Part shown: positions 1 through 52,846 of the stretch, one piece after another | Numbering within the stretch: the stretch's first letter is position 1 | Layout of the letters: each line of letters opens with the position of its first letter | DNA from: Archangiaceae bacterium | GTDB lineage: Bacteria > Myxococcota > Myxococcia > Myxococcales > Myxococcaceae | NCBI GenBank assembly: GCA_016879935.1 | Contig: JAACJQ010000164.1 | Span: 1 to 52,846, forward strand | Length of the DNA: 52,846 nucleotides | Reading direction: 5' to 3' | The notes under the pieces: generated by a model | Told to the model about the DNA's origin: nothing | Database searches by the model: none | The model's input: the letters and a program-made list of their open reading frames with translations, nothing else | Program-made: the position numbers and the translations under genes

Positions 1-1268
1 ATGTCGAGGCGGCGCGTGAGGTCGCCTTCGCCGTTGGCGATCTCGGCGATGCGGCCCTCGACCTCGAGCACGCGTGCCCGCTTCAGGAAGATGCCGATGG
101 GCCCGAGGATGATGGCGAGGGCCAGCACCGCGAGCGCCCCGAGTTGAATGAGGAACCGCACCAGCGCTTCGTGTTCGGCGGCGGCGATGGCGGCCGGCTC
201 GAAGCGATAGACGAGCACCCACGGGCTCTCGTCGCGCACGTCGAGGGTGACCTGGTGCAGGTCGCCAGTGCCTTCGTGCTCGACGAAGGCCTTCGCTGCC
301 GAGATGAACGCGGCGTCGCGCCGGTCGCCCACCCACGTGCCCCGCTGCGGGTTGCCCAGCACGAAGTTCGACGGGCGCGAAGGCACCGTCCACTGCGCGC
401 GCTGCGCCTCGGCCCGGTCGTCGTCGGTGATGACGAGCCTGGGAACGCCGAGCAGCATCGCCTCGAGCACGTTGGTGCGGAACACGGCCGAGACGAGCCC
501 ATTGAAGGCGCCCCGCTCGTCGAAGAGCGGCGCCGAATAGAGCAGCCCCTGCGCGTCGCGCTCGTCGCCGGCACGTTTGCTCGTGTACTGCGCGTTGTCG
601 CAGGTGCGCATCACGGGGCTCGCCACCGCGGGAAGGTCGTCGAGTGTCGAGATGCCAGACAGCGAAGGCGCCTTCGCCTTCAGCGCCGCCAGCTGGCGCG
701 GGTAGTACGCGTACTCTGCCTCCTCGTTCTCTTCGGGCTCGTCCGCGTCGTGGGCTTCGACGTCGGCGGTCTCGACGTGTCGGGCCTCGGGCGCGACGAC
801 GACGGTGTCGTACATGCGGAACGGAAGCTCACCCTTCTCGGGCGCGAAGCCGTCCATCACCAGGTACACCTCTGACACGCTCACGTTCGCGGCGAGGTTG
901 TTGAACAGCTGCTGCACCGTGCGGTCGCCTTCGACGGGGAAACGTCTGCTCTCGACGACGTCTTCGGCGTCGCTCTTGCGGTTGCCCGTCGAGATGCTGC
1001 GCACGCTGGGGAGCAGGCCGATGGTTCGTACCGTCTGGTAGGTGAGGGTGAAGAAGCGCTCGACGCTCTGTCGGCGCGGCTCGAACTCGGTGGCGAGCAG
1101 CCGCTCCCGGGTGGCCTGCACCGCCGCCGCTCGCGAGTGGCGGTAATTCACCGTCAGCGCCGCAGCGAGCACGAGGGTGACGGCGATGGCGAGGAACACG
1201 GGCCACGACGACACCCGGGCGGCCGGCGCCTGCGAGCGGAGCTGTTCGAACCCGGAGTGCGACGGCAT
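1..1268 (-). CDS. membrane sensor with extracytoplasmic domain and HAMP, 3' end outside window (MCP or sensor kinase)
   Basis: The first 422 residues of a protein that runs off the left edge. Reading back from an ATG at 1268 there is a short cytoplasmic start, a membrane segment at about residues 21-42 (WPVFLAIAVTLVLAAALTVNY), a long extracytoplasmic sensory region of about 330 residues, and a second membrane segment near 373-393. The last visible residues are HAMP-like and end in GEGDLTRRLD, a pattern especially common in methyl-accepting chemotaxis proteins. The sensory region looks like a double-Cache domain by position and predicted fold, but I cannot prove that. A TGA lies in frame upstream of the ATG, which supports this start. 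The output domain is not in the window, so chemoreceptor versus histidine kinase is undecided; GDLTRRL makes a chemoreceptor slightly more likely. Confidence 0.8.
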   Translation of the reverse strand, partial: MPSHSGFEQLRSQAPAARVSSWPVFLAIAVTLVLAAALTVNYRHSRAAAVQATRERLLATEFEPRRQSVERFFTLTYQTVRTIGLLPSVRSISTGNRKSDAEDVVESRRFPVEGDRTVQQLFNNLAANVSVSEVYLVMDGFAPEKGELPFRMYDTVVVAPEARHVETADVEAHDADEPEENEEAEYAYYPRQLAALKAKAPSLSGISTLDDLPAVASPVMRTCDNAQYTSKRAGDERDAQGLLYSAPLFDERGAFNGLVSAVFRTNVLEAMLLGVPRLVITDDDRAEAQRAQWTVPSRPSNFVLGNPQRGTWVGDRRDAAFISAAKAFVEHEGTGDLHQVTLDVRDESPWVLVYRFEPAAIAAAEHEALVRFLIQLGALAVLALAIILGPIGIFLKRARVLEVEGRIAEIANGEGDLTRRLD

Positions 1269-1379
1269 GCCGACCGCAGACAGCAACCGACATGCCGCAC
1301 GCGATCACGCTGCCTTCGGCCCGCTCGACGTCAGAACTCTGGCGCGCGCGGTCGATTGTGTGACGCAGGCCGTGCTTCG

Positions 1380-2759
1380 TCAGCGTTTGCCGGGCGTCAG
1401 CACGAGCGGCACTTCGAGCTCCTGCTCACTGCCGAGCGGCGAGAGCACGAGCGACTTCGCCGTCGTCTTCAGGCAGGTGACCGACTCGCGGGAGATGGGG
1501 TCGCCCTTCACGTCAGCCCGCTTCACGCCGCCCTTCGCGTTCACCACCAGCACGAGGTCGACGGTGCCAGACGCGCTCGGGTTGGCCTTGAGCCACTTCT
1601 CGTAGCAGGCGCGGAGCTTGGGCGTCTGACGGCGCAGGTCTTCCATCACGCGGGCGAGCGCACGCGCATCGGGCTCGGGCGCTTCGACTTCACGCTCGAC
1701 GGCCTCGGGCGCCATCGCGAAGAGGAGCGGCTGGCCACCGACGAGGTCGACGAAGCGCTCCTGCATCGGCTTGCCGGGCGGCGTCACCTGCACCTTGTGT
1801 CGGCCGGCCTCGAGCATGAACGAGAACGGCGTGGTGCCCGCGGGCAGGTCGTCGACGGAGACGAGCGAGCCGTCGGGCAGCGAGCCCAGATCGAGCTTCG
1901 CGGCCGGTGCCCCGGGAGCCGCGGGCGGCTTCCACGACGAGACGGGCTCGGCCACGCCCTGGTCGAGCGCAGTGCCATCGGCCCAGCGAAGGCGCGCGGG
2001 TGACTTCACGACGCGGCGCTGCGCCGAGCTCTCGTCGAACAACGTCACCTCACCCGAGGCGACGTCGAGCACGATCTCGGCGGCGGTGCGCTCCACGCGG
2101 AAGGCGGCATCGACGGCCATCACGCGGCGCGAGCCAGCCAGCACCTCGACGTCACCCAGCGCACCGACGGAGCCCGCGCCCAGCACCACCATGGCCTGCC
2201 CACCGACCGCGAACGACCCTTCGGCTTCGAGCACCACCCGCGCGCCCGACATCGTCGCCAGTACCACCCGCGAGGCCGAGAGCGCCGTGCCCGTCGTCAC
2301 CTCGTCGGCGGCGACCAGCGGCTTCCACTCGGCGTCACCGCTGCGCACCTTCGCGTCGGCCGACGCGAACGTGGCCGTCATCGGGGCGAACGCCTTCGGG
2401 GTCGGGCGGCGAATGGTCGCGACGGGCAGTGGCTGCTCGGCCACCGGCGTCTTCCACGGTGCGACGACGGCCAGCGCCACGGCCGCCGCGAGCCCGAGCG
2501 GGAGCGCGAACTTGAGCCACGCAGGCCACGGCGTCGGCAGGCCTTCTTCGACCTGCTCCATCAGCCGCGCCTCGACGCGGCGAAACGCCATGTCGGAGAG
2601 CGTGTACGGCGTGAGCCCCTTCAGCATCGCCTGACGGCCCTTCGCCAGCGTCACGGCGCGGCGGCAGTCGGCACAACCAGCGAGGTGCCCGTCGAGCGAG
2701 GCGTCGGTCTTGCCGCTGGCGACCAGGTCGAACTGTTCGTCGGTGAGGTGGGTACTCAT
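1380..2759 (-). CDS. anti-sigma factor: zinc-finger, FecR, PEGA and AgmX-like domains
   Basis: A 459-residue membrane protein expected to hold the adjacent ECF sigma factor inactive. The N terminus has the anti-sigma zinc-binding pattern H25-x3-C29-x2-C32 (HLAGCADC). One membrane segment follows at about residues 80-102 (LKFALPLGLAAAVALAVVAPW). Beyond it lie a FecR-like beta domain (about 135-265), a PEGA-like domain (about 290-350, with VSVDDLPAGTTPFSF) and a C-terminal region (about 370-459, LRACYEKWLKANPSASG) like the AgmX/PglI C-terminal domain of myxobacteria. The ATG overlaps the sigma factor stop as ATGA, so the two are translationally coupled. Known: FecR-type proteins pass an outer-membrane or periplasmic signal to a sigma factor. 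Inferred: the PEGA and AgmX parts sense the envelope or bind a partner. The signal is unknown. Confidence 0.88.
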   Translation of the reverse strand: MSTHLTDEQFDLVASGKTDASLDGHLAGCADCRRAVTLAKGRQAMLKGLTPYTLSDMAFRRVEARLMEQVEEGLPTPWPAWLKFALPLGLAAAVALAVVAPWKTPVAEQPLPVATIRRPTPKAFAPMTATFASADAKVRSGDAEWKPLVAADEVTTGTALSASRVVLATMSGARVVLEAEGSFAVGGQAMVVLGAGSVGALGDVEVLAGSRRVMAVDAAFRVERTAAEIVLDVASGEVTLFDESSAQRRVVKSPARLRWADGTALDQGVAEPVSSWKPPAAPGAPAAKLDLGSLPDGSLVSVDDLPAGTTPFSFMLEAGRHKVQVTPPGKPMQERFVDLVGGQPLLFAMAPEAVEREVEAPEPDARALARVMEDLRRQTPKLRACYEKWLKANPSASGTVDLVLVVNAKGGVKRADVKGDPISRESVTCLKTTAKSLVLSPLGSEQELEVPLVLTPGKR

Positions 2760-3379
2760 GCGTCACCTCCCTCGAAGAACTCCGAGAGCGCGGGGTCGTC
2801 TTTGGCGAGCGCTTCGAGCTCGCGGCGTGCGTAGAAGAGGCGCGTGCGCACGGTGAGAATGTTGGTGTCGAGCACCTGCGCGATGGTCTGCGCGTCGACG
2901 CCCTGCAGGTCGTGCATCACCAGCACGGCGCGCTTCTTGGGCGAGAGCTGCTCGAGGAGCGCTTCGACGCGGGCCTGACGCTCGGCCGACAACGAGACGT
3001 CTTCGGGCCGGGCACGTTCGTCGACCTGCTCGGGCACGTCTTCGACGACGTCGAGGCGGCTGCGGGTGTGCTTGCGGCGCGACTTCATCGCCACGTGCAC
3101 CGTCACCCGGTACAGCCAGGTGGTGAAGGCGCTCTTGCCCTCGAACCGTTTGATGCTGCGGAAGACCTCGATGAAGACGTCTTGCAGCACGTCTTCGAGG
3201 TCGGAGCGCGGCACCAGGAACGCCAGCTGCCGGCTGACCTGGCGTTGGTGTTGGGCGTACAGCTCCCGGAAGGCCGAGACGTCGCCGGCCTTCGCCCGAT
3301 CGACGAGGCTCGCTCCCATCGCTTCCCGCATCCGGGGCGCCTGTACTGCCACGGTCCCCTGAGTGTCCAGCCACTCCAT
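2756..3379 (-). CDS. ECF-family RNA polymerase sigma factor
   Basis: A 207-residue sigma-70 family factor with only regions 2 and 4. Region 2 contains DLEDVLQDVFIEVFRSIKRF and FTTWLYRVTVHVAMKSRRK. Region 4 contains LSPKKRAVLVMHDLQGVDAQ followed by a helix-turn-helix ending in VRTRLFYARRELEAL. It directs RNA polymerase to an unidentified regulon, often including its own operon. It is followed with a 4-base ATGA overlap by its presumed anti-sigma factor. The start is uncertain: ATG at 3379 has a GGGAA about ten bases upstream, while in-frame ATGs at 3331 and 3319 give shorter proteins that still keep region 2 whole. The first 16 residues look unlike a conserved domain, so an internal start is quite possible. 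Confidence 0.92.
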   Translation of the reverse strand: MEWLDTQGTVAVQAPRMREAMGASLVDRAKAGDVSAFRELYAQHQRQVSRQLAFLVPRSDLEDVLQDVFIEVFRSIKRFEGKSAFTTWLYRVTVHVAMKSRRKHTRSRLDVVEDVPEQVDERARPEDVSLSAERQARVEALLEQLSPKKRAVLVMHDLQGVDAQTIAQVLDTNILTVRTRLFYARRELEALAKDDPALSEFFEGGDA

Positions 3380-3492
3380 GTCGATGGGTTCCCAGGGCGC
3401 ACCGCCTCATTCATGACGAAGCACGGCAGGCCTGACGTTCGTGAAGACGGGAGGTTGCATCACGTGAGCGGCTCTGCGATGGCGCCGCCGCA

Positions 3493-4233
3493 GTGACGTC
3501 CTCCTCTTCCACGCTCAGCGTCGGCCGCACGCTCTTCCGGCTGCGCAGTCTCACGCCGGTGCCGGTCATCATCGTCTGCGGCTGGGCGCTGTACGCGAGC
3601 CGCGGAGTGCCCGGCCCCGGCGGCGCGACGGTCGATCTCGCCTTCGACGTGCTCGGCCTCTTCCTCGCGATGCTCGGCCAGACGCTGCGCTTCTACGTGC
3701 TGGGCTGGGTGCCCGAGGGCACGAGCGGGCAGAACCTCTCGATTCAGGCGTCGACGCTCAACACCACCGGGCCATACGCGTACGTGCGCAACCCGCTCTA
3801 CGTCGGCAACCTCGGCATCGTGCTCGGGCTGTGCTGCATCGCGCACGACCCGTGGGTGTACGGCCTCGCGCTGGTGTTCTTCTTCGGTGAGTACTTCTTC
3901 ATCATTCGCGCCGAGGAGGACTTTCTTCGTTCGAAGTTCGGCGCCGCGTTCGACGAGTTCTGCCAGACGGTGCCGCGGTGGGTGCCCCGGTTGTCGGCCG
4001 CGAAGCAGGGCGCGCTGCGCTCGGGCGGCTTCGACTGGCGGCGCGCGCTGAAGAAGGAAATCAACCCGTTCTCGGCATGGGCGCTGGGCGCGGTCGGCCT
4101 CTTCGGCTGGGAGCAGTACGCGCGTGGCGGCCTGGGCACGGGCCTGCTCGCGTCACTCGTCTCCGTCACGGCCATCGTCCTCGTGTCGTTGCTCACCGTG
4201 AAGGCCTGGAAGAAGGGGTGGCTGTTCTCGTGA
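3493..4233 (+). CDS. integral membrane methyltransferase, isoprenylcysteine carboxyl methyltransferase/PEMT-like
   Basis: A 246-residue protein with several hydrophobic segments and the C-terminal signature of the ICMT/phospholipid methyltransferase superfamily: PYAYVRNPLYVGNLGIVLGL, then an RAEEDFLRSKFGAAFDEF segment and WVPRL. Members use S-adenosylmethionine to methylate lipid-like or prenylated substrates at the inner membrane. Bacterial homologues mostly have unknown substrates, so no specific reaction is claimed. After the core domain there are two further hydrophobic stretches (about 190-245), an extension beyond the minimal fold. The start is GTG at 3493, 113 bases from the divergent sigma factor gene. 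The stop overlaps the GTG of the next gene, so the two are probably co-transcribed. Confidence 0.82.
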   Translation: MTSSSSTLSVGRTLFRLRSLTPVPVIIVCGWALYASRGVPGPGGATVDLAFDVLGLFLAMLGQTLRFYVLGWVPEGTSGQNLSIQASTLNTTGPYAYVRNPLYVGNLGIVLGLCCIAHDPWVYGLALVFFFGEYFFIIRAEEDFLRSKFGAAFDEFCQTVPRWVPRLSAAKQGALRSGGFDWRRALKKEINPFSAWALGAVGLFGWEQYARGGLGTGLLASLVSVTAIVLVSLLTVKAWKKGWLFS

Positions 4234-5066
4234 AGCGACCTCCTCCGAAGTCGAAGTCGTCACCGAAGTCGAAGCCGAGCCGCCCGCCGAAGAAGGGCCC
4301 GAAGCACGTGCGCGCGTCGCGCAGCGAAGGCCACGACGACGAGCTTCAGCGCCGCTTCGATGGCCGCGCAGAACTCGACGCCCTGCTGACGAAGTCGGGC
4401 GCGCTCGGAGACGTCGAAGACGTCGTGCAGGCGTTCCGTGACGCGGTCGCGAAAGAGGTGCCTCCGCAGCCCGTCATCATGGCGCTGTGGGCAGACGAGC
4501 CGCGCTTCGAGTCTCCCGACGACGCCGAGCGGCTCTTCTCGAACCTGCTGGGCTTGTACGAGCTCGTGGCGTCGGGCCAGCCGTTCGACCTCGGCGCGGG
4601 CATGAAGGTCGAGCGCACCAGGAAACAGCGCGCTCCGGCGCCGTCGCCGCTCGAAGGCGCGCCCGACAGTGAGTGGCTCGAGTCTGCGTGGCGGTACCTC
4701 GACGACGCGCCGCGCGAGCGCGAGCGGCTGGGCCACGGCTTCGACAACCGGCACGACTCGCTGGTGAGCGTCATCGACGCGTCGGGGCTCTCCGACGCCG
4801 GGTTCGCCTTCGTGCGTGAGCTGTGCTTCGAGGTGTTCGCGATGCTCGAGCTCGGCGGGCTTCACCTGGGCTCGGTGGAAGAAGAAGACGTTCCCGCCGA
4901 GCCGCTCGAGACGTTGCCTGATGCGCTCGTGCGGTGGGTCGACGACGGACTCGTGGAGGCCGAAGAGGCCGACGAACAGCCCCTGCCCGAAGAGGAGCAC
5001 CCCGACGTTCGCGACCTCACCTTGAGGCTGGTGAGCGCGTTGTGGGGGCTCCAGAAGCCCCGTTGA
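4230..5066 (+). CDS. hypothetical protein, basic N terminus and acidic C terminus
   Basis: A 278-residue soluble protein I do not recognise. The GTG start at 4230 overlaps the stop of the methyltransferase gene (GTGA), which decides the start: the frame is open further upstream, but there it reads the methyltransferase gene out of frame. The first 35 residues are a Lys/Pro/Ser-rich basic tail (PPPKSKSSPKSKPSRPPKKG), probably disordered and able to bind nucleic acid or acidic partners. The rest is predicted mainly helical, with an acidic stretch near the end (EAEEADEQPLPEEEHPD). No catalytic motif is visible. The overlap points to co-expression with the methyltransferase, but a shared function is only inferred. 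Confidence 0.75.
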   Translation: MKRPPPKSKSSPKSKPSRPPKKGPKHVRASRSEGHDDELQRRFDGRAELDALLTKSGALGDVEDVVQAFRDAVAKEVPPQPVIMALWADEPRFESPDDAERLFSNLLGLYELVASGQPFDLGAGMKVERTRKQRAPAPSPLEGAPDSEWLESAWRYLDDAPRERERLGHGFDNRHDSLVSVIDASGLSDAGFAFVRELCFEVFAMLELGGLHLGSVEEEDVPAEPLETLPDALVRWVDDGLVEAEEADEQPLPEEEHPDVRDLTLRLVSALWGLQKPR

Positions 5067-5170
5067 CTTGACGGTCAACCCTGCACTGAACGACCATACG
5101 GGTCCTCGAGGCGCCGCTCGGGCACATCTTCGCCCGGAACAGCGCGCGCCCCTTCAGGAGTCACCAGCGC

Positions 5171-5731
5171 ATGGCGGGGAAAGACCGCGACGACGAGACG
5201 GGCATCAGCGGGAAGCGGAAGAAGACGTGGCGCGAGCTCGACGCTCAGCGCGGCAGCAAGTCGAAGTACAGCTCCCGCCAGGACGACGCCGGTCAGCAGC
5301 GCATCGAGCGCTCGGCCAGCTACGAGAAATACAAGAAGGCGGCTGACTCGCTCTTCTCGGGCGGAGAGCTGCCCAAGGGCCTCGCCGAGACGTTCGACCC
5401 CGAGGGCAAGCGCAAGGCCCAGAAGGAGGCGATGCAGAAGGTGACCGAGGCTCCCGACCGCAAGGCGTGGGTCGAGCGCGTCGTCGCCTTCCTCGCCGAG
5501 TACCCCGAGATGCCCGAGGACACGTACTTCCTCGACTCGCTGCTCGACCACCCGAAGGACCGCATCGTCGACAAGGCGCTCGGCAAGCTCGAGGCGCTGC
5601 AGCGTGACGGGCGGCTCCAGCGTGACAAGGCGCCCAAGAGCCTTCAGCAGCGCCTGCGCACGCTCGAGATGACCTCGATGGACCCTGACGTTCAGGCGCG
5701 CGCCAAGGTGCTGCGCGCCACCATCACCTGA
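5171..5731 (+). CDS. hypothetical charged helical protein
   Basis: A 186-residue hydrophilic protein without signal peptide or membrane segment. The N-terminal 60 residues are rich in Lys, Arg, Asp and Ser (ETGISGKRKKTWRELDAQRG) and look disordered. The C-terminal 110 residues look helical, with two HEAT- or tetratricopeptide-like amphipathic pairs around VERVVAFLAEYPEMPEDTYF and DRIVDKALGKLEALQRDGRL. Codon use fits the neighbours and the ATG at 5171 follows an AGGAGT at 5156-5161, a good ribosome-binding site. It lies 104 bases after the previous gene on the same strand and ends 12 bases before the convergent response regulator. Its function is unknown. Confidence 0.72.
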   Translation: MAGKDRDDETGISGKRKKTWRELDAQRGSKSKYSSRQDDAGQQRIERSASYEKYKKAADSLFSGGELPKGLAETFDPEGKRKAQKEAMQKVTEAPDRKAWVERVVAFLAEYPEMPEDTYFLDSLLDHPKDRIVDKALGKLEALQRDGRLQRDKAPKSLQQRLRTLEMTSMDPDVQARAKVLRATIT

Positions 5732-5743
5732 CTCGCCGGTCGT

Positions 5744-6397
5744 TCAGGTCTCCGGCCCGGCGTCGGGGTAGTGCTTTTCGAGGCAGTCCTGACAGAGCGC
5801 GTGGCTGAACTTCGCGCTCGAGTGCTGCTCGATGTACGTCTCGACGCGCTCCCAGATCTGCTCCTGGCTGCGAATGCGTTTGCAGTGCATGCAGATGGGG
5901 ATCATGCCCTGCAGCTCTTGAACGTGAGCCTTCTCTTCCTGCAGCCGAGTGATCTGCTCGGCCAGAGACTGCTCGAGCTTGAGCACGCGCTCGCCGACAC
6001 GCAGGCGCGCTCGCATCTCTTCAGGGTCGACTGGCTTCGAGATGAAGTCGTCAGCGCCCGCCGACAGCCCAGCCACGACGTCTGACTTCGAAGACCGCGC
6101 GGTGACGAGCAGCAGGTACGTGTACGAGCCCGACTGCCGCGCGCGAACCTTCTCGCAAATCTGGGGGCCATCGAACCCGGGCATCTGCCAGTCGAGCAGC
6201 GCGAGCGCAGGGGGCCGGGGGCCGCAGAGCACCTCCCACGCGCGGGTACCGTCTTCGACCGCCAGCACGTCGTAGCCGAAGCGGGTCAGGGTGGACGTCA
6301 GCAGCAAGCGCGTGACGGCCTCGTCCTCCGCAACGAGCACGCGGGGCCGGGCTGTGGCGATGGCTGGGGCTGCACTCACGGCTGCTCCACTATGCAT
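5744..6397 (-). CDS. response regulator with C-terminal four-cysteine motif
   Basis: A 217-residue protein. The receiver domain (about 18-135) has all expected residues: acidic pocket E24-D25, phospho-acceptor D69 in LALLDWQMPG, T99 and K121 in SKP. A helical linker, probably coiled coil (about 136-165), leads to a short C-terminal module with C169-x2-C172 (IPICMHCKRIR) and C202-x2-C205 (FSHALCQDC), likely a metal site. This tail recurs after receivers, PAS or GAF domains in many bacteria, usually in proteins without a DNA-binding or kinase output. ATG 6397 places the receiver at the usual distance from the N terminus; the open frame extends upstream but without domain content. It is divergent from the giant membrane protein gene, with a palindrome-rich gap between them. 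Confidence 0.9.
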   Translation of the reverse strand: MHSGAAVSAAPAIATARPRVLVAEDEAVTRLLLTSTLTRFGYDVLAVEDGTRAWEVLCGPRPPALALLDWQMPGFDGPQICEKVRARQSGSYTYLLLVTARSSKSDVVAGLSAGADDFISKPVDPEEMRARLRVGERVLKLEQSLAEQITRLQEEKAHVQELQGMIPICMHCKRIRSQEQIWERVETYIEQHSSAKFSHALCQDCLEKHYPDAGPET

Positions 6398-6524
6398 GGC
6401 ACGATCCAGATCGGAGTCTGACTCCACATTGCCCTGACTGCGCAAGCAGATGCGCAGACCACCAGGGTGGTCTCCATCACACAGCCGTTTCGCACTGGCG
6501 GAGTGTGTGAAGCTGACGACACCC
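6398..6524. promoter_or_regulatory. divergent control region with three palindromes
   Basis: This 127-base gap separates the divergent response regulator and giant membrane protein genes. It contains three separate inverted repeats: GGAGT-CTG-ACTCC at 6413-6425, CTGCGCA-6 bases-TGCGCAG at 6438-6457, and AGACCACC-AG-GGTGGTCT at 6456-6473. The arms are perfect in each. The sequences differ, so they may bind different regulators, or the last two may fold as alternative hairpins because they overlap by two bases. No convincing -35/-10 pair was identified. Confidence 0.5.
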
Positions 6525-9500
6525 ATGCACTGCTCGAACTGCAACCGGCAGCGCCCGCCCGGCACGAAGTTCTGTGTGCTCTGCGGCAGCCTGCTCGTCG
6601 CTCGCGACGAGGCCGAAATTCGTGAGGAGCTGTCGCGGGTTGAGTGGCTTCTGGGCGAGCTTCCCCGATGGGACGTCACCCTGGTCGCGCGCGCTGACGC
6701 GAAGCGTCTGGCCCAGTTCTACGAGCAGCAGGTCGAGTGGATGCGGGCCGAGTTGTCAGGGGTCAGCCAGACCCCGAGCGTCAGTCCCATGACGTCGCCC
6801 GTCAGCGAGGTCGAACCCGCGATCACGCCTCCGCTCGTTCCGCTCCCCGAACAGCCCGTGGCGACCGAAAGCGTTGCAGTGGCGGAACAGCCGAACGCGA
6901 CAGCTGCGACCGAAGTGGGGCCGCAGGTCGACACCGCCCCTGAGTCACCACCCCACGAGCTGCCGCCCCTGAGTCAGCGGCGCACCCTGCCCAGCGCGCA
7001 CCCGCTCGAAGCGCGCGAGCCCGACGCTCCCGAAGTGGTGGTGGTGCAGCAGGCCTCGGCGTGGTCGCGCGTGTGGAAGCCGTTCCTCACCGACTCGGTG
7101 GGCTGGTTCGTCGGCGGCTTCTTGATTCTGGCGGGCGTGTACTGGCTCGTCGCCGACGCGTGGGACGGCATGACGTCGTTGACCCGCGCGGCCACGGTGT
7201 TCGGCCTCGCCGCCGGGTGGACGCTGGCCTTCTTCGCGTGGTCGAAGTTCCTGCTGCGGCGTGAAGTCACCGCGCCCGCGGGCCGCATGCTCGAGCGTCT
7301 GTCGGCAGCGATGGCGCCGCTCGCGACCGTGGCCATCAACCCGACGACGGGCTCGACGCAGAGCCTCATGCACGACGCGCCGCTGCTCTTCTGGCCGCTG
7401 GTGCTTGGCTGGTCGGCCGTGTCGGGCTGGCTCTCGGCGCGTGCGACGAAGCGGGTCGACGACAGAGGAGCGCTTCCTCTCGGTGCGGCCTTCGCGCTCG
7501 CCGCGGCGATGATGGGCACGGCGCCGATGCTGACGGGCCTGGGCGTGCACGCAGCGTGGCTCTCGGTGGTGCCGGTGGCGCTCGCGGCGTGGGCCTTCTC
7601 GTACGGGCCGCGTGAGGAGCCGAGCGCCAACCGCTTCCTCGTCGTGGCCTTCGCGTGGCCGGTGACGTTGTTCGTCGCGCGGCTCGAGGTCGCGCTGCTG
7701 ATGGCGGGCGTGCCGCTGACGTTGACGCTGCTCGCGCCGGTGCTCGCGGCCGGCGTCGCGTCGGTGCGCTGGCTGCAGAAGCGCCCGGAGCGCGCCGCCG
7801 ATGCCTGGTCGGTGTTGGTGGTGATGGTGCAGGTGGGGCTGCTCTTCGTCTCCATCGACCTGTTCACGCCGAAGCCCGCCTTCGTCGTCACCGCGCTCAT
7901 CGGCGCCGCGACGGCGTGGTCGTTCGCCCGGGAGCGTGTGTCGCTGAACTCGGCGCGCTGGCTGCCGGTCGCCTACGTGTTCGCGTACCTCGCGTACCAG
8001 CGCATCGATCAGATCGTCCCACCGGCGGTGCGTGAGGCCTTCAACCAGCTCAAGGCCTCGCTCGGCTACTCGACGGCGCCGATGCCGGCCAGCTACGGCT
8101 CGGTGTACGCGGCCCTCTTCGTCATCGGCGTCGGCGTGCTGGCGTCGGAGTGGGCGCGCTCGAAGCAGGCCATGACGCAGCGTGAAGGCTCGGTGCTGCT
8201 CGACACCACGGCGGTCGCGTCGGGGCTCTCGTCGCTGCTCGCCATCGCGTCGCTCCAGACCGATGCACGGCCGGCGCTCATCGCGACGCCGCTGCTCGCC
8301 GTGGCTACGCTGCTCTTCGCGCTCCGCTCGGGCCGGCTGGCGCTCACCATCGCAGGCACGCTCGGCGCACTGTGTGCGGCCGCCGCGTTGTGGATTGGCC
8401 TCGATGCACCCGTGTGGGTCGGCGTCGTCTCGGTGGTGCTCGCGACGGCCTCCATACCCTCGCTTGGCGCACATCGGGTGACGGTCTCGCTCGGCGCGGC
8501 GCTGCTGGGCGTGTGGGGCCTCGCGCTGGGGTTGTTCGTGACGCCCTCGTTCGGCGCGACGATGACGGTGGCGTTGTCGTCGGTGGCGTTGCTCGCGCTC
8601 GCCCGCAACCTCGACCTCGAGGAGTTGCTCGACCTCGCCTGGACTGGGCCGGTGTTGACGGTGGTGGTGGGGGCGCGCTGGTTGGCGCCGTCGTACGCGC
8701 CGATGGTGCTCGCGGCCTTCACGGCGATGGGCGCGGGGCTCTCGTTGCTGGGCGGCCGGTGGAAGAGCACGCGCTCGTTGATGGTGCTCGGGGCGCTGAG
8801 CGCGGTGCTCTGGCACTTCCTCGTGCCGGCGACCGCCCTGTGGCCGGGCGTGACGATGCTGCTCGCGGCGCTGACGTTGTTCCTCTCTTCACGCACGAAG
8901 GAGGGCGCGTGGGTGGTGCTCGAGACGGGCGCTTCGACGCTCGCGCTCGCGACGCTCCTGCCCGAGGTCGTCTTCCCATGGCCGTCGACGCTGGTGCCGC
9001 AGGTGCTCGCGGGCGTGGTGGTGGCCGGCGCCTCGGTGTGGAGCCTGCTGCGTGGCCGCTCATTCCGCGCGTCGTGGATCTCGGCCGTCGCGCTGCTGAT
9101 GGCGGTGCTCTGCTGCGGCTACATGCAATCTGAGCGGCCACTTGTCGCCGCCGCGATTGCCCTGCTCGCCACCCCGGCCCTCATTCCTGCCGTCACCGTG
9201 CCGTTGGCGTCTCTGATGGTGTCGTTCTTCACGGTCGTCTCCGCCTCCTGGGACGCTCGGCTGCCACTCGTCTTCTCGATTCACGCGCTCGTGCTCGCAG
9301 CGATCTCGCTGCTCGATCGTTCGGCAACCGCGCGCCGGTGGCTCCTCAACGGCTCGAAGACGGCCTGGCCCGCAGTCGTGATGAGTGCGTTGTGTCTGCT
9401 GCCCGCACTGGTGCCCAGGCCGGACGAAGTGTGGTGGTTCCCGACGGCCGTGGCCCTGGTCGTACCAGTGCTCTGGTCGTTCGGCCTCGAGCGTCGTGGA

Positions 9501-11792
9501 GCCCGACTGTTCTCCGTAGCGCTCGTGTCGGCGACGGTGTTCTGGGTCGGCGGACTGTTCCTGCTCGTGGCGCCGCTGGTCGCCGTCGCGATGGCCTTTA
9601 CCTTGCGCTCGGAGGCAAGCGCGCGCGACCTGGTGCTCGACCGACTCTCGGTGCACGTCATCGGTTCGTCCGCGCTGCTCAGCGCGTTCCTGGCGGCCAG
9701 TGTTCACGCCAGCCCCATCGTCTTCATCGCGTGGAGCGTCGCGCTCCTGGTGCTGCCCGTCGGCGCCCTCGCCGCCCGGCTCGTGCTCGCGGCCGTGGTG
9801 GTGGTGCTCGCGCCGTCGCTGCTCGTCGCTGGGGTCTCGGTCGGTGTGCTCATCGCCATCGGCTTCGCGCTCCGGCACGCGCCCGAACTCACCGCGAAGG
9901 TGCTCGGCGCGCGCTCGGTGGAGTTCGCGCAGGCCGTCGCCTCGTTCGCGGCGGTCTCCCTCGCAGTGGCCCTCTTCGTGCGCTCGCCCTCGGGCGAAGC
10001 CCAGGCCCTCATCGTCGGCGCGCTGCTCTCGTCGGCGCTGCTGCTCGGCTTCAGCGTGCTGGTGCCCATCGCGATGCTCGTCGCGGCGGTCGACTTTCAG
10101 CTCGCCGAGCGGGGCGCCCTCGACGTTTTGTACGCGTGGGCTCCGTGGCTCGCCACCGGGGCGGCCGCTCTCGCGGTGGTGCTGCGTCGTGGCTTCGCGC
10201 TCGAGGCGGTGGATGAGGTGTGGGACCGCGTCGGTACCGCAGGAAGAGGACTCGACCTCTCGCTGTGGGCTGGCGCCGCGTTGCTCGTCGGCTGCTCGCT
10301 GGCGTCGCCGTCGTTGCTCTGGCTGGTGCCCGCCCTCGTGTTGCTCGTCACGCCGAAGCCGGTGGAGTCGGTGTTCGCCGTCGCGCTCGTCGCGCTCACC
10401 GTGATGCTGAAGCTGCCGACGGTCGAAGGCAGCGTGTACCTCGCGGCGTTCGGCGCGGGGCTCGCGTGGTTCGGAGCGCTGCGTGACTCCGAGGCGTCGT
10501 CGACGCGGCTGCACCTGGGCTGGGTGATGGTGCTCGCCTCGCTCGTCTTCTCGGCCGACCTGCATGCCTGGCAGATGCCGGTGTGCTGGACGCTCGCAGC
10601 CGTGACGGCGTGGGCTGTCGTGCGAAGTCTGCCCTGGTTGCGCTGGGTGGGCTGGGCGGCGGTGTGGGCCGCGTCGCATGCCGTGCTCGCGTGGGCGGGC
10701 CTCGCGTTGTCGACCGGCGCGCCGAAGGAGCTGATTCTGCCCTGGTTCGCGCTCGCCTCGGTCCTCGTCGCGCTGCGCCCGGCGCTCACGCCGTCGATTC
10801 CGCAGCACGCGCGCATCGGGCTGGTGCTCCGCGGCCTCGCCATCACCGAGCTGTCGGCCGGCATGTTCCTCTGCCCGGGTGGGCACGGCCGTGAGGCCAT
10901 CGCGGTCGTGGCTGCGGCTGGCCTGTCGCTGTGGCTCTCGTGGCGTGAAGCGAAAGAAGACGAGTCGCGTGGCGTGTGGCTCGGCGCGCTCTCTCTCACC
11001 ACGGGCTTCGTGCTGACGCGCGTGCTCGCGGGTGGCGACGTCGGCCTGGTGGAGTCGATCGCCGCGCTGGTGGTCGCGGGCGCGGCGTCGCTGCTCGCGT
11101 CGCGGCTGCCCGAGTCGTTGCCGAAGGTGACGAAGGCGCTCACGGGCGTGGCGATGTGGTGGCCGGCGCTGGGGCTCGTGACGGCGCCGTGGAGCAGCCC
11201 GACGTCGGTGGCGGTGCTGCTCGTCGCCTTCGCCGTGCACCACACCCTGCTCGCGCAGCAATCGGGTCAGAAGCCGCTCGCGTCGGTGCTGTCGGCGGTG
11301 GCGTTCAACGGCGCGGTGCTGACGCTGTGGTTCGGCTCGGGTTGGGGCGAAGCGCAGTACGTGCTGGTGCCGATGGGCCTGTCGGGGCTGGTGCTGGTGC
11401 AGGTCTTCTCGAAGGAGCTCGGTGACGCGTGGGCGGCGCGGCTGCGCGCGGTGGCGGTGGGGCTCGTCTATGCGGCGGCCGCGTTCAGGCCGCTGGCCAT
11501 CGACGCACCGTGGGCCTTCTTCCTCTGTGTCGCGTTGTGCGTGGTGGGTGTCGGCGCCGGCATCGCGCTCAAGGTTCGCAGCTTCGTGACGCTGGGCTCC
11601 ATCTTCCTGGTGACGACGGTGGTGGCCACGCTCGTGCGCTGGGGCGTGCGTGAGCCGCGGCTCGGAGCCCTCTTCCTCTCGGGCCTCGGCCTCGCCGTCG
11701 TGGCGTTCATGGTGGTGGTGACGACGAAGAAGGCCGAGCTGCTGGAGCGCTACAAGCGGGTGCGCGGCGCGCTGGAGCGATGGGATGCGTGA
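6525..11792 (+). CDS. giant polytopic membrane protein with N-terminal zinc ribbon
   Basis: A 1755-residue protein of unknown function. The ATG at 6525 gives an N-terminal zinc ribbon C3-x2-C6-x10-C17-x2-C20 (HCSNCNRQ and FCVLCG), then a charged helical stretch (about 25-80) and a Pro/Val/Glu-rich linker to about residue 170. From about 185 to 1735 it is an almost unbroken run of hydrophobic segments separated by very short loops; by eye there are several dozen membrane helices. The C-terminal tail is short and basic (LLERYKRVRGALERWDA). The frame is open upstream, but GTG 6507 and earlier starts would place extra residues before the ribbon. Few bacterial protein families have this many membrane segments. 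I see no transporter, polymerase or flippase motif. It is divergent from the response regulator gene. Confidence 0.85.
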   Translation: MHCSNCNRQRPPGTKFCVLCGSLLVARDEAEIREELSRVEWLLGELPRWDVTLVARADAKRLAQFYEQQVEWMRAELSGVSQTPSVSPMTSPVSEVEPAITPPLVPLPEQPVATESVAVAEQPNATAATEVGPQVDTAPESPPHELPPLSQRRTLPSAHPLEAREPDAPEVVVVQQASAWSRVWKPFLTDSVGWFVGGFLILAGVYWLVADAWDGMTSLTRAATVFGLAAGWTLAFFAWSKFLLRREVTAPAGRMLERLSAAMAPLATVAINPTTGSTQSLMHDAPLLFWPLVLGWSAVSGWLSARATKRVDDRGALPLGAAFALAAAMMGTAPMLTGLGVHAAWLSVVPVALAAWAFSYGPREEPSANRFLVVAFAWPVTLFVARLEVALLMAGVPLTLTLLAPVLAAGVASVRWLQKRPERAADAWSVLVVMVQVGLLFVSIDLFTPKPAFVVTALIGAATAWSFARERVSLNSARWLPVAYVFAYLAYQRIDQIVPPAVREAFNQLKASLGYSTAPMPASYGSVYAALFVIGVGVLASEWARSKQAMTQREGSVLLDTTAVASGLSSLLAIASLQTDARPALIATPLLAVATLLFALRSGRLALTIAGTLGALCAAAALWIGLDAPVWVGVVSVVLATASIPSLGAHRVTVSLGAALLGVWGLALGLFVTPSFGATMTVALSSVALLALARNLDLEELLDLAWTGPVLTVVVGARWLAPSYAPMVLAAFTAMGAGLSLLGGRWKSTRSLMVLGALSAVLWHFLVPATALWPGVTMLLAALTLFLSSRTKEGAWVVLETGASTLALATLLPEVVFPWPSTLVPQVLAGVVVAGASVWSLLRGRSFRASWISAVALLMAVLCCGYMQSERPLVAAAIALLATPALIPAVTVPLASLMVSFFTVVSASWDARLPLVFSIHALVLAAISLLDRSATARRWLLNGSKTAWPAVVMSALCLLPALVPRPDEVWWFPTAVALVVPVLWSFGLERRGARLFSVALVSATVFWVGGLFLLVAPLVAVAMAFTLRSEASARDLVLDRLSVHVIGSSALLSAFLAASVHASPIVFIAWSVALLVLPVGALAARLVLAAVVVVLAPSLLVAGVSVGVLIAIGFALRHAPELTAKVLGARSVEFAQAVASFAAVSLAVALFVRSPSGEAQALIVGALLSSALLLGFSVLVPIAMLVAAVDFQLAERGALDVLYAWAPWLATGAAALAVVLRRGFALEAVDEVWDRVGTAGRGLDLSLWAGAALLVGCSLASPSLLWLVPALVLLVTPKPVESVFAVALVALTVMLKLPTVEGSVYLAAFGAGLAWFGALRDSEASSTRLHLGWVMVLASLVFSADLHAWQMPVCWTLAAVTAWAVVRSLPWLRWVGWAAVWAASHAVLAWAGLALSTGAPKELILPWFALASVLVALRPALTPSIPQHARIGLVLRGLAITELSAGMFLCPGGHGREAIAVVAAAGLSLWLSWREAKEDESRGVWLGALSLTTGFVLTRVLAGGDVGLVESIAALVVAGAASLLASRLPESLPKVTKALTGVAMWWPALGLVTAPWSSPTSVAVLLVAFAVHHTLLAQQSGQKPLASVLSAVAFNGAVLTLWFGSGWGEAQYVLVPMGLSGLVLVQVFSKELGDAWAARLRAVAVGLVYAAAAFRPLAIDAPWAFFLCVALCVVGVGAGIALKVRSFVTLGSIFLVTTVVATLVRWGVREPRLGALFLSGLGLAVVAFMVVVTTKKAELLERYKRVRGALERWDA

Positions 11793-11847
11793 AGACGGGT
11801 GACGCTGGTCAACGTCGGGGAGCCACCCCTCGGAGTAGGGAGCGGTG

Positions 11848-12342
11848 ATGCTCGCTTCGTCGCTGTTGGTGCTGGCCCTTCACGTCGCTCCTCCCTCGCT
11901 CTCCGATCGACTGACCGACACGTCGAGCCGCATCGGGCTGTTGTCGGCCGCCGAGACGAAGGCGACTCAGCAGGAGCGCCTGAAGGTCATCGATGAGCAG
12001 CTTGGCGCGGCACCCAGGGGCTGGCCGGTCGGGTCGGTCGTCGGTGCCGCGGTGGGGTTCTCGTTGGGAGGCGCGATGGTGGTGACGGCGCTGGTGATCA
12101 TGTTCGCCTTGACCGGAGCTGAGGGTGCGGGCGTGGTGCTCGGCGTCATCGTCGCGCTCGCTGCCGTCATTCCCCTCACGGTCGGCATCGTCTTCGCCAT
12201 CGTCGGAGCCTCGGTGGCCCGAGAACGGCAGAACACCATCGAGCAGCTCGAGAACGAGCGAAGGGGACTGGTCGAGAACGAAGCGGCGGCGAGCGTCGCT
12301 CCCAGCGGGCCGTGGCCGGGGCTCGTGCTCGCGCGGTTCTGA
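11848..12342 (+). CDS. small membrane protein with two hydrophobic segments
   Basis: A 164-residue protein, start ATG 11848 (GTG 11845 is the alternative) after an AGTAGGGAGCG that can serve as ribosome-binding site. The N terminus is a possible signal peptide (MLASSLLVLALHVAPPS). A helical region carrying Glu/Lys/Arg follows, then two long membrane helices (about 58-84 and 90-118, ending IVFAIVGASVA). A cytoplasmic-type coiled segment follows (ENTIEQLENERRGLV-like). No family is recognised. It follows the giant membrane protein gene by 55 bases on the same strand and may be co-transcribed. Its stop abuts the stop of the convergent VOC gene without any gap. Confidence 0.68.
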   Translation: MLASSLLVLALHVAPPSLSDRLTDTSSRIGLLSAAETKATQQERLKVIDEQLGAAPRGWPVGSVVGAAVGFSLGGAMVVTALVIMFALTGAEGAGVVLGVIVALAAVIPLTVGIVFAIVGASVARERQNTIEQLENERRGLVENEAAASVAPSGPWPGLVLARF

Positions 12343-12711
12343 TCAGACGTGCTGATCGATCAGAATCGGGTTTCCATCAGGGTCGATGAGCATGAAGTGC
12401 TCGGGCCCGGAGGTGGACTCGTCGGCCAGCTTCACCGGCGTGAGGCCCGCCTTCGTGAGGGCCTTCTGCAGCTCGCGCACGTCGGTGAACGACGCGAGCG
12501 TCTTGCCCTGCGCGTCCCACCCCGGGTTGAAGGTGAGCATGTTGCGCTCGAACAGGCCCTTGAAGAGGCCCAGCTTCGTCGCGCCGTTCTGCATCACCAG
12601 CCAGGCCTTGCCGTCTCCGTTGCCGGGGGTGAACCCGAGCTTCGAGTAGAACGCGCGTGACGCGTCGAGGTCCTTCACCACCAGACTCAGCGAAAAGTTC
12701 CCAAGGTTCAT
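12343..12711 (-). CDS. VOC (glyoxalase/bleomycin resistance/dioxygenase) superfamily protein
   Basis: A 122-residue single-domain protein of the vicinal-oxygen-chelate superfamily. It starts with the typical beta strand and helix LSLVVKDLDASRAFYSKLGF and ends with the paired strand HFMLIDPDGNPILIDQHV. Two beta-alpha-beta-beta-beta units are readable. Members bind a metal or small ligand between modules; typical substrates are methylglyoxal-glutathione adducts or drugs. The substrate here cannot be predicted. Classical metal ligands are only partly evident (a late Glu is replaced by ILID), so it may be a binding protein rather than an enzyme. It is divergent from the AraC/GyrI regulator with 26 bases between starts, so the two probably share a promoter and may form a regulator-target pair. 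Confidence 0.88.
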   Translation of the reverse strand: MNLGNFSLSLVVKDLDASRAFYSKLGFTPGNGDGKAWLVMQNGATKLGLFKGLFERNMLTFNPGWDAQGKTLASFTDVRELQKALTKAGLTPVKLADESTSGPEHFMLIDPDGNPILIDQHV

Positions 12712-12737
12712 GCGCCGGCTTCTACGGTTCGGCGCCC

Positions 12738-13610
12738 ATGGGCGACTTGCCAGATCTTGCGAATCTGGAATACGCGAGCCGGGTCAACCGCGCGATCGAC
12801 CACGTCACGCGCCACCTCGACCAGCCCCTCGAGCTCGAAGTCGTCTCCAGGGTCGCGGCGTTCTCACCGTTTCATTTTCACCGCATCTTCCGCGCGATGG
12901 TGGGCGAGACGCTGCACGAGTTCGTCAAGCGCACCCGGCTCGAACGCGCGCTGTTTCTCATGTCGCACTCCACCCGGTCGTTGACCGACATCGCGCTCGA
13001 GCTCGGCTTCAGCTCGAGCTCCGACTTCTCTCGCAGCTTCAAGGCCCACTTCGGCGTGCCGCCGCGAGCGTTCGACCTGAAGCAGTGGCGTCAGGCCGGC
13101 CTCGCGCGCATCTCGAAGCAGCGCAGCGACGTCGACGATGGCTTCACGGTGACGGTGCGTGAGCTGAAAGCGCGGCGGGTGGCGTACCTGCGCGTGTTTC
13201 GTCCGTTCGAGCCGGGCCGGGTGAAAGACGCGGCCGCGCAGTTCGTCGAGTGGGCGAAGGCGCGCGGGCTCGAAGGCGGGCAGTGGCTGGGCTCGATGTG
13301 GGACGAGCCCGAGTTGGTGCCGCTCGAAAAGTGCCGCTACGACGTGGGCCTCGAGGTGCCCGAGGACGTGGCGCTCGACGCGCCGTTCCTCAACGAGCAG
13401 CGCTACGCGGCGATGCGGGTGGCCGAGCTCGACTTCGAGGGCTCCCTGGAGCGCGAGGTTCGGGCCTTCGAGTTTCTCTACGGCACCTGGTTGCCGAAGA
13501 GCGGCTTCGTGCCAGCGCATCAACCATCGTTCGAGGCGTGGCGCGGGCTGCCGTTCGCGCACGGCGACACACACTTCGAGCTGCGCATTCAGTTGCCGCT
13601 CGCCGAGTGA
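12738..13610 (+). CDS. AraC-family regulator with GyrI-like effector domain
   Basis: A 290-residue transcription factor. The N-terminal AraC/XylS DNA-binding domain (about 10-110) has two helix-turn-helix motifs: VVSRVAAFSPFHFHRIFRAM, and DIALELGFSSSSDFSRSFKA followed by the usual F-x-P-x-R ending (FGVPPRAF). The C-terminal half (about 130-290) is a GyrI-like small-molecule-binding domain, with strands such as VTVRELKARRVAYLRVF and a conserved terminal strand HFELRIQLPL. This SoxS/Rob-like layout, with DNA-binding domain first, is typical of regulators that sense hydrophobic toxins or drugs. Start ATG 12738 is set by the domain; the frame is open upstream but overlaps the VOC gene. A second protein of this layout lies at 46009-46896. 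Confidence 0.93.
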   Translation: MGDLPDLANLEYASRVNRAIDHVTRHLDQPLELEVVSRVAAFSPFHFHRIFRAMVGETLHEFVKRTRLERALFLMSHSTRSLTDIALELGFSSSSDFSRSFKAHFGVPPRAFDLKQWRQAGLARISKQRSDVDDGFTVTVRELKARRVAYLRVFRPFEPGRVKDAAAQFVEWAKARGLEGGQWLGSMWDEPELVPLEKCRYDVGLEVPEDVALDAPFLNEQRYAAMRVAELDFEGSLEREVRAFEFLYGTWLPKSGFVPAHQPSFEAWRGLPFAHGDTHFELRIQLPLAE

Positions 13611-13616
13611 CCGGAC

Positions 13617-16600
13617 TCACTCCGCGAAGCGCAGGTACACCTTCCACGGGCCCGAGCCACAGCGCTCCTGCCACGCCACCACGAAGCGCCCGTCGAAGGT
13701 GGCGATCTCGGGTCGATCGGCGAAACACGACGGGTCGTTGTTGAGCATCGTCGACGGCATGCCGCTGCGAACGGGCCCGGGCTGCCGTGTCGCGCTGTTG
13801 TCGACGATGCGCAGCTCGAGCAGGCCACCGGTCGCGACGGCCAGCATCGGGGTGGCCTGGTTCGTCGCGACGTCGAAGCTGCTCGCTCCTGTCGCGAGGT
13901 TGTAGGGGCCTGCGAAGCAGCTGATGGTGCAGAGGTAGTCGACGGTGCCGCTCTGGCGCACCCACATCGGGCCGCCGCCGCCACCGCCGCTGTTGACGCT
14001 GAAGGTGCGCACGTCGACGAAGGGCCCACCAAGCGGCGTGAGCGCCGTGAACGTGGTGCCGTTGAAGGAGAAGGGCCGCAGCGTGCCCGTGGTGCTCGAG
14101 CGCCCAGCGACGTTCAGCGGCGCGTTGCCTGCGTACGAACCAAACCCGATGGGGTCGCTCGCCGGCCCGACGCTGAACTCGACGGTGTCGGTGCTGAGCG
14201 TGGCGAAGGTGCTCCACGTGCCGCCGTCCCACGTGGCGAGCTTGAAGCCGCCGTCGTCGGTGAAAGGCGAGAACAACCCGCCGGGGCTCGCGAAGACGGT
14301 GCCTGGGGGCTGCGCCGGCAGCGGGGCCCAGCCGTTGTTCCACCGCCACGTCACCGCAGGCGTGCCCTGAAAGTCGGCGAGCTGCAGCGTCGCGAAGGGC
14401 TGGTTGTTGAGCAGGTGCCCGCGATGCCCGCGCGGCAGGGGGCCGGTGAGCGGCGTCGCTGGCGCCGTCGTGTCGTCGGGACTGATGCACGGTGGCGCGG
14501 AGCAGCTCGTCGGGTCGAAGGGCAGGCTGGCCCACGCCGCGCCATTGCGCCGCCCGACGAGGAACACCTGCAGGGGTTGGCCCGGCGCGGGCACGCGCGC
14601 GATGACCGCAGGCCACACCTCTGACGTCGAAGACCACGAGGTCTCCCACGCGGGGCCCCACGGGTTCGTCGCGATGAAGGGAATGTTGGTGGTGCCGAGG
14701 AACGTGTTGGCCGGAGTGGCGAGGTCTTCGACGCCCGTCACGCGCAGCTCGTACTGGTAGCCGGGCGTGAGCGGCGGCCGCTGCATGAGCCACACGCGTT
14801 TGCCGTCGACGATGCGGGCCACGGTGCTGGTCGCAGGCCCGGGCCCGAGCGGGTTGATGACGAGGTTGTTCAACGACGAGGGCGCCGCCGAGATGTCTTC
14901 GTCGAAGTCGACGAAGGCCGACCACGTGCCGGTGTGCCCGAGCCCCACGCTCGTCGCGGCGATGAGCGGCTTGCGGTTGTCGACGACGTTCACCGTGAGC
15001 CGGCTGCTGGCGCTCGAGGGCGTGAGCACGCCGCCCGTGTCGGTGGCCGTGAAGGTGAAGGTGATGGGCCTGGGCACGGGGCCGTCGACGCGTGGCGAGA
15101 TGAACGAGGTGACCTGCTGTGTCGGGTCAGACAGCTGCCAGTCGGCCACGCCACCATCGGGCTCGCGCTCGGGCGACCAACGGAAGGTGAAGCCCGCGTC
15201 GGGCTGCGGAGACGAGACGCTACCCGCCAGCGTGACGAGCGCTCCGACGCCCACCGTTCGTGATGGACCCGCATCGACGGTCCACTGCGGGAGCGCGCCC
15301 GTGGTGAGCGTGAAGACGGCAGGGCTCGACGCGCCGGTGAGCGTCAGCCCGTTGGTCACGGTGAGGCGCACGGTGACGGGCACCGCGGTGACGACGGGGC
15401 TTGGCATGTCGAGCTGCACGAGCCCTCCCGTGAGCGGCGTGACGACGATGCCGAGGTTCGACGGAGAGACGCTCCACGCGTAGTCGACGATGCCGGAGTT
15501 GTTCGGGTCGCTGCTGGTCGCACCACTCAGAATCACCCGCTGGCCGCCCGCGACCGAGGTGGGCACCTGGGTGATGGTGGCGATGGGCGGCACGGCGACG
15601 GGAACCTGAACCGAGACCGGCGCGCTGCGCTGACCCGCGAGGTCGACGACGCTCAAGCTGAACTTGAGCAGCGTCGGGCCCGAAGGCGCGGTGAGCCGAA
15701 CGGTGGCCGCGACGGGTGAGTTGTTCGGCGAGATGGTGAGCGCTGGCCCCGCGTCCTGAGCCCAGAAGTAGGTGAGCGACGGGCCTCCGGTCGAGCGCTG
15801 GCCGCTCAACGTGAACTGCGTGCTGGGCGTGACGTACGCCGGCGCATCGAGAATGGCGGTGGGCGGTGGCGGTCCTGCGTCGACTCCAGAATCCACCCCG
15901 GCGTCGACGCCCGCATCGAAGCCGGCATCGAGACCCGCATCGAAGCCGGCATCAACACCCGCATCGAAGCCGGCATCAACACCCGCATCGAGTCCTGCGT
16001 CGACTCCGGCGTCGTCGACCCCCGCATCCACTCCCGCGTCGACACCTGCGTCGACGGGTGTACCTGCGTCGTAGCGGGGAAGACCGGCGTCGAGGCTGAC
16101 GGGCTGTGAGTCACCGGGCTCGAGCGTGAGGTCGCGCACCACGACGACGGGAGCGCCGATGACGAGGTTCACCAGCGTGGCCGTTCGGTATCCCTGTTTC
16201 TGAAAGCCGAGCGAGGCGATGCCGAACCCGACGCCACGAAAGACGTAGACGCCCTGCGCGTCGGTGGTGGCGGTCGCTCCACTCGAGAGCGTCACGGTCA
16301 CGCCGTCGGCTGGCACGTCGCCAGGCAACAACACGCGCCCGCGCACTTCGGCCACCATTCCGCCCGGGTCGGGCTGGAGGGCGATCTTCTTCAGCGTGAA
16401 GACCTCGGCCGCGCGCACCTCGATGCTCTCGATCTCGGCGCGGTAGCCCGGACGAAACGTCGAGATGGTGAGCAGCCCCTCGGGCAACGAGTCGAGCAGG
16501 AACGAGCCGTCGTCGGCGGTGTAGGTGAAGTACGGGCCCTCGGGCACGAGCACGCTGGTGCCTCCGTGGCCGCCCGTGGTGAGCACGTCTTGCCGCACCA

Positions 16601-16994
16601 CCTGGCCGCGAATGGCGCCGTTGCTGCCGAGCACCACCTCGCCGAGGTTCACGATTTTGCCCGGCCCCGCGCCGAGCCCCTGGAGCCTGATGAGGCGCTG
16701 CTTGTCGAACCGGCCATCGCCCTCGATGTCGAAGCGAATCGCGATGGAGCCGGTCGAACTGCTGACGGGGCTGAGGGTGAAGGCGCCCGTGTCTTGATTG
16801 GTGCGAACGGAGACGCCGCTCCCGACGAGCTCGACGATGGCTCCCCCGGCGGGCCGCAACGAGGTCTGCCCCGGCACTGCGTACACCACCGACCCGACGA
16901 CGCTCCCGCTCGGCGCCGGCGGCGGAGGACCGGGCAGCTGGAGATCGAAACAACCTGCGGCCAGCACGCAGAGCAACGCCGATACTCGTCTCAA
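13617..16994 (-). CDS. large modular surface lipoprotein (carboxypeptidase-regulatory-like, DAG linker, PKD-like domains)
   Basis: A 1125-residue predicted lipoprotein. The TTG at 16994, preceded by a GGGGG stretch, gives a compact lipoprotein signal peptide with lipobox LAAGC (Cys15); the frame continues upstream but overlaps the next gene and adds no signal. Residues about 30-300 hold three carboxypeptidase-regulatory-like beta domains (VGSVVYAVPG, RGQVVRQDV, RGRVLLPGDV). Residues about 308-371 are a VDAG/FDAG/LDAG repeat linker. PKD- and Ig-like domains follow (about 380-740), with a Big-type strand SAFVDFDEDIS. The C-terminal 330 residues look like beta-propeller strands with Trp-Asp-Gly motifs (KLATWDGGTWSTF). 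It probably acts on the outer surface by binding; no catalytic motif is seen. It may be co-transcribed with the small membrane protein upstream. Confidence 0.85.
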   Translation of the reverse strand: MRRVSALLCVLAAGCFDLQLPGPPPPAPSGSVVGSVVYAVPGQTSLRPAGGAIVELVGSGVSVRTNQDTGAFTLSPVSSSTGSIAIRFDIEGDGRFDKQRLIRLQGLGAGPGKIVNLGEVVLGSNGAIRGQVVRQDVLTTGGHGGTSVLVPEGPYFTYTADDGSFLLDSLPEGLLTISTFRPGYRAEIESIEVRAAEVFTLKKIALQPDPGGMVAEVRGRVLLPGDVPADGVTVTLSSGATATTDAQGVYVFRGVGFGIASLGFQKQGYRTATLVNLVIGAPVVVVRDLTLEPGDSQPVSLDAGLPRYDAGTPVDAGVDAGVDAGVDDAGVDAGLDAGVDAGFDAGVDAGFDAGLDAGFDAGVDAGVDSGVDAGPPPPTAILDAPAYVTPSTQFTLSGQRSTGGPSLTYFWAQDAGPALTISPNNSPVAATVRLTAPSGPTLLKFSLSVVDLAGQRSAPVSVQVPVAVPPIATITQVPTSVAGGQRVILSGATSSDPNNSGIVDYAWSVSPSNLGIVVTPLTGGLVQLDMPSPVVTAVPVTVRLTVTNGLTLTGASSPAVFTLTTGALPQWTVDAGPSRTVGVGALVTLAGSVSSPQPDAGFTFRWSPEREPDGGVADWQLSDPTQQVTSFISPRVDGPVPRPITFTFTATDTGGVLTPSSASSRLTVNVVDNRKPLIAATSVGLGHTGTWSAFVDFDEDISAAPSSLNNLVINPLGPGPATSTVARIVDGKRVWLMQRPPLTPGYQYELRVTGVEDLATPANTFLGTTNIPFIATNPWGPAWETSWSSTSEVWPAVIARVPAPGQPLQVFLVGRRNGAAWASLPFDPTSCSAPPCISPDDTTAPATPLTGPLPRGHRGHLLNNQPFATLQLADFQGTPAVTWRWNNGWAPLPAQPPGTVFASPGGLFSPFTDDGGFKLATWDGGTWSTFATLSTDTVEFSVGPASDPIGFGSYAGNAPLNVAGRSSTTGTLRPFSFNGTTFTALTPLGGPFVDVRTFSVNSGGGGGGPMWVRQSGTVDYLCTISCFAGPYNLATGASSFDVATNQATPMLAVATGGLLELRIVDNSATRQPGPVRSGMPSTMLNNDPSCFADRPEIATFDGRFVVAWQERCGSGPWKVYLRFAE
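15878..16072 (-). repeat. tandem 12/24-base repeats encoding a (V/F/L)DAG linker
   Basis: Inside the lipoprotein gene, the minus strand repeats a 12-base unit coding xDAG about 15 times, partly organised as 24-base units alternating VDAG and FDAG. The plus strand shows this as repeated gcatcgaagccggcatc blocks. Because the unit is a multiple of three, copy-number changes keep the reading frame and only alter linker length. This is a repeat-instability hot spot and a low-complexity spacer between two surface domains. Confidence 0.85.
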
Positions 16995-17100
16995 GAAGAC
17001 CCCCAAGGCCTGTCGTCGGAGCACGGCGACGGAGCCGCGCTGATACCAGCAAATGCGCTGTGGGCGAGCCTCTCCGAGCCGAACCACCGGGCGCAATGCC

Positions 17101-17403
17101 TCAGGGCCGGGCTGCGGCTTCGATCGCGCCCACCACGAGCCCGATGCCCGCGAGCCCCGCGACGATGGCGCACCCCAGGAGCACGGCGCCGAGGGTGGTG
17201 CGTTCGGTCTTCGCCAGCAGCCACGTGCCCGAGCCGGGCAGGAGCAGGAAGAGCACGCCCACGGCGGCGATGACGAGGTCGATGGCGCGATCACTGTCGG
17301 AGACGCTGTCGCGGAACATCGAGGCCAGCACGAGCGCGGCGCCGCTGATCGACAGCGAGGCGAGCCAGCTCACGACCACGAGAATCCACCGCAGGGCAGA
17401 CAT
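17101..17403 (-). CDS. small membrane protein, three hydrophobic segments
   Basis: A 100-residue hydrophobic protein: a first membrane helix or uncleaved signal (RWILVVVSWLASLSISGAAL), a second (IDLVIAAVGVLFLLLPGSG), and a third near the C terminus (LGAVLLGCAIVAGLAGIGLV). The short loops carry one Arg-Asp and one Lys-Thr-Glu-Arg cluster. No family is recognised. It lies between the dikinase-like gene (78 bases upstream) and the large lipoprotein gene (106 bases downstream), all on the minus strand, so the three may be one transcription unit. Confidence 0.65.
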   Translation of the reverse strand: MSALRWILVVVSWLASLSISGAALVLASMFRDSVSDSDRAIDLVIAAVGVLFLLLPGSGTWLLAKTERTTLGAVLLGCAIVAGLAGIGLVVGAIEAAARP

Positions 17404-17481
17404 GGCGGCAGTGTACCGCCCACGGTGGCTCGAGCTCTTCCGGAAGCGGCGTTCGCGGGGAGTTTCACCGCCCCGAGTGAG

Positions 17482-20235
17482 TCAGAGCAGGCTGAGCAGG
17501 TACTCGTTCGGCGTGCTGAACAGCACCTCGACCGCGCAGGTGAGCCCGCCGCCCTGAAACGACGCCGACTCACCCACGAAGGTGAACGTGCCGTCGGAGC
17601 GAAGCGTCAGCGCCTTCACGTGCGCAGTGCTCGCGCCCGCGGTGGTCGGTGTCGCGCTCAGCTGCCAACCACCGGTGCTCGGGTGCGAGGTCGACGCGAG
17701 CTGCGGGTGCTCGAGCGTCCAGCCGCTCCCACTGGTGCCCTGCAGCTCGGGCACGTCTTGCGTGTAGACGAGGGTGACCGACCCGGTGAACGGCGTCGTC
17801 GCGTAGCCGAGGTCGGGAGGGAGCAACGGGTCGGTGAACGCCTCGACGACCACCACCTTGAATGCCTCGGCCTGACACGTGCGTCGCTCGATGCGCCGCG
17901 CACGATTGAACACGTCACGCGGCAGCGCCTGCGCGCGTGCAGTGGCGTTCGCCGTTCGCACGCCGTGCTCCAACGAGCGGGCCTGCTTCAGCACGATGCG
18001 TGACGGGTTCGGCGGGCCACCCGCGAGCTGCGGCCAGCCTTCGAAGACGTGCCGAAACTCGAAGTCGAGCACGAGCGTGCCGGCCTTCTGCGCCGCCGAG
18101 CGCGAGCGGTTGTCCTGAGCGAGCCAGGCCGTCGCCACCGCGTGCGCACGGGCGAACGTCTGCCGGAGCGCCGCGTCGTCCATCAACTGCACGCCCGCAG
18201 GCACGAGCGTCGAGCTGCGCAGCCTCTCGATGCGGGGTTCGCCCGGGTTCGCGGCGTCGAGCGTGACGCGGTCGATCTCGGGCAGCGCGGTCGACGTGGG
18301 GTTGGTGACGCTCACCGCCAGGTGCTGAACGTTCAGCTCCATGGTCGCGAAGTCGCGGCCCAGCGTGAACAGGAACACGCCGTTCGATTTCTCGAAGTCG
18401 TCGGCGAAGTTCGCGTGCACCACCACCGCCATGTTCCCGCTGAGGTGGTCGACGTTCTCGAGCTTGCGCTCCTCGAAGGCCTCGGCGCTCCAGTACGAGG
18501 CCCAGGTCTTCTTGAGCGCCCACTCGACGCCGTGCGTGCGGTCCGACGGCTTCGGCGCCGAGGCCGGGTCGAGGTAGCCGGTGTTGGAGTCGTACAGGCC
18601 CGCGCCGTTGAAGCCCTCGACGTCCTCCGCCGTGCTCGAGGAACGAAAGCGCAGGCCCTGCGTCTTCGCGTAGTGGCCGAACTTCGCCTGGAGCGCAGAG
18701 GTGATGGCCGTGAGCGTCGCAGGCGCGATGGGTCGCTCCCGAATGGTGCCCTTGAGTCCAGTGCCGCGCGCCAGGTCTCCGAGCGCCGTGCCCGCCGGGT
18801 GTGACGAGAGGAAGCGGTTCTTGAGCGTCGTGTCTGCCGCCGTCGTGTACGTCGAGTCGAACGCCGCGCTGCCTTCGAGCACGAGAAAGCGGCTCCGCGC
18901 GTCGTCGAGGAACATGCCGTCGGTGAGCATGACCATCAGCGTGGGCTGGAGCGGCGCGACGTGCTCGGCGTAGCTGCGAATCGAGATGCCCACGAGCGCA
19001 TCGGGCGTCGCGTCGGGGGCTCCGGCCAGCAGACCCAGGTAGCCCGTCGCCTTGCCGCCGAACGCGGGCCGAACGGTCTCGGCGTCGGAGAGTGACAACG
19101 CGCGCAGGTCGGCCGTGTACGGCAGCGTGGAGACGTCGACCTGCGTGACGGCCACCAGCGGCTTCACCATCAGGCTCTGCCAGATCTGCAGCTGGCCGTC
19201 GGTGATCTGCTTCACGATGAGCTGATCGGGAGCGCGGGCGCTCATCACGACGGGCTCCCGGTAGTACGCGAGCGTCTCGAGCTCGGCGTCTTCGAAGACG
19301 CCGGCGCGGTACACGTTGGGAATGCCGCGGTTGCGCGCGAGCAGGTTGAAGTGCGCGAGCGGCGTCTGCGGAACGGCGGTCACCACGCCGCTGGCCGGTG
19401 GAAGAACGTCGGGAACGTCTTCGAGCATCAGCAGCGAGCTCGACTTCGCGCTCTCGAGCGAGGCGCCAGACTTCAGCCGCAGCAGCCGGCCCGCCGTGAG
19501 GCCCGCGCTGTACACCTCGACCTCGCCGGGAACCGTGAGGTCCTTCTGGCGAAGAATGCGGTCGTGAAACCGCAGCTTCCCCTGCTCGAGCGTCTGCGCG
19601 AACGCCTCCTGCGTGGGCGACCGCACGAGCCACCACACGTTGTTCGCGACCTCGGGCGGAACGTTCGCCAGCACGGCCTCGAAGAACGTCACCAACTCCT
19701 CGTGCGTGACGGCGTCGCCGAACTCGAGCTGAAAAGCCCAGCGCTCCGGGCGGGGACCCTTCGCGGCGACGTGCATGAGCGTGCCGAGCCCGAACGAACG
19801 TGGTCGGCGGTAGAGCGCGAGGTCGTAGAAGGCGGGCAGGTAGAGGCGGCCGTCGTCGACCCACTGCATGCCGAGCGGCAGCGCGAGCGAGGCCTTCGCC
19901 CACGCGTAGATGTCGGCGACGGTCGCGAACTGCTGGCCCGTCACCGGTCGCAGGCTCTCGACGCCCGGCGCCGGCTGGCCGTTGAGCAGGCGGAACATCA
20001 GCCACTCGTCGTGCAGCTTGTAGAAGTGGTTGTCGTAGAACGAGATGGTCGGGTGGCTGACGAACTCGCTGATGACGAACTTCGTCTCGGCGCGGCCGTG
20101 TGCCTCGATGGAGAGCTGCTCCCAGGTCGCGAGCGAGTCGATGCTCGGGCGGGTGTGGTCGTCGAAGCCTGTGGTCGGTTGCAGTGGAGGCGTGCACGCC
20201 AGAACGAACGGAAGGACGAGCGCCGGGAATCTCAC
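17482..20235 (-). CDS. predicted exported PEP-synthase/glucan-water-dikinase-like protein
   Basis: A 917-residue protein with an N-terminal lipoprotein-type signal (MRFPALVLPFVLACTPP, candidate Cys14). Residues about 275-312 resemble the swivelling phosphohistidine domain of PEP-utilizing enzymes: ASGVVTAVPQTPLAHFNLLA with candidate catalytic His295, then RNRGIPN. Residues about 388-755 resemble the PEP-synthase/dikinase ATP-grasp domain: FGGKATGYLGLLAG (392-405), FRSSSTAEDVEGFNGAGLYD (530-549), an acidic LDFEF (723-727) and the closing RIVLKQARSLE. The His domain before the ATP domain is the order of glucan and phosphoglucan water dikinases, and GAGLYDS matches those better than PEP synthase. 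Known relatives transfer the beta-phosphate of ATP via His, usually in the cytosol. The export signal is therefore odd. The N-terminal 270 residues and C-terminal 150 residues (beta-rich) are unrecognised. Confidence 0.75.
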   Translation of the reverse strand: MRFPALVLPFVLACTPPLQPTTGFDDHTRPSIDSLATWEQLSIEAHGRAETKFVISEFVSHPTISFYDNHFYKLHDEWLMFRLLNGQPAPGVESLRPVTGQQFATVADIYAWAKASLALPLGMQWVDDGRLYLPAFYDLALYRRPRSFGLGTLMHVAAKGPRPERWAFQLEFGDAVTHEELVTFFEAVLANVPPEVANNVWWLVRSPTQEAFAQTLEQGKLRFHDRILRQKDLTVPGEVEVYSAGLTAGRLLRLKSGASLESAKSSSLLMLEDVPDVLPPASGVVTAVPQTPLAHFNLLARNRGIPNVYRAGVFEDAELETLAYYREPVVMSARAPDQLIVKQITDGQLQIWQSLMVKPLVAVTQVDVSTLPYTADLRALSLSDAETVRPAFGGKATGYLGLLAGAPDATPDALVGISIRSYAEHVAPLQPTLMVMLTDGMFLDDARSRFLVLEGSAAFDSTYTTAADTTLKNRFLSSHPAGTALGDLARGTGLKGTIRERPIAPATLTAITSALQAKFGHYAKTQGLRFRSSSTAEDVEGFNGAGLYDSNTGYLDPASAPKPSDRTHGVEWALKKTWASYWSAEAFEERKLENVDHLSGNMAVVVHANFADDFEKSNGVFLFTLGRDFATMELNVQHLAVSVTNPTSTALPEIDRVTLDAANPGEPRIERLRSSTLVPAGVQLMDDAALRQTFARAHAVATAWLAQDNRSRSAAQKAGTLVLDFEFRHVFEGWPQLAGGPPNPSRIVLKQARSLEHGVRTANATARAQALPRDVFNRARRIERRTCQAEAFKVVVVEAFTDPLLPPDLGYATTPFTGSVTLVYTQDVPELQGTSGSGWTLEHPQLASTSHPSTGGWQLSATPTTAGASTAHVKALTLRSDGTFTFVGESASFQGGGLTCAVEVLFSTPNEYLLSLL

Positions 20236-20381
20236 GGCCGTCCTGGAAGCAAGCGCTGCTCCAGTGGGGAGGGCAGTGCCTGTGCGGTGTTGTCGGTGAG
20301 CCCCTCAGTTTTCCGTGGCCCGTCGGGGCCTTCGTCGTCGAAACACGGTGGCCGCCTCATTCGTTTCGCGCTTTTCTGCGG

Positions 20382-20402
20382 GTCGATCGGCCGGCGATCG
20401 AC
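20382..20402. promoter_or_regulatory. inverted repeat just upstream of a lipoprotein start
   Basis: GTCGATCG-5 bases-CGATCGAC is a perfect 8-base inverted repeat ending 12 bases before the ATG at 20414, next to the GGAG at 20404. It could be an operator, or an mRNA hairpin that affects ribosome access. The rest of this 178-base divergent gap shows no clear promoter. Confidence 0.4.
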
Positions 20403-20413
20403 GGAGACTCCGC

Positions 20414-21076
20414 ATGCGCCGCCTGGCCCTTCTCGCGTTCACCACCTTCTCTGCGTGTCAGTGCCTGCAGCCGGTCGACGAGCGCGCCGATGCGGGCCGT
20501 GTGGCCGACGCGGGCGCGCGCGATGGAGGCTTCGACGCCGGGGTGACGCTCGATGCGGGGCCGCGCGACGCGGGCATGAGTGATGGCGGCGTCGAATGCA
20601 CCACGGCGGCCGACTGCCCGGTGACCGGCGTGATGCAGCAGTTCTGCGGCGGGCTCCGCTCGGCGTGCGTGAACAACCGTTGCCTGCTCGAGTGCCCAGT
20701 GCCCGACGCGGGGCTGCGCACCTGTCAGAGCAACACCACCGAGTGTCTCTCCTGCGATGGCGCCACCCGGCAGTGCGCGATGTGTGACGCGCGCGTGTGT
20801 CTGTTCACGGTCGACCCGGTGCGCGGCAGTTGTCCCGCGCCGTTCGACGACGTTCAGCCATTCAGGGTGCAGCCCTTCAGCGGTCGCTGCGGTGGCGGCA
20901 TCATTCGCGACGGTGGCGTCGACGGCGTGTGGGCCGGCACGCTGGGCTTCGGCAGAATTCTCTTCGACATTCCCGCGCTCGGCGGCACGTGCCTGGGCAG
21001 CCCGTTGTTCACGCAGGTGCCGCGCACGTTGATCAGCTGCCCCGCGTGCACCTTCGTCGCCGAAGGCTGTGAGTGA
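20414..21076 (+). CDS. Cys-rich lipoprotein with DAG linker
   Basis: A 220-residue predicted lipoprotein: signal MRRLALLAFTTFSACQC with candidate lipidated Cys15, then an Asp/Ala/Gly linker (about 20-60, VADAGARDGGFDAGV) of the kind seen in the large lipoprotein encoded nearby. The remainder has about 18 cysteines, probably disulphide-paired in the periplasm or on the surface, with spacing CLSCDGATRQCAMCDARVC. No enzymatic motif is seen. Start ATG 20414 is preceded by GGAG; the frame is open further upstream but without a signal peptide. It is divergent from the dikinase-like gene and ends 3 bases before a convergent hypothetical. Confidence 0.78.
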   Translation: MRRLALLAFTTFSACQCLQPVDERADAGRVADAGARDGGFDAGVTLDAGPRDAGMSDGGVECTTAADCPVTGVMQQFCGGLRSACVNNRCLLECPVPDAGLRTCQSNTTECLSCDGATRQCAMCDARVCLFTVDPVRGSCPAPFDDVQPFRVQPFSGRCGGGIIRDGGVDGVWAGTLGFGRILFDIPALGGTCLGSPLFTQVPRTLISCPACTFVAEGCE

Positions 21077-21079
21077 CGG

Positions 21080-21568
21080 TCACGGCTTTTCGTGTGCGGG
21101 AACGAGATCGTCGACGCGCTCGCCGCGTTTCCGAATCGCGATGCGGCAGTGTGTACGGCCCGGGGTGGCCTGCGAGTCGAGCACGATGAACTGACCTCCT
21201 GCGGCCTCGACGAGCGCACGGTCGTAGGCCATCAGGCGGTGGCAGGCGTGCACGTCGCCGGTGCCGCGGAGCGGGCAGTGCACGCTGATCTCTCCGTAGG
21301 CGGTCTCGGGCGTGTTGGCGGTCTGTGTTTCGACGTTCGTGACGTGGGCGGTCTTCCTCGACGCGAGCAGCCGCTCCCACTCGGAGCCGATGGCCGCGGC
21401 AGTGGGCTCGACCGGTCTGGAGCCCCGCACCCACTTCGTGAGCGTGACGAACGCGGGCGTCAGCAGCCGCTGCTCGAGCACCCGAAGCCGGGAGCGCGTG
21501 AGCGCGGCGTTCACGGCCAGCCCCGCCGAGAACACCTTGCCGAACGCCCGTCGCAGCATCGAGGCCAT
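21080..21568 (-). CDS. hypothetical protein, possibly related to L-2-amino-thiazoline-4-carboxylate hydrolase-like proteins
   Basis: A 162-residue protein. The N-terminal half is basic and helical (LRRAFGKVFSAGLAVNAALT); the C-terminal half contains conserved-looking Cys and His residues: ISVHCPLRGTGDVHACHRLM, then LDSQATPGRTHCRIAIRKRG. The CPLR...CHR...D...HCRI.IR pattern is faintly like L-2-amino-thiazoline-4-carboxylic acid hydrolase-type domains, a tentative suggestion only. It begins 12 bases after the bestrophin-like gene and is the last gene of a closely spaced minus-strand series (25645-27288, 22604-25615, 21581-22564, this one), so co-transcription is likely. Confidence 0.65.
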   Translation of the reverse strand: MASMLRRAFGKVFSAGLAVNAALTRSRLRVLEQRLLTPAFVTLTKWVRGSRPVEPTAAAIGSEWERLLASRKTAHVTNVETQTANTPETAYGEISVHCPLRGTGDVHACHRLMAYDRALVEAAGGQFIVLDSQATPGRTHCRIAIRKRGERVDDLVPAHEKP

Positions 21569-21580
21569 GTCTGCTCCTGA

Positions 21581-22564
21581 TCAGCTCAAGATGTTGTTCT
21601 TCGCCGTCAGCGCAGGCGGAGGCGTCTCGCCGAGCAGCTCCCGCAGGTCGATCTCGATGGTGCGCGCCATGGAGCTGATGGGCACGTCGTTGGGCCCGCC
21701 CATGAAGGGGTTCTCTGACGCCTCGCCGATCTTCTCGAGCATGTGGAAGATCCACGAGACGATCGCCGAGCTGGGAATGGTCACCCACACGAAGTTGGGC
21801 CCCAGCTTGTGAAACTCGGGCAGCAACGCGAAGGGGAGCGCGGCCACGAGCGCGGTCTTGAAGTAGCCGTTGAGGGTCGCGAACTGGCGCGGGTAGGGGA
21901 AGTTCTTGATGCGCTCACAGCGGCCCTGGCAGTCGTAGAGCGCGGCGATGGTGCGCTCGAGCTCGACGAAGCGCAGCTCAGAGAGTTCTCCGCTCGCAGC
22001 GAGCGTCGCGACGGCCTTCGACTGCGCGGCGAGCGTGTGCGTGGCGCGGTTCTTCGTGGCGATGACGCGGGCGTGCTCGACCTCGGGCAAGAGCGCCTTC
22101 AGCTCGGTGCTCAGGTCGCCCTGCCACTCGGGCACGTCGTAGAAGTGCTGGTAGCTCTTGTTGTCGTGACGATCGACGGTCTCCCACGTGCGCTTCTCAC
22201 GCAGCTGAAAGCGCAGCGCCGTCAGCCAGGCGAGGTGCCGCTCGATGAGCTGCTTCTTCACGGTGGCGTTCGCGGTCGGCATGTCGAGCGTCTGCACGGC
22301 CCAGGTGCGGCTCAAGTTGATGATGGAGCCCCAGATCTGCCGCGCCTCCCACAGCCGCCCGTAGGCCGCGTTGTTCTGAAAGCCCGTGACGAAGGCGACA
22401 GCGGTGCCGACGAGCGCCACCGGTTGCCACGGCAGCACCAGCCAGTGCTGGTCGAACACGGCCCGGGCGACGGTGGGCACGGTCGCGACGACGAGGAAGA
22501 GGACGATGGCGAAGCGCGTCCACGCGAGGACTTCGCGCAGGGAGTACTGCTTTCCGGCGTGCAT
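21581..22564 (-). CDS. bestrophin-family anion channel protein (YneE-like)
   Basis: A 327-residue membrane protein of the bacterial bestrophin family. Recognisable elements are the N-terminal hydrophobic segments (FAIVLFLVVATVPTVARAVF, VALVGTAVAFVTGFQ), the GFQNNAAYGRLWEARQIWG motif, and the FPYPRQFATL segment after a helical cytoplasmic region. Later come further hydrophobic segments (ALVAALPFALLPEF, FVWVTIPSSAIVSWIF) and the closing ENPFMGGPNDVPISSMARTI plus EIDLRELLG. Bestrophins form pentameric ion channels; bacterial ones conduct cations or anions, so selectivity should not be assumed. The length matches the family. It lies between the MshEN-HEAT gene (39 bases) and the hypothetical downstream (12 bases). 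Confidence 0.9.
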   Translation of the reverse strand: MHAGKQYSLREVLAWTRFAIVLFLVVATVPTVARAVFDQHWLVLPWQPVALVGTAVAFVTGFQNNAAYGRLWEARQIWGSIINLSRTWAVQTLDMPTANATVKKQLIERHLAWLTALRFQLREKRTWETVDRHDNKSYQHFYDVPEWQGDLSTELKALLPEVEHARVIATKNRATHTLAAQSKAVATLAASGELSELRFVELERTIAALYDCQGRCERIKNFPYPRQFATLNGYFKTALVAALPFALLPEFHKLGPNFVWVTIPSSAIVSWIFHMLEKIGEASENPFMGGPNDVPISSMARTIEIDLRELLGETPPPALTAKNNILS

Positions 22565-22603
22565 CCGGCGCAGATAGCAGGCTGCTCAGCGCGCTGCCGC
22601 GGT

Positions 22604-25600
22604 TCACATGTCGAAGTCGGGCCGCGACGCGATGATGCTCTGCCACTGCTCCAGCGACGCGAGCCGCTCGGCCGACGGGCCATCGGCGAAGTAGCCGAAG
22701 TTGTCTCCGAAGGTGCGCGACAGCTCTTCGATGGCCGACAACCGCAGGTCGAAGTCGTCACTCGCGAGTGCCTCGACGAGCCACTCGATGCGGCGCTGCG
22801 AGCGGGCGCGGGCGTACCAGGCCGTCCACGCGCGCGGCTGCGGGCCGAAGTTGCTGCGGGTGATTTCCTTGAGCGCCTCGGCGGCCGACGTCGCCACCAG
22901 CTCGTCGTCACTGCCCGTGAGGTTGATGAGCCCGTCGATGGCTTCACGGTCGTGCAGCACGCCGAGCGCGCGCGCCGCCAGCGAGCGCCGCAGCGGGTCG
23001 GTCGACGCCAGCTCCTGGCGCAGCTCGTACATGCGCGACTGAAACGTGGGCAGGTAGCGCAGCGACGTCGCCGCCGCGCGCGCCGCCGACGAGATGTCGG
23101 GCTCGAGGTCGAACAGGCCACGCAGCACGCCGTCGATGACCTCGGGGTAGCGCAGCGCTCCGGCCGTGAGCAGCGCCAGGTAGCGCGCGTCGGAGTCGGA
23201 CGAGTCGAGAATCGGCGCGATGGCCACGGCCGCGGGGTGACCGAGCCGCGTGAGCGCTCCCGGAATCGGGCCCAGCTCGTCGGGCTCTGGCAGCTCCACC
23301 ACCGGCAGGCGCGACCAGCCCGTCGGCCCGGGGAAGGCGTGGGCCAGCGCTCCGGCCGAAGCCTCGGGCGTCTTCATCAGCTCGAGCATCGCCATCGAGC
23401 GCTCGCTCGGGTCGGGGCCCGTCAGCAACGAGATGAGCCCGTTGAACCACTCGGCATCGGCGGGCACGTCGCCGGTCGACGCCATCGGCTCCTGCTGCGG
23501 CAGCAACGCGGCCTCGGCGAAGGCCTGCGGCGCCTTCGGGTTCTGTTTGCGGAACAGAATGAGGTCGTGGAACGCGGTCGGCAGGTCCTGACAGAAGAGG
23601 ATGAAGTCGGCGAGGCGGCGCTGCGAGACGGGGCGAGACCCGCAGTCGCCGTACAGCATCGCCACCAGCCGTGACTGCACCTCGACTGGCCACACGAACA
23701 CCGTGCGCGGCGCGCGGCCCAGCAACGCAAGGTAGTGCTGCGTCAGCGCATCGGGCGGCAACGGGCCGACGTAGCTGCCTCGCGTGAGCGCCACCGTGCG
23801 GAACACGCTGGCGGCGTCGAGCGGCACCGCGAGCTGTCGAACGGCCTCGGCGTCACCACCACGCGAGTCCCAGCCCACGGCCGCGCCGCGCACCACCGCG
23901 AAGGCCGAGACGAACTCGAACGCGCGGCGGCCGTACTCGAGCACCACGTTGATGAGCGCGTCGCGGTCGGTCGTCGTCTCCTTCAGCGACTGCCGGGCCT
24001 GCGCGAGCGTCCACTCCGTCGCGCTCGACGGCGCGAGGCCTGGAGGCGCGGGGTAGACGGGCTGCTGCGCCGCGATGGCGGCCGACGACTGCGGCCAGGC
24101 GGGCGAGGCTCCGGGTGGAGGCACCTGCCACGACTCCTGCGCCGGCACCTCGGGCAACGGCGCGGGCGCGGCGGGCGGAGCGACCTGGCTGTACGGCTCC
24201 GTCAACGGAACCACGCCGGTCGAACCGCGTGGCGTCGAGGCGCGCGGCGGCACAGCTGCGGGCGGAGGCACCGCCATGGCGCCGGTGAACGACGGCGGTG
24301 GGCGCGTGGGCTTCGGCAGCGCGGGTGGTGGCTCGGGCGGAACGGTGGGCGGCGGCGCTTCGGGCGCCTCGAGCATCGCGTTCACGTCGGAGAAGTCGGT
24401 CTCGTCGGCGGCGACGGTCGCGCCGAGCGGCTCGGGCTCGGGCGGCGTGGGGCGCGCTTCGGGCGGGTGCTCGGCCGTCGGCGGCATCGGCACCGGCGCG
24501 GGCTTCTTCGTCGTGGGCTTCGCGGCGGGCTGAACGAACGCTCCGGTGCCACGGCGAGCGTCGGCTGGTTGCACCTTCTCGGGTGGTGGGCGCGCGGCCG
24601 ACGCTGGCTGCACCCACGAGGGGCCGACCGGCGCCATCGACGGCGGGGGCGGGGGAGGCGCCGACGTTCGTGGCGGTAGCACTCCGCCGGGAAACACCAT
24701 GGCGTGCTGAGCGCCGTCGGTCGTCGAGAGCTGCTTTGCGAAGTTCGCGTAGCCCTTCAAGTCGAGCACGCGCGTCGAGTCGTGCTCGTCGAGCGGCACG
24801 GCCTGCGCGCCCGAGTCGTCACCACCACGCGCGTAGCGGGAGTAGGCGGTCGGGTCGATGACGGTGGTGTGGTGCTCTTCGCCTTCACCCAGCGGCACCG
24901 CGTCGCTCGCCACCACCACGCTCGGCTCGTCGACGACTTCGATCTTCTTTTTCTTCTTCTTCGGCGCCGTCAGCAGCAGCGGCACGTCGTCGATGCCGTC
25001 GAGGCTCCGCTCCACCACCTCCACCGACAACGAGTCCGTCTCGCCACCGATGAGCGGGTTCTCGTCGACGTCGGGAACGGGCGGCTTCGAGGGAGCGTTT
25101 TTCGAGGGCGCAGGTTCGGGCGACGGGCGCGGCGGCTCGGGACGTGACGGGTCGAGCTGCTTGAGCACGCGCGCCACCATCGGCTCGAGCGGCTGGCCAT
25201 AGATGACGGCCTGCCAGTCACGTACGCGCGCTTCGATGGCGACCCACAGCTCGAGCTTTCGCCCCAGCAGAAAGCCGACGTCTTTGAGCTGCGAGGTGGG
25301 CACCGGGTACGCGCAGGCGACGTGCAGCGTCTGCCCGTCGAGCGACAACGGCACCACGCCGAGCTGCTTCGACATCTTGTACGGCATCAACGGCCCGGCT
25401 TCGGTGTTCGGCTCGAAGTCAGCGAGGTTCACCAGCCGAATGCCGCTGACGTCGCTGATGGCCTGCAGCACGCCCGTCTCCGAGATGGCGTTGAGCGAGA
25501 GCAGCGACGTGTCGAGCCCGACCTTCGACTTCTCGGCGCGTTTGAGCGCTTCGTCGACGAGGCGGGCCGAGACGAGGCCTTTCGCCATCAGGTGCTGGGC

Positions 25601-25615
25601 GAGGCGTTGGGCCAT
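22604..25615 (-). CDS. MshEN-domain protein with disordered middle, GAF-like region and HEAT repeats
   Basis: A 1003-residue protein. Residues about 1-155 form an MshEN (GspE/PilB N-terminal) domain: LAQHLMAKGLVSARLVDEAL, then VVPLSLDGQTLHVACAYPVP. In other proteins this domain precedes a type II/IV secretion ATPase and can bind cyclic-di-GMP, but no Walker motif is present here. Residues about 160-550 are low-complexity Pro/Ala/Glu with a Lys run (APKKKKKKIEVVDE). Residues about 560-750 look like a degenerate GAF domain (DALINVVLEYGRRAFEFVSA). Residues about 770-960 are HEAT-like repeats (EALKEITRSNFGPQPRAW). The protein is probably a cytoplasmic scaffold or regulator; a motility or secretion role is inferred only from MshEN. 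It follows the RDD gene by 29 bases. Confidence 0.8.
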   Translation of the reverse strand: MAQRLAQHLMAKGLVSARLVDEALKRAEKSKVGLDTSLLSLNAISETGVLQAISDVSGIRLVNLADFEPNTEAGPLMPYKMSKQLGVVPLSLDGQTLHVACAYPVPTSQLKDVGFLLGRKLELWVAIEARVRDWQAVIYGQPLEPMVARVLKQLDPSRPEPPRPSPEPAPSKNAPSKPPVPDVDENPLIGGETDSLSVEVVERSLDGIDDVPLLLTAPKKKKKKIEVVDEPSVVVASDAVPLGEGEEHHTTVIDPTAYSRYARGGDDSGAQAVPLDEHDSTRVLDLKGYANFAKQLSTTDGAQHAMVFPGGVLPPRTSAPPPPPPSMAPVGPSWVQPASAARPPPEKVQPADARRGTGAFVQPAAKPTTKKPAPVPMPPTAEHPPEARPTPPEPEPLGATVAADETDFSDVNAMLEAPEAPPPTVPPEPPPALPKPTRPPPSFTGAMAVPPPAAVPPRASTPRGSTGVVPLTEPYSQVAPPAAPAPLPEVPAQESWQVPPPGASPAWPQSSAAIAAQQPVYPAPPGLAPSSATEWTLAQARQSLKETTTDRDALINVVLEYGRRAFEFVSAFAVVRGAAVGWDSRGGDAEAVRQLAVPLDAASVFRTVALTRGSYVGPLPPDALTQHYLALLGRAPRTVFVWPVEVQSRLVAMLYGDCGSRPVSQRRLADFILFCQDLPTAFHDLILFRKQNPKAPQAFAEAALLPQQEPMASTGDVPADAEWFNGLISLLTGPDPSERSMAMLELMKTPEASAGALAHAFPGPTGWSRLPVVELPEPDELGPIPGALTRLGHPAAVAIAPILDSSDSDARYLALLTAGALRYPEVIDGVLRGLFDLEPDISSAARAAATSLRYLPTFQSRMYELRQELASTDPLRRSLAARALGVLHDREAIDGLINLTGSDDELVATSAAEALKEITRSNFGPQPRAWTAWYARARSQRRIEWLVEALASDDFDLRLSAIEELSRTFGDNFGYFADGPSAERLASLEQWQSIIASRPDFDM

Positions 25616-25644
25616 GAGCGGTGGTTCGTTCTAGCGCGACCGCG

Positions 25645-27288
25645 TCAAACCGCGGCCTTCAATCGCACCACGAAGGTCGACGTCAGCTTGTCGTGCAGCG
25701 TCTGCCCCCGGCGGTCGAACAACGCCAGCCAGAAGCCCGAGAGGAAGAGGACGAAGCTCGCGAGCGAGAGCGCGGCGCGAACCAGCGCCCGGCCCGCGTG
25801 CGGAGCGTGGCCCGACGCGTCGACGAGGTGAATGCCGAGCAGCCGGCGGCCGGGCGTGCGGCCTCTCCAGAGGAACGCGAAGAGCGTCGTGTAGACGAAG
25901 GCGACGAAGCCGACGACGCCCAGGCCGGGCAGCGCGACCTTCAGCAGCAGCGAGGGGCTCGGCTTGCCGATGACGGCGAGCGCGGCCGCGAAGAAGCCAC
26001 CCACCACGACGCCGATGACGATGAGGTCGAACACCCACGCGAAGCTGCGGCGCCAGAGCGAAGCGGGCGTCGCGAGCACGTCACCTTGCAGCGCCTCTTC
26101 CTCCGACTCCGCGGGTTCGCTCTCGGGCGCTTCGAAGGCGGGCACTTCACCGAAGTCGGGCGTGACGGCGGGCATCGGCGCGGGCTGGTGCTGGTCGAGT
26201 ACTCGCGTCGGGCCCGGCGGGGGCGCGGGAGCGTTCGTCTCCTCTTTCGTCGAGACGACCGGCGTGTCGCGGCGCTCGGCGTACGGCCCGGGAATTCCCG
26301 GCTGCGTCACCACCAGGTGGCTCGGCATGCGCTGAGGCAGCTCGGAGAAAGCGGGCTGCACCTGCTGGCGCGGAACCGCGGGGCGGTTGGGCGTGGTGGT
26401 GAACTCCTCGGGCGCGTCGGTGGCGGGCGAGGGCGTGGCGACCGGAACGTGGGCGGGCGCGTACGAGGGCCGCTGGGTGTGCCCTGAAGGAGCCGTGGCG
26501 CCCTGCATCGGGTTCGCCGCCGTCAGCTTCACCGGCTGAACGGGAATGGTGGGCGCGTCGATGATGGGCTCGGGGGCCGTGGGTCGTGCGGCCGCCCAGT
26601 CGGTCGGTGAAGGCGGCGCCTGGCGGGGAGCAGCGGGCGGGAGCGGGCGGGCGGGGAGCGCGGCAGTGCGCGTCATCGGTGGCGCAGCCGGGTGCGCATT
26701 CGGCGGGCGCGCGGCGACGGGCGCAGCTTGCGGAGCGGGCGCACGAGGCGGCGGCGGGCGAGCGGCAGGTGCGGCACCGGGCAGTGGAACGGGCGCGGCG
26801 GCGGCGCGAGGAGGCGGCGGCGCGGGGCGCGCTTGCTGCGGGGCGGGGGCTGGCGCTTGAGCGCGCGCCTGGAGACCGGGCGGAATCTGCTGCACCGGCG
26901 AGCGGGTGACTTGTGGTGCCGGCGGCGCGTTCGCGGGAGCCGCGGTGACCTGCAGCGGCGGCCGCGCCTGGGCCATCGCGCGCTGTGGCGTCTGCGTGGT
27001 GGCGGCGAGCTCGAAGTGCGTCGGCTCGCGGGCGGGGTTGCCCGGCGTGACGGTGCCAGGCGTCGATGGCGTCTTGGTTCGCGGCGGCGCGGCGGGCGGC
27101 GGCCTGGCCAGGAACGGCCCCGGAATTCCCGGCTGCGTCATCGCGGCCTGCGGCCCTGCGGTCTGCGTCTTCAGCTCTTCGAAGGACGGCGCCTGACGGT
27201 TGCGGCGATCGAGGTTCAGGTCGCGCTGGAGGATGTCGGGGGTCTGCTCCGGCGCGGGGTCGAGCGGCTTCTTCGGGTCGTTGCTCAC
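25645..27288 (-). CDS. RDD-family membrane protein with long Pro/Ala-rich N-terminal region
   Basis: A 547-residue protein. The C-terminal 150 residues are an RDD domain: SLWRRSFAWVFDLIVIGVVV, a second helix, then RGRTPGRRLLGIHLVD and a third helix, ending DRRGQTLHDKLTSTFVV. RDD proteins are small inner-membrane proteins, some linked to cation exchange or secretion, mostly uncharacterised. The N-terminal 395 residues are a disordered Pro/Ala/Gln/Arg-rich cytoplasmic region. It contains two copies of a short motif, TQPGIPGPF near residue 52 and TQPGIPGPY near residue 332, encoded by a 19-base identical DNA stretch. It is the first gene of the closely spaced minus-strand group leading to the MshEN-HEAT gene. 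Confidence 0.85.
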   Translation of the reverse strand: MSNDPKKPLDPAPEQTPDILQRDLNLDRRNRQAPSFEELKTQTAGPQAAMTQPGIPGPFLARPPPAAPPRTKTPSTPGTVTPGNPAREPTHFELAATTQTPQRAMAQARPPLQVTAAPANAPPAPQVTRSPVQQIPPGLQARAQAPAPAPQQARPAPPPPRAAAAPVPLPGAAPAARPPPPRAPAPQAAPVAARPPNAHPAAPPMTRTAALPARPLPPAAPRQAPPSPTDWAAARPTAPEPIIDAPTIPVQPVKLTAANPMQGATAPSGHTQRPSYAPAHVPVATPSPATDAPEEFTTTPNRPAVPRQQVQPAFSELPQRMPSHLVVTQPGIPGPYAERRDTPVVSTKEETNAPAPPPGPTRVLDQHQPAPMPAVTPDFGEVPAFEAPESEPAESEEEALQGDVLATPASLWRRSFAWVFDLIVIGVVVGGFFAAALAVIGKPSPSLLLKVALPGLGVVGFVAFVYTTLFAFLWRGRTPGRRLLGIHLVDASGHAPHAGRALVRAALSLASFVLFLSGFWLALFDRRGQTLHDKLTSTFVVRLKAAV

Positions 27289-27349
27289 ACGGTGATGAGA
27301 CGACGACTCTGTGAAGTGCGCAAGAAAACCTACAGCGTCCTACACGATT

Positions 27350-27372
27350 GGCTGATCACGGCCTGATCAGCC
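27350..27372. terminator. perfect inverted repeat across the rsmE stop codon
   Basis: GGCTGATCA-5 bases-TGATCAGCC has perfect 9-base arms and includes the TGA of rsmE (27367-27369 on the complement). It may form a transcript hairpin that ends or attenuates the prmA-rsmE message before the RDD gene. There is no U-tract directly after it on the minus strand, so a factor-independent terminator is uncertain; an operator for the downstream genes is the alternative. Confidence 0.35.
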
Positions 27373-28083
27373 CAGCAGCCCCTCGAGGTGGCGAATCACC
27401 GCCAGCGCTGCGAGGGCCGCGGTCTCGGTTCGCAGCACGTTCTTTCCCAGCGTCACGGCCTGCGCGCCACGTTCGACGAGGGCCGCGACTTCTTCTCGAT
27501 CGAGCCCACCTTCGGGGCCAATGACGAGCGCGATGGGCTGATCAGCCGACAGCGCCTCGAGCGCCCGCGAGAGGGGCAGCGCCTTCTCGGCTTCGTCGAG
27601 CACGAGCACGGCGGTGCCGGGCAGCGAGAGCTCATCGAGCGAACACGGCTGCATCACCTCGGGCACGTCGGCGCGGCCACACTGTCGGGCGGCCTCCTCG
27701 ACGATGCGGCGCCAACGCTCGAGCTTCTTCTCTTCCTTCCCCTCGAGCTTCACGACGCTTCGTCGCGCGGCGGCGGGCAGAAACGCACTCGCGCCCAGCT
27801 CCGTTCCCTTCTGCAGCACGAGCTCGAGCTTGTCGGCCTTGGGCACGCCTTGAACGATGGTGACGCGCCGGGGCTCGGGCATCGCGCGCGCGACCCCGAG
27901 CTCCATGGTCAGCGCGCTCTCCTTCACCGCCACGACCTTCGCGTCGAACGCCTGGCCGTGCCCGTCGAACACCTCGATGGCGTCGCCTTCCTTCACGCGC
28001 AGCACGACGGCCAGATGATGAAACGCCGGGCCCGTCAGCTCGAGCGCTCCCTGCGCCGCGCCGGGAACGAAGACGCGCTTCAT
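27367..28083 (-). CDS. rsmE: 16S rRNA (uracil-1498-N3)-methyltransferase RsmE
   Basis: A 238-residue SPOUT-class methyltransferase that uses S-adenosylmethionine to methylate N3 of U1498 in 16S rRNA. The N-terminal PUA-like part has HHLAVVLRVKEGDAIEVFDG. The C-terminal trefoil-knot part shows the signatures ALVIGPEGGLDREEVAALV and LGKNVLRTETAALAAL. Length matches the family. The ATG at 28083 overlaps the prmA stop as ATGA, which decides the start over an in-frame ATG at 28110. This gene order, prmA then rsmE, is common in bacteria and reflects their shared role in modifying the translation apparatus. A perfect inverted repeat lies across its stop codon. Confidence 0.97.
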   Translation of the reverse strand: MKRVFVPGAAQGALELTGPAFHHLAVVLRVKEGDAIEVFDGHGQAFDAKVVAVKESALTMELGVARAMPEPRRVTIVQGVPKADKLELVLQKGTELGASAFLPAAARRSVVKLEGKEEKKLERWRRIVEEAARQCGRADVPEVMQPCSLDELSLPGTAVLVLDEAEKALPLSRALEALSADQPIALVIGPEGGLDREEVAALVERGAQAVTLGKNVLRTETAALAALAVIRHLEGLLG

Positions 28084-28943
28084 GCCCTGGCCAGGTCGAG
28101 ACGAATCCACTCGCCTTCGATGACTTCACCCACGCTCACGAGCCCGCGCGACAGGTACGCCTGCTTCACCTCGTCGGCCTGGTGCACGAGCACGCCGGCC
28201 ATCACCAGCCGGTGCTTCACCTTCGGCGCGATGAGCGGCGCGAGCGCGATGAGCGTGTTCGCGAGAATGTTGGCGAGCACGAGGTCGAACGTTCCGGGAA
28301 TCTGCTCGAGGGTCTTCTCCGACAGCTCGATGCCCGTCAGCCCGTTCTCTTCGGCGCACTCCTTCGCGAGCTCGACCGAGACGGGGTCGTTGTCGACGGC
28401 GATGGTGAGGCCGCTGCCGAGCTTCTTCGCCGCGAACGCGAGCACGCCGGTGCCCGTGCCGACGTCGAGCACCGAGCAGCCCGCGTGCGTCTTCATGAAC
28501 TCGTCGACCGCCGCGAGACACAGCGACGTCGTCGGGTGGTCGCCGGTGCCGAACGCCATCTTCGGCTCGATGAAGAGACACACCTTGTCGGCGGGCGCGG
28601 TCGCCTTCTCCCACGGCGGGCCGACCCACAACCGGCCGACGGTGACCGACTTGATGCGCTCGCGCCAGGCGACGCTCCAGTCCTGCTCGACGACGGGCTC
28701 GACGACGATGGCCGCCTGGGGAACGTGCTCTTTCACTGCGGCGACCGCTTCGTCGGCGTTCTCCTGGTCGTCGTAGAAGGCGACGATGATGGCCTCGCCC
28801 TTCTTCGGAGCGCGTACGTCGGGCAGCTGCGGCGTGGTGCCGTCACGCACCTCGAGGCCGGCAGCGCCAGCCTCGGTGAGCACGGTTTGAATCCACTCCG
28901 ACTCGGCTTCGGGAACGTCGACGGTCACGGACAGCCAGGACAT
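28080..28943 (-). CDS. prmA: ribosomal protein L11 methyltransferase PrmA
   Basis: A 287-residue class I S-adenosylmethionine-dependent methyltransferase that trimethylates ribosomal protein L11 at several lysines and its N terminus. It shows the family's characteristic KMAFGTGDHPTTSLCLAAVD, motif I VLDVGTGTGVLAFAAKKLG, the acidic end of strand 2 (IAVDNDP) and the catalytic-loop sequence DLVLANILANTLIAL. The N-terminal substrate-recognition domain is present (MSWLSVTVDVPEAESEWIQT, plus DWSVAWRERIK). Its stop overlaps the start of rsmE, so the two are translationally coupled. The divergent gene upstream starts 76 bases away. Confidence 0.97.
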   Translation of the reverse strand: MSWLSVTVDVPEAESEWIQTVLTEAGAAGLEVRDGTTPQLPDVRAPKKGEAIIVAFYDDQENADEAVAAVKEHVPQAAIVVEPVVEQDWSVAWRERIKSVTVGRLWVGPPWEKATAPADKVCLFIEPKMAFGTGDHPTTSLCLAAVDEFMKTHAGCSVLDVGTGTGVLAFAAKKLGSGLTIAVDNDPVSVELAKECAEENGLTGIELSEKTLEQIPGTFDLVLANILANTLIALAPLIAPKVKHRLVMAGVLVHQADEVKQAYLSRGLVSVGEVIEGEWIRLDLARA

Positions 28944-29018
28944 GGCCGCCCCTTACCTTGCGGGCCGGAGCGCGTCACCGCCTTGCCTGTCGAGGGTGGT
29001 CGCAGTTTGAAGCGGCGC

Positions 29019-29669
29019 ATGGCCGTCGAGCACCTGCAGCTTCGCACTGGCGTTCGCGTTCGCGGCAGCGTCGAGGGCAGCCGCGCGTGGCTGGAGGTCG
29101 AGCGGACCGAGGGCACGACGAAAGTCGCAGTGGCCGAATGGAGTGGCGGTATCGGGGGCCTCGAGCTCGTCGTCTCACCCGATGAGCGGTTTCTGGCCGT
29201 GTTCCTCTTCTCCGGTCAGAGCTCTCAGGGGTACGAGCTCTTCTCGCTCGAACCAGTGGTGCGGGTCGGCGGTCTGCCCGAGACGCAGGGTCACGGGAGC
29301 GCGCCGTGCTTCTCTCCCGACGCCCGGTATGTCGTCTCGCTCATCGACGTGGTTCCGCGCCTTCGCGTGACGGGCGCCTTCTTCGAGGAATGCCAGGACG
29401 ACGCGTCCGACGAACGCGCCGTCGTCGACCTCGCGCAGCTGTTCGTCCATCGCCTCTCGTCGCCCGAGCTCGTGCAGCGCTTCGCCGTCGGAGTCGAGCT
29501 CCCGCTCTCGACGGACCTCGACGCCCTGCTCGATTGGGATCGCTACGACGCCATCGGGTTTCGGGGTGACGAGGTGACGCTGCGATTGCCGTCGGGAGCG
29601 GGCCTCACCAGTGAGGTGCACCGCATCCCACTCCCGCCCGTCGCAGACATCACCGTCATTCAGCGCTGA
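29019..29669 (+). CDS. hypothetical protein, beta-rich
   Basis: A 216-residue protein I do not recognise. It has no signal peptide or membrane helix. The sequence alternates short beta strands and turns, with two segments reminiscent of propeller blades (LELVVSPDERFLAVFLFSGQ and APCFSPDARYVVSLIDVVPR), where SPDxRY/F is common in WD40-like or PD40-like repeats. The C-terminal part is acidic. ATG 29019 is chosen; an in-frame TTG at 29007 lies ten bases after GAGGG and would add four residues, and is a real alternative. The gene is divergent from prmA, and its stop abuts the stop of the convergent lipoprotein gene without a gap. Confidence 0.72.
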   Translation: MAVEHLQLRTGVRVRGSVEGSRAWLEVERTEGTTKVAVAEWSGGIGGLELVVSPDERFLAVFLFSGQSSQGYELFSLEPVVRVGGLPETQGHGSAPCFSPDARYVVSLIDVVPRLRVTGAFFEECQDDASDERAVVDLAQLFVHRLSSPELVQRFAVGVELPLSTDLDALLDWDRYDAIGFRGDEVTLRLPSGAGLTSEVHRIPLPPVADITVIQR

Positions 29670-30221
29670 TCACTTCGCGGCGAGCGAGAGGCACGCCTTC
29701 ATCACGGCGTCGCGCGCGGCCTTGCTCGACTCGTTGCGCGAACACTCGATGACGGTGGCGCCGACCTTCTTGCGCACGACCGCGCCGTACAGCGGCGACT
29801 TGTCCATCATGCTCTCGCCTTCGAACTCGAACACCCAGCCGTCGGCCGTCTTCTCGTTCTTCGAGAACGCCTTGAAGCCGTTCGTCATCTTCTTCACCTC
29901 TTCGACGGCGCCTTCGTAGGTCGAGGGGTAGGCGTCGGTGACCGTGTTCACCATCACCGTGTACGAGTAGTCCTCGGGGGCGACCGAGTAGTTGGTCGCG
30001 TCGGCCGACGAGTCTTCGGCCTTCGAGCCGGCCGGCATCTCGATCTTGGCGTTCAGCTTCTCGAGCACCACCCACGACGGTGCCGCTGCGGCAGGCTTGG
30101 GTGCTTCGACGGCCTTCGGTGCTTCGGCCGCGGCCTTCGGAGCCTCGGCGGCAGGCGCGTCTTTCTTGCAACCAACGAGGAACGACGAGGCGACGACGGC
30201 GGCGATGATGACGTGCTTCAT
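29670..30221 (-). CDS. small lipoprotein with Ala/Pro/Lys linker
   Basis: A 183-residue predicted lipoprotein. ATG 30221 is preceded by GGAGGG and gives the signal MKHVIIAAVVASSFLVGCKK with lipidated Cys18. Residues about 20-50 repeat AEAPK-type units (APAAEAPKAAAEAPKAVEAP), a flexible linker away from the membrane. The remaining 130 residues form a mixed alpha/beta domain (YSYTVMVNTVTDAYPSTYEG; GWVFEFEGESM; a Cys in IECSRNESSKAARDAVMKAC) that resembles small periplasmic proteins with no assigned enzyme role. It is located 115 bases downstream of the VWA-less YfbK-like gene on the same strand. Confidence 0.8.
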   Translation of the reverse strand: MKHVIIAAVVASSFLVGCKKDAPAAEAPKAAAEAPKAVEAPKPAAAAPSWVVLEKLNAKIEMPAGSKAEDSSADATNYSVAPEDYSYTVMVNTVTDAYPSTYEGAVEEVKKMTNGFKAFSKNEKTADGWVFEFEGESMMDKSPLYGAVVRKKVGATVIECSRNESSKAARDAVMKACLSLAAK

Positions 30222-30336
30222 GAGAAAGAGCCCTCCCGGCTCGGGTGTGTGAATCGAGTGGACCCACGGAGCGGGCTGCGAGTGCAGCTTCTCCGGGGTT
30301 TCGTTCACAGACGCCTCGAGCTGCGGCGGCTTTGCG

Positions 30337-31155
30337 TCAGTAATCGTCCGACGAGGGGACGAACCCGGGCACCTCGCGGAAGACACCCGTCGGCCGGTAG
30401 GTGACGACTGGCGCTTCAGGCACGAAGCGCTCGACGAAGCGCTCCCGCCACGGCACCCCGGGCGCGGTGTCGGCGACGAGCGCCTGCGCGAGCGTCTCGA
30501 ACTCGGCGCGGCGCTCGAGGCTCGGGTGCGTCATCAGCAGCACCGCCGTCGAGAAGCGAAAGTCTGACGAGGCGCGGTCGAGGGAGCGGCTGCGCTCGAT
30601 GGGCGTGACGAGCTGCGCTCCCGTCGCGTCGACGAGCGTGACGACGCCCAGCGTGCTGCCCCAGCGGAGCGACTGGTCGACCTCGAGGAACAGGCTGCGC
30701 GACGCGCCCGTCGTCAGCTCGGCGAACTGCACCCGCAACGGCACGCCCGGCGCACGCCAGCGGTAGTCGGTCTGCGGGCGCCAGCCCGTCGTCTCGCTGT
30801 CGAAGAAGACGATGGTCGCTTCGGCGAGGGGTGGCACCACGCCGGTACGACTCGCCTGCACCGTCACCCGCACCAGCGTCGCCCCCCACGAGAGCGGAGA
30901 AGGAACGGCTTCGGTCTCGATGCGCAGCGGCGACCGCTCCGGGCCCGGCACCTCGGAGGGGAACGCGTTCACCCAGCCCAGCGCGTCTTCGTGGCCCGTT
31001 CCCGACTCGAGGAGCGCGCTCCCGTCTCGCACCACCACCAGCTCGGGCGGGGCTTCGGTTCTCACGCGCTCGGGCTCTGGCACCGTCGTCACCACCACCG
31101 CGAGCGCCAACCCGACCACCGAGATGCCCAACATCGCTACCGTCGCGCGCGTCAT
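30337..31155 (-). CDS. YfbK-like protein lacking the von Willebrand A domain
   Basis: A 272-residue membrane-anchored protein: an N-terminal segment (VAMLGISVVGLALAVVVTTV), then sequence like the start of the YfbK-type VWA protein encoded 0.8 kb away (LGWVNAF and APSPFTAGRTLLKVSL-like PSPLSWGATLVRVTV). Where the VWA metal-site strand should be (NLVFLVDTSGSM in the neighbour) it has ATIVFFDSETTGW (113-126), and the following roughly 180-residue VWA core is missing. The protein then resumes with the YfbK C-terminal domain (VPLRVQFAELTTGASRS, and SLDRASSDFRFSTAV versus SVNEATADFRFATAV). It looks like an in-frame deletion paralogue, not a random fragment: no stop or frameshift is present. The start, ATG 31155, is 44 bases from the divergent N-acetyltransferase start. 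Confidence 0.75.
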   Translation of the reverse strand: MTRATVAMLGISVVGLALAVVVTTVPEPERVRTEAPPELVVVRDGSALLESGTGHEDALGWVNAFPSEVPGPERSPLRIETEAVPSPLSWGATLVRVTVQASRTGVVPPLAEATIVFFDSETTGWRPQTDYRWRAPGVPLRVQFAELTTGASRSLFLEVDQSLRWGSTLGVVTLVDATGAQLVTPIERSRSLDRASSDFRFSTAVLLMTHPSLERRAEFETLAQALVADTAPGVPWRERFVERFVPEAPVVTYRPTGVFREVPGFVPSSDDY

Positions 31156-31199
31156 CGCAAGTGCTCCTTTGCGGCGCCGTTCGAAATACCCTGCCGCGG

Positions 31200-32036
31200 A
31201 TGGTCGACCTCGACGCCTACTTCCGAAGACTTGGCTACGGCGGCAGCACCGCCCCCGACCGTCCCACCCTCGATGCACTCTGCGCCGCGCACGTGCAGGC
31301 GATTCCCTTCGAGAACCTCGACGTGCTGCTCGGCCGCGGCATCGACCTCTCGGACGAAGCGGTCGACCGCAAGCTGCTGCACGACGGCCGGGGCGGGTAC
31401 TGCTTCGAACACAACACGCTGTTCGCGCGCGTGCTCACCGCGCTCGGGTTTCAGACTCAGCTCGTCAGCGCCCGGGTTCGACTGCAGCGCCCTCGCGACT
31501 TCACGCCACCGCGCACGCACGTCTTCAACGTCGTCACGCTGAACGGTGAACGGCTGGTCGCCGACGTGGGCGTGGGTGGTTTGTCTCCGACCGCGTCGTT
31601 CCGCCTCGACACCGACGATGAGCAGCCGACCCCACACGAGCCACGCCGCCTCGTGCGGGAGCATGGGCTGCTCTTTCACCAGGTGAAGCTCGGTGAGACC
31701 TGGGCCGACGTCTGGGAGTCGACGCTCGAGCTGATGCCGCCCATCGACCGCGAAGTCGCCAACTGGTTCACCAGCGCGCACCCGCAGTCGCACTTCCGCA
31801 ACCGGCTGCTCGCGGCGAGAGCGCTGCCCGAGGGCGGCCGCGTCACCCTGCTGAATCAGGAGCTGACGCTCCGCACCCGCGCTGCCGTCGAGACGACGAC
31901 GCTTCCCACGCCTGATGCGCTGCTCGAGGTGCTCGCGACGCATTTCTCGCTCCGGTGTCCGCGGGGCACCCGCTTCGAGGGCCCGCCGTTCGCGTGGAAC
32001 GTCAGTACTGGTAGTTCGCCGCCGACGGCGCGTTGA
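31200..32036 (+). CDS. nat: arylamine N-acetyltransferase
   Basis: A 278-residue cysteine acyltransferase that moves acetyl (or other acyl) from coenzyme A to arylamines, hydrazines or hydroxylamines. The catalytic triad is intact: Cys68 in GRGGYCFEHN, His107 in RTHVFNVV and Asp122 in VADVGVGG, matching the usual C69/H107/D122 numbering of the family. The N-terminal signature IPFENLDVLLGRGIDLS is also present. Length is typical. It lies between, and is transcribed opposite to, the two YfbK-type genes; its last 35 bases overlap the end of the convergent full-length YfbK gene. Some NAT relatives act as amide synthases in antibiotic pathways, but no biosynthetic cluster is present here, so a detoxification role is more likely. 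Confidence 0.95.
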   Translation: MVDLDAYFRRLGYGGSTAPDRPTLDALCAAHVQAIPFENLDVLLGRGIDLSDEAVDRKLLHDGRGGYCFEHNTLFARVLTALGFQTQLVSARVRLQRPRDFTPPRTHVFNVVTLNGERLVADVGVGGLSPTASFRLDTDDEQPTPHEPRRLVREHGLLFHQVKLGETWADVWESTLELMPPIDREVANWFTSAHPQSHFRNRLLAARALPEGGRVTLLNQELTLRTRAAVETTTLPTPDALLEVLATHFSLRCPRGTRFEGPPFAWNVSTGSSPPTAR

Positions 32037-33624
32037 CGAGCCCTTCGCCCGAGAGCGCACGGTTCAGCAGCGCGACGAACTCACGTCGCTCGGGCCAGTC
32101 CGACGCAGCCGTCTCGGCGAGGGCCTTCGCTTCACGCAGCGTCACCCCGGCGTTCGTATTGCCACGCAGCACGTCTGCCGCCATCGCCACCGCCGTCGCG
32201 AACCGGAAGTCGGCCGTCGCTTCGTTCACCGAGCGGGCCAGCACGCTCTGCGGCACGCGCGTCGTCAGCTCGAACGGCTGGTCGTTCGCCGGTTGTTTGC
32301 CCCGCACCGAGATGGTGCCCAGCGTGCCCGGGTTGCCCGTCAGCTCGAGCTCGTACAGCGCCGTCACCGTGTGGCCTGCGTGCAGCTCGCCACCGTCGAC
32401 GGCGTCGTTGCGAAAGTCCTCGTCGCGCACGTCGCGGTTCTCGTAGCCGAGCAGGCGGTAGCGCCGCACCACCTGCTGGTCGAACGCCACCTGCACCTTC
32501 ACGTCTTTCGAGATGACCTGGAGCAGCGAGGGCAGGTTCGACTGGCCGAAGACGCGCTCGAGCTCGGCCGCACCGTCGATGTACAGGCTCTGCCCGTTGC
32601 CCTTGTCGGCGAGCTGCTCGAGCGCGTGGTCGCGGTAGTTGCCCATGCCGAAGCCCACGGTGGTGAGCGTCACGCCGTCGTGCACGAAGTTCTGAACGCT
32701 CGAGAGAATGGTGGTCGAGCTCGTCGCCCCGATGTTCGCGTCACCGTCGGTGAAGACGAGCACGCGTGACTCCACGCCCTCTCGCACACCCTTCACGGCC
32801 TCGCGGTAGGCGAGCACCATGCCGCTCTCCATCGCGGTACCGCCGCCGCTCGAGAGGCCGTCGATGACGCGGTGAATGACGCTCTTTTCGTCGGCGTTCG
32901 TCGCGCGCAGGCGCAGGCTGGTGTCACCGGCGTAGGTCGCGATGGCCACCGTGTCGCGCTCGTCGAGGCCGTCGACCAGCAGGTGCATCGACTTCTTCGC
33001 GAGCTCCAGGCGGTCGGGGCCGGCCATGCTGCCCGAGGTGTCGACGAGGAAGACGAGGTTCGCGGGTTTGCGCTCGGCGTTGCCGAAGCGACGGCCCTGC
33101 AGCGAGACCTTCAGCAGCGTGCGGCCGGCGGTGAAGGGAGACGGCGCGCCTTCGGCGTGAATCGCCCACGGAGCGTTCTTCGGGGCCTCGAGGTGGTAGC
33201 GAAACGCGTTGACCCACTCCTCGACTCGGACGGTCGAGGGCTCGACCCGGAACCCACCCTGCAGCTGCCGACGCGCGTAGGTGTACGAGGCCGTGTCGAC
33301 GTCGATGGCGAAGGTCGAGAGCGCGTCGTGGTCGGCCGTCACGAGCTGGTTGGGCGCGGCGGCCTGCTGAACGGGTGCCGGGGCGTACCCCGCGCCGCCG
33401 TACTCCGCGGCGCCGAACGTCTTCAGCGACTTCTTCAGGTCGACGCCGGCCGCGCGGAAGGACTGTGTCGCTGGCGTGACGAGCTCTTCTCCCGCGAGCC
33501 CATCGGCGCTGGCACCGAACAGCCGCCTGAGGTTGTCGCCGAAGAGCGACAGCGCTCCCAGCACGACGACCGCCGTGAGCCAGCTGCCCATCACCCACTT
33601 CATCCACGAGTTGGTCATTTTCAT
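32002..33624 (-). CDS. yfbK: YfbK-type von Willebrand factor A domain protein
   Basis: A 540-residue protein with an N-terminal membrane anchor (about 12-29, MGSWLTAVVVLGALSLFG). An N-terminal YfbK domain (about 95-180, IDVDTASYTYARRQL, EEWVNAFRYHLEAP) is followed by a VWA domain (about 188-370) with the complete metal-ion-dependent adhesion site DTSGSM at 195-200, plus the downstream GGTAMESGM and FTDGDANIG loops. A C-terminal YfbK domain (about 370-540) contains ELTTRVPQSVL and ATADFRFATAVAM. Such proteins are membrane- or periplasm-associated binding scaffolds; the physiological role of YfbK is not settled. It overlaps the convergent nat gene by 35 bases. A paralogue without the VWA core lies at 30337-31155. 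Confidence 0.92.
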   Translation of the reverse strand: MKMTNSWMKWVMGSWLTAVVVLGALSLFGDNLRRLFGASADGLAGEELVTPATQSFRAAGVDLKKSLKTFGAAEYGGAGYAPAPVQQAAAPNQLVTADHDALSTFAIDVDTASYTYARRQLQGGFRVEPSTVRVEEWVNAFRYHLEAPKNAPWAIHAEGAPSPFTAGRTLLKVSLQGRRFGNAERKPANLVFLVDTSGSMAGPDRLELAKKSMHLLVDGLDERDTVAIATYAGDTSLRLRATNADEKSVIHRVIDGLSSGGGTAMESGMVLAYREAVKGVREGVESRVLVFTDGDANIGATSSTTILSSVQNFVHDGVTLTTVGFGMGNYRDHALEQLADKGNGQSLYIDGAAELERVFGQSNLPSLLQVISKDVKVQVAFDQQVVRRYRLLGYENRDVRDEDFRNDAVDGGELHAGHTVTALYELELTGNPGTLGTISVRGKQPANDQPFELTTRVPQSVLARSVNEATADFRFATAVAMAADVLRGNTNAGVTLREAKALAETAASDWPERREFVALLNRALSGEGLVNAPSAANYQY

Positions 33625-33667
33625 ACGGCCATTGTCGTGAGGGCGCGGCCACTCGTCTGTCGGGCAA

Positions 33668-33698
33668 CGGGAGGTCCTCCCGATGACGGTCGGTCATC
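33668..33698. promoter_or_regulatory. two adjacent palindromes in the yfbK / lipoprotein divergent gap
   Basis: CGGGAGG-T-CCTCCCG (33668-33682) is directly followed by GATGAC-5 bases-GTCATC (33682-33698). Both have perfect arms. They lie between the divergent yfbK-type and small lipoprotein genes and are candidate operator sites; TACAGT at 33718-33723 could be the -10 element for the plus-strand gene, placing transcription close to its GTG. Confidence 0.35.
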
Positions 33699-33730
33699 TG
33701 ACGGATGCGGGGCGGGCTACAGTGCCTCGC

Positions 33731-34084
33731 GTGCGTGCGCTCCCGGTCGTCATCGTGTTGCTCTCCTGTGCTGGCCCCGAAGCGCCCGACGTCGCCGTGT
33801 GCCGCGACATCATCACGCGCGTCTGCCTCGGCCCCATCTGTGAACCCGTCACCACGAAGCTCGGCGTCGACGCGACGAACTGTGAAGCGACGCTGCTGAT
33901 GAAGTCGGGTTGCGGCAACGAGAGCTTCGCGTTCACCACGCCGACCCGCGCGCAGGTGCTCGACTGCCGCGTGCCCCTCCTGCGGCAGGGCTCCTCACAG
34001 AAGGTGAAGCCGTCGTGCGCCGACGTCGCCGAGGTGTTCACCGATTGCCCCGACCTCGTGCGCTTCCTCGGAGGCACGCGATGA
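33731..34084 (+). CDS. small Cys-containing lipoprotein
   Basis: A 117-residue predicted lipoprotein; GTG 33731 gives a compact signal MRALPVVIVLLSC with lipidated Cys13. The mature part has eight further cysteines (VCRDIITRVCLGPICEPVTT; SGCGNE; LDCRVP; PSCADV; TDCPDL), suggesting a disulphide-linked helical domain. No family is recognised. Its TGA overlaps the next ATG (ATGA), so it is translationally coupled to the lipoprotein gene downstream. Confidence 0.78.
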   Translation: MRALPVVIVLLSCAGPEAPDVAVCRDIITRVCLGPICEPVTTKLGVDATNCEATLLMKSGCGNESFAFTTPTRAQVLDCRVPLLRQGSSQKVKPSCADVAEVFTDCPDLVRFLGGTR

Positions 34085-35337
34085 GGCGCGCACTCCTCTT
34101 CTTCTGTGCCGGCCTCGCCGCCTGTGCGCCCATCGAGAAGACGGTGCGCACCGAGCGTGGGCCGCTGTTGCGCTCGTTCACCCGCCCGATGGTCGTCGAA
34201 GGTGGCCTGGCCGCCGAGGTTCAGGTCGCGTGGCCCAGGCTCGAGGTGCAGGTGAAGTCGAGCGACCTGTGCCGTGAGGTGTCGGTCGACGAGTACGCGG
34301 AGGAGCGCATCACCGAGCGCTCGGCTCCGGCGGCGGGCGCGGCGTTCTCGACCGGCGTCGCCACCACGCTGGCGTCGGCGGCGTTGTTCGGCATCTCGTT
34401 TCTCTTGAGCAACTCGCCCGACACCACCGTCATCGACACCACGGGCCGCTTCGGCCCGCCGCCGCGCACCATCATGCAGGGCTGGTCCATCGTCGCGCTC
34501 GCCATCGGGCTGCCCGCGCTCGCAGTGGGCGGCATCGCGTTTCTGCGCACGGGCGAAGACGTCGAGCAGCGGCGCGTCGAGCAGGAGACCGGCCAGAAGG
34601 ACACCGTCTGCAACGTTCGCAACGCGACGGGCGCGGTCCGGTTCATCGGCGCGCGGGGAGAAGTGGCGGTCGCTCCGCTGGTCGAGGGCGTGAGCAGCGT
34701 CGACGCGAGCAGCTTCAAGGGCGCGCCCGAAGACCTGATGCTCGCCGACAAGGCCATCACGCTCGACGAGCGCGGCGTGCTCACGCTCGGCGCCTTCGCG
34801 GCCTGCGTGCAGCTCGAGGCCGAAGGCGCGCGTGCCCCCGAGTCGCTCGGTGACGGCGCGCTGCTCGCCCGCGTCGACCGCATGAAGAACTGCCGTCAGG
34901 TTCGGGGTGACGCGCTCGCCGAGCCGCTCCAGGCCGCCGAGGCCGAGGTCTCCCGCCGTCGTCAGACGGGTACGCCAGGCGCGTTCGCTCCCGGGCCCTC
35001 GGTCGCGTCGTTCGAAGAGGCCGTCTCGGCCTACGCGCCCAGGCTCACCTTCAAGGCCGGCTCGGCTGACCTTGCCAGGCTCGATGCCCCCGACACGCTC
35101 AACGGGCAAGCCGTCTTCATGCAGGGCGTCGTCTCGTCGGGCCTGGCCGAGAACATCGGCGTGCTGCAGCTCGGGGCGCGCGAGGTGTTCGTCTTCATCC
35201 CTCCCAGGCGCTCGTGGAGCGGTGACTTCGGCAACGGCGCCCGCGTCGAGGCCGTGGCGGTGATGGCGGGCTGGCAGACGGTGGGCGACAAGACCCTGCC
35301 GCTCGCCAGGCTCGTGTGGATGCGAACCGCGTTCTGA
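34081..35337 (+). CDS. lipoprotein with internal membrane segments, function unknown
   Basis: A 418-residue protein starting at an ATG that overlaps the previous stop. The signal MRRALLFFCAGLAACAPIEK has lipobox LAAC (Cys15). Two hydrophobic segments follow, around 85-110 (FSTGVATTLASAALFGISFLL) and 130-155 (GWSIVALAIGLPALAVGGIA), so the chain crosses the membrane again, or these form a hairpin. The rest is predicted globular, with a pair of Cys (NVRNATGAV region and GAFAACVQLEAEG). The C-terminal domain (about 320-418) looks like an OB-fold or beta sandwich (DTLNGQAVFMQGVVSSGLAE; REVFVFIPPRRSW). No homologue is recognised. Confidence 0.72.
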   Translation: MRRALLFFCAGLAACAPIEKTVRTERGPLLRSFTRPMVVEGGLAAEVQVAWPRLEVQVKSSDLCREVSVDEYAEERITERSAPAAGAAFSTGVATTLASAALFGISFLLSNSPDTTVIDTTGRFGPPPRTIMQGWSIVALAIGLPALAVGGIAFLRTGEDVEQRRVEQETGQKDTVCNVRNATGAVRFIGARGEVAVAPLVEGVSSVDASSFKGAPEDLMLADKAITLDERGVLTLGAFAACVQLEAEGARAPESLGDGALLARVDRMKNCRQVRGDALAEPLQAAEAEVSRRRQTGTPGAFAPGPSVASFEEAVSAYAPRLTFKAGSADLARLDAPDTLNGQAVFMQGVVSSGLAENIGVLQLGAREVFVFIPPRRSWSGDFGNGARVEAVAVMAGWQTVGDKTLPLARLVWMRTAF

Positions 35338-35450
35338 GGTCGCACAACACTTCTTCAAAATCGTCAGCGTGACCGCAACCGGCTGGATCTGCTCTGTCTG
35401 ATCAGGCCGGAGCGGTGTCGGTGCACGCCTACCCAAACGTTTTGTTGAGG

Positions 35451-35505
35451 GTTGGTTAGTCATTCGCTACTAACGAATGGCGTTAGGAACCACTGACTAA
35501 CCAAC
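35451..35505. promoter_or_regulatory. composite palindromic operator of the TetR/RND efflux operon
   Basis: A 55-base palindrome centred on 35478: 21 of 27 base pairs match, with perfect 12-base outer arms GTTGGTTAGTCA (35451-35462) and TGACTAACCAAC (35494-35505) and inner arms GCTAAC-type at 35470-35475 and 35481-35486. It can also be read as two tandem sites with the half-site GTTAGT: GTTAGT-8 bases-ACTAAC at 35455-35474, and GTTAG-10 bases-CTAAC at 35482-35501. It ends 6 bases before the TetR ATG. This is the expected position of an autoregulatory operator controlling the whole efflux operon. Confidence 0.75.
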
Positions 35506-35511
35506 TCCCTC

Positions 35512-36129
35512 ATGGCCCGGCCCCGCACCATCACCGACGAGCAGATTCTCGGCACGATGCGCTCGTCCGTGCTCGAGCATGGGCCTGCGGTCTCGCTCGA
35601 CCTCGTGGCCGAGAAGCTGGGTGTGACGGGCCCCGCGCTGCTCAAGCGCTTCGGCTCGCGCCAGAAGCTGATGATCGAGGCGCTCAAGCCGCCCGAGATT
35701 CCCACCTGGGTCGAGCAGCACCGCGCCCTCGATGGTCGCCCGCTTCAGGAGCAGCTCGAGACGCTCTTCACCGACATCTGGACCTTCTTCTCCGAGGCCG
35801 TGCCCTGCGTGATGGCGCTGCGTGAGAGCGGCATCGAAGACCAGCTCTGGCAGAAGGCCGTGGGGCCGGGGCCGCTGCGTGGCCTCACTGCGCTCGTGAA
35901 GTGGCTCGAGCTGGCGCAGGGCGAAGCGCTCATCGACAGCGACGACCTCGAGACCGCCGCCTACACGATGCTCGGCGCGCTCCACATGCGCACCATCACC
36001 ACCCACATCACCCGGCAGTCGATGGCCACCCGCCACCACCGCCACCACCTGCGAGGCCTGGCCTCGTTCTTTGCCGGCGCGCTTGCTCCCAAGGCTCGCG
36101 CCTCAAAACCCCGTCAGGCGAAAGCCTGA
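35512..36129 (+). CDS. TetR-family repressor of the RND efflux operon
   Basis: A 205-residue TetR-type regulator. The N-terminal helix-turn-helix domain (about 5-55) reads TITDEQILGTMRSSVLEHG, then LVAEKLGVTGPALLKRFGSR and QKLMIEAL. The C-terminal ligand-binding domain is helical and ends in a His/Arg-rich tail (TRHHRHHLRGLASFFAGALA). It lies just upstream of the adaptor gene (24 bases) in the same direction and directly behind the palindrome at 35451-35505. By analogy with AcrR, MexR-like TetR and similar repressors it is expected to repress the operon, itself included, until a toxic ligand binds. The ligand is unknown. Confidence 0.93.
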   Translation: MARPRTITDEQILGTMRSSVLEHGPAVSLDLVAEKLGVTGPALLKRFGSRQKLMIEALKPPEIPTWVEQHRALDGRPLQEQLETLFTDIWTFFSEAVPCVMALRESGIEDQLWQKAVGPGPLRGLTALVKWLELAQGEALIDSDDLETAAYTMLGALHMRTITTHITRQSMATRHHRHHLRGLASFFAGALAPKARASKPRQAKA

Positions 36130-36153
36130 ACGCCGTCTCCCGGAGCCCCCGCC

Positions 36154-37230
36154 ATGTCCAAACTCGTCCTGACGCTGTCCACCGCCGCAGCGTTGCTGCT
36201 CGCCGGCTGCAAGAAGCCCGAAGAAGCCACACCCGAGAAGCCCAAGTCGGTCACGACGCTGCCGCCAGTCAAGGTCGAGCTGGGCGCCGTGACGCACGAG
36301 AAGATGCCCCGACTGCTGACGCTGACCGGCAGCGTCGTCGCCGACCGGCAGAGTGAAATCGCCGCCAACGTCTCGGGCCGCGTCACCGCCACCTACGTCG
36401 AGCGCGGCATGCCGGTGAAGGCCGGGCAGGTCATCGCCGTCGTCGACGCGCGCGCGGCCGGGTTCCAGGCCGCCGCAGCCACTGCCCAGTCGCAGGCCGC
36501 CCAGACTCAGGTCGCGCTCGCCAAGCAGGAGTGCGACCGCGCCGACACGCTCTTCGGTCAGGGCGCCATCGCGAAGGCCGAGTACGACCGGCTCAAGAGC
36601 CAGTGCACCGCGCAGCTCTACAACGCCAACGCGGCTCAGGCGAACGCCGACCTCGCCGGCAAGCTCGCGGGCGACACCGTCATTCGCGCCCCGATGGATG
36701 GAATCATCGGCGAACGGTACGTGAACGTCGGTGAGTACGTGCAGCCGCCCACGCGCGTCGCCAGCGTGTTCTCGGTGAACCCCGCGCGCATCAGCATCAG
36801 CGTGCCCGAGCCCGCCGTCGGCCGCATCCAGGAAGGCCAGTCGCTCGACGTCGAGGTCTCGAGCTGGCCCGACCGCAAGTTCCCCGCCACGGTTCGCTTC
36901 GTCAGCCCCGCGCTGCGCGCCCAGACCCGCGACCTCATCATCGAGGCCAGCGCGAAGAACGAAGACGGCGCGCTCAAGCCCGGCATGTTCGCCACCGTCA
37001 AGCTCGTCACCGGTGAAGAGGAACAGCCCACCGTGCCCGTCGACGCCATCAAGACCGATGGCAACGTGCGTCGCCTCTTCATCGCGAGGACCCAGACGGC
37101 CGTGGAGTTCGTGGTGCGCACCGGCCTCACGAAGGACGGCCGCATCGCCGTGTTCGAGCCGCTCGCCGCAGACACCCAGGTCATCGTCAGACCGCCTCCC
37201 GGGCTGGCCGACGGCTCCGCCATTCAGTGA
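36154..37230 (+). CDS. RND efflux periplasmic adaptor (membrane fusion protein) lipoprotein
   Basis: A 358-residue adaptor with a lipoprotein signal MSKLVLTLSTAAALLLAGCK (Cys19). The usual order is present: a first beta/lipoyl half (LTLTGSVVADRQSEIAANVS; RVTATYVERGMPVKAGQVIA), a coiled-coil hairpin (about 105-165, AATAQSQAAQTQVALAKQE), the second lipoyl half (DTVIRAPMDGIIGERYVNVG), a beta-barrel domain (PARISISVPEPAVGRIQEGQ) and a membrane-proximal domain (LKPGMFATVKLVTGEEEQPT). It links the inner-membrane pump to the outer-membrane channel. It is the second gene of the operon, 12 bases before the RND gene. Confidence 0.96.
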   Translation: MSKLVLTLSTAAALLLAGCKKPEEATPEKPKSVTTLPPVKVELGAVTHEKMPRLLTLTGSVVADRQSEIAANVSGRVTATYVERGMPVKAGQVIAVVDARAAGFQAAAATAQSQAAQTQVALAKQECDRADTLFGQGAIAKAEYDRLKSQCTAQLYNANAAQANADLAGKLAGDTVIRAPMDGIIGERYVNVGEYVQPPTRVASVFSVNPARISISVPEPAVGRIQEGQSLDVEVSSWPDRKFPATVRFVSPALRAQTRDLIIEASAKNEDGALKPGMFATVKLVTGEEEQPTVPVDAIKTDGNVRRLFIARTQTAVEFVVRTGLTKDGRIAVFEPLAADTQVIVRPPPGLADGSAIQ

Positions 37231-37242
37231 GAGGACACCACC

Positions 37243-40200
37243 ATGCAATGGCTCGCTGAACTCTGTGTGAAGCGCCCGGTCTTCGCGACCGTGCTCTCGC
37301 TCGTCATCCTCGTCGTCGGTGGCGTCTTCTACAAACAGCTGGGCGTCGATCAGTTCCCGAAGATCGACTTCCCCGTCATCGTCGTGCAGACGACCCTGCC
37401 GGGCGCCGCGCCGGAAGACGTCGAGACCGACATCTCCGACCGCATCGAAGGCGCCGTCAACACCATCAGCGGCATCGACGAGCTGCGCTCGAACTCCTCC
37501 GAAGGCGTCTCGCAGGTCATCATTCAGTTCACGCTCGAGAAGAACGTCGACGTGGCCGCGCAAGAGGTGCAGCAGAAGATCAACATGGTGCTGCCCGAGC
37601 TGCCGAAGGGCATCGACCCGCCCATCGTGCAGAAGTTCGACCCCGACGCGCAGCCCGTGCTCTTCATCGCCCTGCGCAACGCGAACGCCGACGTGCGCGA
37701 AATCACCGACCTCGCCGACCGCGTCGTTCGCCGCCGCCTCGAGTCGGTCAACGGCGTCGGTCAGGTGACGCTCATCGGTGGCCGCAAGCGCCAGGTCAAC
37801 GTGCTCGTCGACCCCGTCAAGCTCAAGGCCCTCGGCATCGCGCCGGCCGAGATCGGCGCCGCCATCAACAGCCAGAACATCACGCTGCCCGGTGGCCGCC
37901 TCGACATCAGCCGCGACTACCTCACCGTGCGCGTCAACGGCCGCGTGAAGTCGCTCGACGAGATGCGCGCCGTCGTCGTGCGCAACCAGCAGGGCCGCGA
38001 GATTCGCCTCGACGAGATCGCCACCATCGAAGACGGCCTCGAAGACGTGGCGACCGCCGCCCGGTGGAACGGCGAGCCCACGGTGCTGCTCGCGCTGCGC
38101 AAGCAGTCGGGCACCAACACCGTCGCCGTCGTCGACACCGTCAAGGAGCGCATGGCCGAGGTGCGCACCCAGCTGCCCAAGGGCTACTCCCTCGAGATTC
38201 AGCGCGACGGCTCGCAGGTCGTTCGCACCGGCACCGAGGCCGTCACCGAGCACCTCATTCTCGGCGCGCTCTTCGCCGCCATCATCGTGCTCATCTTCCT
38301 CGGCAACGTGCGCTCGACGGTCATCGCCGCGCTCGCGATTCCGACGTCGATCATCGGCACCTTCGCCCTGATGAAGTTGATGGGCTACACGCTCAACACC
38401 ATCACCCTGCTCGCACTCGCGTTAGCCGTCGGCATCGTCATCGACGACGCCATCGTCGTGCTCGAGAACATCTTCAAGTACGTCGAAGAGAAGGGCTACG
38501 ACCCCAAACGCGCGGCCATCGAGGGCACGAGGGAAATCGGCATGGCGGTGCTCGCGACGACGCTGTCGCTCATCGCGGTCTTCCTCCCCATCGCCTTCAT
38601 CGCCGGCATTCCCGGCCGCTTCCTCGGCAGCTTCGGCATCACCATGTCGTTCAGCATCGCGGTCTCGCTGTTCGTGAGCTTCACGCTCACCCCGACGCTG
38701 GCCGCCTACTGGCTCGAGAAGAAGAAGAAGGGCGACCACCGCAAGTCGGTGCTCGAGCGCATCGTCGACTTCGGCTACCGCCCGGTCGAGCGCGGCTACG
38801 GCGCGGTGCTGACCTTCGTCATGCGCCACCGGTGGATCGTCGTCATCGCCGCCATCGCCTCGCTCGCCTCGATGGGCCCGCTCGCGAAGAAGGCGCGCAA
38901 GGGCTTTCTGCCCATCGACGACCGCGCACAGTTCGAGGTCGTCGTGCGCCTGCCCGAAGGCCGCAGCGTCGCCGCGTCGGAGCTCATCGGTGAACGCATC
39001 GCCCGCCAGATTCGCGACCTGCCCGAGGTCACCGCGACGCTCGTCACCATCGGTGACGACCCGGCTCGCACCGCCAACCAGGCGCGCATCTACGTGAAGC
39101 TGCTCGCGCCCGACAAACGCACCATCACCCAGAACGAGCTCAAGGGCGTCGTGCGCGAGAAGATCCTCTCGCAGCTGCCCAAAGACCTTCGCGTCAACGT
39201 GGCCGACGTGAACGAGTTCGGCGGCGGTCAGGCGACGGCGCGCATTCAGTACCTCATCGCCGGCCCCGACCTGAAGCTGCTCACCGAGGCCAACGAGCGC
39301 GTGCTCGAGCGCCTCCGCAAGATTCCTGACGCAGTCGACGTCGACTCCACGCTCGTCGTCGGCAAGCCCGAGCTCGGCGTGACCATCGACCGCCAGCGCG
39401 CCGCAGACCTGGGCGTGCAGGTCGTCGACGTCGCGCAGGCGCTCCAGCTGCTCGTCGCCGGTCAGAAGGTGTCGACGTACGCAGAAGGCGGCGAGCAGTA
39501 CGACGTGCGCGTTCGCGCGCTGCCCGAGTACCGCACCAGCGAAGACAACCTGCAGCTGCTCACGGTGCCCAGCCGCAAGGGCGGCCTCGTCGCGCTCGCC
39601 GACGTCGTGCACCTCGACCCGGGCACCAGCCCCTCGACCATTCAGCGCTACCAGCGCGAACGGCAGGTCACCTTCCTGCTCAACGGAGAACCCGGCGCCA
39701 ACGAAGGCGCCATCGGTGACGCGGTGGTGAGCGTGCTCGACGACGAGGTGAAGCAGCTGCCCAAGGGCTTCTCGGCGCGGCCGCAGGGTCAGACGAAGAT
39801 CATGAAAGAGGTCGCGCTGAGCTTCGTGCTCGGTCTGCTCGCCTCGATGCTCTTCATGTACCTCATCCTCGCGGCGCAGTTCGAGTCGTGGCTGCACCCG
39901 GTCACCATTCTCATCTCGCTGCCGCTCACGCTGCCGTACGCGATTCTGTCGGTCATTCTCTTCGACCAGGCGCTCGACCTGTACTCGGGCCTCGGCATCT
40001 TCGTGTTGTTCGGCGTCGTGAAGAAGAACGCCATTCTGCAGATCGACCACACGAACCACCTGCGAGAGTCCGGCAAGGGGCTGCTCGAGGCGGCGTACCG
40101 AATCATCGACCGCGGCCAGTCGTGGGCGATGACCCAGGGCGACCTGCACGAGCTGTTCGACCGTGAGCTCGGCAAGGCGGCCGTCGACACCGCGCTCGCG

Positions 40201-40581
40201 AAGGCGAACCCCGCCAAGCCTGCCAGCATCAAGCGCCAGATGGAGAAGGCCTGGCGCCTCAAGGCCATCGTCCAGGCGAACAAAGACCGGTTGCGCCCCA
40301 TCTTGATGACGACGCTCGCCTTCGTGGCCGGCATGATTCCCCTCGTCACCTCGAAGGGCATCGGCGCCGGCTACAACAAGGCGACCGCAGGCGTGGTCGT
40401 CGGCGGGCAGACGCTCTCGCTCGTGCTGACGCTGCTCGCCGTGCCCGTCGCGTACTCGTTCTTCGACGACATCGTGCTGTTCTTCAAACGGTACCGCCGC
40501 GAGGACGAGACCGAAGAGGTGCGCTCACCCGACGACCTCACGAACCCGCACGGCGTCATCCCTTCGGAGGCAGGCAAGTGA
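37243..40581 (+). CDS. RND-family efflux permease with extra cytoplasmic segment
   Basis: A 1112-residue proton-driven exporter of the hydrophobe/amphiphile RND family (AcrB-like). N terminus MQWLAELCVKRPVFATVLSL is the family start. TM4 carries the paired aspartates D401-D402 (GIVIDDAIVVLENIF) and TM10 carries Lys927/928 (GVVKKNAILQIDH), both needed for proton relay. FLPIAFIAGIPGRFLGSFG and RLRPILMTTLAFVAGMIPL are also typical. Between HTNHLRESGKGLLEAAYRI and KAIVQANKDRLRPILM there is an extra, charged segment of about 48 residues (about 956-1003, from DRGQSWAMTQGDLHELFDRE to KRQMEKAWRL), absent from AcrB at this position. Without it the length would be close to AcrB. Its GTGA overlap with the TolC-like gene couples the two. 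Confidence 0.96.
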   Translation: MQWLAELCVKRPVFATVLSLVILVVGGVFYKQLGVDQFPKIDFPVIVVQTTLPGAAPEDVETDISDRIEGAVNTISGIDELRSNSSEGVSQVIIQFTLEKNVDVAAQEVQQKINMVLPELPKGIDPPIVQKFDPDAQPVLFIALRNANADVREITDLADRVVRRRLESVNGVGQVTLIGGRKRQVNVLVDPVKLKALGIAPAEIGAAINSQNITLPGGRLDISRDYLTVRVNGRVKSLDEMRAVVVRNQQGREIRLDEIATIEDGLEDVATAARWNGEPTVLLALRKQSGTNTVAVVDTVKERMAEVRTQLPKGYSLEIQRDGSQVVRTGTEAVTEHLILGALFAAIIVLIFLGNVRSTVIAALAIPTSIIGTFALMKLMGYTLNTITLLALALAVGIVIDDAIVVLENIFKYVEEKGYDPKRAAIEGTREIGMAVLATTLSLIAVFLPIAFIAGIPGRFLGSFGITMSFSIAVSLFVSFTLTPTLAAYWLEKKKKGDHRKSVLERIVDFGYRPVERGYGAVLTFVMRHRWIVVIAAIASLASMGPLAKKARKGFLPIDDRAQFEVVVRLPEGRSVAASELIGERIARQIRDLPEVTATLVTIGDDPARTANQARIYVKLLAPDKRTITQNELKGVVREKILSQLPKDLRVNVADVNEFGGGQATARIQYLIAGPDLKLLTEANERVLERLRKIPDAVDVDSTLVVGKPELGVTIDRQRAADLGVQVVDVAQALQLLVAGQKVSTYAEGGEQYDVRVRALPEYRTSEDNLQLLTVPSRKGGLVALADVVHLDPGTSPSTIQRYQRERQVTFLLNGEPGANEGAIGDAVVSVLDDEVKQLPKGFSARPQGQTKIMKEVALSFVLGLLASMLFMYLILAAQFESWLHPVTILISLPLTLPYAILSVILFDQALDLYSGLGIFVLFGVVKKNAILQIDHTNHLRESGKGLLEAAYRIIDRGQSWAMTQGDLHELFDRELGKAAVDTALAKANPAKPASIKRQMEKAWRLKAIVQANKDRLRPILMTTLAFVAGMIPLVTSKGIGAGYNKATAGVVVGGQTLSLVLTLLAVPVAYSFFDDIVLFFKRYRREDETEEVRSPDDLTNPHGVIPSEAGK

Positions 40582-41864
40582 AGACGCTCGCAGTGGGGAT
40601 GGGGCTGGTGGCGGCGCAGGCGGCCGCGCAGCCAAAGACGTTGAAGGACTTTCTGGCGAGCGCCGACGAGCAGAACGTCGACCGCCGCATCTCGCTCGAG
40701 CAGCGGCAGCGCGCCGAGGCCGAGTTCCGCGCCGCGTGGACGGGCTTGTTGCCGTCGCTCTCGGCCAGCGCCACGTGGACGCACAACCAGTTCGAGGCGG
40801 TCGCCAACTTCCCCAACCCCGCGACCGGAGCGGTGACGAAGCTCGTCATCATTCCCCAGGACCAGCTCGACGGCGCGCTCCGCGTCGACGTGCCCCTCAT
40901 CGACACGACCCGGTGGTTCCGCGCGCTCGCGTCGAACACCGCCCAGCAGTCGGCTGCCGAGCGCGAGCAGCTCACCCGCGACCTCGTCAAGCGCCAGGTC
41001 GTCGGCGCGTACTATGGCTACGCGGCGGCGCTGGCCGTGCGTGAGTCGTCGAAGAAGTCGGTCGCGGTCGCCGAAGCGCAGCTCAAGCTCATCGAGATTC
41101 GCGTCGGAGCCGGCGCCGCGACCGAGCTCGAGCAGATGCGCGCCCGTGCCGAGCTCGCCCGCAACCGGCAGACGTTGGCCGACGTCGAGTCGCTCGTCTC
41201 CACCACGCGCCGCTCCTTGAACACGGTGTCGTTCCTCGAGCCGCCTGCCGACGTCGCGCTCCCCACCGACGACCTGCACCCCGAAGCGGCGGTGACGACG
41301 TTCGAAGAGAAGGTGCCCGAGCTGCCCACCATCAAGGCTGCCGACCTCGACGTGGAGGCGGCCGGTAAGCTCGCCACTGCGTCGCGGCTCGCGCTCGTGC
41401 CCGTGGTGAGCGGCCAGTTCACCCAGCGCTTCACCAACGCGACTGGCTTCCAGAACCAGTCGACGCTCTACAACGCGGGTGTGGGCCTGCAGTGGCGCAT
41501 CGACGTGCCCACGTTCCAGAACATGCAGGTGCAGGCCTCGGCCGAGTCGACCGCGAAGCTCGCGGCGGAGCGGGCGCGGCTGCAGGCGCGAGATCAGATC
41601 TTTCAGGACTGGAACCGCCTCGAGGCCGCTCGCCAGAAGGCCGAGCTCGTGCAGGCCCAGGTCGCCGCTGCCCAGCGCGCGAGCCAGGTGGCGAAAGATC
41701 GCTACGCCGTCGGAGCCGCCACGCAGGTCGACGTCATTCAGGCCGAGCGTGACGTGTTCGGCGCCGAGGTCGCGCAGATTCAGGCCCGCACCGAGCTCGC
41801 TACAGCGCGCGCCGGCCTGCGCCTGAGCGCCGGCATGCCGCTGTTCTCCGACGAGCAGCGCTGA
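40578..41864 (+). CDS. TolC-like outer-membrane efflux channel
   Basis: A 428-residue outer-membrane efflux protein. The GTG start overlaps the RND stop (GTGA). The signal peptide (MKTLAVGMGLVAAQAAAQ) is short. Two outer-membrane-efflux repeats follow, each with the typical long helices: LEQRQRAEAEFRAAWTGLLP, then RRSLNTVSFLEPP, and in the second half QIQARTELATARAGLRLSAG near the C terminus. It forms the channel through which the RND pump and adaptor expel substrates. No Cys lipobox is evident, so it is probably not lipidated, unlike OprM. The total order TetR, adaptor, pump, channel is a complete, self-sufficient tripartite system. Confidence 0.94.
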   Translation: MKTLAVGMGLVAAQAAAQPKTLKDFLASADEQNVDRRISLEQRQRAEAEFRAAWTGLLPSLSASATWTHNQFEAVANFPNPATGAVTKLVIIPQDQLDGALRVDVPLIDTTRWFRALASNTAQQSAAEREQLTRDLVKRQVVGAYYGYAAALAVRESSKKSVAVAEAQLKLIEIRVGAGAATELEQMRARAELARNRQTLADVESLVSTTRRSLNTVSFLEPPADVALPTDDLHPEAAVTTFEEKVPELPTIKAADLDVEAAGKLATASRLALVPVVSGQFTQRFTNATGFQNQSTLYNAGVGLQWRIDVPTFQNMQVQASAESTAKLAAERARLQARDQIFQDWNRLEAARQKAELVQAQVAAAQRASQVAKDRYAVGAATQVDVIQAERDVFGAEVAQIQARTELATARAGLRLSAGMPLFSDEQR

Positions 41865-41931
41865 CGTCTCGCAGAAGCGCGGCTCCTCGCAGCGCGGAGC
41901 GGTTCTCGAGCCCGCGGCCTACGTTCGCGGC

Positions 41932-42564
41932 ATGCACCGCCTCACGTCGGCCGTCATTCAGTCGGAATCGAAACTGCGCGCGCTGCTCGGTGAGCCGCTT
42001 GCCGTCGTGAAGCAGAAGATCGCGACGCGGCTCAACCCGCTCACCCGCCAGTTCATCGAGCGGTCTCCGTTTCTGTGCCTGGCGACGTCGGACGTTTCGG
42101 GCGCCTGCGACGTCAGCCCTCGAGGAGACCCGCGCGGCTTCGTTCGCATTCTCGACGAGGTCACGCTCCTCGTCCCCGAGCGGCCCGGCAACCGCCTCGC
42201 CGACTCGCTGCGCAACATCATCGCCAACCCGCACGTCGGCTTGCTCTTCGTGATTCCCGGCGTCGGCGACACGTTTCGCGTCAACGGCCGCGCGACGCTC
42301 GTCACCGACCAGACGTTGCTTGGGCCATGCGCAGTCGAAGGCAAGGTGCCGAAGCTGGGTATTCTCGTCGACGTCCTCGAGGCGTACACACAGTGCTCGA
42401 AGGCGCTCCTGCGGTCGGAGCTGTGGAACCCCGAGCGCTTCGTGTCTCGCGACGTGCTGCCGACGAATGGCCAGATTCACGAAGCGCTGTGCGAGGGCTT
42501 CGATGGCAAGAAGTACGACGCGGAGCGGGCCGAGCGATACGCCCGGCGCGAGGGCTTCTACTGA
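41932..42564 (+). CDS. PPOX-class FMN-dependent flavoprotein (MSMEG_1061-like)
   Basis: A 210-residue protein of the pyridoxamine-5-phosphate oxidase-like split barrel. Family features include FIERSPFLCLATSDVSGACD, VSPRGDPRGFVRILDEVTLL, PERPGNRLADSLRNIIANPH and the dimer strands VGLLFVIPGVGDTFRVNGRA. The C-terminal helical part includes CSKALLRSELWNP, characteristic of the MSMEG_1061-like group. Such proteins bind FMN or F420 and act as oxidoreductases on unknown substrates. ATG 41932 is 67 bases from the end of the efflux operon and could be transcribed with it. Its last 7 bases overlap the end of a convergent, apparently frameshifted gene. Confidence 0.88.
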   Translation: MHRLTSAVIQSESKLRALLGEPLAVVKQKIATRLNPLTRQFIERSPFLCLATSDVSGACDVSPRGDPRGFVRILDEVTLLVPERPGNRLADSLRNIIANPHVGLLFVIPGVGDTFRVNGRATLVTDQTLLGPCAVEGKVPKLGILVDVLEAYTQCSKALLRSELWNPERFVSRDVLPTNGQIHEALCEGFDGKKYDAERAERYARREGFY

Positions 42565-42976
42565 CCTCGCCAGACCTCGAGCTCGGCGATGACGAAGGCC
42601 ACCCGGCGACCAATGAGCGCGGGGTCGGCGACGTCGATTGGCGCCGGGAGCACGAACCCGCCGCAGTCGACCTGGGCCACCATCACCCGCCCGTCAGGCG
42701 ACTCGGAGTCGATCGAGAGCAGCTGCCCCACTGCGGTCGCGCCGCAGCCTGAGGTCGTTCGGAGCGAGGGCTGTTCCCTGTGTCGGGCGCGAGGAGGGCA
42801 GGCTCCCGCTCGGAGGCGAGCTGATACGAGAACGAGACGTCGAATTCAGCTCCGACTTCGGGCACGGGCTGGGTCGAACGGCCGAGCGACAGGCGATCGA
42901 TCGCACAGACCTCGACACCAGCCGAGTCGATGATCGCCAGACCGTCTGCCTGCCGGCGCACGAGCCGTGCCTTCAT
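42558..42976 (-). pseudogene. small hypothetical gene with an apparent single-base frameshift
   Basis: The minus strand starts well at ATG 42976 (MKARLVRRQADGLAIIDSAG; LSLGRSTQPVPEVGAEFDVS), but after about residue 70 this frame turns into Arg/Ser/Pro-rich sequence and stops at 42683. The -1 frame is open from about 42843 and ends at a TAG (42558-42560). It reads like a proper protein: GQLLSIDSESPDGRVMVAQV, then DCGGFVLPAPIDVADPALIG and RRVAFVIAELEVWRG. Together they would make about 138 residues, so one base seems missing around 42760-42800. I see no slippery heptamer that would support programmed frameshifting. Either the gene is decaying or the sequence has an error here. Function unknown. 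Confidence 0.55.
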
Positions 42977-43022
42977 ACGCCTCAGCGTACTCAGTGAGGT
43001 CGCTTCGACTAGGGTTCACCAG

Positions 43023-45368
43023 ATGACAGGTCTGCGTGCGCTCGTCGTGCCGCTGTTCGTGGTGGGGGTGTTCGGCTGCAACGGAGGCGAGGGCACCGAC
43101 GGAGGCTCCGCGGGCGGAGCCGCGACCGCGGGCGGAGTTGCGGCAGCAGGAGGAACTGCGAGCGCTGGCGGAACTGCGACGGCAGGCGGAGCCGCGACGG
43201 CAGGTGGAGCCGCGACGGCAGGCGGAACTGCCACGGCAGGTGGAGCTGCGACTGCTGGCGGAACTGCGACTGCTGGCGGAACTGCGACTGCTGGCGGAAC
43301 TGCGACTGCTGGCGGAGCTGCGAGCGCCGGCGGAACTGCGAGCGCTGGCGGAACTGCGAGCGCTGGCGGAACGGCGAGCGCTGGCGGAACTGCGAGCGCC
43401 GGTGGAGCTGCGAGCGCGGGCGGTACTGCCGGTGGAGCTGCGAGTGCAGGTGGAACTGCGACGGCTGGTGGAACGGCGACCGCCGGAGGCACCGGCGGCG
43501 GCTCACTGCCCACCAACTTCACGGGCACCGATGTGTCGCGCGAGTTCAACGAGTGGCGCTGGGCCGAGCCTGCACCGAACGGTCGCCGAATCACTGCCGG
43601 CTGGTTCTCCGATGATGGTCGCGCGCTCTTCGCGAACACCCTCGGCGTCATGCTCTTCGATGGCCAGCGGCTCTTCGCTCCCGACGGCGGCTTGTCCGAC
43701 CTTCCGGTCATCGACCTCTGGGGCGACGCACCGTCGAACATCTGGCTCGTCGGTTCGGCGGGGCTGATTCTCCGGTGGAATGGCACGGCGCTGGTGCCCA
43801 TTCAGCCCGCGATGCCCGGTGGCCCAACCTTCACCGCCGTCGCGGGCCTCCGCTCCGGAGAAGTCTTCGTCGGAACGTCGACCGCAGGCCTCCGGTGGAC
43901 GGGCGCGATGTTCGATCCGCTCCCGGCGTTGCCTGCTGGCTACCGCGTTCAAGACCTCTTCTCGCCAGACGGAGTGACGATGTTCGCGCTCGGCAACTCC
44001 TTCGCGACGGGGACACGGTGGGGCCTCTTCCGATGGAACGGCGCCGGCTGGGACGCGGTGGTGCTCAACAGCTTCGGCTCGGGGCGCAACCTTCACGGCC
44101 AGCGCGCCGAAGACCTGTGGTTCGTCGCCGCCAACGGCGTGCACCACGTCAACGGGTTCGCGACCACGCCGCTCTTCGCTGACGGAGGCATCGCCGACGC
44201 AGGCACCGACGCCGGTTTGTTCCGCATTCCAGCCGGCGGCTTCAGCGGTGCACCCAACATGGTCTTCACCACCGCGGCCTCCGACGCGGGGCCCTCACGT
44301 GTGTTCGTCGCTGGTGACGGCGTGCTCGAGGTGCTGCCCGACGGCGGGTGGGACCGCACGCTCGTGTACCCCTCGTCGACGCAGAACGACGTCACCTGGG
44401 TCGGTGGCCCGTCGGCAGGCCCGCCCTTCTTCGCGCTCGGCGCGACGCTCGTTCGCAAAGACGCCAGCGCGCTGACCATCGTCGCCAACCCCTATCGCCT
44501 GCCCAGTATGTCGAGCGCCGGCGCGTTTCAGCCAGTGATGGCCGGCCCGCTGCACGCCGTCTCGGACGACGTGGTGTGGTGGTTTCCTCCGTCGTCACTC
44601 TCGACGATGACGCCGCGCGAGCTGAACGTCGTCGATGGTGGCAGCACCGCCCTCGTCGTCGGCCCGCCCATCACCGCCACGCACTGCTACGCCCCGCGCG
44701 AGTGCATCGTCGGCAATCTCTTCGGCCAGGTCGGGCTCTTCAGCGGCTCGGCGTTCCTCGCGCACGGCGCCGTCGCGAGCGTGGTGACGAAGCTGGCCCC
44801 GAGCCCCGCCGGCAGCGTCTACGTGCTCACCGAGAGCGCTGGCCTCGGCCAGTGGCGCGATGGCGGCGTCGTCTCGGTCCCACTCCCGCCCTTCATCACT
44901 CCGGGCCTGCGCACCGTGCGAGACATCAGTGTTCGGCCGCCCGACGAACTCTGGGCCGCCGGTGTCGAATCGACCGTCACCCAGGGCGGCGTCTTCAGGC
45001 TGACGTCGACGGGGTGGCAGGCGACTGGCCCGCTCCCCGACGCCGGCTGGCCCTTCATTCCCGAGACCGTACTCGTGCGCTCCGCCTCGCTCGCCCACGT
45101 CGGCGGCAACGGCCAGTTCGCGACGTGGGACGGAGGCGTGTGGAACGTGCAGCCGCTCCCGCCCGGGTTCTCGATGGGTTTTCTCACCGAGCTCGATGGT
45201 CAGGTCTACTCGCGCTCCAACGGGCAGCTCTTCCGGCTCACCGACGCCGGGGTGTTCGAGAGCTTCGGGCCACCGCGGCTGCCGTTTGCGACGCTCGACG
45301 TGAGCAGCTCCTTCATGTGGATGGGCTTCTCGAGCGAGGCGGGCGTGCTGCGGCGCCCGAGGCCGTGA
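43023..45368 (+). CDS. repeat-rich lipoprotein with beta-propeller-like body
   Basis: A 781-residue predicted surface lipoprotein. ATG 43023 gives the signal MTGLRALVVPLFVVGVFGCN (Cys19). Residues about 27-159 are a low-complexity linker of about 20 GGxAxA hexapeptides (GGTATA, GGAATA, GGTASA) encoded by 18-base repeats. The remaining 620 residues show repeated blade-like strands with W and G: DLWGDAPSNIWLVGSAGLIL, RSGEVFVGTSTAGLRWTGAM, EDLWFVAANGVHHVNGF, PDELWAAGVESTVTQGGVF. This suggests a beta-propeller, as in BNR/Kelch- or sorting-type proteins. It is likely a surface binding protein; no catalytic residues can be named. The frame extends upstream of the ATG but without a signal. It ends 3 bases before the next gene. 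Confidence 0.85.
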   Translation: MTGLRALVVPLFVVGVFGCNGGEGTDGGSAGGAATAGGVAAAGGTASAGGTATAGGAATAGGAATAGGTATAGGAATAGGTATAGGTATAGGTATAGGAASAGGTASAGGTASAGGTASAGGTASAGGAASAGGTAGGAASAGGTATAGGTATAGGTGGGSLPTNFTGTDVSREFNEWRWAEPAPNGRRITAGWFSDDGRALFANTLGVMLFDGQRLFAPDGGLSDLPVIDLWGDAPSNIWLVGSAGLILRWNGTALVPIQPAMPGGPTFTAVAGLRSGEVFVGTSTAGLRWTGAMFDPLPALPAGYRVQDLFSPDGVTMFALGNSFATGTRWGLFRWNGAGWDAVVLNSFGSGRNLHGQRAEDLWFVAANGVHHVNGFATTPLFADGGIADAGTDAGLFRIPAGGFSGAPNMVFTTAASDAGPSRVFVAGDGVLEVLPDGGWDRTLVYPSSTQNDVTWVGGPSAGPPFFALGATLVRKDASALTIVANPYRLPSMSSAGAFQPVMAGPLHAVSDDVVWWFPPSSLSTMTPRELNVVDGGSTALVVGPPITATHCYAPRECIVGNLFGQVGLFSGSAFLAHGAVASVVTKLAPSPAGSVYVLTESAGLGQWRDGGVVSVPLPPFITPGLRTVRDISVRPPDELWAAGVESTVTQGGVFRLTSTGWQATGPLPDAGWPFIPETVLVRSASLAHVGGNGQFATWDGGVWNVQPLPPGFSMGFLTELDGQVYSRSNGQLFRLTDAGVFESFGPPRLPFATLDVSSSFMWMGFSSEAGVLRRPRP
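43105..43500 (+). repeat. 18-base tandem repeat encoding GGxAxA linker
   Basis: The sequence ggcggaactgcgactgct and close variants recur in tandem about 20 times, encoding the Gly-Gly-Thr-Ala-Thr-Ala type linker of the lipoprotein. The unit is six codons long, so expansion or contraction does not shift the frame. One interruption (GGTAGGAA) shows a past deletion or unequal exchange. The low variation between neighbours suggests recent homogenisation. Confidence 0.88.
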
Positions 45369-45371
45369 CCG

Positions 45372-46001
45372 ATGTCGTGGGAGCTGTGGTCGTCTGACAC
45401 GTTCGACCGCGAGAGTGGCCCGAGCATCGAGGGCTCGTTCGAGACCCTCGATGAGGGCCTGTACGCGCTGTGGAAGAAGACGCTCTCGGAGGCGGTGCAG
45501 GACGACGGCCGGCCGACCTTCACCGAGTTCTCCCTGCGCGGTCAGCCGAGCGTCTTCCTGCCGCGCGACCCGTTCGAAAACCGCGAGCTCGCCGTCCTTC
45601 GTGCGCGCATGCTGGCCGACGACGGCTTCCTCGACGAGTTGGTGAAGGTGCACGTGGCCCGGCTCGCGAGCCGGGTGACGTTGCCACAGCTCCTCGCGCT
45701 CACCGCACCACCACCACCACTCGTGCAGCAGGTGGTGACGTTCCTCGCGACACGGCTCGAGGTCGGTGCGGTGGCGAGCGTCACCGTCGAAGGCACGTGG
45801 GCCCAGGAGCGCATCATCGTCACGCCGAGCTGGGCGCCCCCGTCGCCCGCCGCCGCCACGTGGCGCATCGTCGTGAGTGGCCTCTCGGGGCCGTTCGCCG
45901 TCGTCGTGGAGTCGGGCCGCGCCCGCGTCGAGGTCGCTGAAGTCGCCGACGCCCAGGTGCTCCGTGATGCCCTGCTCGAGACCGGCCTCGCGGCCACTTG
46001 A
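45372..46001 (+). CDS. hypothetical protein
   Basis: A 209-residue soluble protein that I do not recognise. ATG 45372 follows the lipoprotein stop by 3 bases, so the two may be co-transcribed. The N-terminal part is acidic (WSSDTFDRESGPSIEGSFET), the middle helical (NRELAVLRARMLADDGFLDE) and the C-terminal third beta-rich (VASVTVEGTWAQERIIVTPS; GPFAVVVESGRARVEVAEVA). It has no signal peptide or membrane helix and no Cys. It ends 7 bases before the convergent AraC gene. Confidence 0.7.
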   Translation: MSWELWSSDTFDRESGPSIEGSFETLDEGLYALWKKTLSEAVQDDGRPTFTEFSLRGQPSVFLPRDPFENRELAVLRARMLADDGFLDELVKVHVARLASRVTLPQLLALTAPPPPLVQQVVTFLATRLEVGAVASVTVEGTWAQERIIVTPSWAPPSPAAATWRIVVSGLSGPFAVVVESGRARVEVAEVADAQVLRDALLETGLAAT

Positions 46002-46008
46002 CGCCGAA

Positions 46009-46896
46009 TCACTCCACCGCGACGAAGAGCTGCGTGACGAGCGCGTCGGGCAGGGCGGTCGCAGGCGTGTTCGTGTACCACTCGAACGCCTCCTTCCCGA
46101 TGCGGTGACCACTCGTGGCCACCGACGCCATGAAGGTCGCCCACGCATCGCCCAACAGGGAGTACGCGCCCACGTGCGTCGTGCGCGCGTAGCGGCCACG
46201 CGGAAGCCGCACCTCGTGCAGCCCCTTCTGCAGGCGCGCTCGGGCGCTCACGACGCGGCCCGCGTCCGAGCGGAGCCGCTTCGTCGGCACCGTCTCGGGG
46301 TCATCGAGGTAGCGCGCGACGAGCTGCGCCGGTTCGGGCAGGTCTCGACTCAACGGCTCCAGCCGCATGAACGCGTCGACGATGGTCGCGTAGCTGCCCA
46401 CGTGCCGTACGGCCGCGAGTCGCAAGGCCGCTCTGTGCTCGACCACGAACGGTTGCGTTGGCTTCACCAGCGCGAAGTCGCCTCGCCCGAAGTGCAGCCC
46501 CGATGGCGCAGGCAGCAGCACCTCGCGTGACGACGTCTGCGCTCTTCGGCGAAACGCGCTCGGTGCATGGCCGTACGCCTCGGTGAAGGCGCGCGTGAAC
46601 GACTCGTGCGTCTCATAGCCGGCGTCGAAGGCCAGGTCGGTGACTGCCCGCCGCGTCGACCGGAGCGCGAGCGCCGCCCGTTCGAGCCTCAGCCGCCGAT
46701 GCAGCGCGTTCGCCGTCTCACCCATGAGCCCGCGGAAGACGCGGTGGAAGTGCAGGGGAGACAGCGCGGCACGTGCCGCCAGCCGCCGCAGGTCGACTGG
46801 AACGTCGAGGTTCGAGCAAAGGCACGAGACGGCTTCGCGCACGGCGAGCTCGACGCTGGGAGGAGTCTTCACGCCGCCGCTCGTAGCCCGGCGCAC
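46009..46896 (-). CDS. AraC-family regulator with GyrI-like effector domain
   Basis: A 295-residue transcription factor, the second of this architecture in the window. The DNA-binding domain (about 15-120) has LAARAALSPLHFHRVFRGLM and LAFDAGYETHESFTRAFTEA, ending in a YGHAPSAFRRR-type motif. The C-terminal domain (about 150-295) is GyrI-like: AALRLAAVRHVGSYATIVDA, a central region and FEWYTNTPATALPDALVTQL. An alternative start is GTG 46872. It is 30 bases downstream of the siderophore-interacting reductase gene on the same strand. It may sense hydrophobic ligands; its target genes are not obvious, but the reductase is a candidate. Confidence 0.9.
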   Translation of the reverse strand: MRRATSGGVKTPPSVELAVREAVSCLCSNLDVPVDLRRLAARAALSPLHFHRVFRGLMGETANALHRRLRLERAALALRSTRRAVTDLAFDAGYETHESFTRAFTEAYGHAPSAFRRRAQTSSREVLLPAPSGLHFGRGDFALVKPTQPFVVEHRAALRLAAVRHVGSYATIVDAFMRLEPLSRDLPEPAQLVARYLDDPETVPTKRLRSDAGRVVSARARLQKGLHEVRLPRGRYARTTHVGAYSLLGDAWATFMASVATSGHRIGKEAFEWYTNTPATALPDALVTQLFVAVE

Positions 46897-46926
46897 GGGG
46901 CCTCGCTTGACGCCGTTTGCGCCTCG

Positions 46927-47628
46927 TCAGTCGAGGCCGCGCTTCCCCTCGGCCCAATAGGCCTTCGTCTTCGACGCGAAGTCGAGCCCACGCAGCGACT
47001 GCTTCACCGTCTGAATGCTCGACGCGCGCCCGGTGAACACGCCGAACGCTCCCGAGGCGAGCGCGCTGCGCAGGTGCTCCACCGCGACCGGGAGGTGGGT
47101 GTTCGCGTTCACCCGCTCCACGAGGTGCACGTCGAGCAACGAGCCACACGCGTCGAGGGCCGCTCTGACGTCGGCCCGGTCGTTCACCTCGAGCACCGCC
47201 GTCACCTTGCGCGTGGGACGTGCGGCCGCCAGCGTCAGCGCGAGCGCTACCGAGGTCTCGTCACCGAAGACCGCCAGCGGCGCCTCGACGTCAGACACCT
47301 CGATGGAGCGCCGCGGCCCGAAGAACGACACCTCGTCACCGGCCTTCACTCCGTTCGCCCAGGCTGCTCCCGGCGTCTCGCCGTGCACGTACGCGAGGAA
47401 CGCGGTGGCACCGCGCGTCTCCCAGAACAGCGGCGTGTACGTGCGCATGCCCACGTCGGGAAGAAACACCTGCACCTTGTCGCCCGGCCGCCACGCCACT
47501 TCGCGCAGTGACGTGCCCGACACCTCGACGCGACGGAACCTTCCGAACGCCTGCACCGCGTCGACCCGCGACACCCGAAACAGGAACCGCCCCGCGATGG
47601 CGCCGAGCATGGCTTTGGCCGAAGTCAT
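46927..47628 (-). CDS. siderophore-interacting protein (FAD-dependent ferric-siderophore reductase)
   Basis: A 233-residue protein of the siderophore-interacting family related to ViuB and YqjH. These use NAD(P)H and FAD to reduce ferric siderophores and free iron in the cytoplasm. The FAD-binding motif is RTYTPLFW, followed by FLAYVHGETPGAAWANGVKA and GDEVSFFGPRRS. The NAD(P)H domain has LAVFGDETSVALALTLAAAR, and the C terminus is KTKAYWAEGKRG, matching the family ending (Tyr-Trp, Gly, Lys/Arg). ATG 47628, preceded by GGGAGAAG, is chosen; an in-frame ATG at 47664 would add 12 residues. It sits upstream of the AraC regulator on the same strand, divergent from a small hypothetical. Confidence 0.86.
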   Translation of the reverse strand: MTSAKAMLGAIAGRFLFRVSRVDAVQAFGRFRRVEVSGTSLREVAWRPGDKVQVFLPDVGMRTYTPLFWETRGATAFLAYVHGETPGAAWANGVKAGDEVSFFGPRRSIEVSDVEAPLAVFGDETSVALALTLAAARPTRKVTAVLEVNDRADVRAALDACGSLLDVHLVERVNANTHLPVAVEHLRSALASGAFGVFTGRASSIQTVKQSLRGLDFASKTKAYWAEGKRGLD

Positions 47629-47694
47629 GCGGTGCTTCTCCCACGGCCGTGTGCTGCGCCGCATGAAGCTCGTGTGAAAGAGTGTGAACGCGCG

Positions 47695-47958
47695 ATGACG
47701 CTCGACGACCTGCACTTCGAAGGGCTCGAATTGTTCCCTCCCGATGCCCTGCCTGCCGACGAGTTCATCGCCCGACTCCGGGCCGGCATGCTCGTCGCTT
47801 CCGGCGACCGGCTGCTGCGCGACTGGAACTACGCGCCGTGGTTCAGCGGTTCCTTCACCCACGCCGGCCAGGCGTTCGACGTCACCGTGTACCTCGGCGG
47901 TCTCGGCAAGCTGACGAGCGGCTCGGCGTGCACGCACTTTCTCCTCGCCACGCCCTGA
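47695..47958 (+). CDS. small hypothetical protein
   Basis: An 87-residue protein starting at ATG 47695 (MTLDDLHFEGLELFPPDALP), with a helix (DEFIARLRAGMLVASGDRLL) and a beta-rich C terminus (FTHAGQAFDVTVYLGGLGKL). No signal peptide, no known family. The start is set by the codon-usage change and by the absence of convincing coding upstream, as the frame there overlaps the reductase promoter. It is followed by a strong inverted repeat. Confidence 0.55.
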   Translation: MTLDDLHFEGLELFPPDALPADEFIARLRAGMLVASGDRLLRDWNYAPWFSGSFTHAGQAFDVTVYLGGLGKLTSGSACTHFLLATP

Positions 47959-47965
47959 AACGAGA

Positions 47966-47995
47966 ACGGCAGCACCGGTTGCCCGATGCTGCCGT
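47966..47995. terminator. inverted repeat between convergent genes, candidate bidirectional terminator
   Basis: ACGGCAGCA (47966-47974) and TGCTGCCGT (47987-47995) are a perfect 9-base pair separated by 12 bases, in the 60-base gap between convergent genes. The position fits a bidirectional terminator, but flanking T or A tracts are weak. Confidence 0.5.
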
Positions 47996-48018
47996 CGTTC
48001 ATCGAAGTGGAGCGACCG

Positions 48019-51000
48019 TCAGAAGCAGGCGGTCTGGTACGCCACCGTCAGCGTCTGGCCCGCCGCCGGCGTCGTCATCGCCGTGAAGCGCACCGCGTTC
48101 GCCGCGGCGTCGTAACACCAGGCGCCCGACGTCGGCTGGCCGTTGGCGCACGCTCCGCCACCCGCGACCACGTTGTTGTTGATCTGCACGTTCAGCATCT
48201 GGCCGCCTGTGAGGTCCGGCGAGTTGCCGAGGAAGAACATCGTGCGGAAGCCGAAGGCCGTACGCCCGAGGCCCTGCAACGCCGTCGACCAGTTGTTGGT
48301 GCAGATCTCCTCACGCACCCCGCCCGTACGCGTCACGATGGCGCCATACCGCTGAGCGTCACCGCCACCGTCGTACGTGCAGCCCGACGGCGCGCTCGCG
48401 AGGAACGGGCCGATGGTGCTGAACGTGAAGAACGAGAGCCGATTGAAGCCCTTCACGTTGATGAGCCGGTTCTCGTAGTAGCTGAGCGGCTGGTTCGACT
48501 GATCGCCTGCGTCCGACACGACGACGACGGCCAGGTTCGCGTCGGTGCGCAGGAAGCCGGCGTTCTCGGTCACGATTCGCGGAGGCGTCAGCGCGAGCAC
48601 GGCGCCTTCGAGGCCCTGCTCGACACCCGAGCCATCGGTGCCGACGTTCACGAGCTGCTGGAAGGCCTGACCGACGTTCGGCGTATTCGACCGCAGAATC
48701 GGGCCGACCTGATTCGCCTGGCCGGGACGAATGGTGCGCAGAATGCCGTCACCAGGCGTCGCAGGCGTGGGGCAGGGCAGGGGCGGCGGCGGGCACTGGT
48801 TGCCGCCCGTCGAGGTGGTGACGACGCCGAGCTGGTAGTCGACGCCGGCCGACGCCGCGTACTGAATGAACGAGCTGAAGTTCGTCGACAGGCTCTGCTG
48901 CTTGTCGCCCATCGAGCCGGAGTCGTCGACGACGAGCAGAATGTCGGCCTTCGGCTGCATGTCCTGCATGAAGGTGTCGGTCTGCTGGCCGCTCGGGTCG
49001 CCGCGGCCCTGCAGGCCCACGAGGTACGTCACCGTCTGGCCCGACTGGAGCGCCTCGATGCTGACGGCTCCGGTGTCGGCGCCGATGTCGATGGGCGAGT
49101 AGCGCGCCTGGAAGGTGACGAGCTGGCCCGCGTTGAGCGTGTACCCGTTGGTGGGAATCATCGGCGACTGCGTGATGAAGAACTCGGGGCACGGCATGCC
49201 GCCCGCGCAGTTCGGGCCACCCGGCTGCTGACCCGCGGCCGCCTGCAGACCGAACGAGCGCAGCGTCACCGGCGAGCTGCAGACGTTGTAGACGGTGAGC
49301 GTGCGGGGCGCGCTCGAGCAGCGCATGCCCGGCGGTGCGACGTACTTCACCGTGCCGAAGTCGAGCGGGTCGGGCGTCACCGCGAGACACGAGGGGCCGA
49401 CCGACGTGCGCAGCGGCACCTTCGCCTGCGGCGCCGACGGCGACGTCACGTTGAACTGGAGCTCACCCGAGAGCGTGGTGATGGTCGTCGGCACGGGGCC
49501 GGGCGGCGTCACGCGCACCACGACCTGCCACGACTCCTGCGGCAGCAGCTCCTTCTCGGCGATGGGGCCACCGACGATGGAGTACGCCGGGTGGCTGCCG
49601 GCTGCGAGGTCGATGCCCGAGAGGAAGCACTTGTCGCCCGCAGCGGTGCCCAGGTTCGTGATGGTGATGGGCAGGTCCTTCGTCGTGCCCGGCGTCACCA
49701 GCCCGAAGTTCGCCGTCATCGGCGTCACCCGGTAGTTGCACGGCGGCAGCTGCTCCACGTCGGCAGAGACCAGCAGCTTCACCTCGGGGTCGGCGGAGTC
49801 GTTCGAGTAGATGACGAGCTCGGCCTCTTTGCGGCCCACCGACTTCGGGTGCAGCGTCACCACGAGGTCGAGCGAGTTCTGCCCTGCCACCGGCGCGATG
49901 CCCGTCATCGGGTCGTAGTTGCTGAAGAGGCTCACCGAGAACTCATCCATCTCGGTGATGGCGTTCTTCGGCGTCAGCTCGAAGAGCGGCAGGTTGCCGA
50001 CCATGCCCGTCATCTGGTCGACCGAGCCGAGGAAGAGGTTGAAGCTCGGGTCCGGCATGCGGGGCGGCACGCCGACGTTCTGCACGTTCACGCGGCGGTT
50101 CACCGAGAACGTGGTGTTGCCCGCGAAGTAGCCGATACGCCCGAACGAGACGTTGGGCCGCGGCGTCACACGAATCTTCGGGCCACCGCCCGTGCAGTCG
50201 AGCGTGATGGTGCCGACTGGCGTCTTGTTGAGGCCCGTGCGGAAGGTGAGCGTCGAGGTCGGCCGCGCGCCGAGCCCCGACGGGCTGCAGGCCACCTTCA
50301 TCTTCTGCGGCATGCCGCCACCGGGCACCGTGAACACCGTCGCGTCGGCTCCAACCGCCACGCGGTGGAAGAAGTCGGTCGGCATCGAGGTGGTGATCTG
50401 CGTCAGCGTGATGGGCACGTTCGAGGTGTTGGTGAACGTCACTTCCTTCACCGAGTCGAAGCCCGGCGAGACGAGACCGAAGTTGAGGCGCGACGGCGCC
50501 CACGTGAGCACGTCGTCGCTGCCGATGGCGCGAATCACCGCGTCGACGGGCGGGCAGCCACCAGCACCACGCAGCGTCACCCGCGCCTGGTACTCGCGCT
50601 TCTCGGTCGGCGTGAAGGTGATCTCGACCTTGAACGACGACATCGGCTGCACCGTGATGGAGCCCGGCAGGCCGGCGTTCTTGTAGCCGAAGGCAGCGGC
50701 GTCGTTGCCGGTGATGGGGCCGGCTTCTCCGGCGGCGGCGACATTCGTCGTGTTCTTGAACTCCACGGAGTAGGTGAGCGTCTCTCCGACCGGCACGTTG
50801 CCGAAGTCGATGAGCGCGGGCAGCTCGCACGCGCCCTTCTCACCCTGCGCCTTGAGCGTGATGGTCGCGTCGGAGTCTTCGGTGCGCGTGCCCGACGACA
50901 CCAGCTTCAGCTTCGAGAGGAACCCGCCCTGCAACGCCGTCGGGCTGAACGTCGTCTGGAACTCGACCTGCGTTCCCGGCTGCAGCTCGGTGTCGGGCTT

Positions 51001-51333
51001 GAAGTCGACGAAGAACGGAGCGCCGTTCGTCAGGTTCGGCGCGATCGAGACCGTGTCGCCTTCGAAGCGCTCGAGCGTGTTGAGCGTGAGCTTGCCTTCG
51101 CCGTCGTTGCGCACCGTCATCACGAGCGACTTGGTCTCGCCCACCAGCGCGGTGCCGAAGTCGTAGGTCGCGTCACGCGAGCGAACGACTTCTCCCGTGG
51201 TCGGGTCCTTCCAGATCACCTGGAGCACGCCGAACTTCGTCGTGACTCGCGGACCGCCGCAGTCGCAGCCCCAGAGCGTGAGCGCGGACAAGACGAGCGC
51301 GGCGAGGGTGTGGGTTGAACGGGTGTGGACCAT
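48019..51333 (-). CDS. surface lipoprotein with ASH (choice-of-anchor D-type) repeats and a von Willebrand A domain
   Basis: A 1104-residue predicted lipoprotein. ATG 51333 is preceded by GAGGTC and gives the signal HTLAALVLSALTLWGCDCGG (Cys23). Residues about 40-780 hold roughly six ASH/HYDIN-like immunoglobulin domains, each with a typical strand: YDFGTALVGETKSLVMTVRN, IDFGNVPVGETLTYSVEFKN, LNFGLVSPGFDSVKEVTFTN, VSFGRIGYFAGNTTFSVNRR, ANFGLVTPGTTKDLPITITN and LDFGTVKYV. From about 795 there is a VWA domain with an intact metal site (ILLVVDDSGSMGDKQQS) and a late VVVVSDAGDQSNQP loop. A Cys-containing tail follows. Likely an adhesive or assembly protein on the cell surface. It is divergent from a Cys-rich lipoprotein gene. 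Confidence 0.9.
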   Translation of the reverse strand: MVHTRSTHTLAALVLSALTLWGCDCGGPRVTTKFGVLQVIWKDPTTGEVVRSRDATYDFGTALVGETKSLVMTVRNDGEGKLTLNTLERFEGDTVSIAPNLTNGAPFFVDFKPDTELQPGTQVEFQTTFSPTALQGGFLSKLKLVSSGTRTEDSDATITLKAQGEKGACELPALIDFGNVPVGETLTYSVEFKNTTNVAAAGEAGPITGNDAAAFGYKNAGLPGSITVQPMSSFKVEITFTPTEKREYQARVTLRGAGGCPPVDAVIRAIGSDDVLTWAPSRLNFGLVSPGFDSVKEVTFTNTSNVPITLTQITTSMPTDFFHRVAVGADATVFTVPGGGMPQKMKVACSPSGLGARPTSTLTFRTGLNKTPVGTITLDCTGGGPKIRVTPRPNVSFGRIGYFAGNTTFSVNRRVNVQNVGVPPRMPDPSFNLFLGSVDQMTGMVGNLPLFELTPKNAITEMDEFSVSLFSNYDPMTGIAPVAGQNSLDLVVTLHPKSVGRKEAELVIYSNDSADPEVKLLVSADVEQLPPCNYRVTPMTANFGLVTPGTTKDLPITITNLGTAAGDKCFLSGIDLAAGSHPAYSIVGGPIAEKELLPQESWQVVVRVTPPGPVPTTITTLSGELQFNVTSPSAPQAKVPLRTSVGPSCLAVTPDPLDFGTVKYVAPPGMRCSSAPRTLTVYNVCSSPVTLRSFGLQAAAGQQPGGPNCAGGMPCPEFFITQSPMIPTNGYTLNAGQLVTFQARYSPIDIGADTGAVSIEALQSGQTVTYLVGLQGRGDPSGQQTDTFMQDMQPKADILLVVDDSGSMGDKQQSLSTNFSSFIQYAASAGVDYQLGVVTTSTGGNQCPPPPLPCPTPATPGDGILRTIRPGQANQVGPILRSNTPNVGQAFQQLVNVGTDGSGVEQGLEGAVLALTPPRIVTENAGFLRTDANLAVVVVSDAGDQSNQPLSYYENRLINVKGFNRLSFFTFSTIGPFLASAPSGCTYDGGGDAQRYGAIVTRTGGVREEICTNNWSTALQGLGRTAFGFRTMFFLGNSPDLTGGQMLNVQINNNVVAGGGACANGQPTSGAWCYDAAANAVRFTAMTTPAAGQTLTVAYQTACF

Positions 51334-51400
51334 GACAAAGACCTCAGCTGTGCACGTGGGTGTGCGCTCCGGCCAGAAGCGGCGGCGGAGGATGCTCAGG

Positions 51401-51429
51401 TGTGCACAAGAGATCAACAGACCTGTCAA
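51401..51429 (-). promoter_or_regulatory. candidate promoter of the ASH/VWA lipoprotein gene
   Basis: On the minus strand TTGACA (51429 down to 51424) is followed after 17 bases by TGCACA (51406 to 51401), about 70 bases upstream of the ATG. The -35 is a perfect consensus and the spacing ideal, but the -10 is weak. The 242-base gap 51334-51575 also contains TGGGCCCA and repeated GTGCAC, possible regulator sites for this divergent pair. Confidence 0.3.
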
Positions 51430-51575
51430 CGCGAGGTGTCACTGAGCGGAGACAGGAACTTGGTCGCCAGCCCTGCCGCGGACTTGTGAGCAGAGGGCAC
51501 CCTGTGTAGACGATGGGCCCACTGCGGGCCGTGCAGTTGAGGGCGCGTGCGCTCCTCATTTGGGAGAACCGAACC

Positions 51576-52670
51576 ATGAAGATGTCTGCTGCCGTCGTTC
51601 GAGCGCTCGTGCTCGGGAGTGTCGTTGGGCTCGTCGCTGCCTTCACGCCCGCGTGTGGTCCGGTACGCAAGCCGGTCACCTGCAACGCCTCCAACTGTCC
51701 CGGGTGCTGCGATGAGAACGCGCAGTGTTTCACGGGCCTGGCCGACGTCGCGTGCGGCAGCAACGGCGCCAGTTGCACGGCGTGCAGCAGCGGTCAGACC
51801 TGCCAGTCGTCGGGCACCGATGGTGGCAGCGGTGGCCGTTGCCTCAGCGGCAGCGGCACGGGCGGCGGTTCGGCCACGGGCGGCGGTACGGCTTCGACGG
51901 GCGGTGGCTCCACCGCTGGCGGCACGGGCGGCTCGAGCGGCGGTGGCGCGGCGGTCATGTGCAACGCGCAGAACTGTCCGAACGGTTGCTGCACGGCGAA
52001 CGGCACCTGCCAGATGACGCCGACGACGGCGAAGTGCGGCACCGGCGGCGCGGCCTGCATGGCCTGCCCGAGCCGTCAGACGTGCGTCACGGGCGCCTGC
52101 GCTCCCTGCAACGGCTGCGTCGACCTCGCCACTGGCCGCTGTGAGCCCGGCAGCACCGACATGCTCTGCGGCAAGAGCGGCGACTTCTGCGCCAACTGCG
52201 GCGTCTCGAACGGCACCTGCACCAACCAGATCTGCACGGGCAGCATGTCGGGCTGCAACCCGACGAACTGCGCGACGGGCTGCTGCGATCAGGGCTCGGG
52301 CAACTGCATTCAGCCGGGCGCCCAGAACGGTCAGCAGTGTGGCCAGGGCACGCCTGCCGCGCTCTGCATTCAGTGCGCGTCGGGCCAGTGCGACAACGAC
52401 GGCGGCGTGTGCATCGGCGGTAGCTCGGGTGGCGGCACCGGCGGTGGTCTCGGTGGTGGCTTCCCCGGTCTCGATGGTGGTGGCGGCATTCCCGGTCTCT
52501 GCGACGCGACGATGCCCTGCGCTGCCAACGAGTGCTGCTCGAGCCTCGGCCTCTGCGTGCCGGTCGGGCCCGCGCTCGGTGGCCTCGCCAACTTCTGCGG
52601 CATCAACGGTGGCACCTGCGCCGTCTGCTTCGCCCGCGGTTGCAACAGCTCGACGGGCATGTGCCAGTAA
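51576..52670 (+). CDS. lipoprotein of four Cys-rich modules joined by Gly/Ser/Thr linkers
   Basis: A 364-residue predicted lipoprotein; ATG 51576 follows GGGAG, with signal VLGSVVGLVAAFTPACGPVR (candidate Cys27). Four similar modules follow, each beginning CNxxNC-x2-GCC or a close form: CNASNCPGCCDENAQC, CNAQNCPNGCCTANGTC, CNPTNCATGCCDQGSGNC and CDATMPCAANECCSSLGLC, each continuing with a CG...C...C tail. Disulphide bonds are expected outside the cytoplasm. Gly/Ser/Thr linkers separate modules 1-2 (GSGTGGGSATGGGTASTGG) and 3-4. No enzyme motif is present. It is followed by a strong intrinsic terminator. Confidence 0.84.
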   Translation: MKMSAAVVRALVLGSVVGLVAAFTPACGPVRKPVTCNASNCPGCCDENAQCFTGLADVACGSNGASCTACSSGQTCQSSGTDGGSGGRCLSGSGTGGGSATGGGTASTGGGSTAGGTGGSSGGGAAVMCNAQNCPNGCCTANGTCQMTPTTAKCGTGGAACMACPSRQTCVTGACAPCNGCVDLATGRCEPGSTDMLCGKSGDFCANCGVSNGTCTNQICTGSMSGCNPTNCATGCCDQGSGNCIQPGAQNGQQCGQGTPAALCIQCASGQCDNDGGVCIGGSSGGGTGGGLGGGFPGLDGGGGIPGLCDATMPCAANECCSSLGLCVPVGPALGGLANFCGINGGTCAVCFARGCNSSTGMCQ

Positions 52671-52697
52671 CCGTTCGCTGAGCTGACGCGGTCTTTC

Positions 52698-52736
52698 GGG
52701 CGGTGGGAACCACGATTCCCGCCGCCCGTTTTCTTT
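52698..52736 (+). terminator. strong intrinsic terminator
   Basis: GGGCGGTGGGAA (52698-52709), loop CCACGA, TTCCCGCCGCCC (52716-52727), then TTTTCTTT at 52729-52736. Eleven of 12 stem pairs are Watson-Crick and one is G-U. It lies 28 bases after the stop of the Cys-rich lipoprotein gene. From here to the end of the window (52737-52846) I see no supported gene. Confidence 0.9.
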
Positions 52737-52846
52737 CCCCCTGCTCGACGGCAGTCCTCTTCGTCCCGCGTGGACTGGGACGGCGGTCCTCTTCTTTCCC
52801 GAGCGCGTGCGATGACGAAGGCGCGGCAGCACGGCGTGTCTCCACG

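Follow-up and report, generated by a model that had tools for sequence, protein, structure and literature searches.

A candidate exported dikinase with its phosphohistidine domain ahead of the ATP-grasp domain in an Archangiaceae bacterium

To our knowledge, dikinases of the phosphoenolpyruvate (PEP) synthase and glucan water dikinase (GWD) types are cytoplasmic or plastidic enzymes that require ATP. The window analyzed here, 52,846 nucleotides of contig JAACJQ010000164.1 from an Archangiaceae bacterium, contains on its reverse strand a gene (17482-20235) whose product appears to combine the domains of such enzymes with a lipoprotein signal, which raises the question of whether an exported protein of this kind may be a working dikinase and, if so, of which type. 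The reading frame claimed by a first-pass annotation was found at these positions and encodes 917 amino acids, and the motifs listed there (TPLAHFNLLA, FRSSSTAEDVEGFNGAGLYD, LDFEF and RIVLKQARS) are every one present in the protein. The gene starts with GTG, with a Shine-Dalgarno-like AGGA (20241-20244) five bases upstream, and shows 91% G+C at third codon positions. All features described below lie on the reverse strand.

Domain architecture and active site

From the N to the C terminus the protein comprises the lipoprotein signal, an N-terminal domain (NTD), a His swivel domain, an ATP-grasp domain and a C-terminal beta domain. The only family that a Pfam search of the 917 residues recognizes is PPDK_N. 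The AlphaFold model of the whole protein has a mean pLDDT of 75.6 with a poor swivel part; for residues 23-385 alone, the best model reached a mean pLDDT of 84 and the other four 67-70.

The ATP-grasp domain, of the PPDK_N type, was delimited by Pfam, alignments and structure to residues 368-760 (17956-19134). The first-pass annotation had made its assignment dependent on PF01326 (PPDK_N), which matches residues 494-620 with 30.2 bits against a gathering score of 27, and matches nine of nine family members at E<=1. A profile of 25 superfamily members, 20-57% identical to the query, covers the entire ATP-grasp domain of PEP synthase (E 3.4e-36; query 374-697 to chain 8-369). The modeled domain superimposes on the rifampin phosphotransferase RPH-Lm with a Z of 25.2 (rmsd 2.9, 291 aligned) and on PPDK with a Z of 18.8.

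The phosphohistidine swivel domain, delimited by alignments, profiles and the model, spans residues 232-352 (19180-19542), with the putative catalytic His295, in PQTPLAH, encoded at 19351-19353 as computed from the translation. PF00391 (PEP-utilizers) has no match in the query protein, and GWD1_pHisD (PF22973) none at E 1; the His295 region proposed earlier was nevertheless recovered by profile and structure searches. Profile positions 272-338 align to residues 387-455 of the PEP synthase swivel, and with the 25-member profile query residues 244-313 match residues 387-458 of that swivel as a separate second match. Modeled residues ~233-344 resemble the RPH-Lm phosphohistidine domain (Z 8.4, rmsd 3.0, 99 aligned), as well as those of Enzyme I (Z 8.1) and PPDK (Z 6.9). 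These Z-scores are modest when taken alone, yet the sequence profile and the predicted fold agree on one domain and one histidine. One feature speaking against an active dikinase is the PQ found in the query's family where PEP synthase and HpeH have a GG loop ahead of the catalytic His. Two members, L002 and L072, show a TPNSH or TPSSH swivel motif, not TPLSH, together with a long C-terminal extension and a near-threshold PF00391 match.

Concerning the active site, H295, K395, R531, E537, D538, D724, E726, Q751 and R753 are all invariant in the nine orthologs (query included). In the 25-member alignment, which has 19 invariant columns, H295, K395, R531, E726, Q751 and R753 are still invariant. 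In RPH, Lys22 and Arg117 position ATP and His825 is catalytic (PMC4844700), and K395, R531 and His295 of the query are their equivalents. Hence the ATP site is complete, and the loss of its residues in most homologues, which would have counted against the earlier reading, was not observed. Since 25 members share an invariant swivel His as well as the ATP-site Lys, Arg, Glu, Gln and Arg, catalysis has most likely been kept in the superfamily, and the earlier suggestion that it was lost finds no support down to about 20% identity. Five members (L003, L011, L012, L013 and L021) have PCAGCYxSH in place of the GAGLYDS loop, which puts two extra cysteines at the ATP-site loop, possibly forming a disulfide or a metal site.

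The NTD (residues 23-231; 19543-20169), delimited by Pfam, alignments and the model, is common to the superfamily, whose members combine NTD, swivel and ATP-grasp in this order; conservation of K52, H75, G151 and D174 reaches at least 90%. The first 270 residues had been called unfamiliar, which holds for the NTD at ~23-231, as it belongs to no Pfam family, whereas the remainder is the beginning of the swivel domain. Matches from structure searches with the 23-385 model cover mainly the swivel.

The beta-rich C-terminal domain (residues 780-917; 17485-17898; from alignments and the model) is present here as described earlier, but its long form is found in only some orthologs: it is shortened in those from Acidimicrobiales and absent in most other superfamily members. 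A phmmer match to a fasciclin protein (E 0.003) is absent from the profile searches and was rejected as a chance match; Foldseek matches to kievitone hydratase, AttH-like proteins and MHC chains had query-normalized TM-scores below 0.1 and were ignored.

Relatives, genomic context and known dikinases

A scan of genome contigs yielded eight orthologs with 36-57% identity, from two Archangium metagenome-assembled genomes (MAGs), one deltaproteobacterial MAG, three Acidimicrobiales MAGs and two unassigned bacterial MAGs. Searching the phylum with a profile gave matches in 60 of 195 Myxococcota genomes, roughly a third of those sampled; some 14 represent orthologs of the window gene, in part truncated at contig ends, while the others belong to paralogous subfamilies. 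With the swivel profile alone, 28 of 58 genomes gave matches, almost all of them in reading frames that also carry the ATP-grasp hits. In a quickly built tree of ATP-grasp regions from the superfamily and one distant outgroup, the nine orthologs cluster together with support inside the superfamily. The window's own genome holds three superfamily members; the profile match of the third (L096; G000:C130:7898-9928) spans one in-frame TGA, which appears at or near the gene end. Searches with the gene in phage and defence libraries and in a plasmid collection gave zero matches.

Comparison of the window with the ortholog loci revealed no conserved operon partner, and neighbours are shared only between close relatives, e.g. 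L041/L048, L045/L047 and L092/L093 (L094 and L041 being the same record). The scanned neighbours in the window encode a protein with PKD and carboxypeptidase-regulatory-like domains, a bestrophin, an MshEN/HEAT protein and an RDD protein, and offer no lead to an acceptor. The first of these (13617-17294, reverse strand) is large and carries a long DAGVDAGxDAG repeat; as a lipoprotein-type signal lies inside its reading frame, translation probably begins further downstream than listed.

In GWD and phosphoglucan water dikinase (PWD) the phosphohistidine domain precedes the ATP-grasp domain, as it does in the query. These enzymes are plastidic, bind starch through CBM45 or CBM20 and act on alpha-glucans, whereas the query is a lipoprotein whose NTD is of no known family. 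In GWD the conserved His992 is essential (PMC12892837). RPH (5HV1-5HV3) is the closest structural match for both the ATP-grasp and the swivel domain of the query, and its swivelling His is analogous to the mechanism predicted here; it is, however, intracellular, with the order ATP-grasp, rifampin-binding domain and swivel, and the query has no recognized rifampin-binding domain and scores 15 bits with the NCBIfam equivalog for rifampin phosphotransferase, whose cut-off is 999. PEP synthase (8A8E, 2OLS) and PPDK (1DIK) have homologous ATP-grasp and swivel domains, but they are cytoplasmic, carry the swivel after the ATP-grasp and end in a PEP/pyruvate barrel. The query has the reverse order, as first noted, no match to the PEP-utilising barrel PF02896, and 21.7 bits with NCBIfam PEP_synth against a cut-off of 739.75. 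The two-component dikinases HpeHI, CreHI and PpsAB unite substrate-binding and swivel domains on one chain and pair it with an ATP-grasp protein, and an H-I fusion would yield the domain order of the query (PMC12167813). Those are separate proteins of aromatic catabolism with an RPH-like substrate domain, whereas the NTD of the query has no recognized family; by analogy with the HpeHI protein, the NTD is likely the acceptor-binding part. By their own defining features, then, the query is not a GWD, PEP synthase, PPDK or RPH, and judged from sequence and model we would describe it as a new form of His-swivel dikinase, permuted and exported. Our literature searches turned up no description of exported dikinases.

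Lipoprotein signal and export

The predicted signal, identified from the sequence and the orthologs, occupies residues 1-14 (20194-20235) and reads MRFPALVLPFVLA followed by Cys14, with a mature N terminus of CTPPLQP. It is short, with 13 residues ahead of the Cys, and shows the features of bacterial lipoproteins, i.e. an n-region, a hydrophobic stretch and a lipobox (VLA before Cys14) ending in Cys. The Cys is aligned in nine of nine orthologs, which bears out the lipoprotein-type N terminus first proposed. Of 42 superfamily frames, some of them incomplete, 21 show a lipobox under strict criteria, compared with 10 of 156 control ORFs, more than expected by chance; further members have a signal when inspected by eye, and L019, L025 and L027 show Sec-type signals lacking the Cys.

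Further observations agree with export. Cys787 and Cys900 in the C-terminal domain are conserved in nine of nine orthologs and predicted to form a disulfide, and in seven of the nine there is no further Cys between the lipobox and this pair, a pattern as expected for a disulfide-bonded exported protein. PPC domains are found in secreted proteins, and L022 carries two of them, above the cut-off, ahead of its dikinase-like part; L066 has a fused PPC domain with a sub-threshold match and L070 a weak DUF4215 match. Finally, the AGGA precedes the GTG that includes the signal, and a downstream start removing it, which would have counted against the earlier reading, did not turn up. Thus, four agreeing lines (lipobox, Cys pattern, PPC fusions and AGGA) support export and speak against its being a misreading, as the first-pass annotation had allowed.

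Lipoprotein sorting in M. xanthus sends proteins with Lys at +2 to the inner membrane and those with Ala at +7 to the matrix (PMC3222651). As CTPPLQP has neither, the outer membrane would be the default under these rules, and the mature sequence points to this destination. It should be noted that one clade supported in the tree (L007, L008, L009, L018, L064 and L068) has no classical signal, and may use another secretion route or act intracellularly; hence part of the superfamily may work inside the cell. Its proteins start with a Pro/Ala/Ser-rich stretch that is probably disordered.

Proposed activity and alternatives

By sequence and structural criteria the query looks like a working dikinase, and since the ATP-positioning residues and the catalytic His are invariant, we infer that it is active and draws on nucleotide in an extracytoplasmic setting. 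To the specific proposal of a dikinase anchored in the outer membrane, passing phosphate from ATP through His295 to an acceptor held by the NTD, we give an even chance. In RPH the catalytic His accepts the beta-phosphate, which then travels with the swivel domain to the acceptor (PMC4844700). Here, the ATP-grasp domain would bind extracytoplasmic ATP with Mg2+ and His295 would take over the beta-phosphate while AMP and phosphate are set free, as happens in PEP synthase, RPH and GWD; the swivel would then turn to the NTD, where a hydroxyl group of the bound acceptor would be phosphorylated. As no partner gene travels with the query gene, the acceptor can only be guessed at: it might be a small secreted molecule or a glycan of the surface, the matrix or prey.

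It is uncertain how such an enzyme would be supplied with ATP. Many myxobacteria are predators, and the ATP might come from living or lysed cells, prey included, lysed prey being a conceivable further supply. The explanations first offered for an exported dikinase (another phosphodonor, lost catalysis or misread export) omit the simplest, extracellular ATP, which is present in bacterial cultures (PMC3882102). Scarcity of ATP outside the cytoplasm would instead favour an exported swivel phosphotransferase with a donor such as another NTP, pyrophosphate, polyphosphate or a phospho-metabolite, or one working in reverse, so that surface compounds carrying phosphate would yield ATP; the PPDK of bacteria and protozoa is reported to work in the direction of ATP formation (PMC5371819). 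The equivalents of RPH Lys22 and Arg117, which contact the nucleotide phosphates, are invariant, however, which suggests that the nucleotide site has been kept, and we regard a non-ATP donor or reverse reaction as unlikely.

An exported pseudoenzyme, a dikinase scaffold that now binds a ligand or a surface and is devoid of catalysis, would fit the extracytoplasmic location, a PF01326 score just above the cut-off and the unmatched PF00391. Inactive enzyme families normally lose some of their key residues, whereas here the swivel His and key ATP-site residues persist across 25 divergent members, which makes this reading quite improbable. Much the same low probability applies to a true GWD homologue acting on external alpha-glucans, i.e. 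starch or glycogen from prey or plant debris. The swivel-first order and a real PPDK_N domain, both part of the original GWD-like label, stand, and in several superfamily members GWD1_pHisD fits the swivel better than any other family, although it exceeds its cut-off in a single distant one (28.8 against 27 bits) and is sub-threshold in the others. Membership itself is not borne out: besides the missing GWD1_pHisD match in the query, neither CBM20, CBM45 nor any other carbohydrate-binding domain has a Pfam match in the query or its eight orthologs, and among the scanned neighbours no carbohydrate-enzyme gene was recognized and none is conserved. Least probable is an ordinary cytoplasmic PEP-synthase-like enzyme with a chance hydrophobic N terminus, which would agree with the action of the characterized relatives named above (GWD/PWD, RPH, PEP synthase, PPDK and HpeHI) inside cells or plastids but runs against the four lines of evidence for export.

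Returning to the exported, ATP-using dikinase, we extend this proposal to the family more tentatively, at slightly less than an even chance: a large and so far unnamed superfamily, common in Myxococcota and present in Acidimicrobiales too, whose members would be extracytoplasmic His-swivel dikinases and would use extracellular ATP to phosphorylate molecules of the surface, the matrix or prey. Structures of GWD and PWD are still missing (PMC12892837), and small, single-chain, swivel-first relatives of these enzymes would then become available. If the proposal is true, phosphohistidine-based ATP chemistry would take place on the bacterial surface, in a conserved set of exported proteins with intact active sites, and extracellular ATP would gain a concrete enzymatic use in myxobacteria.
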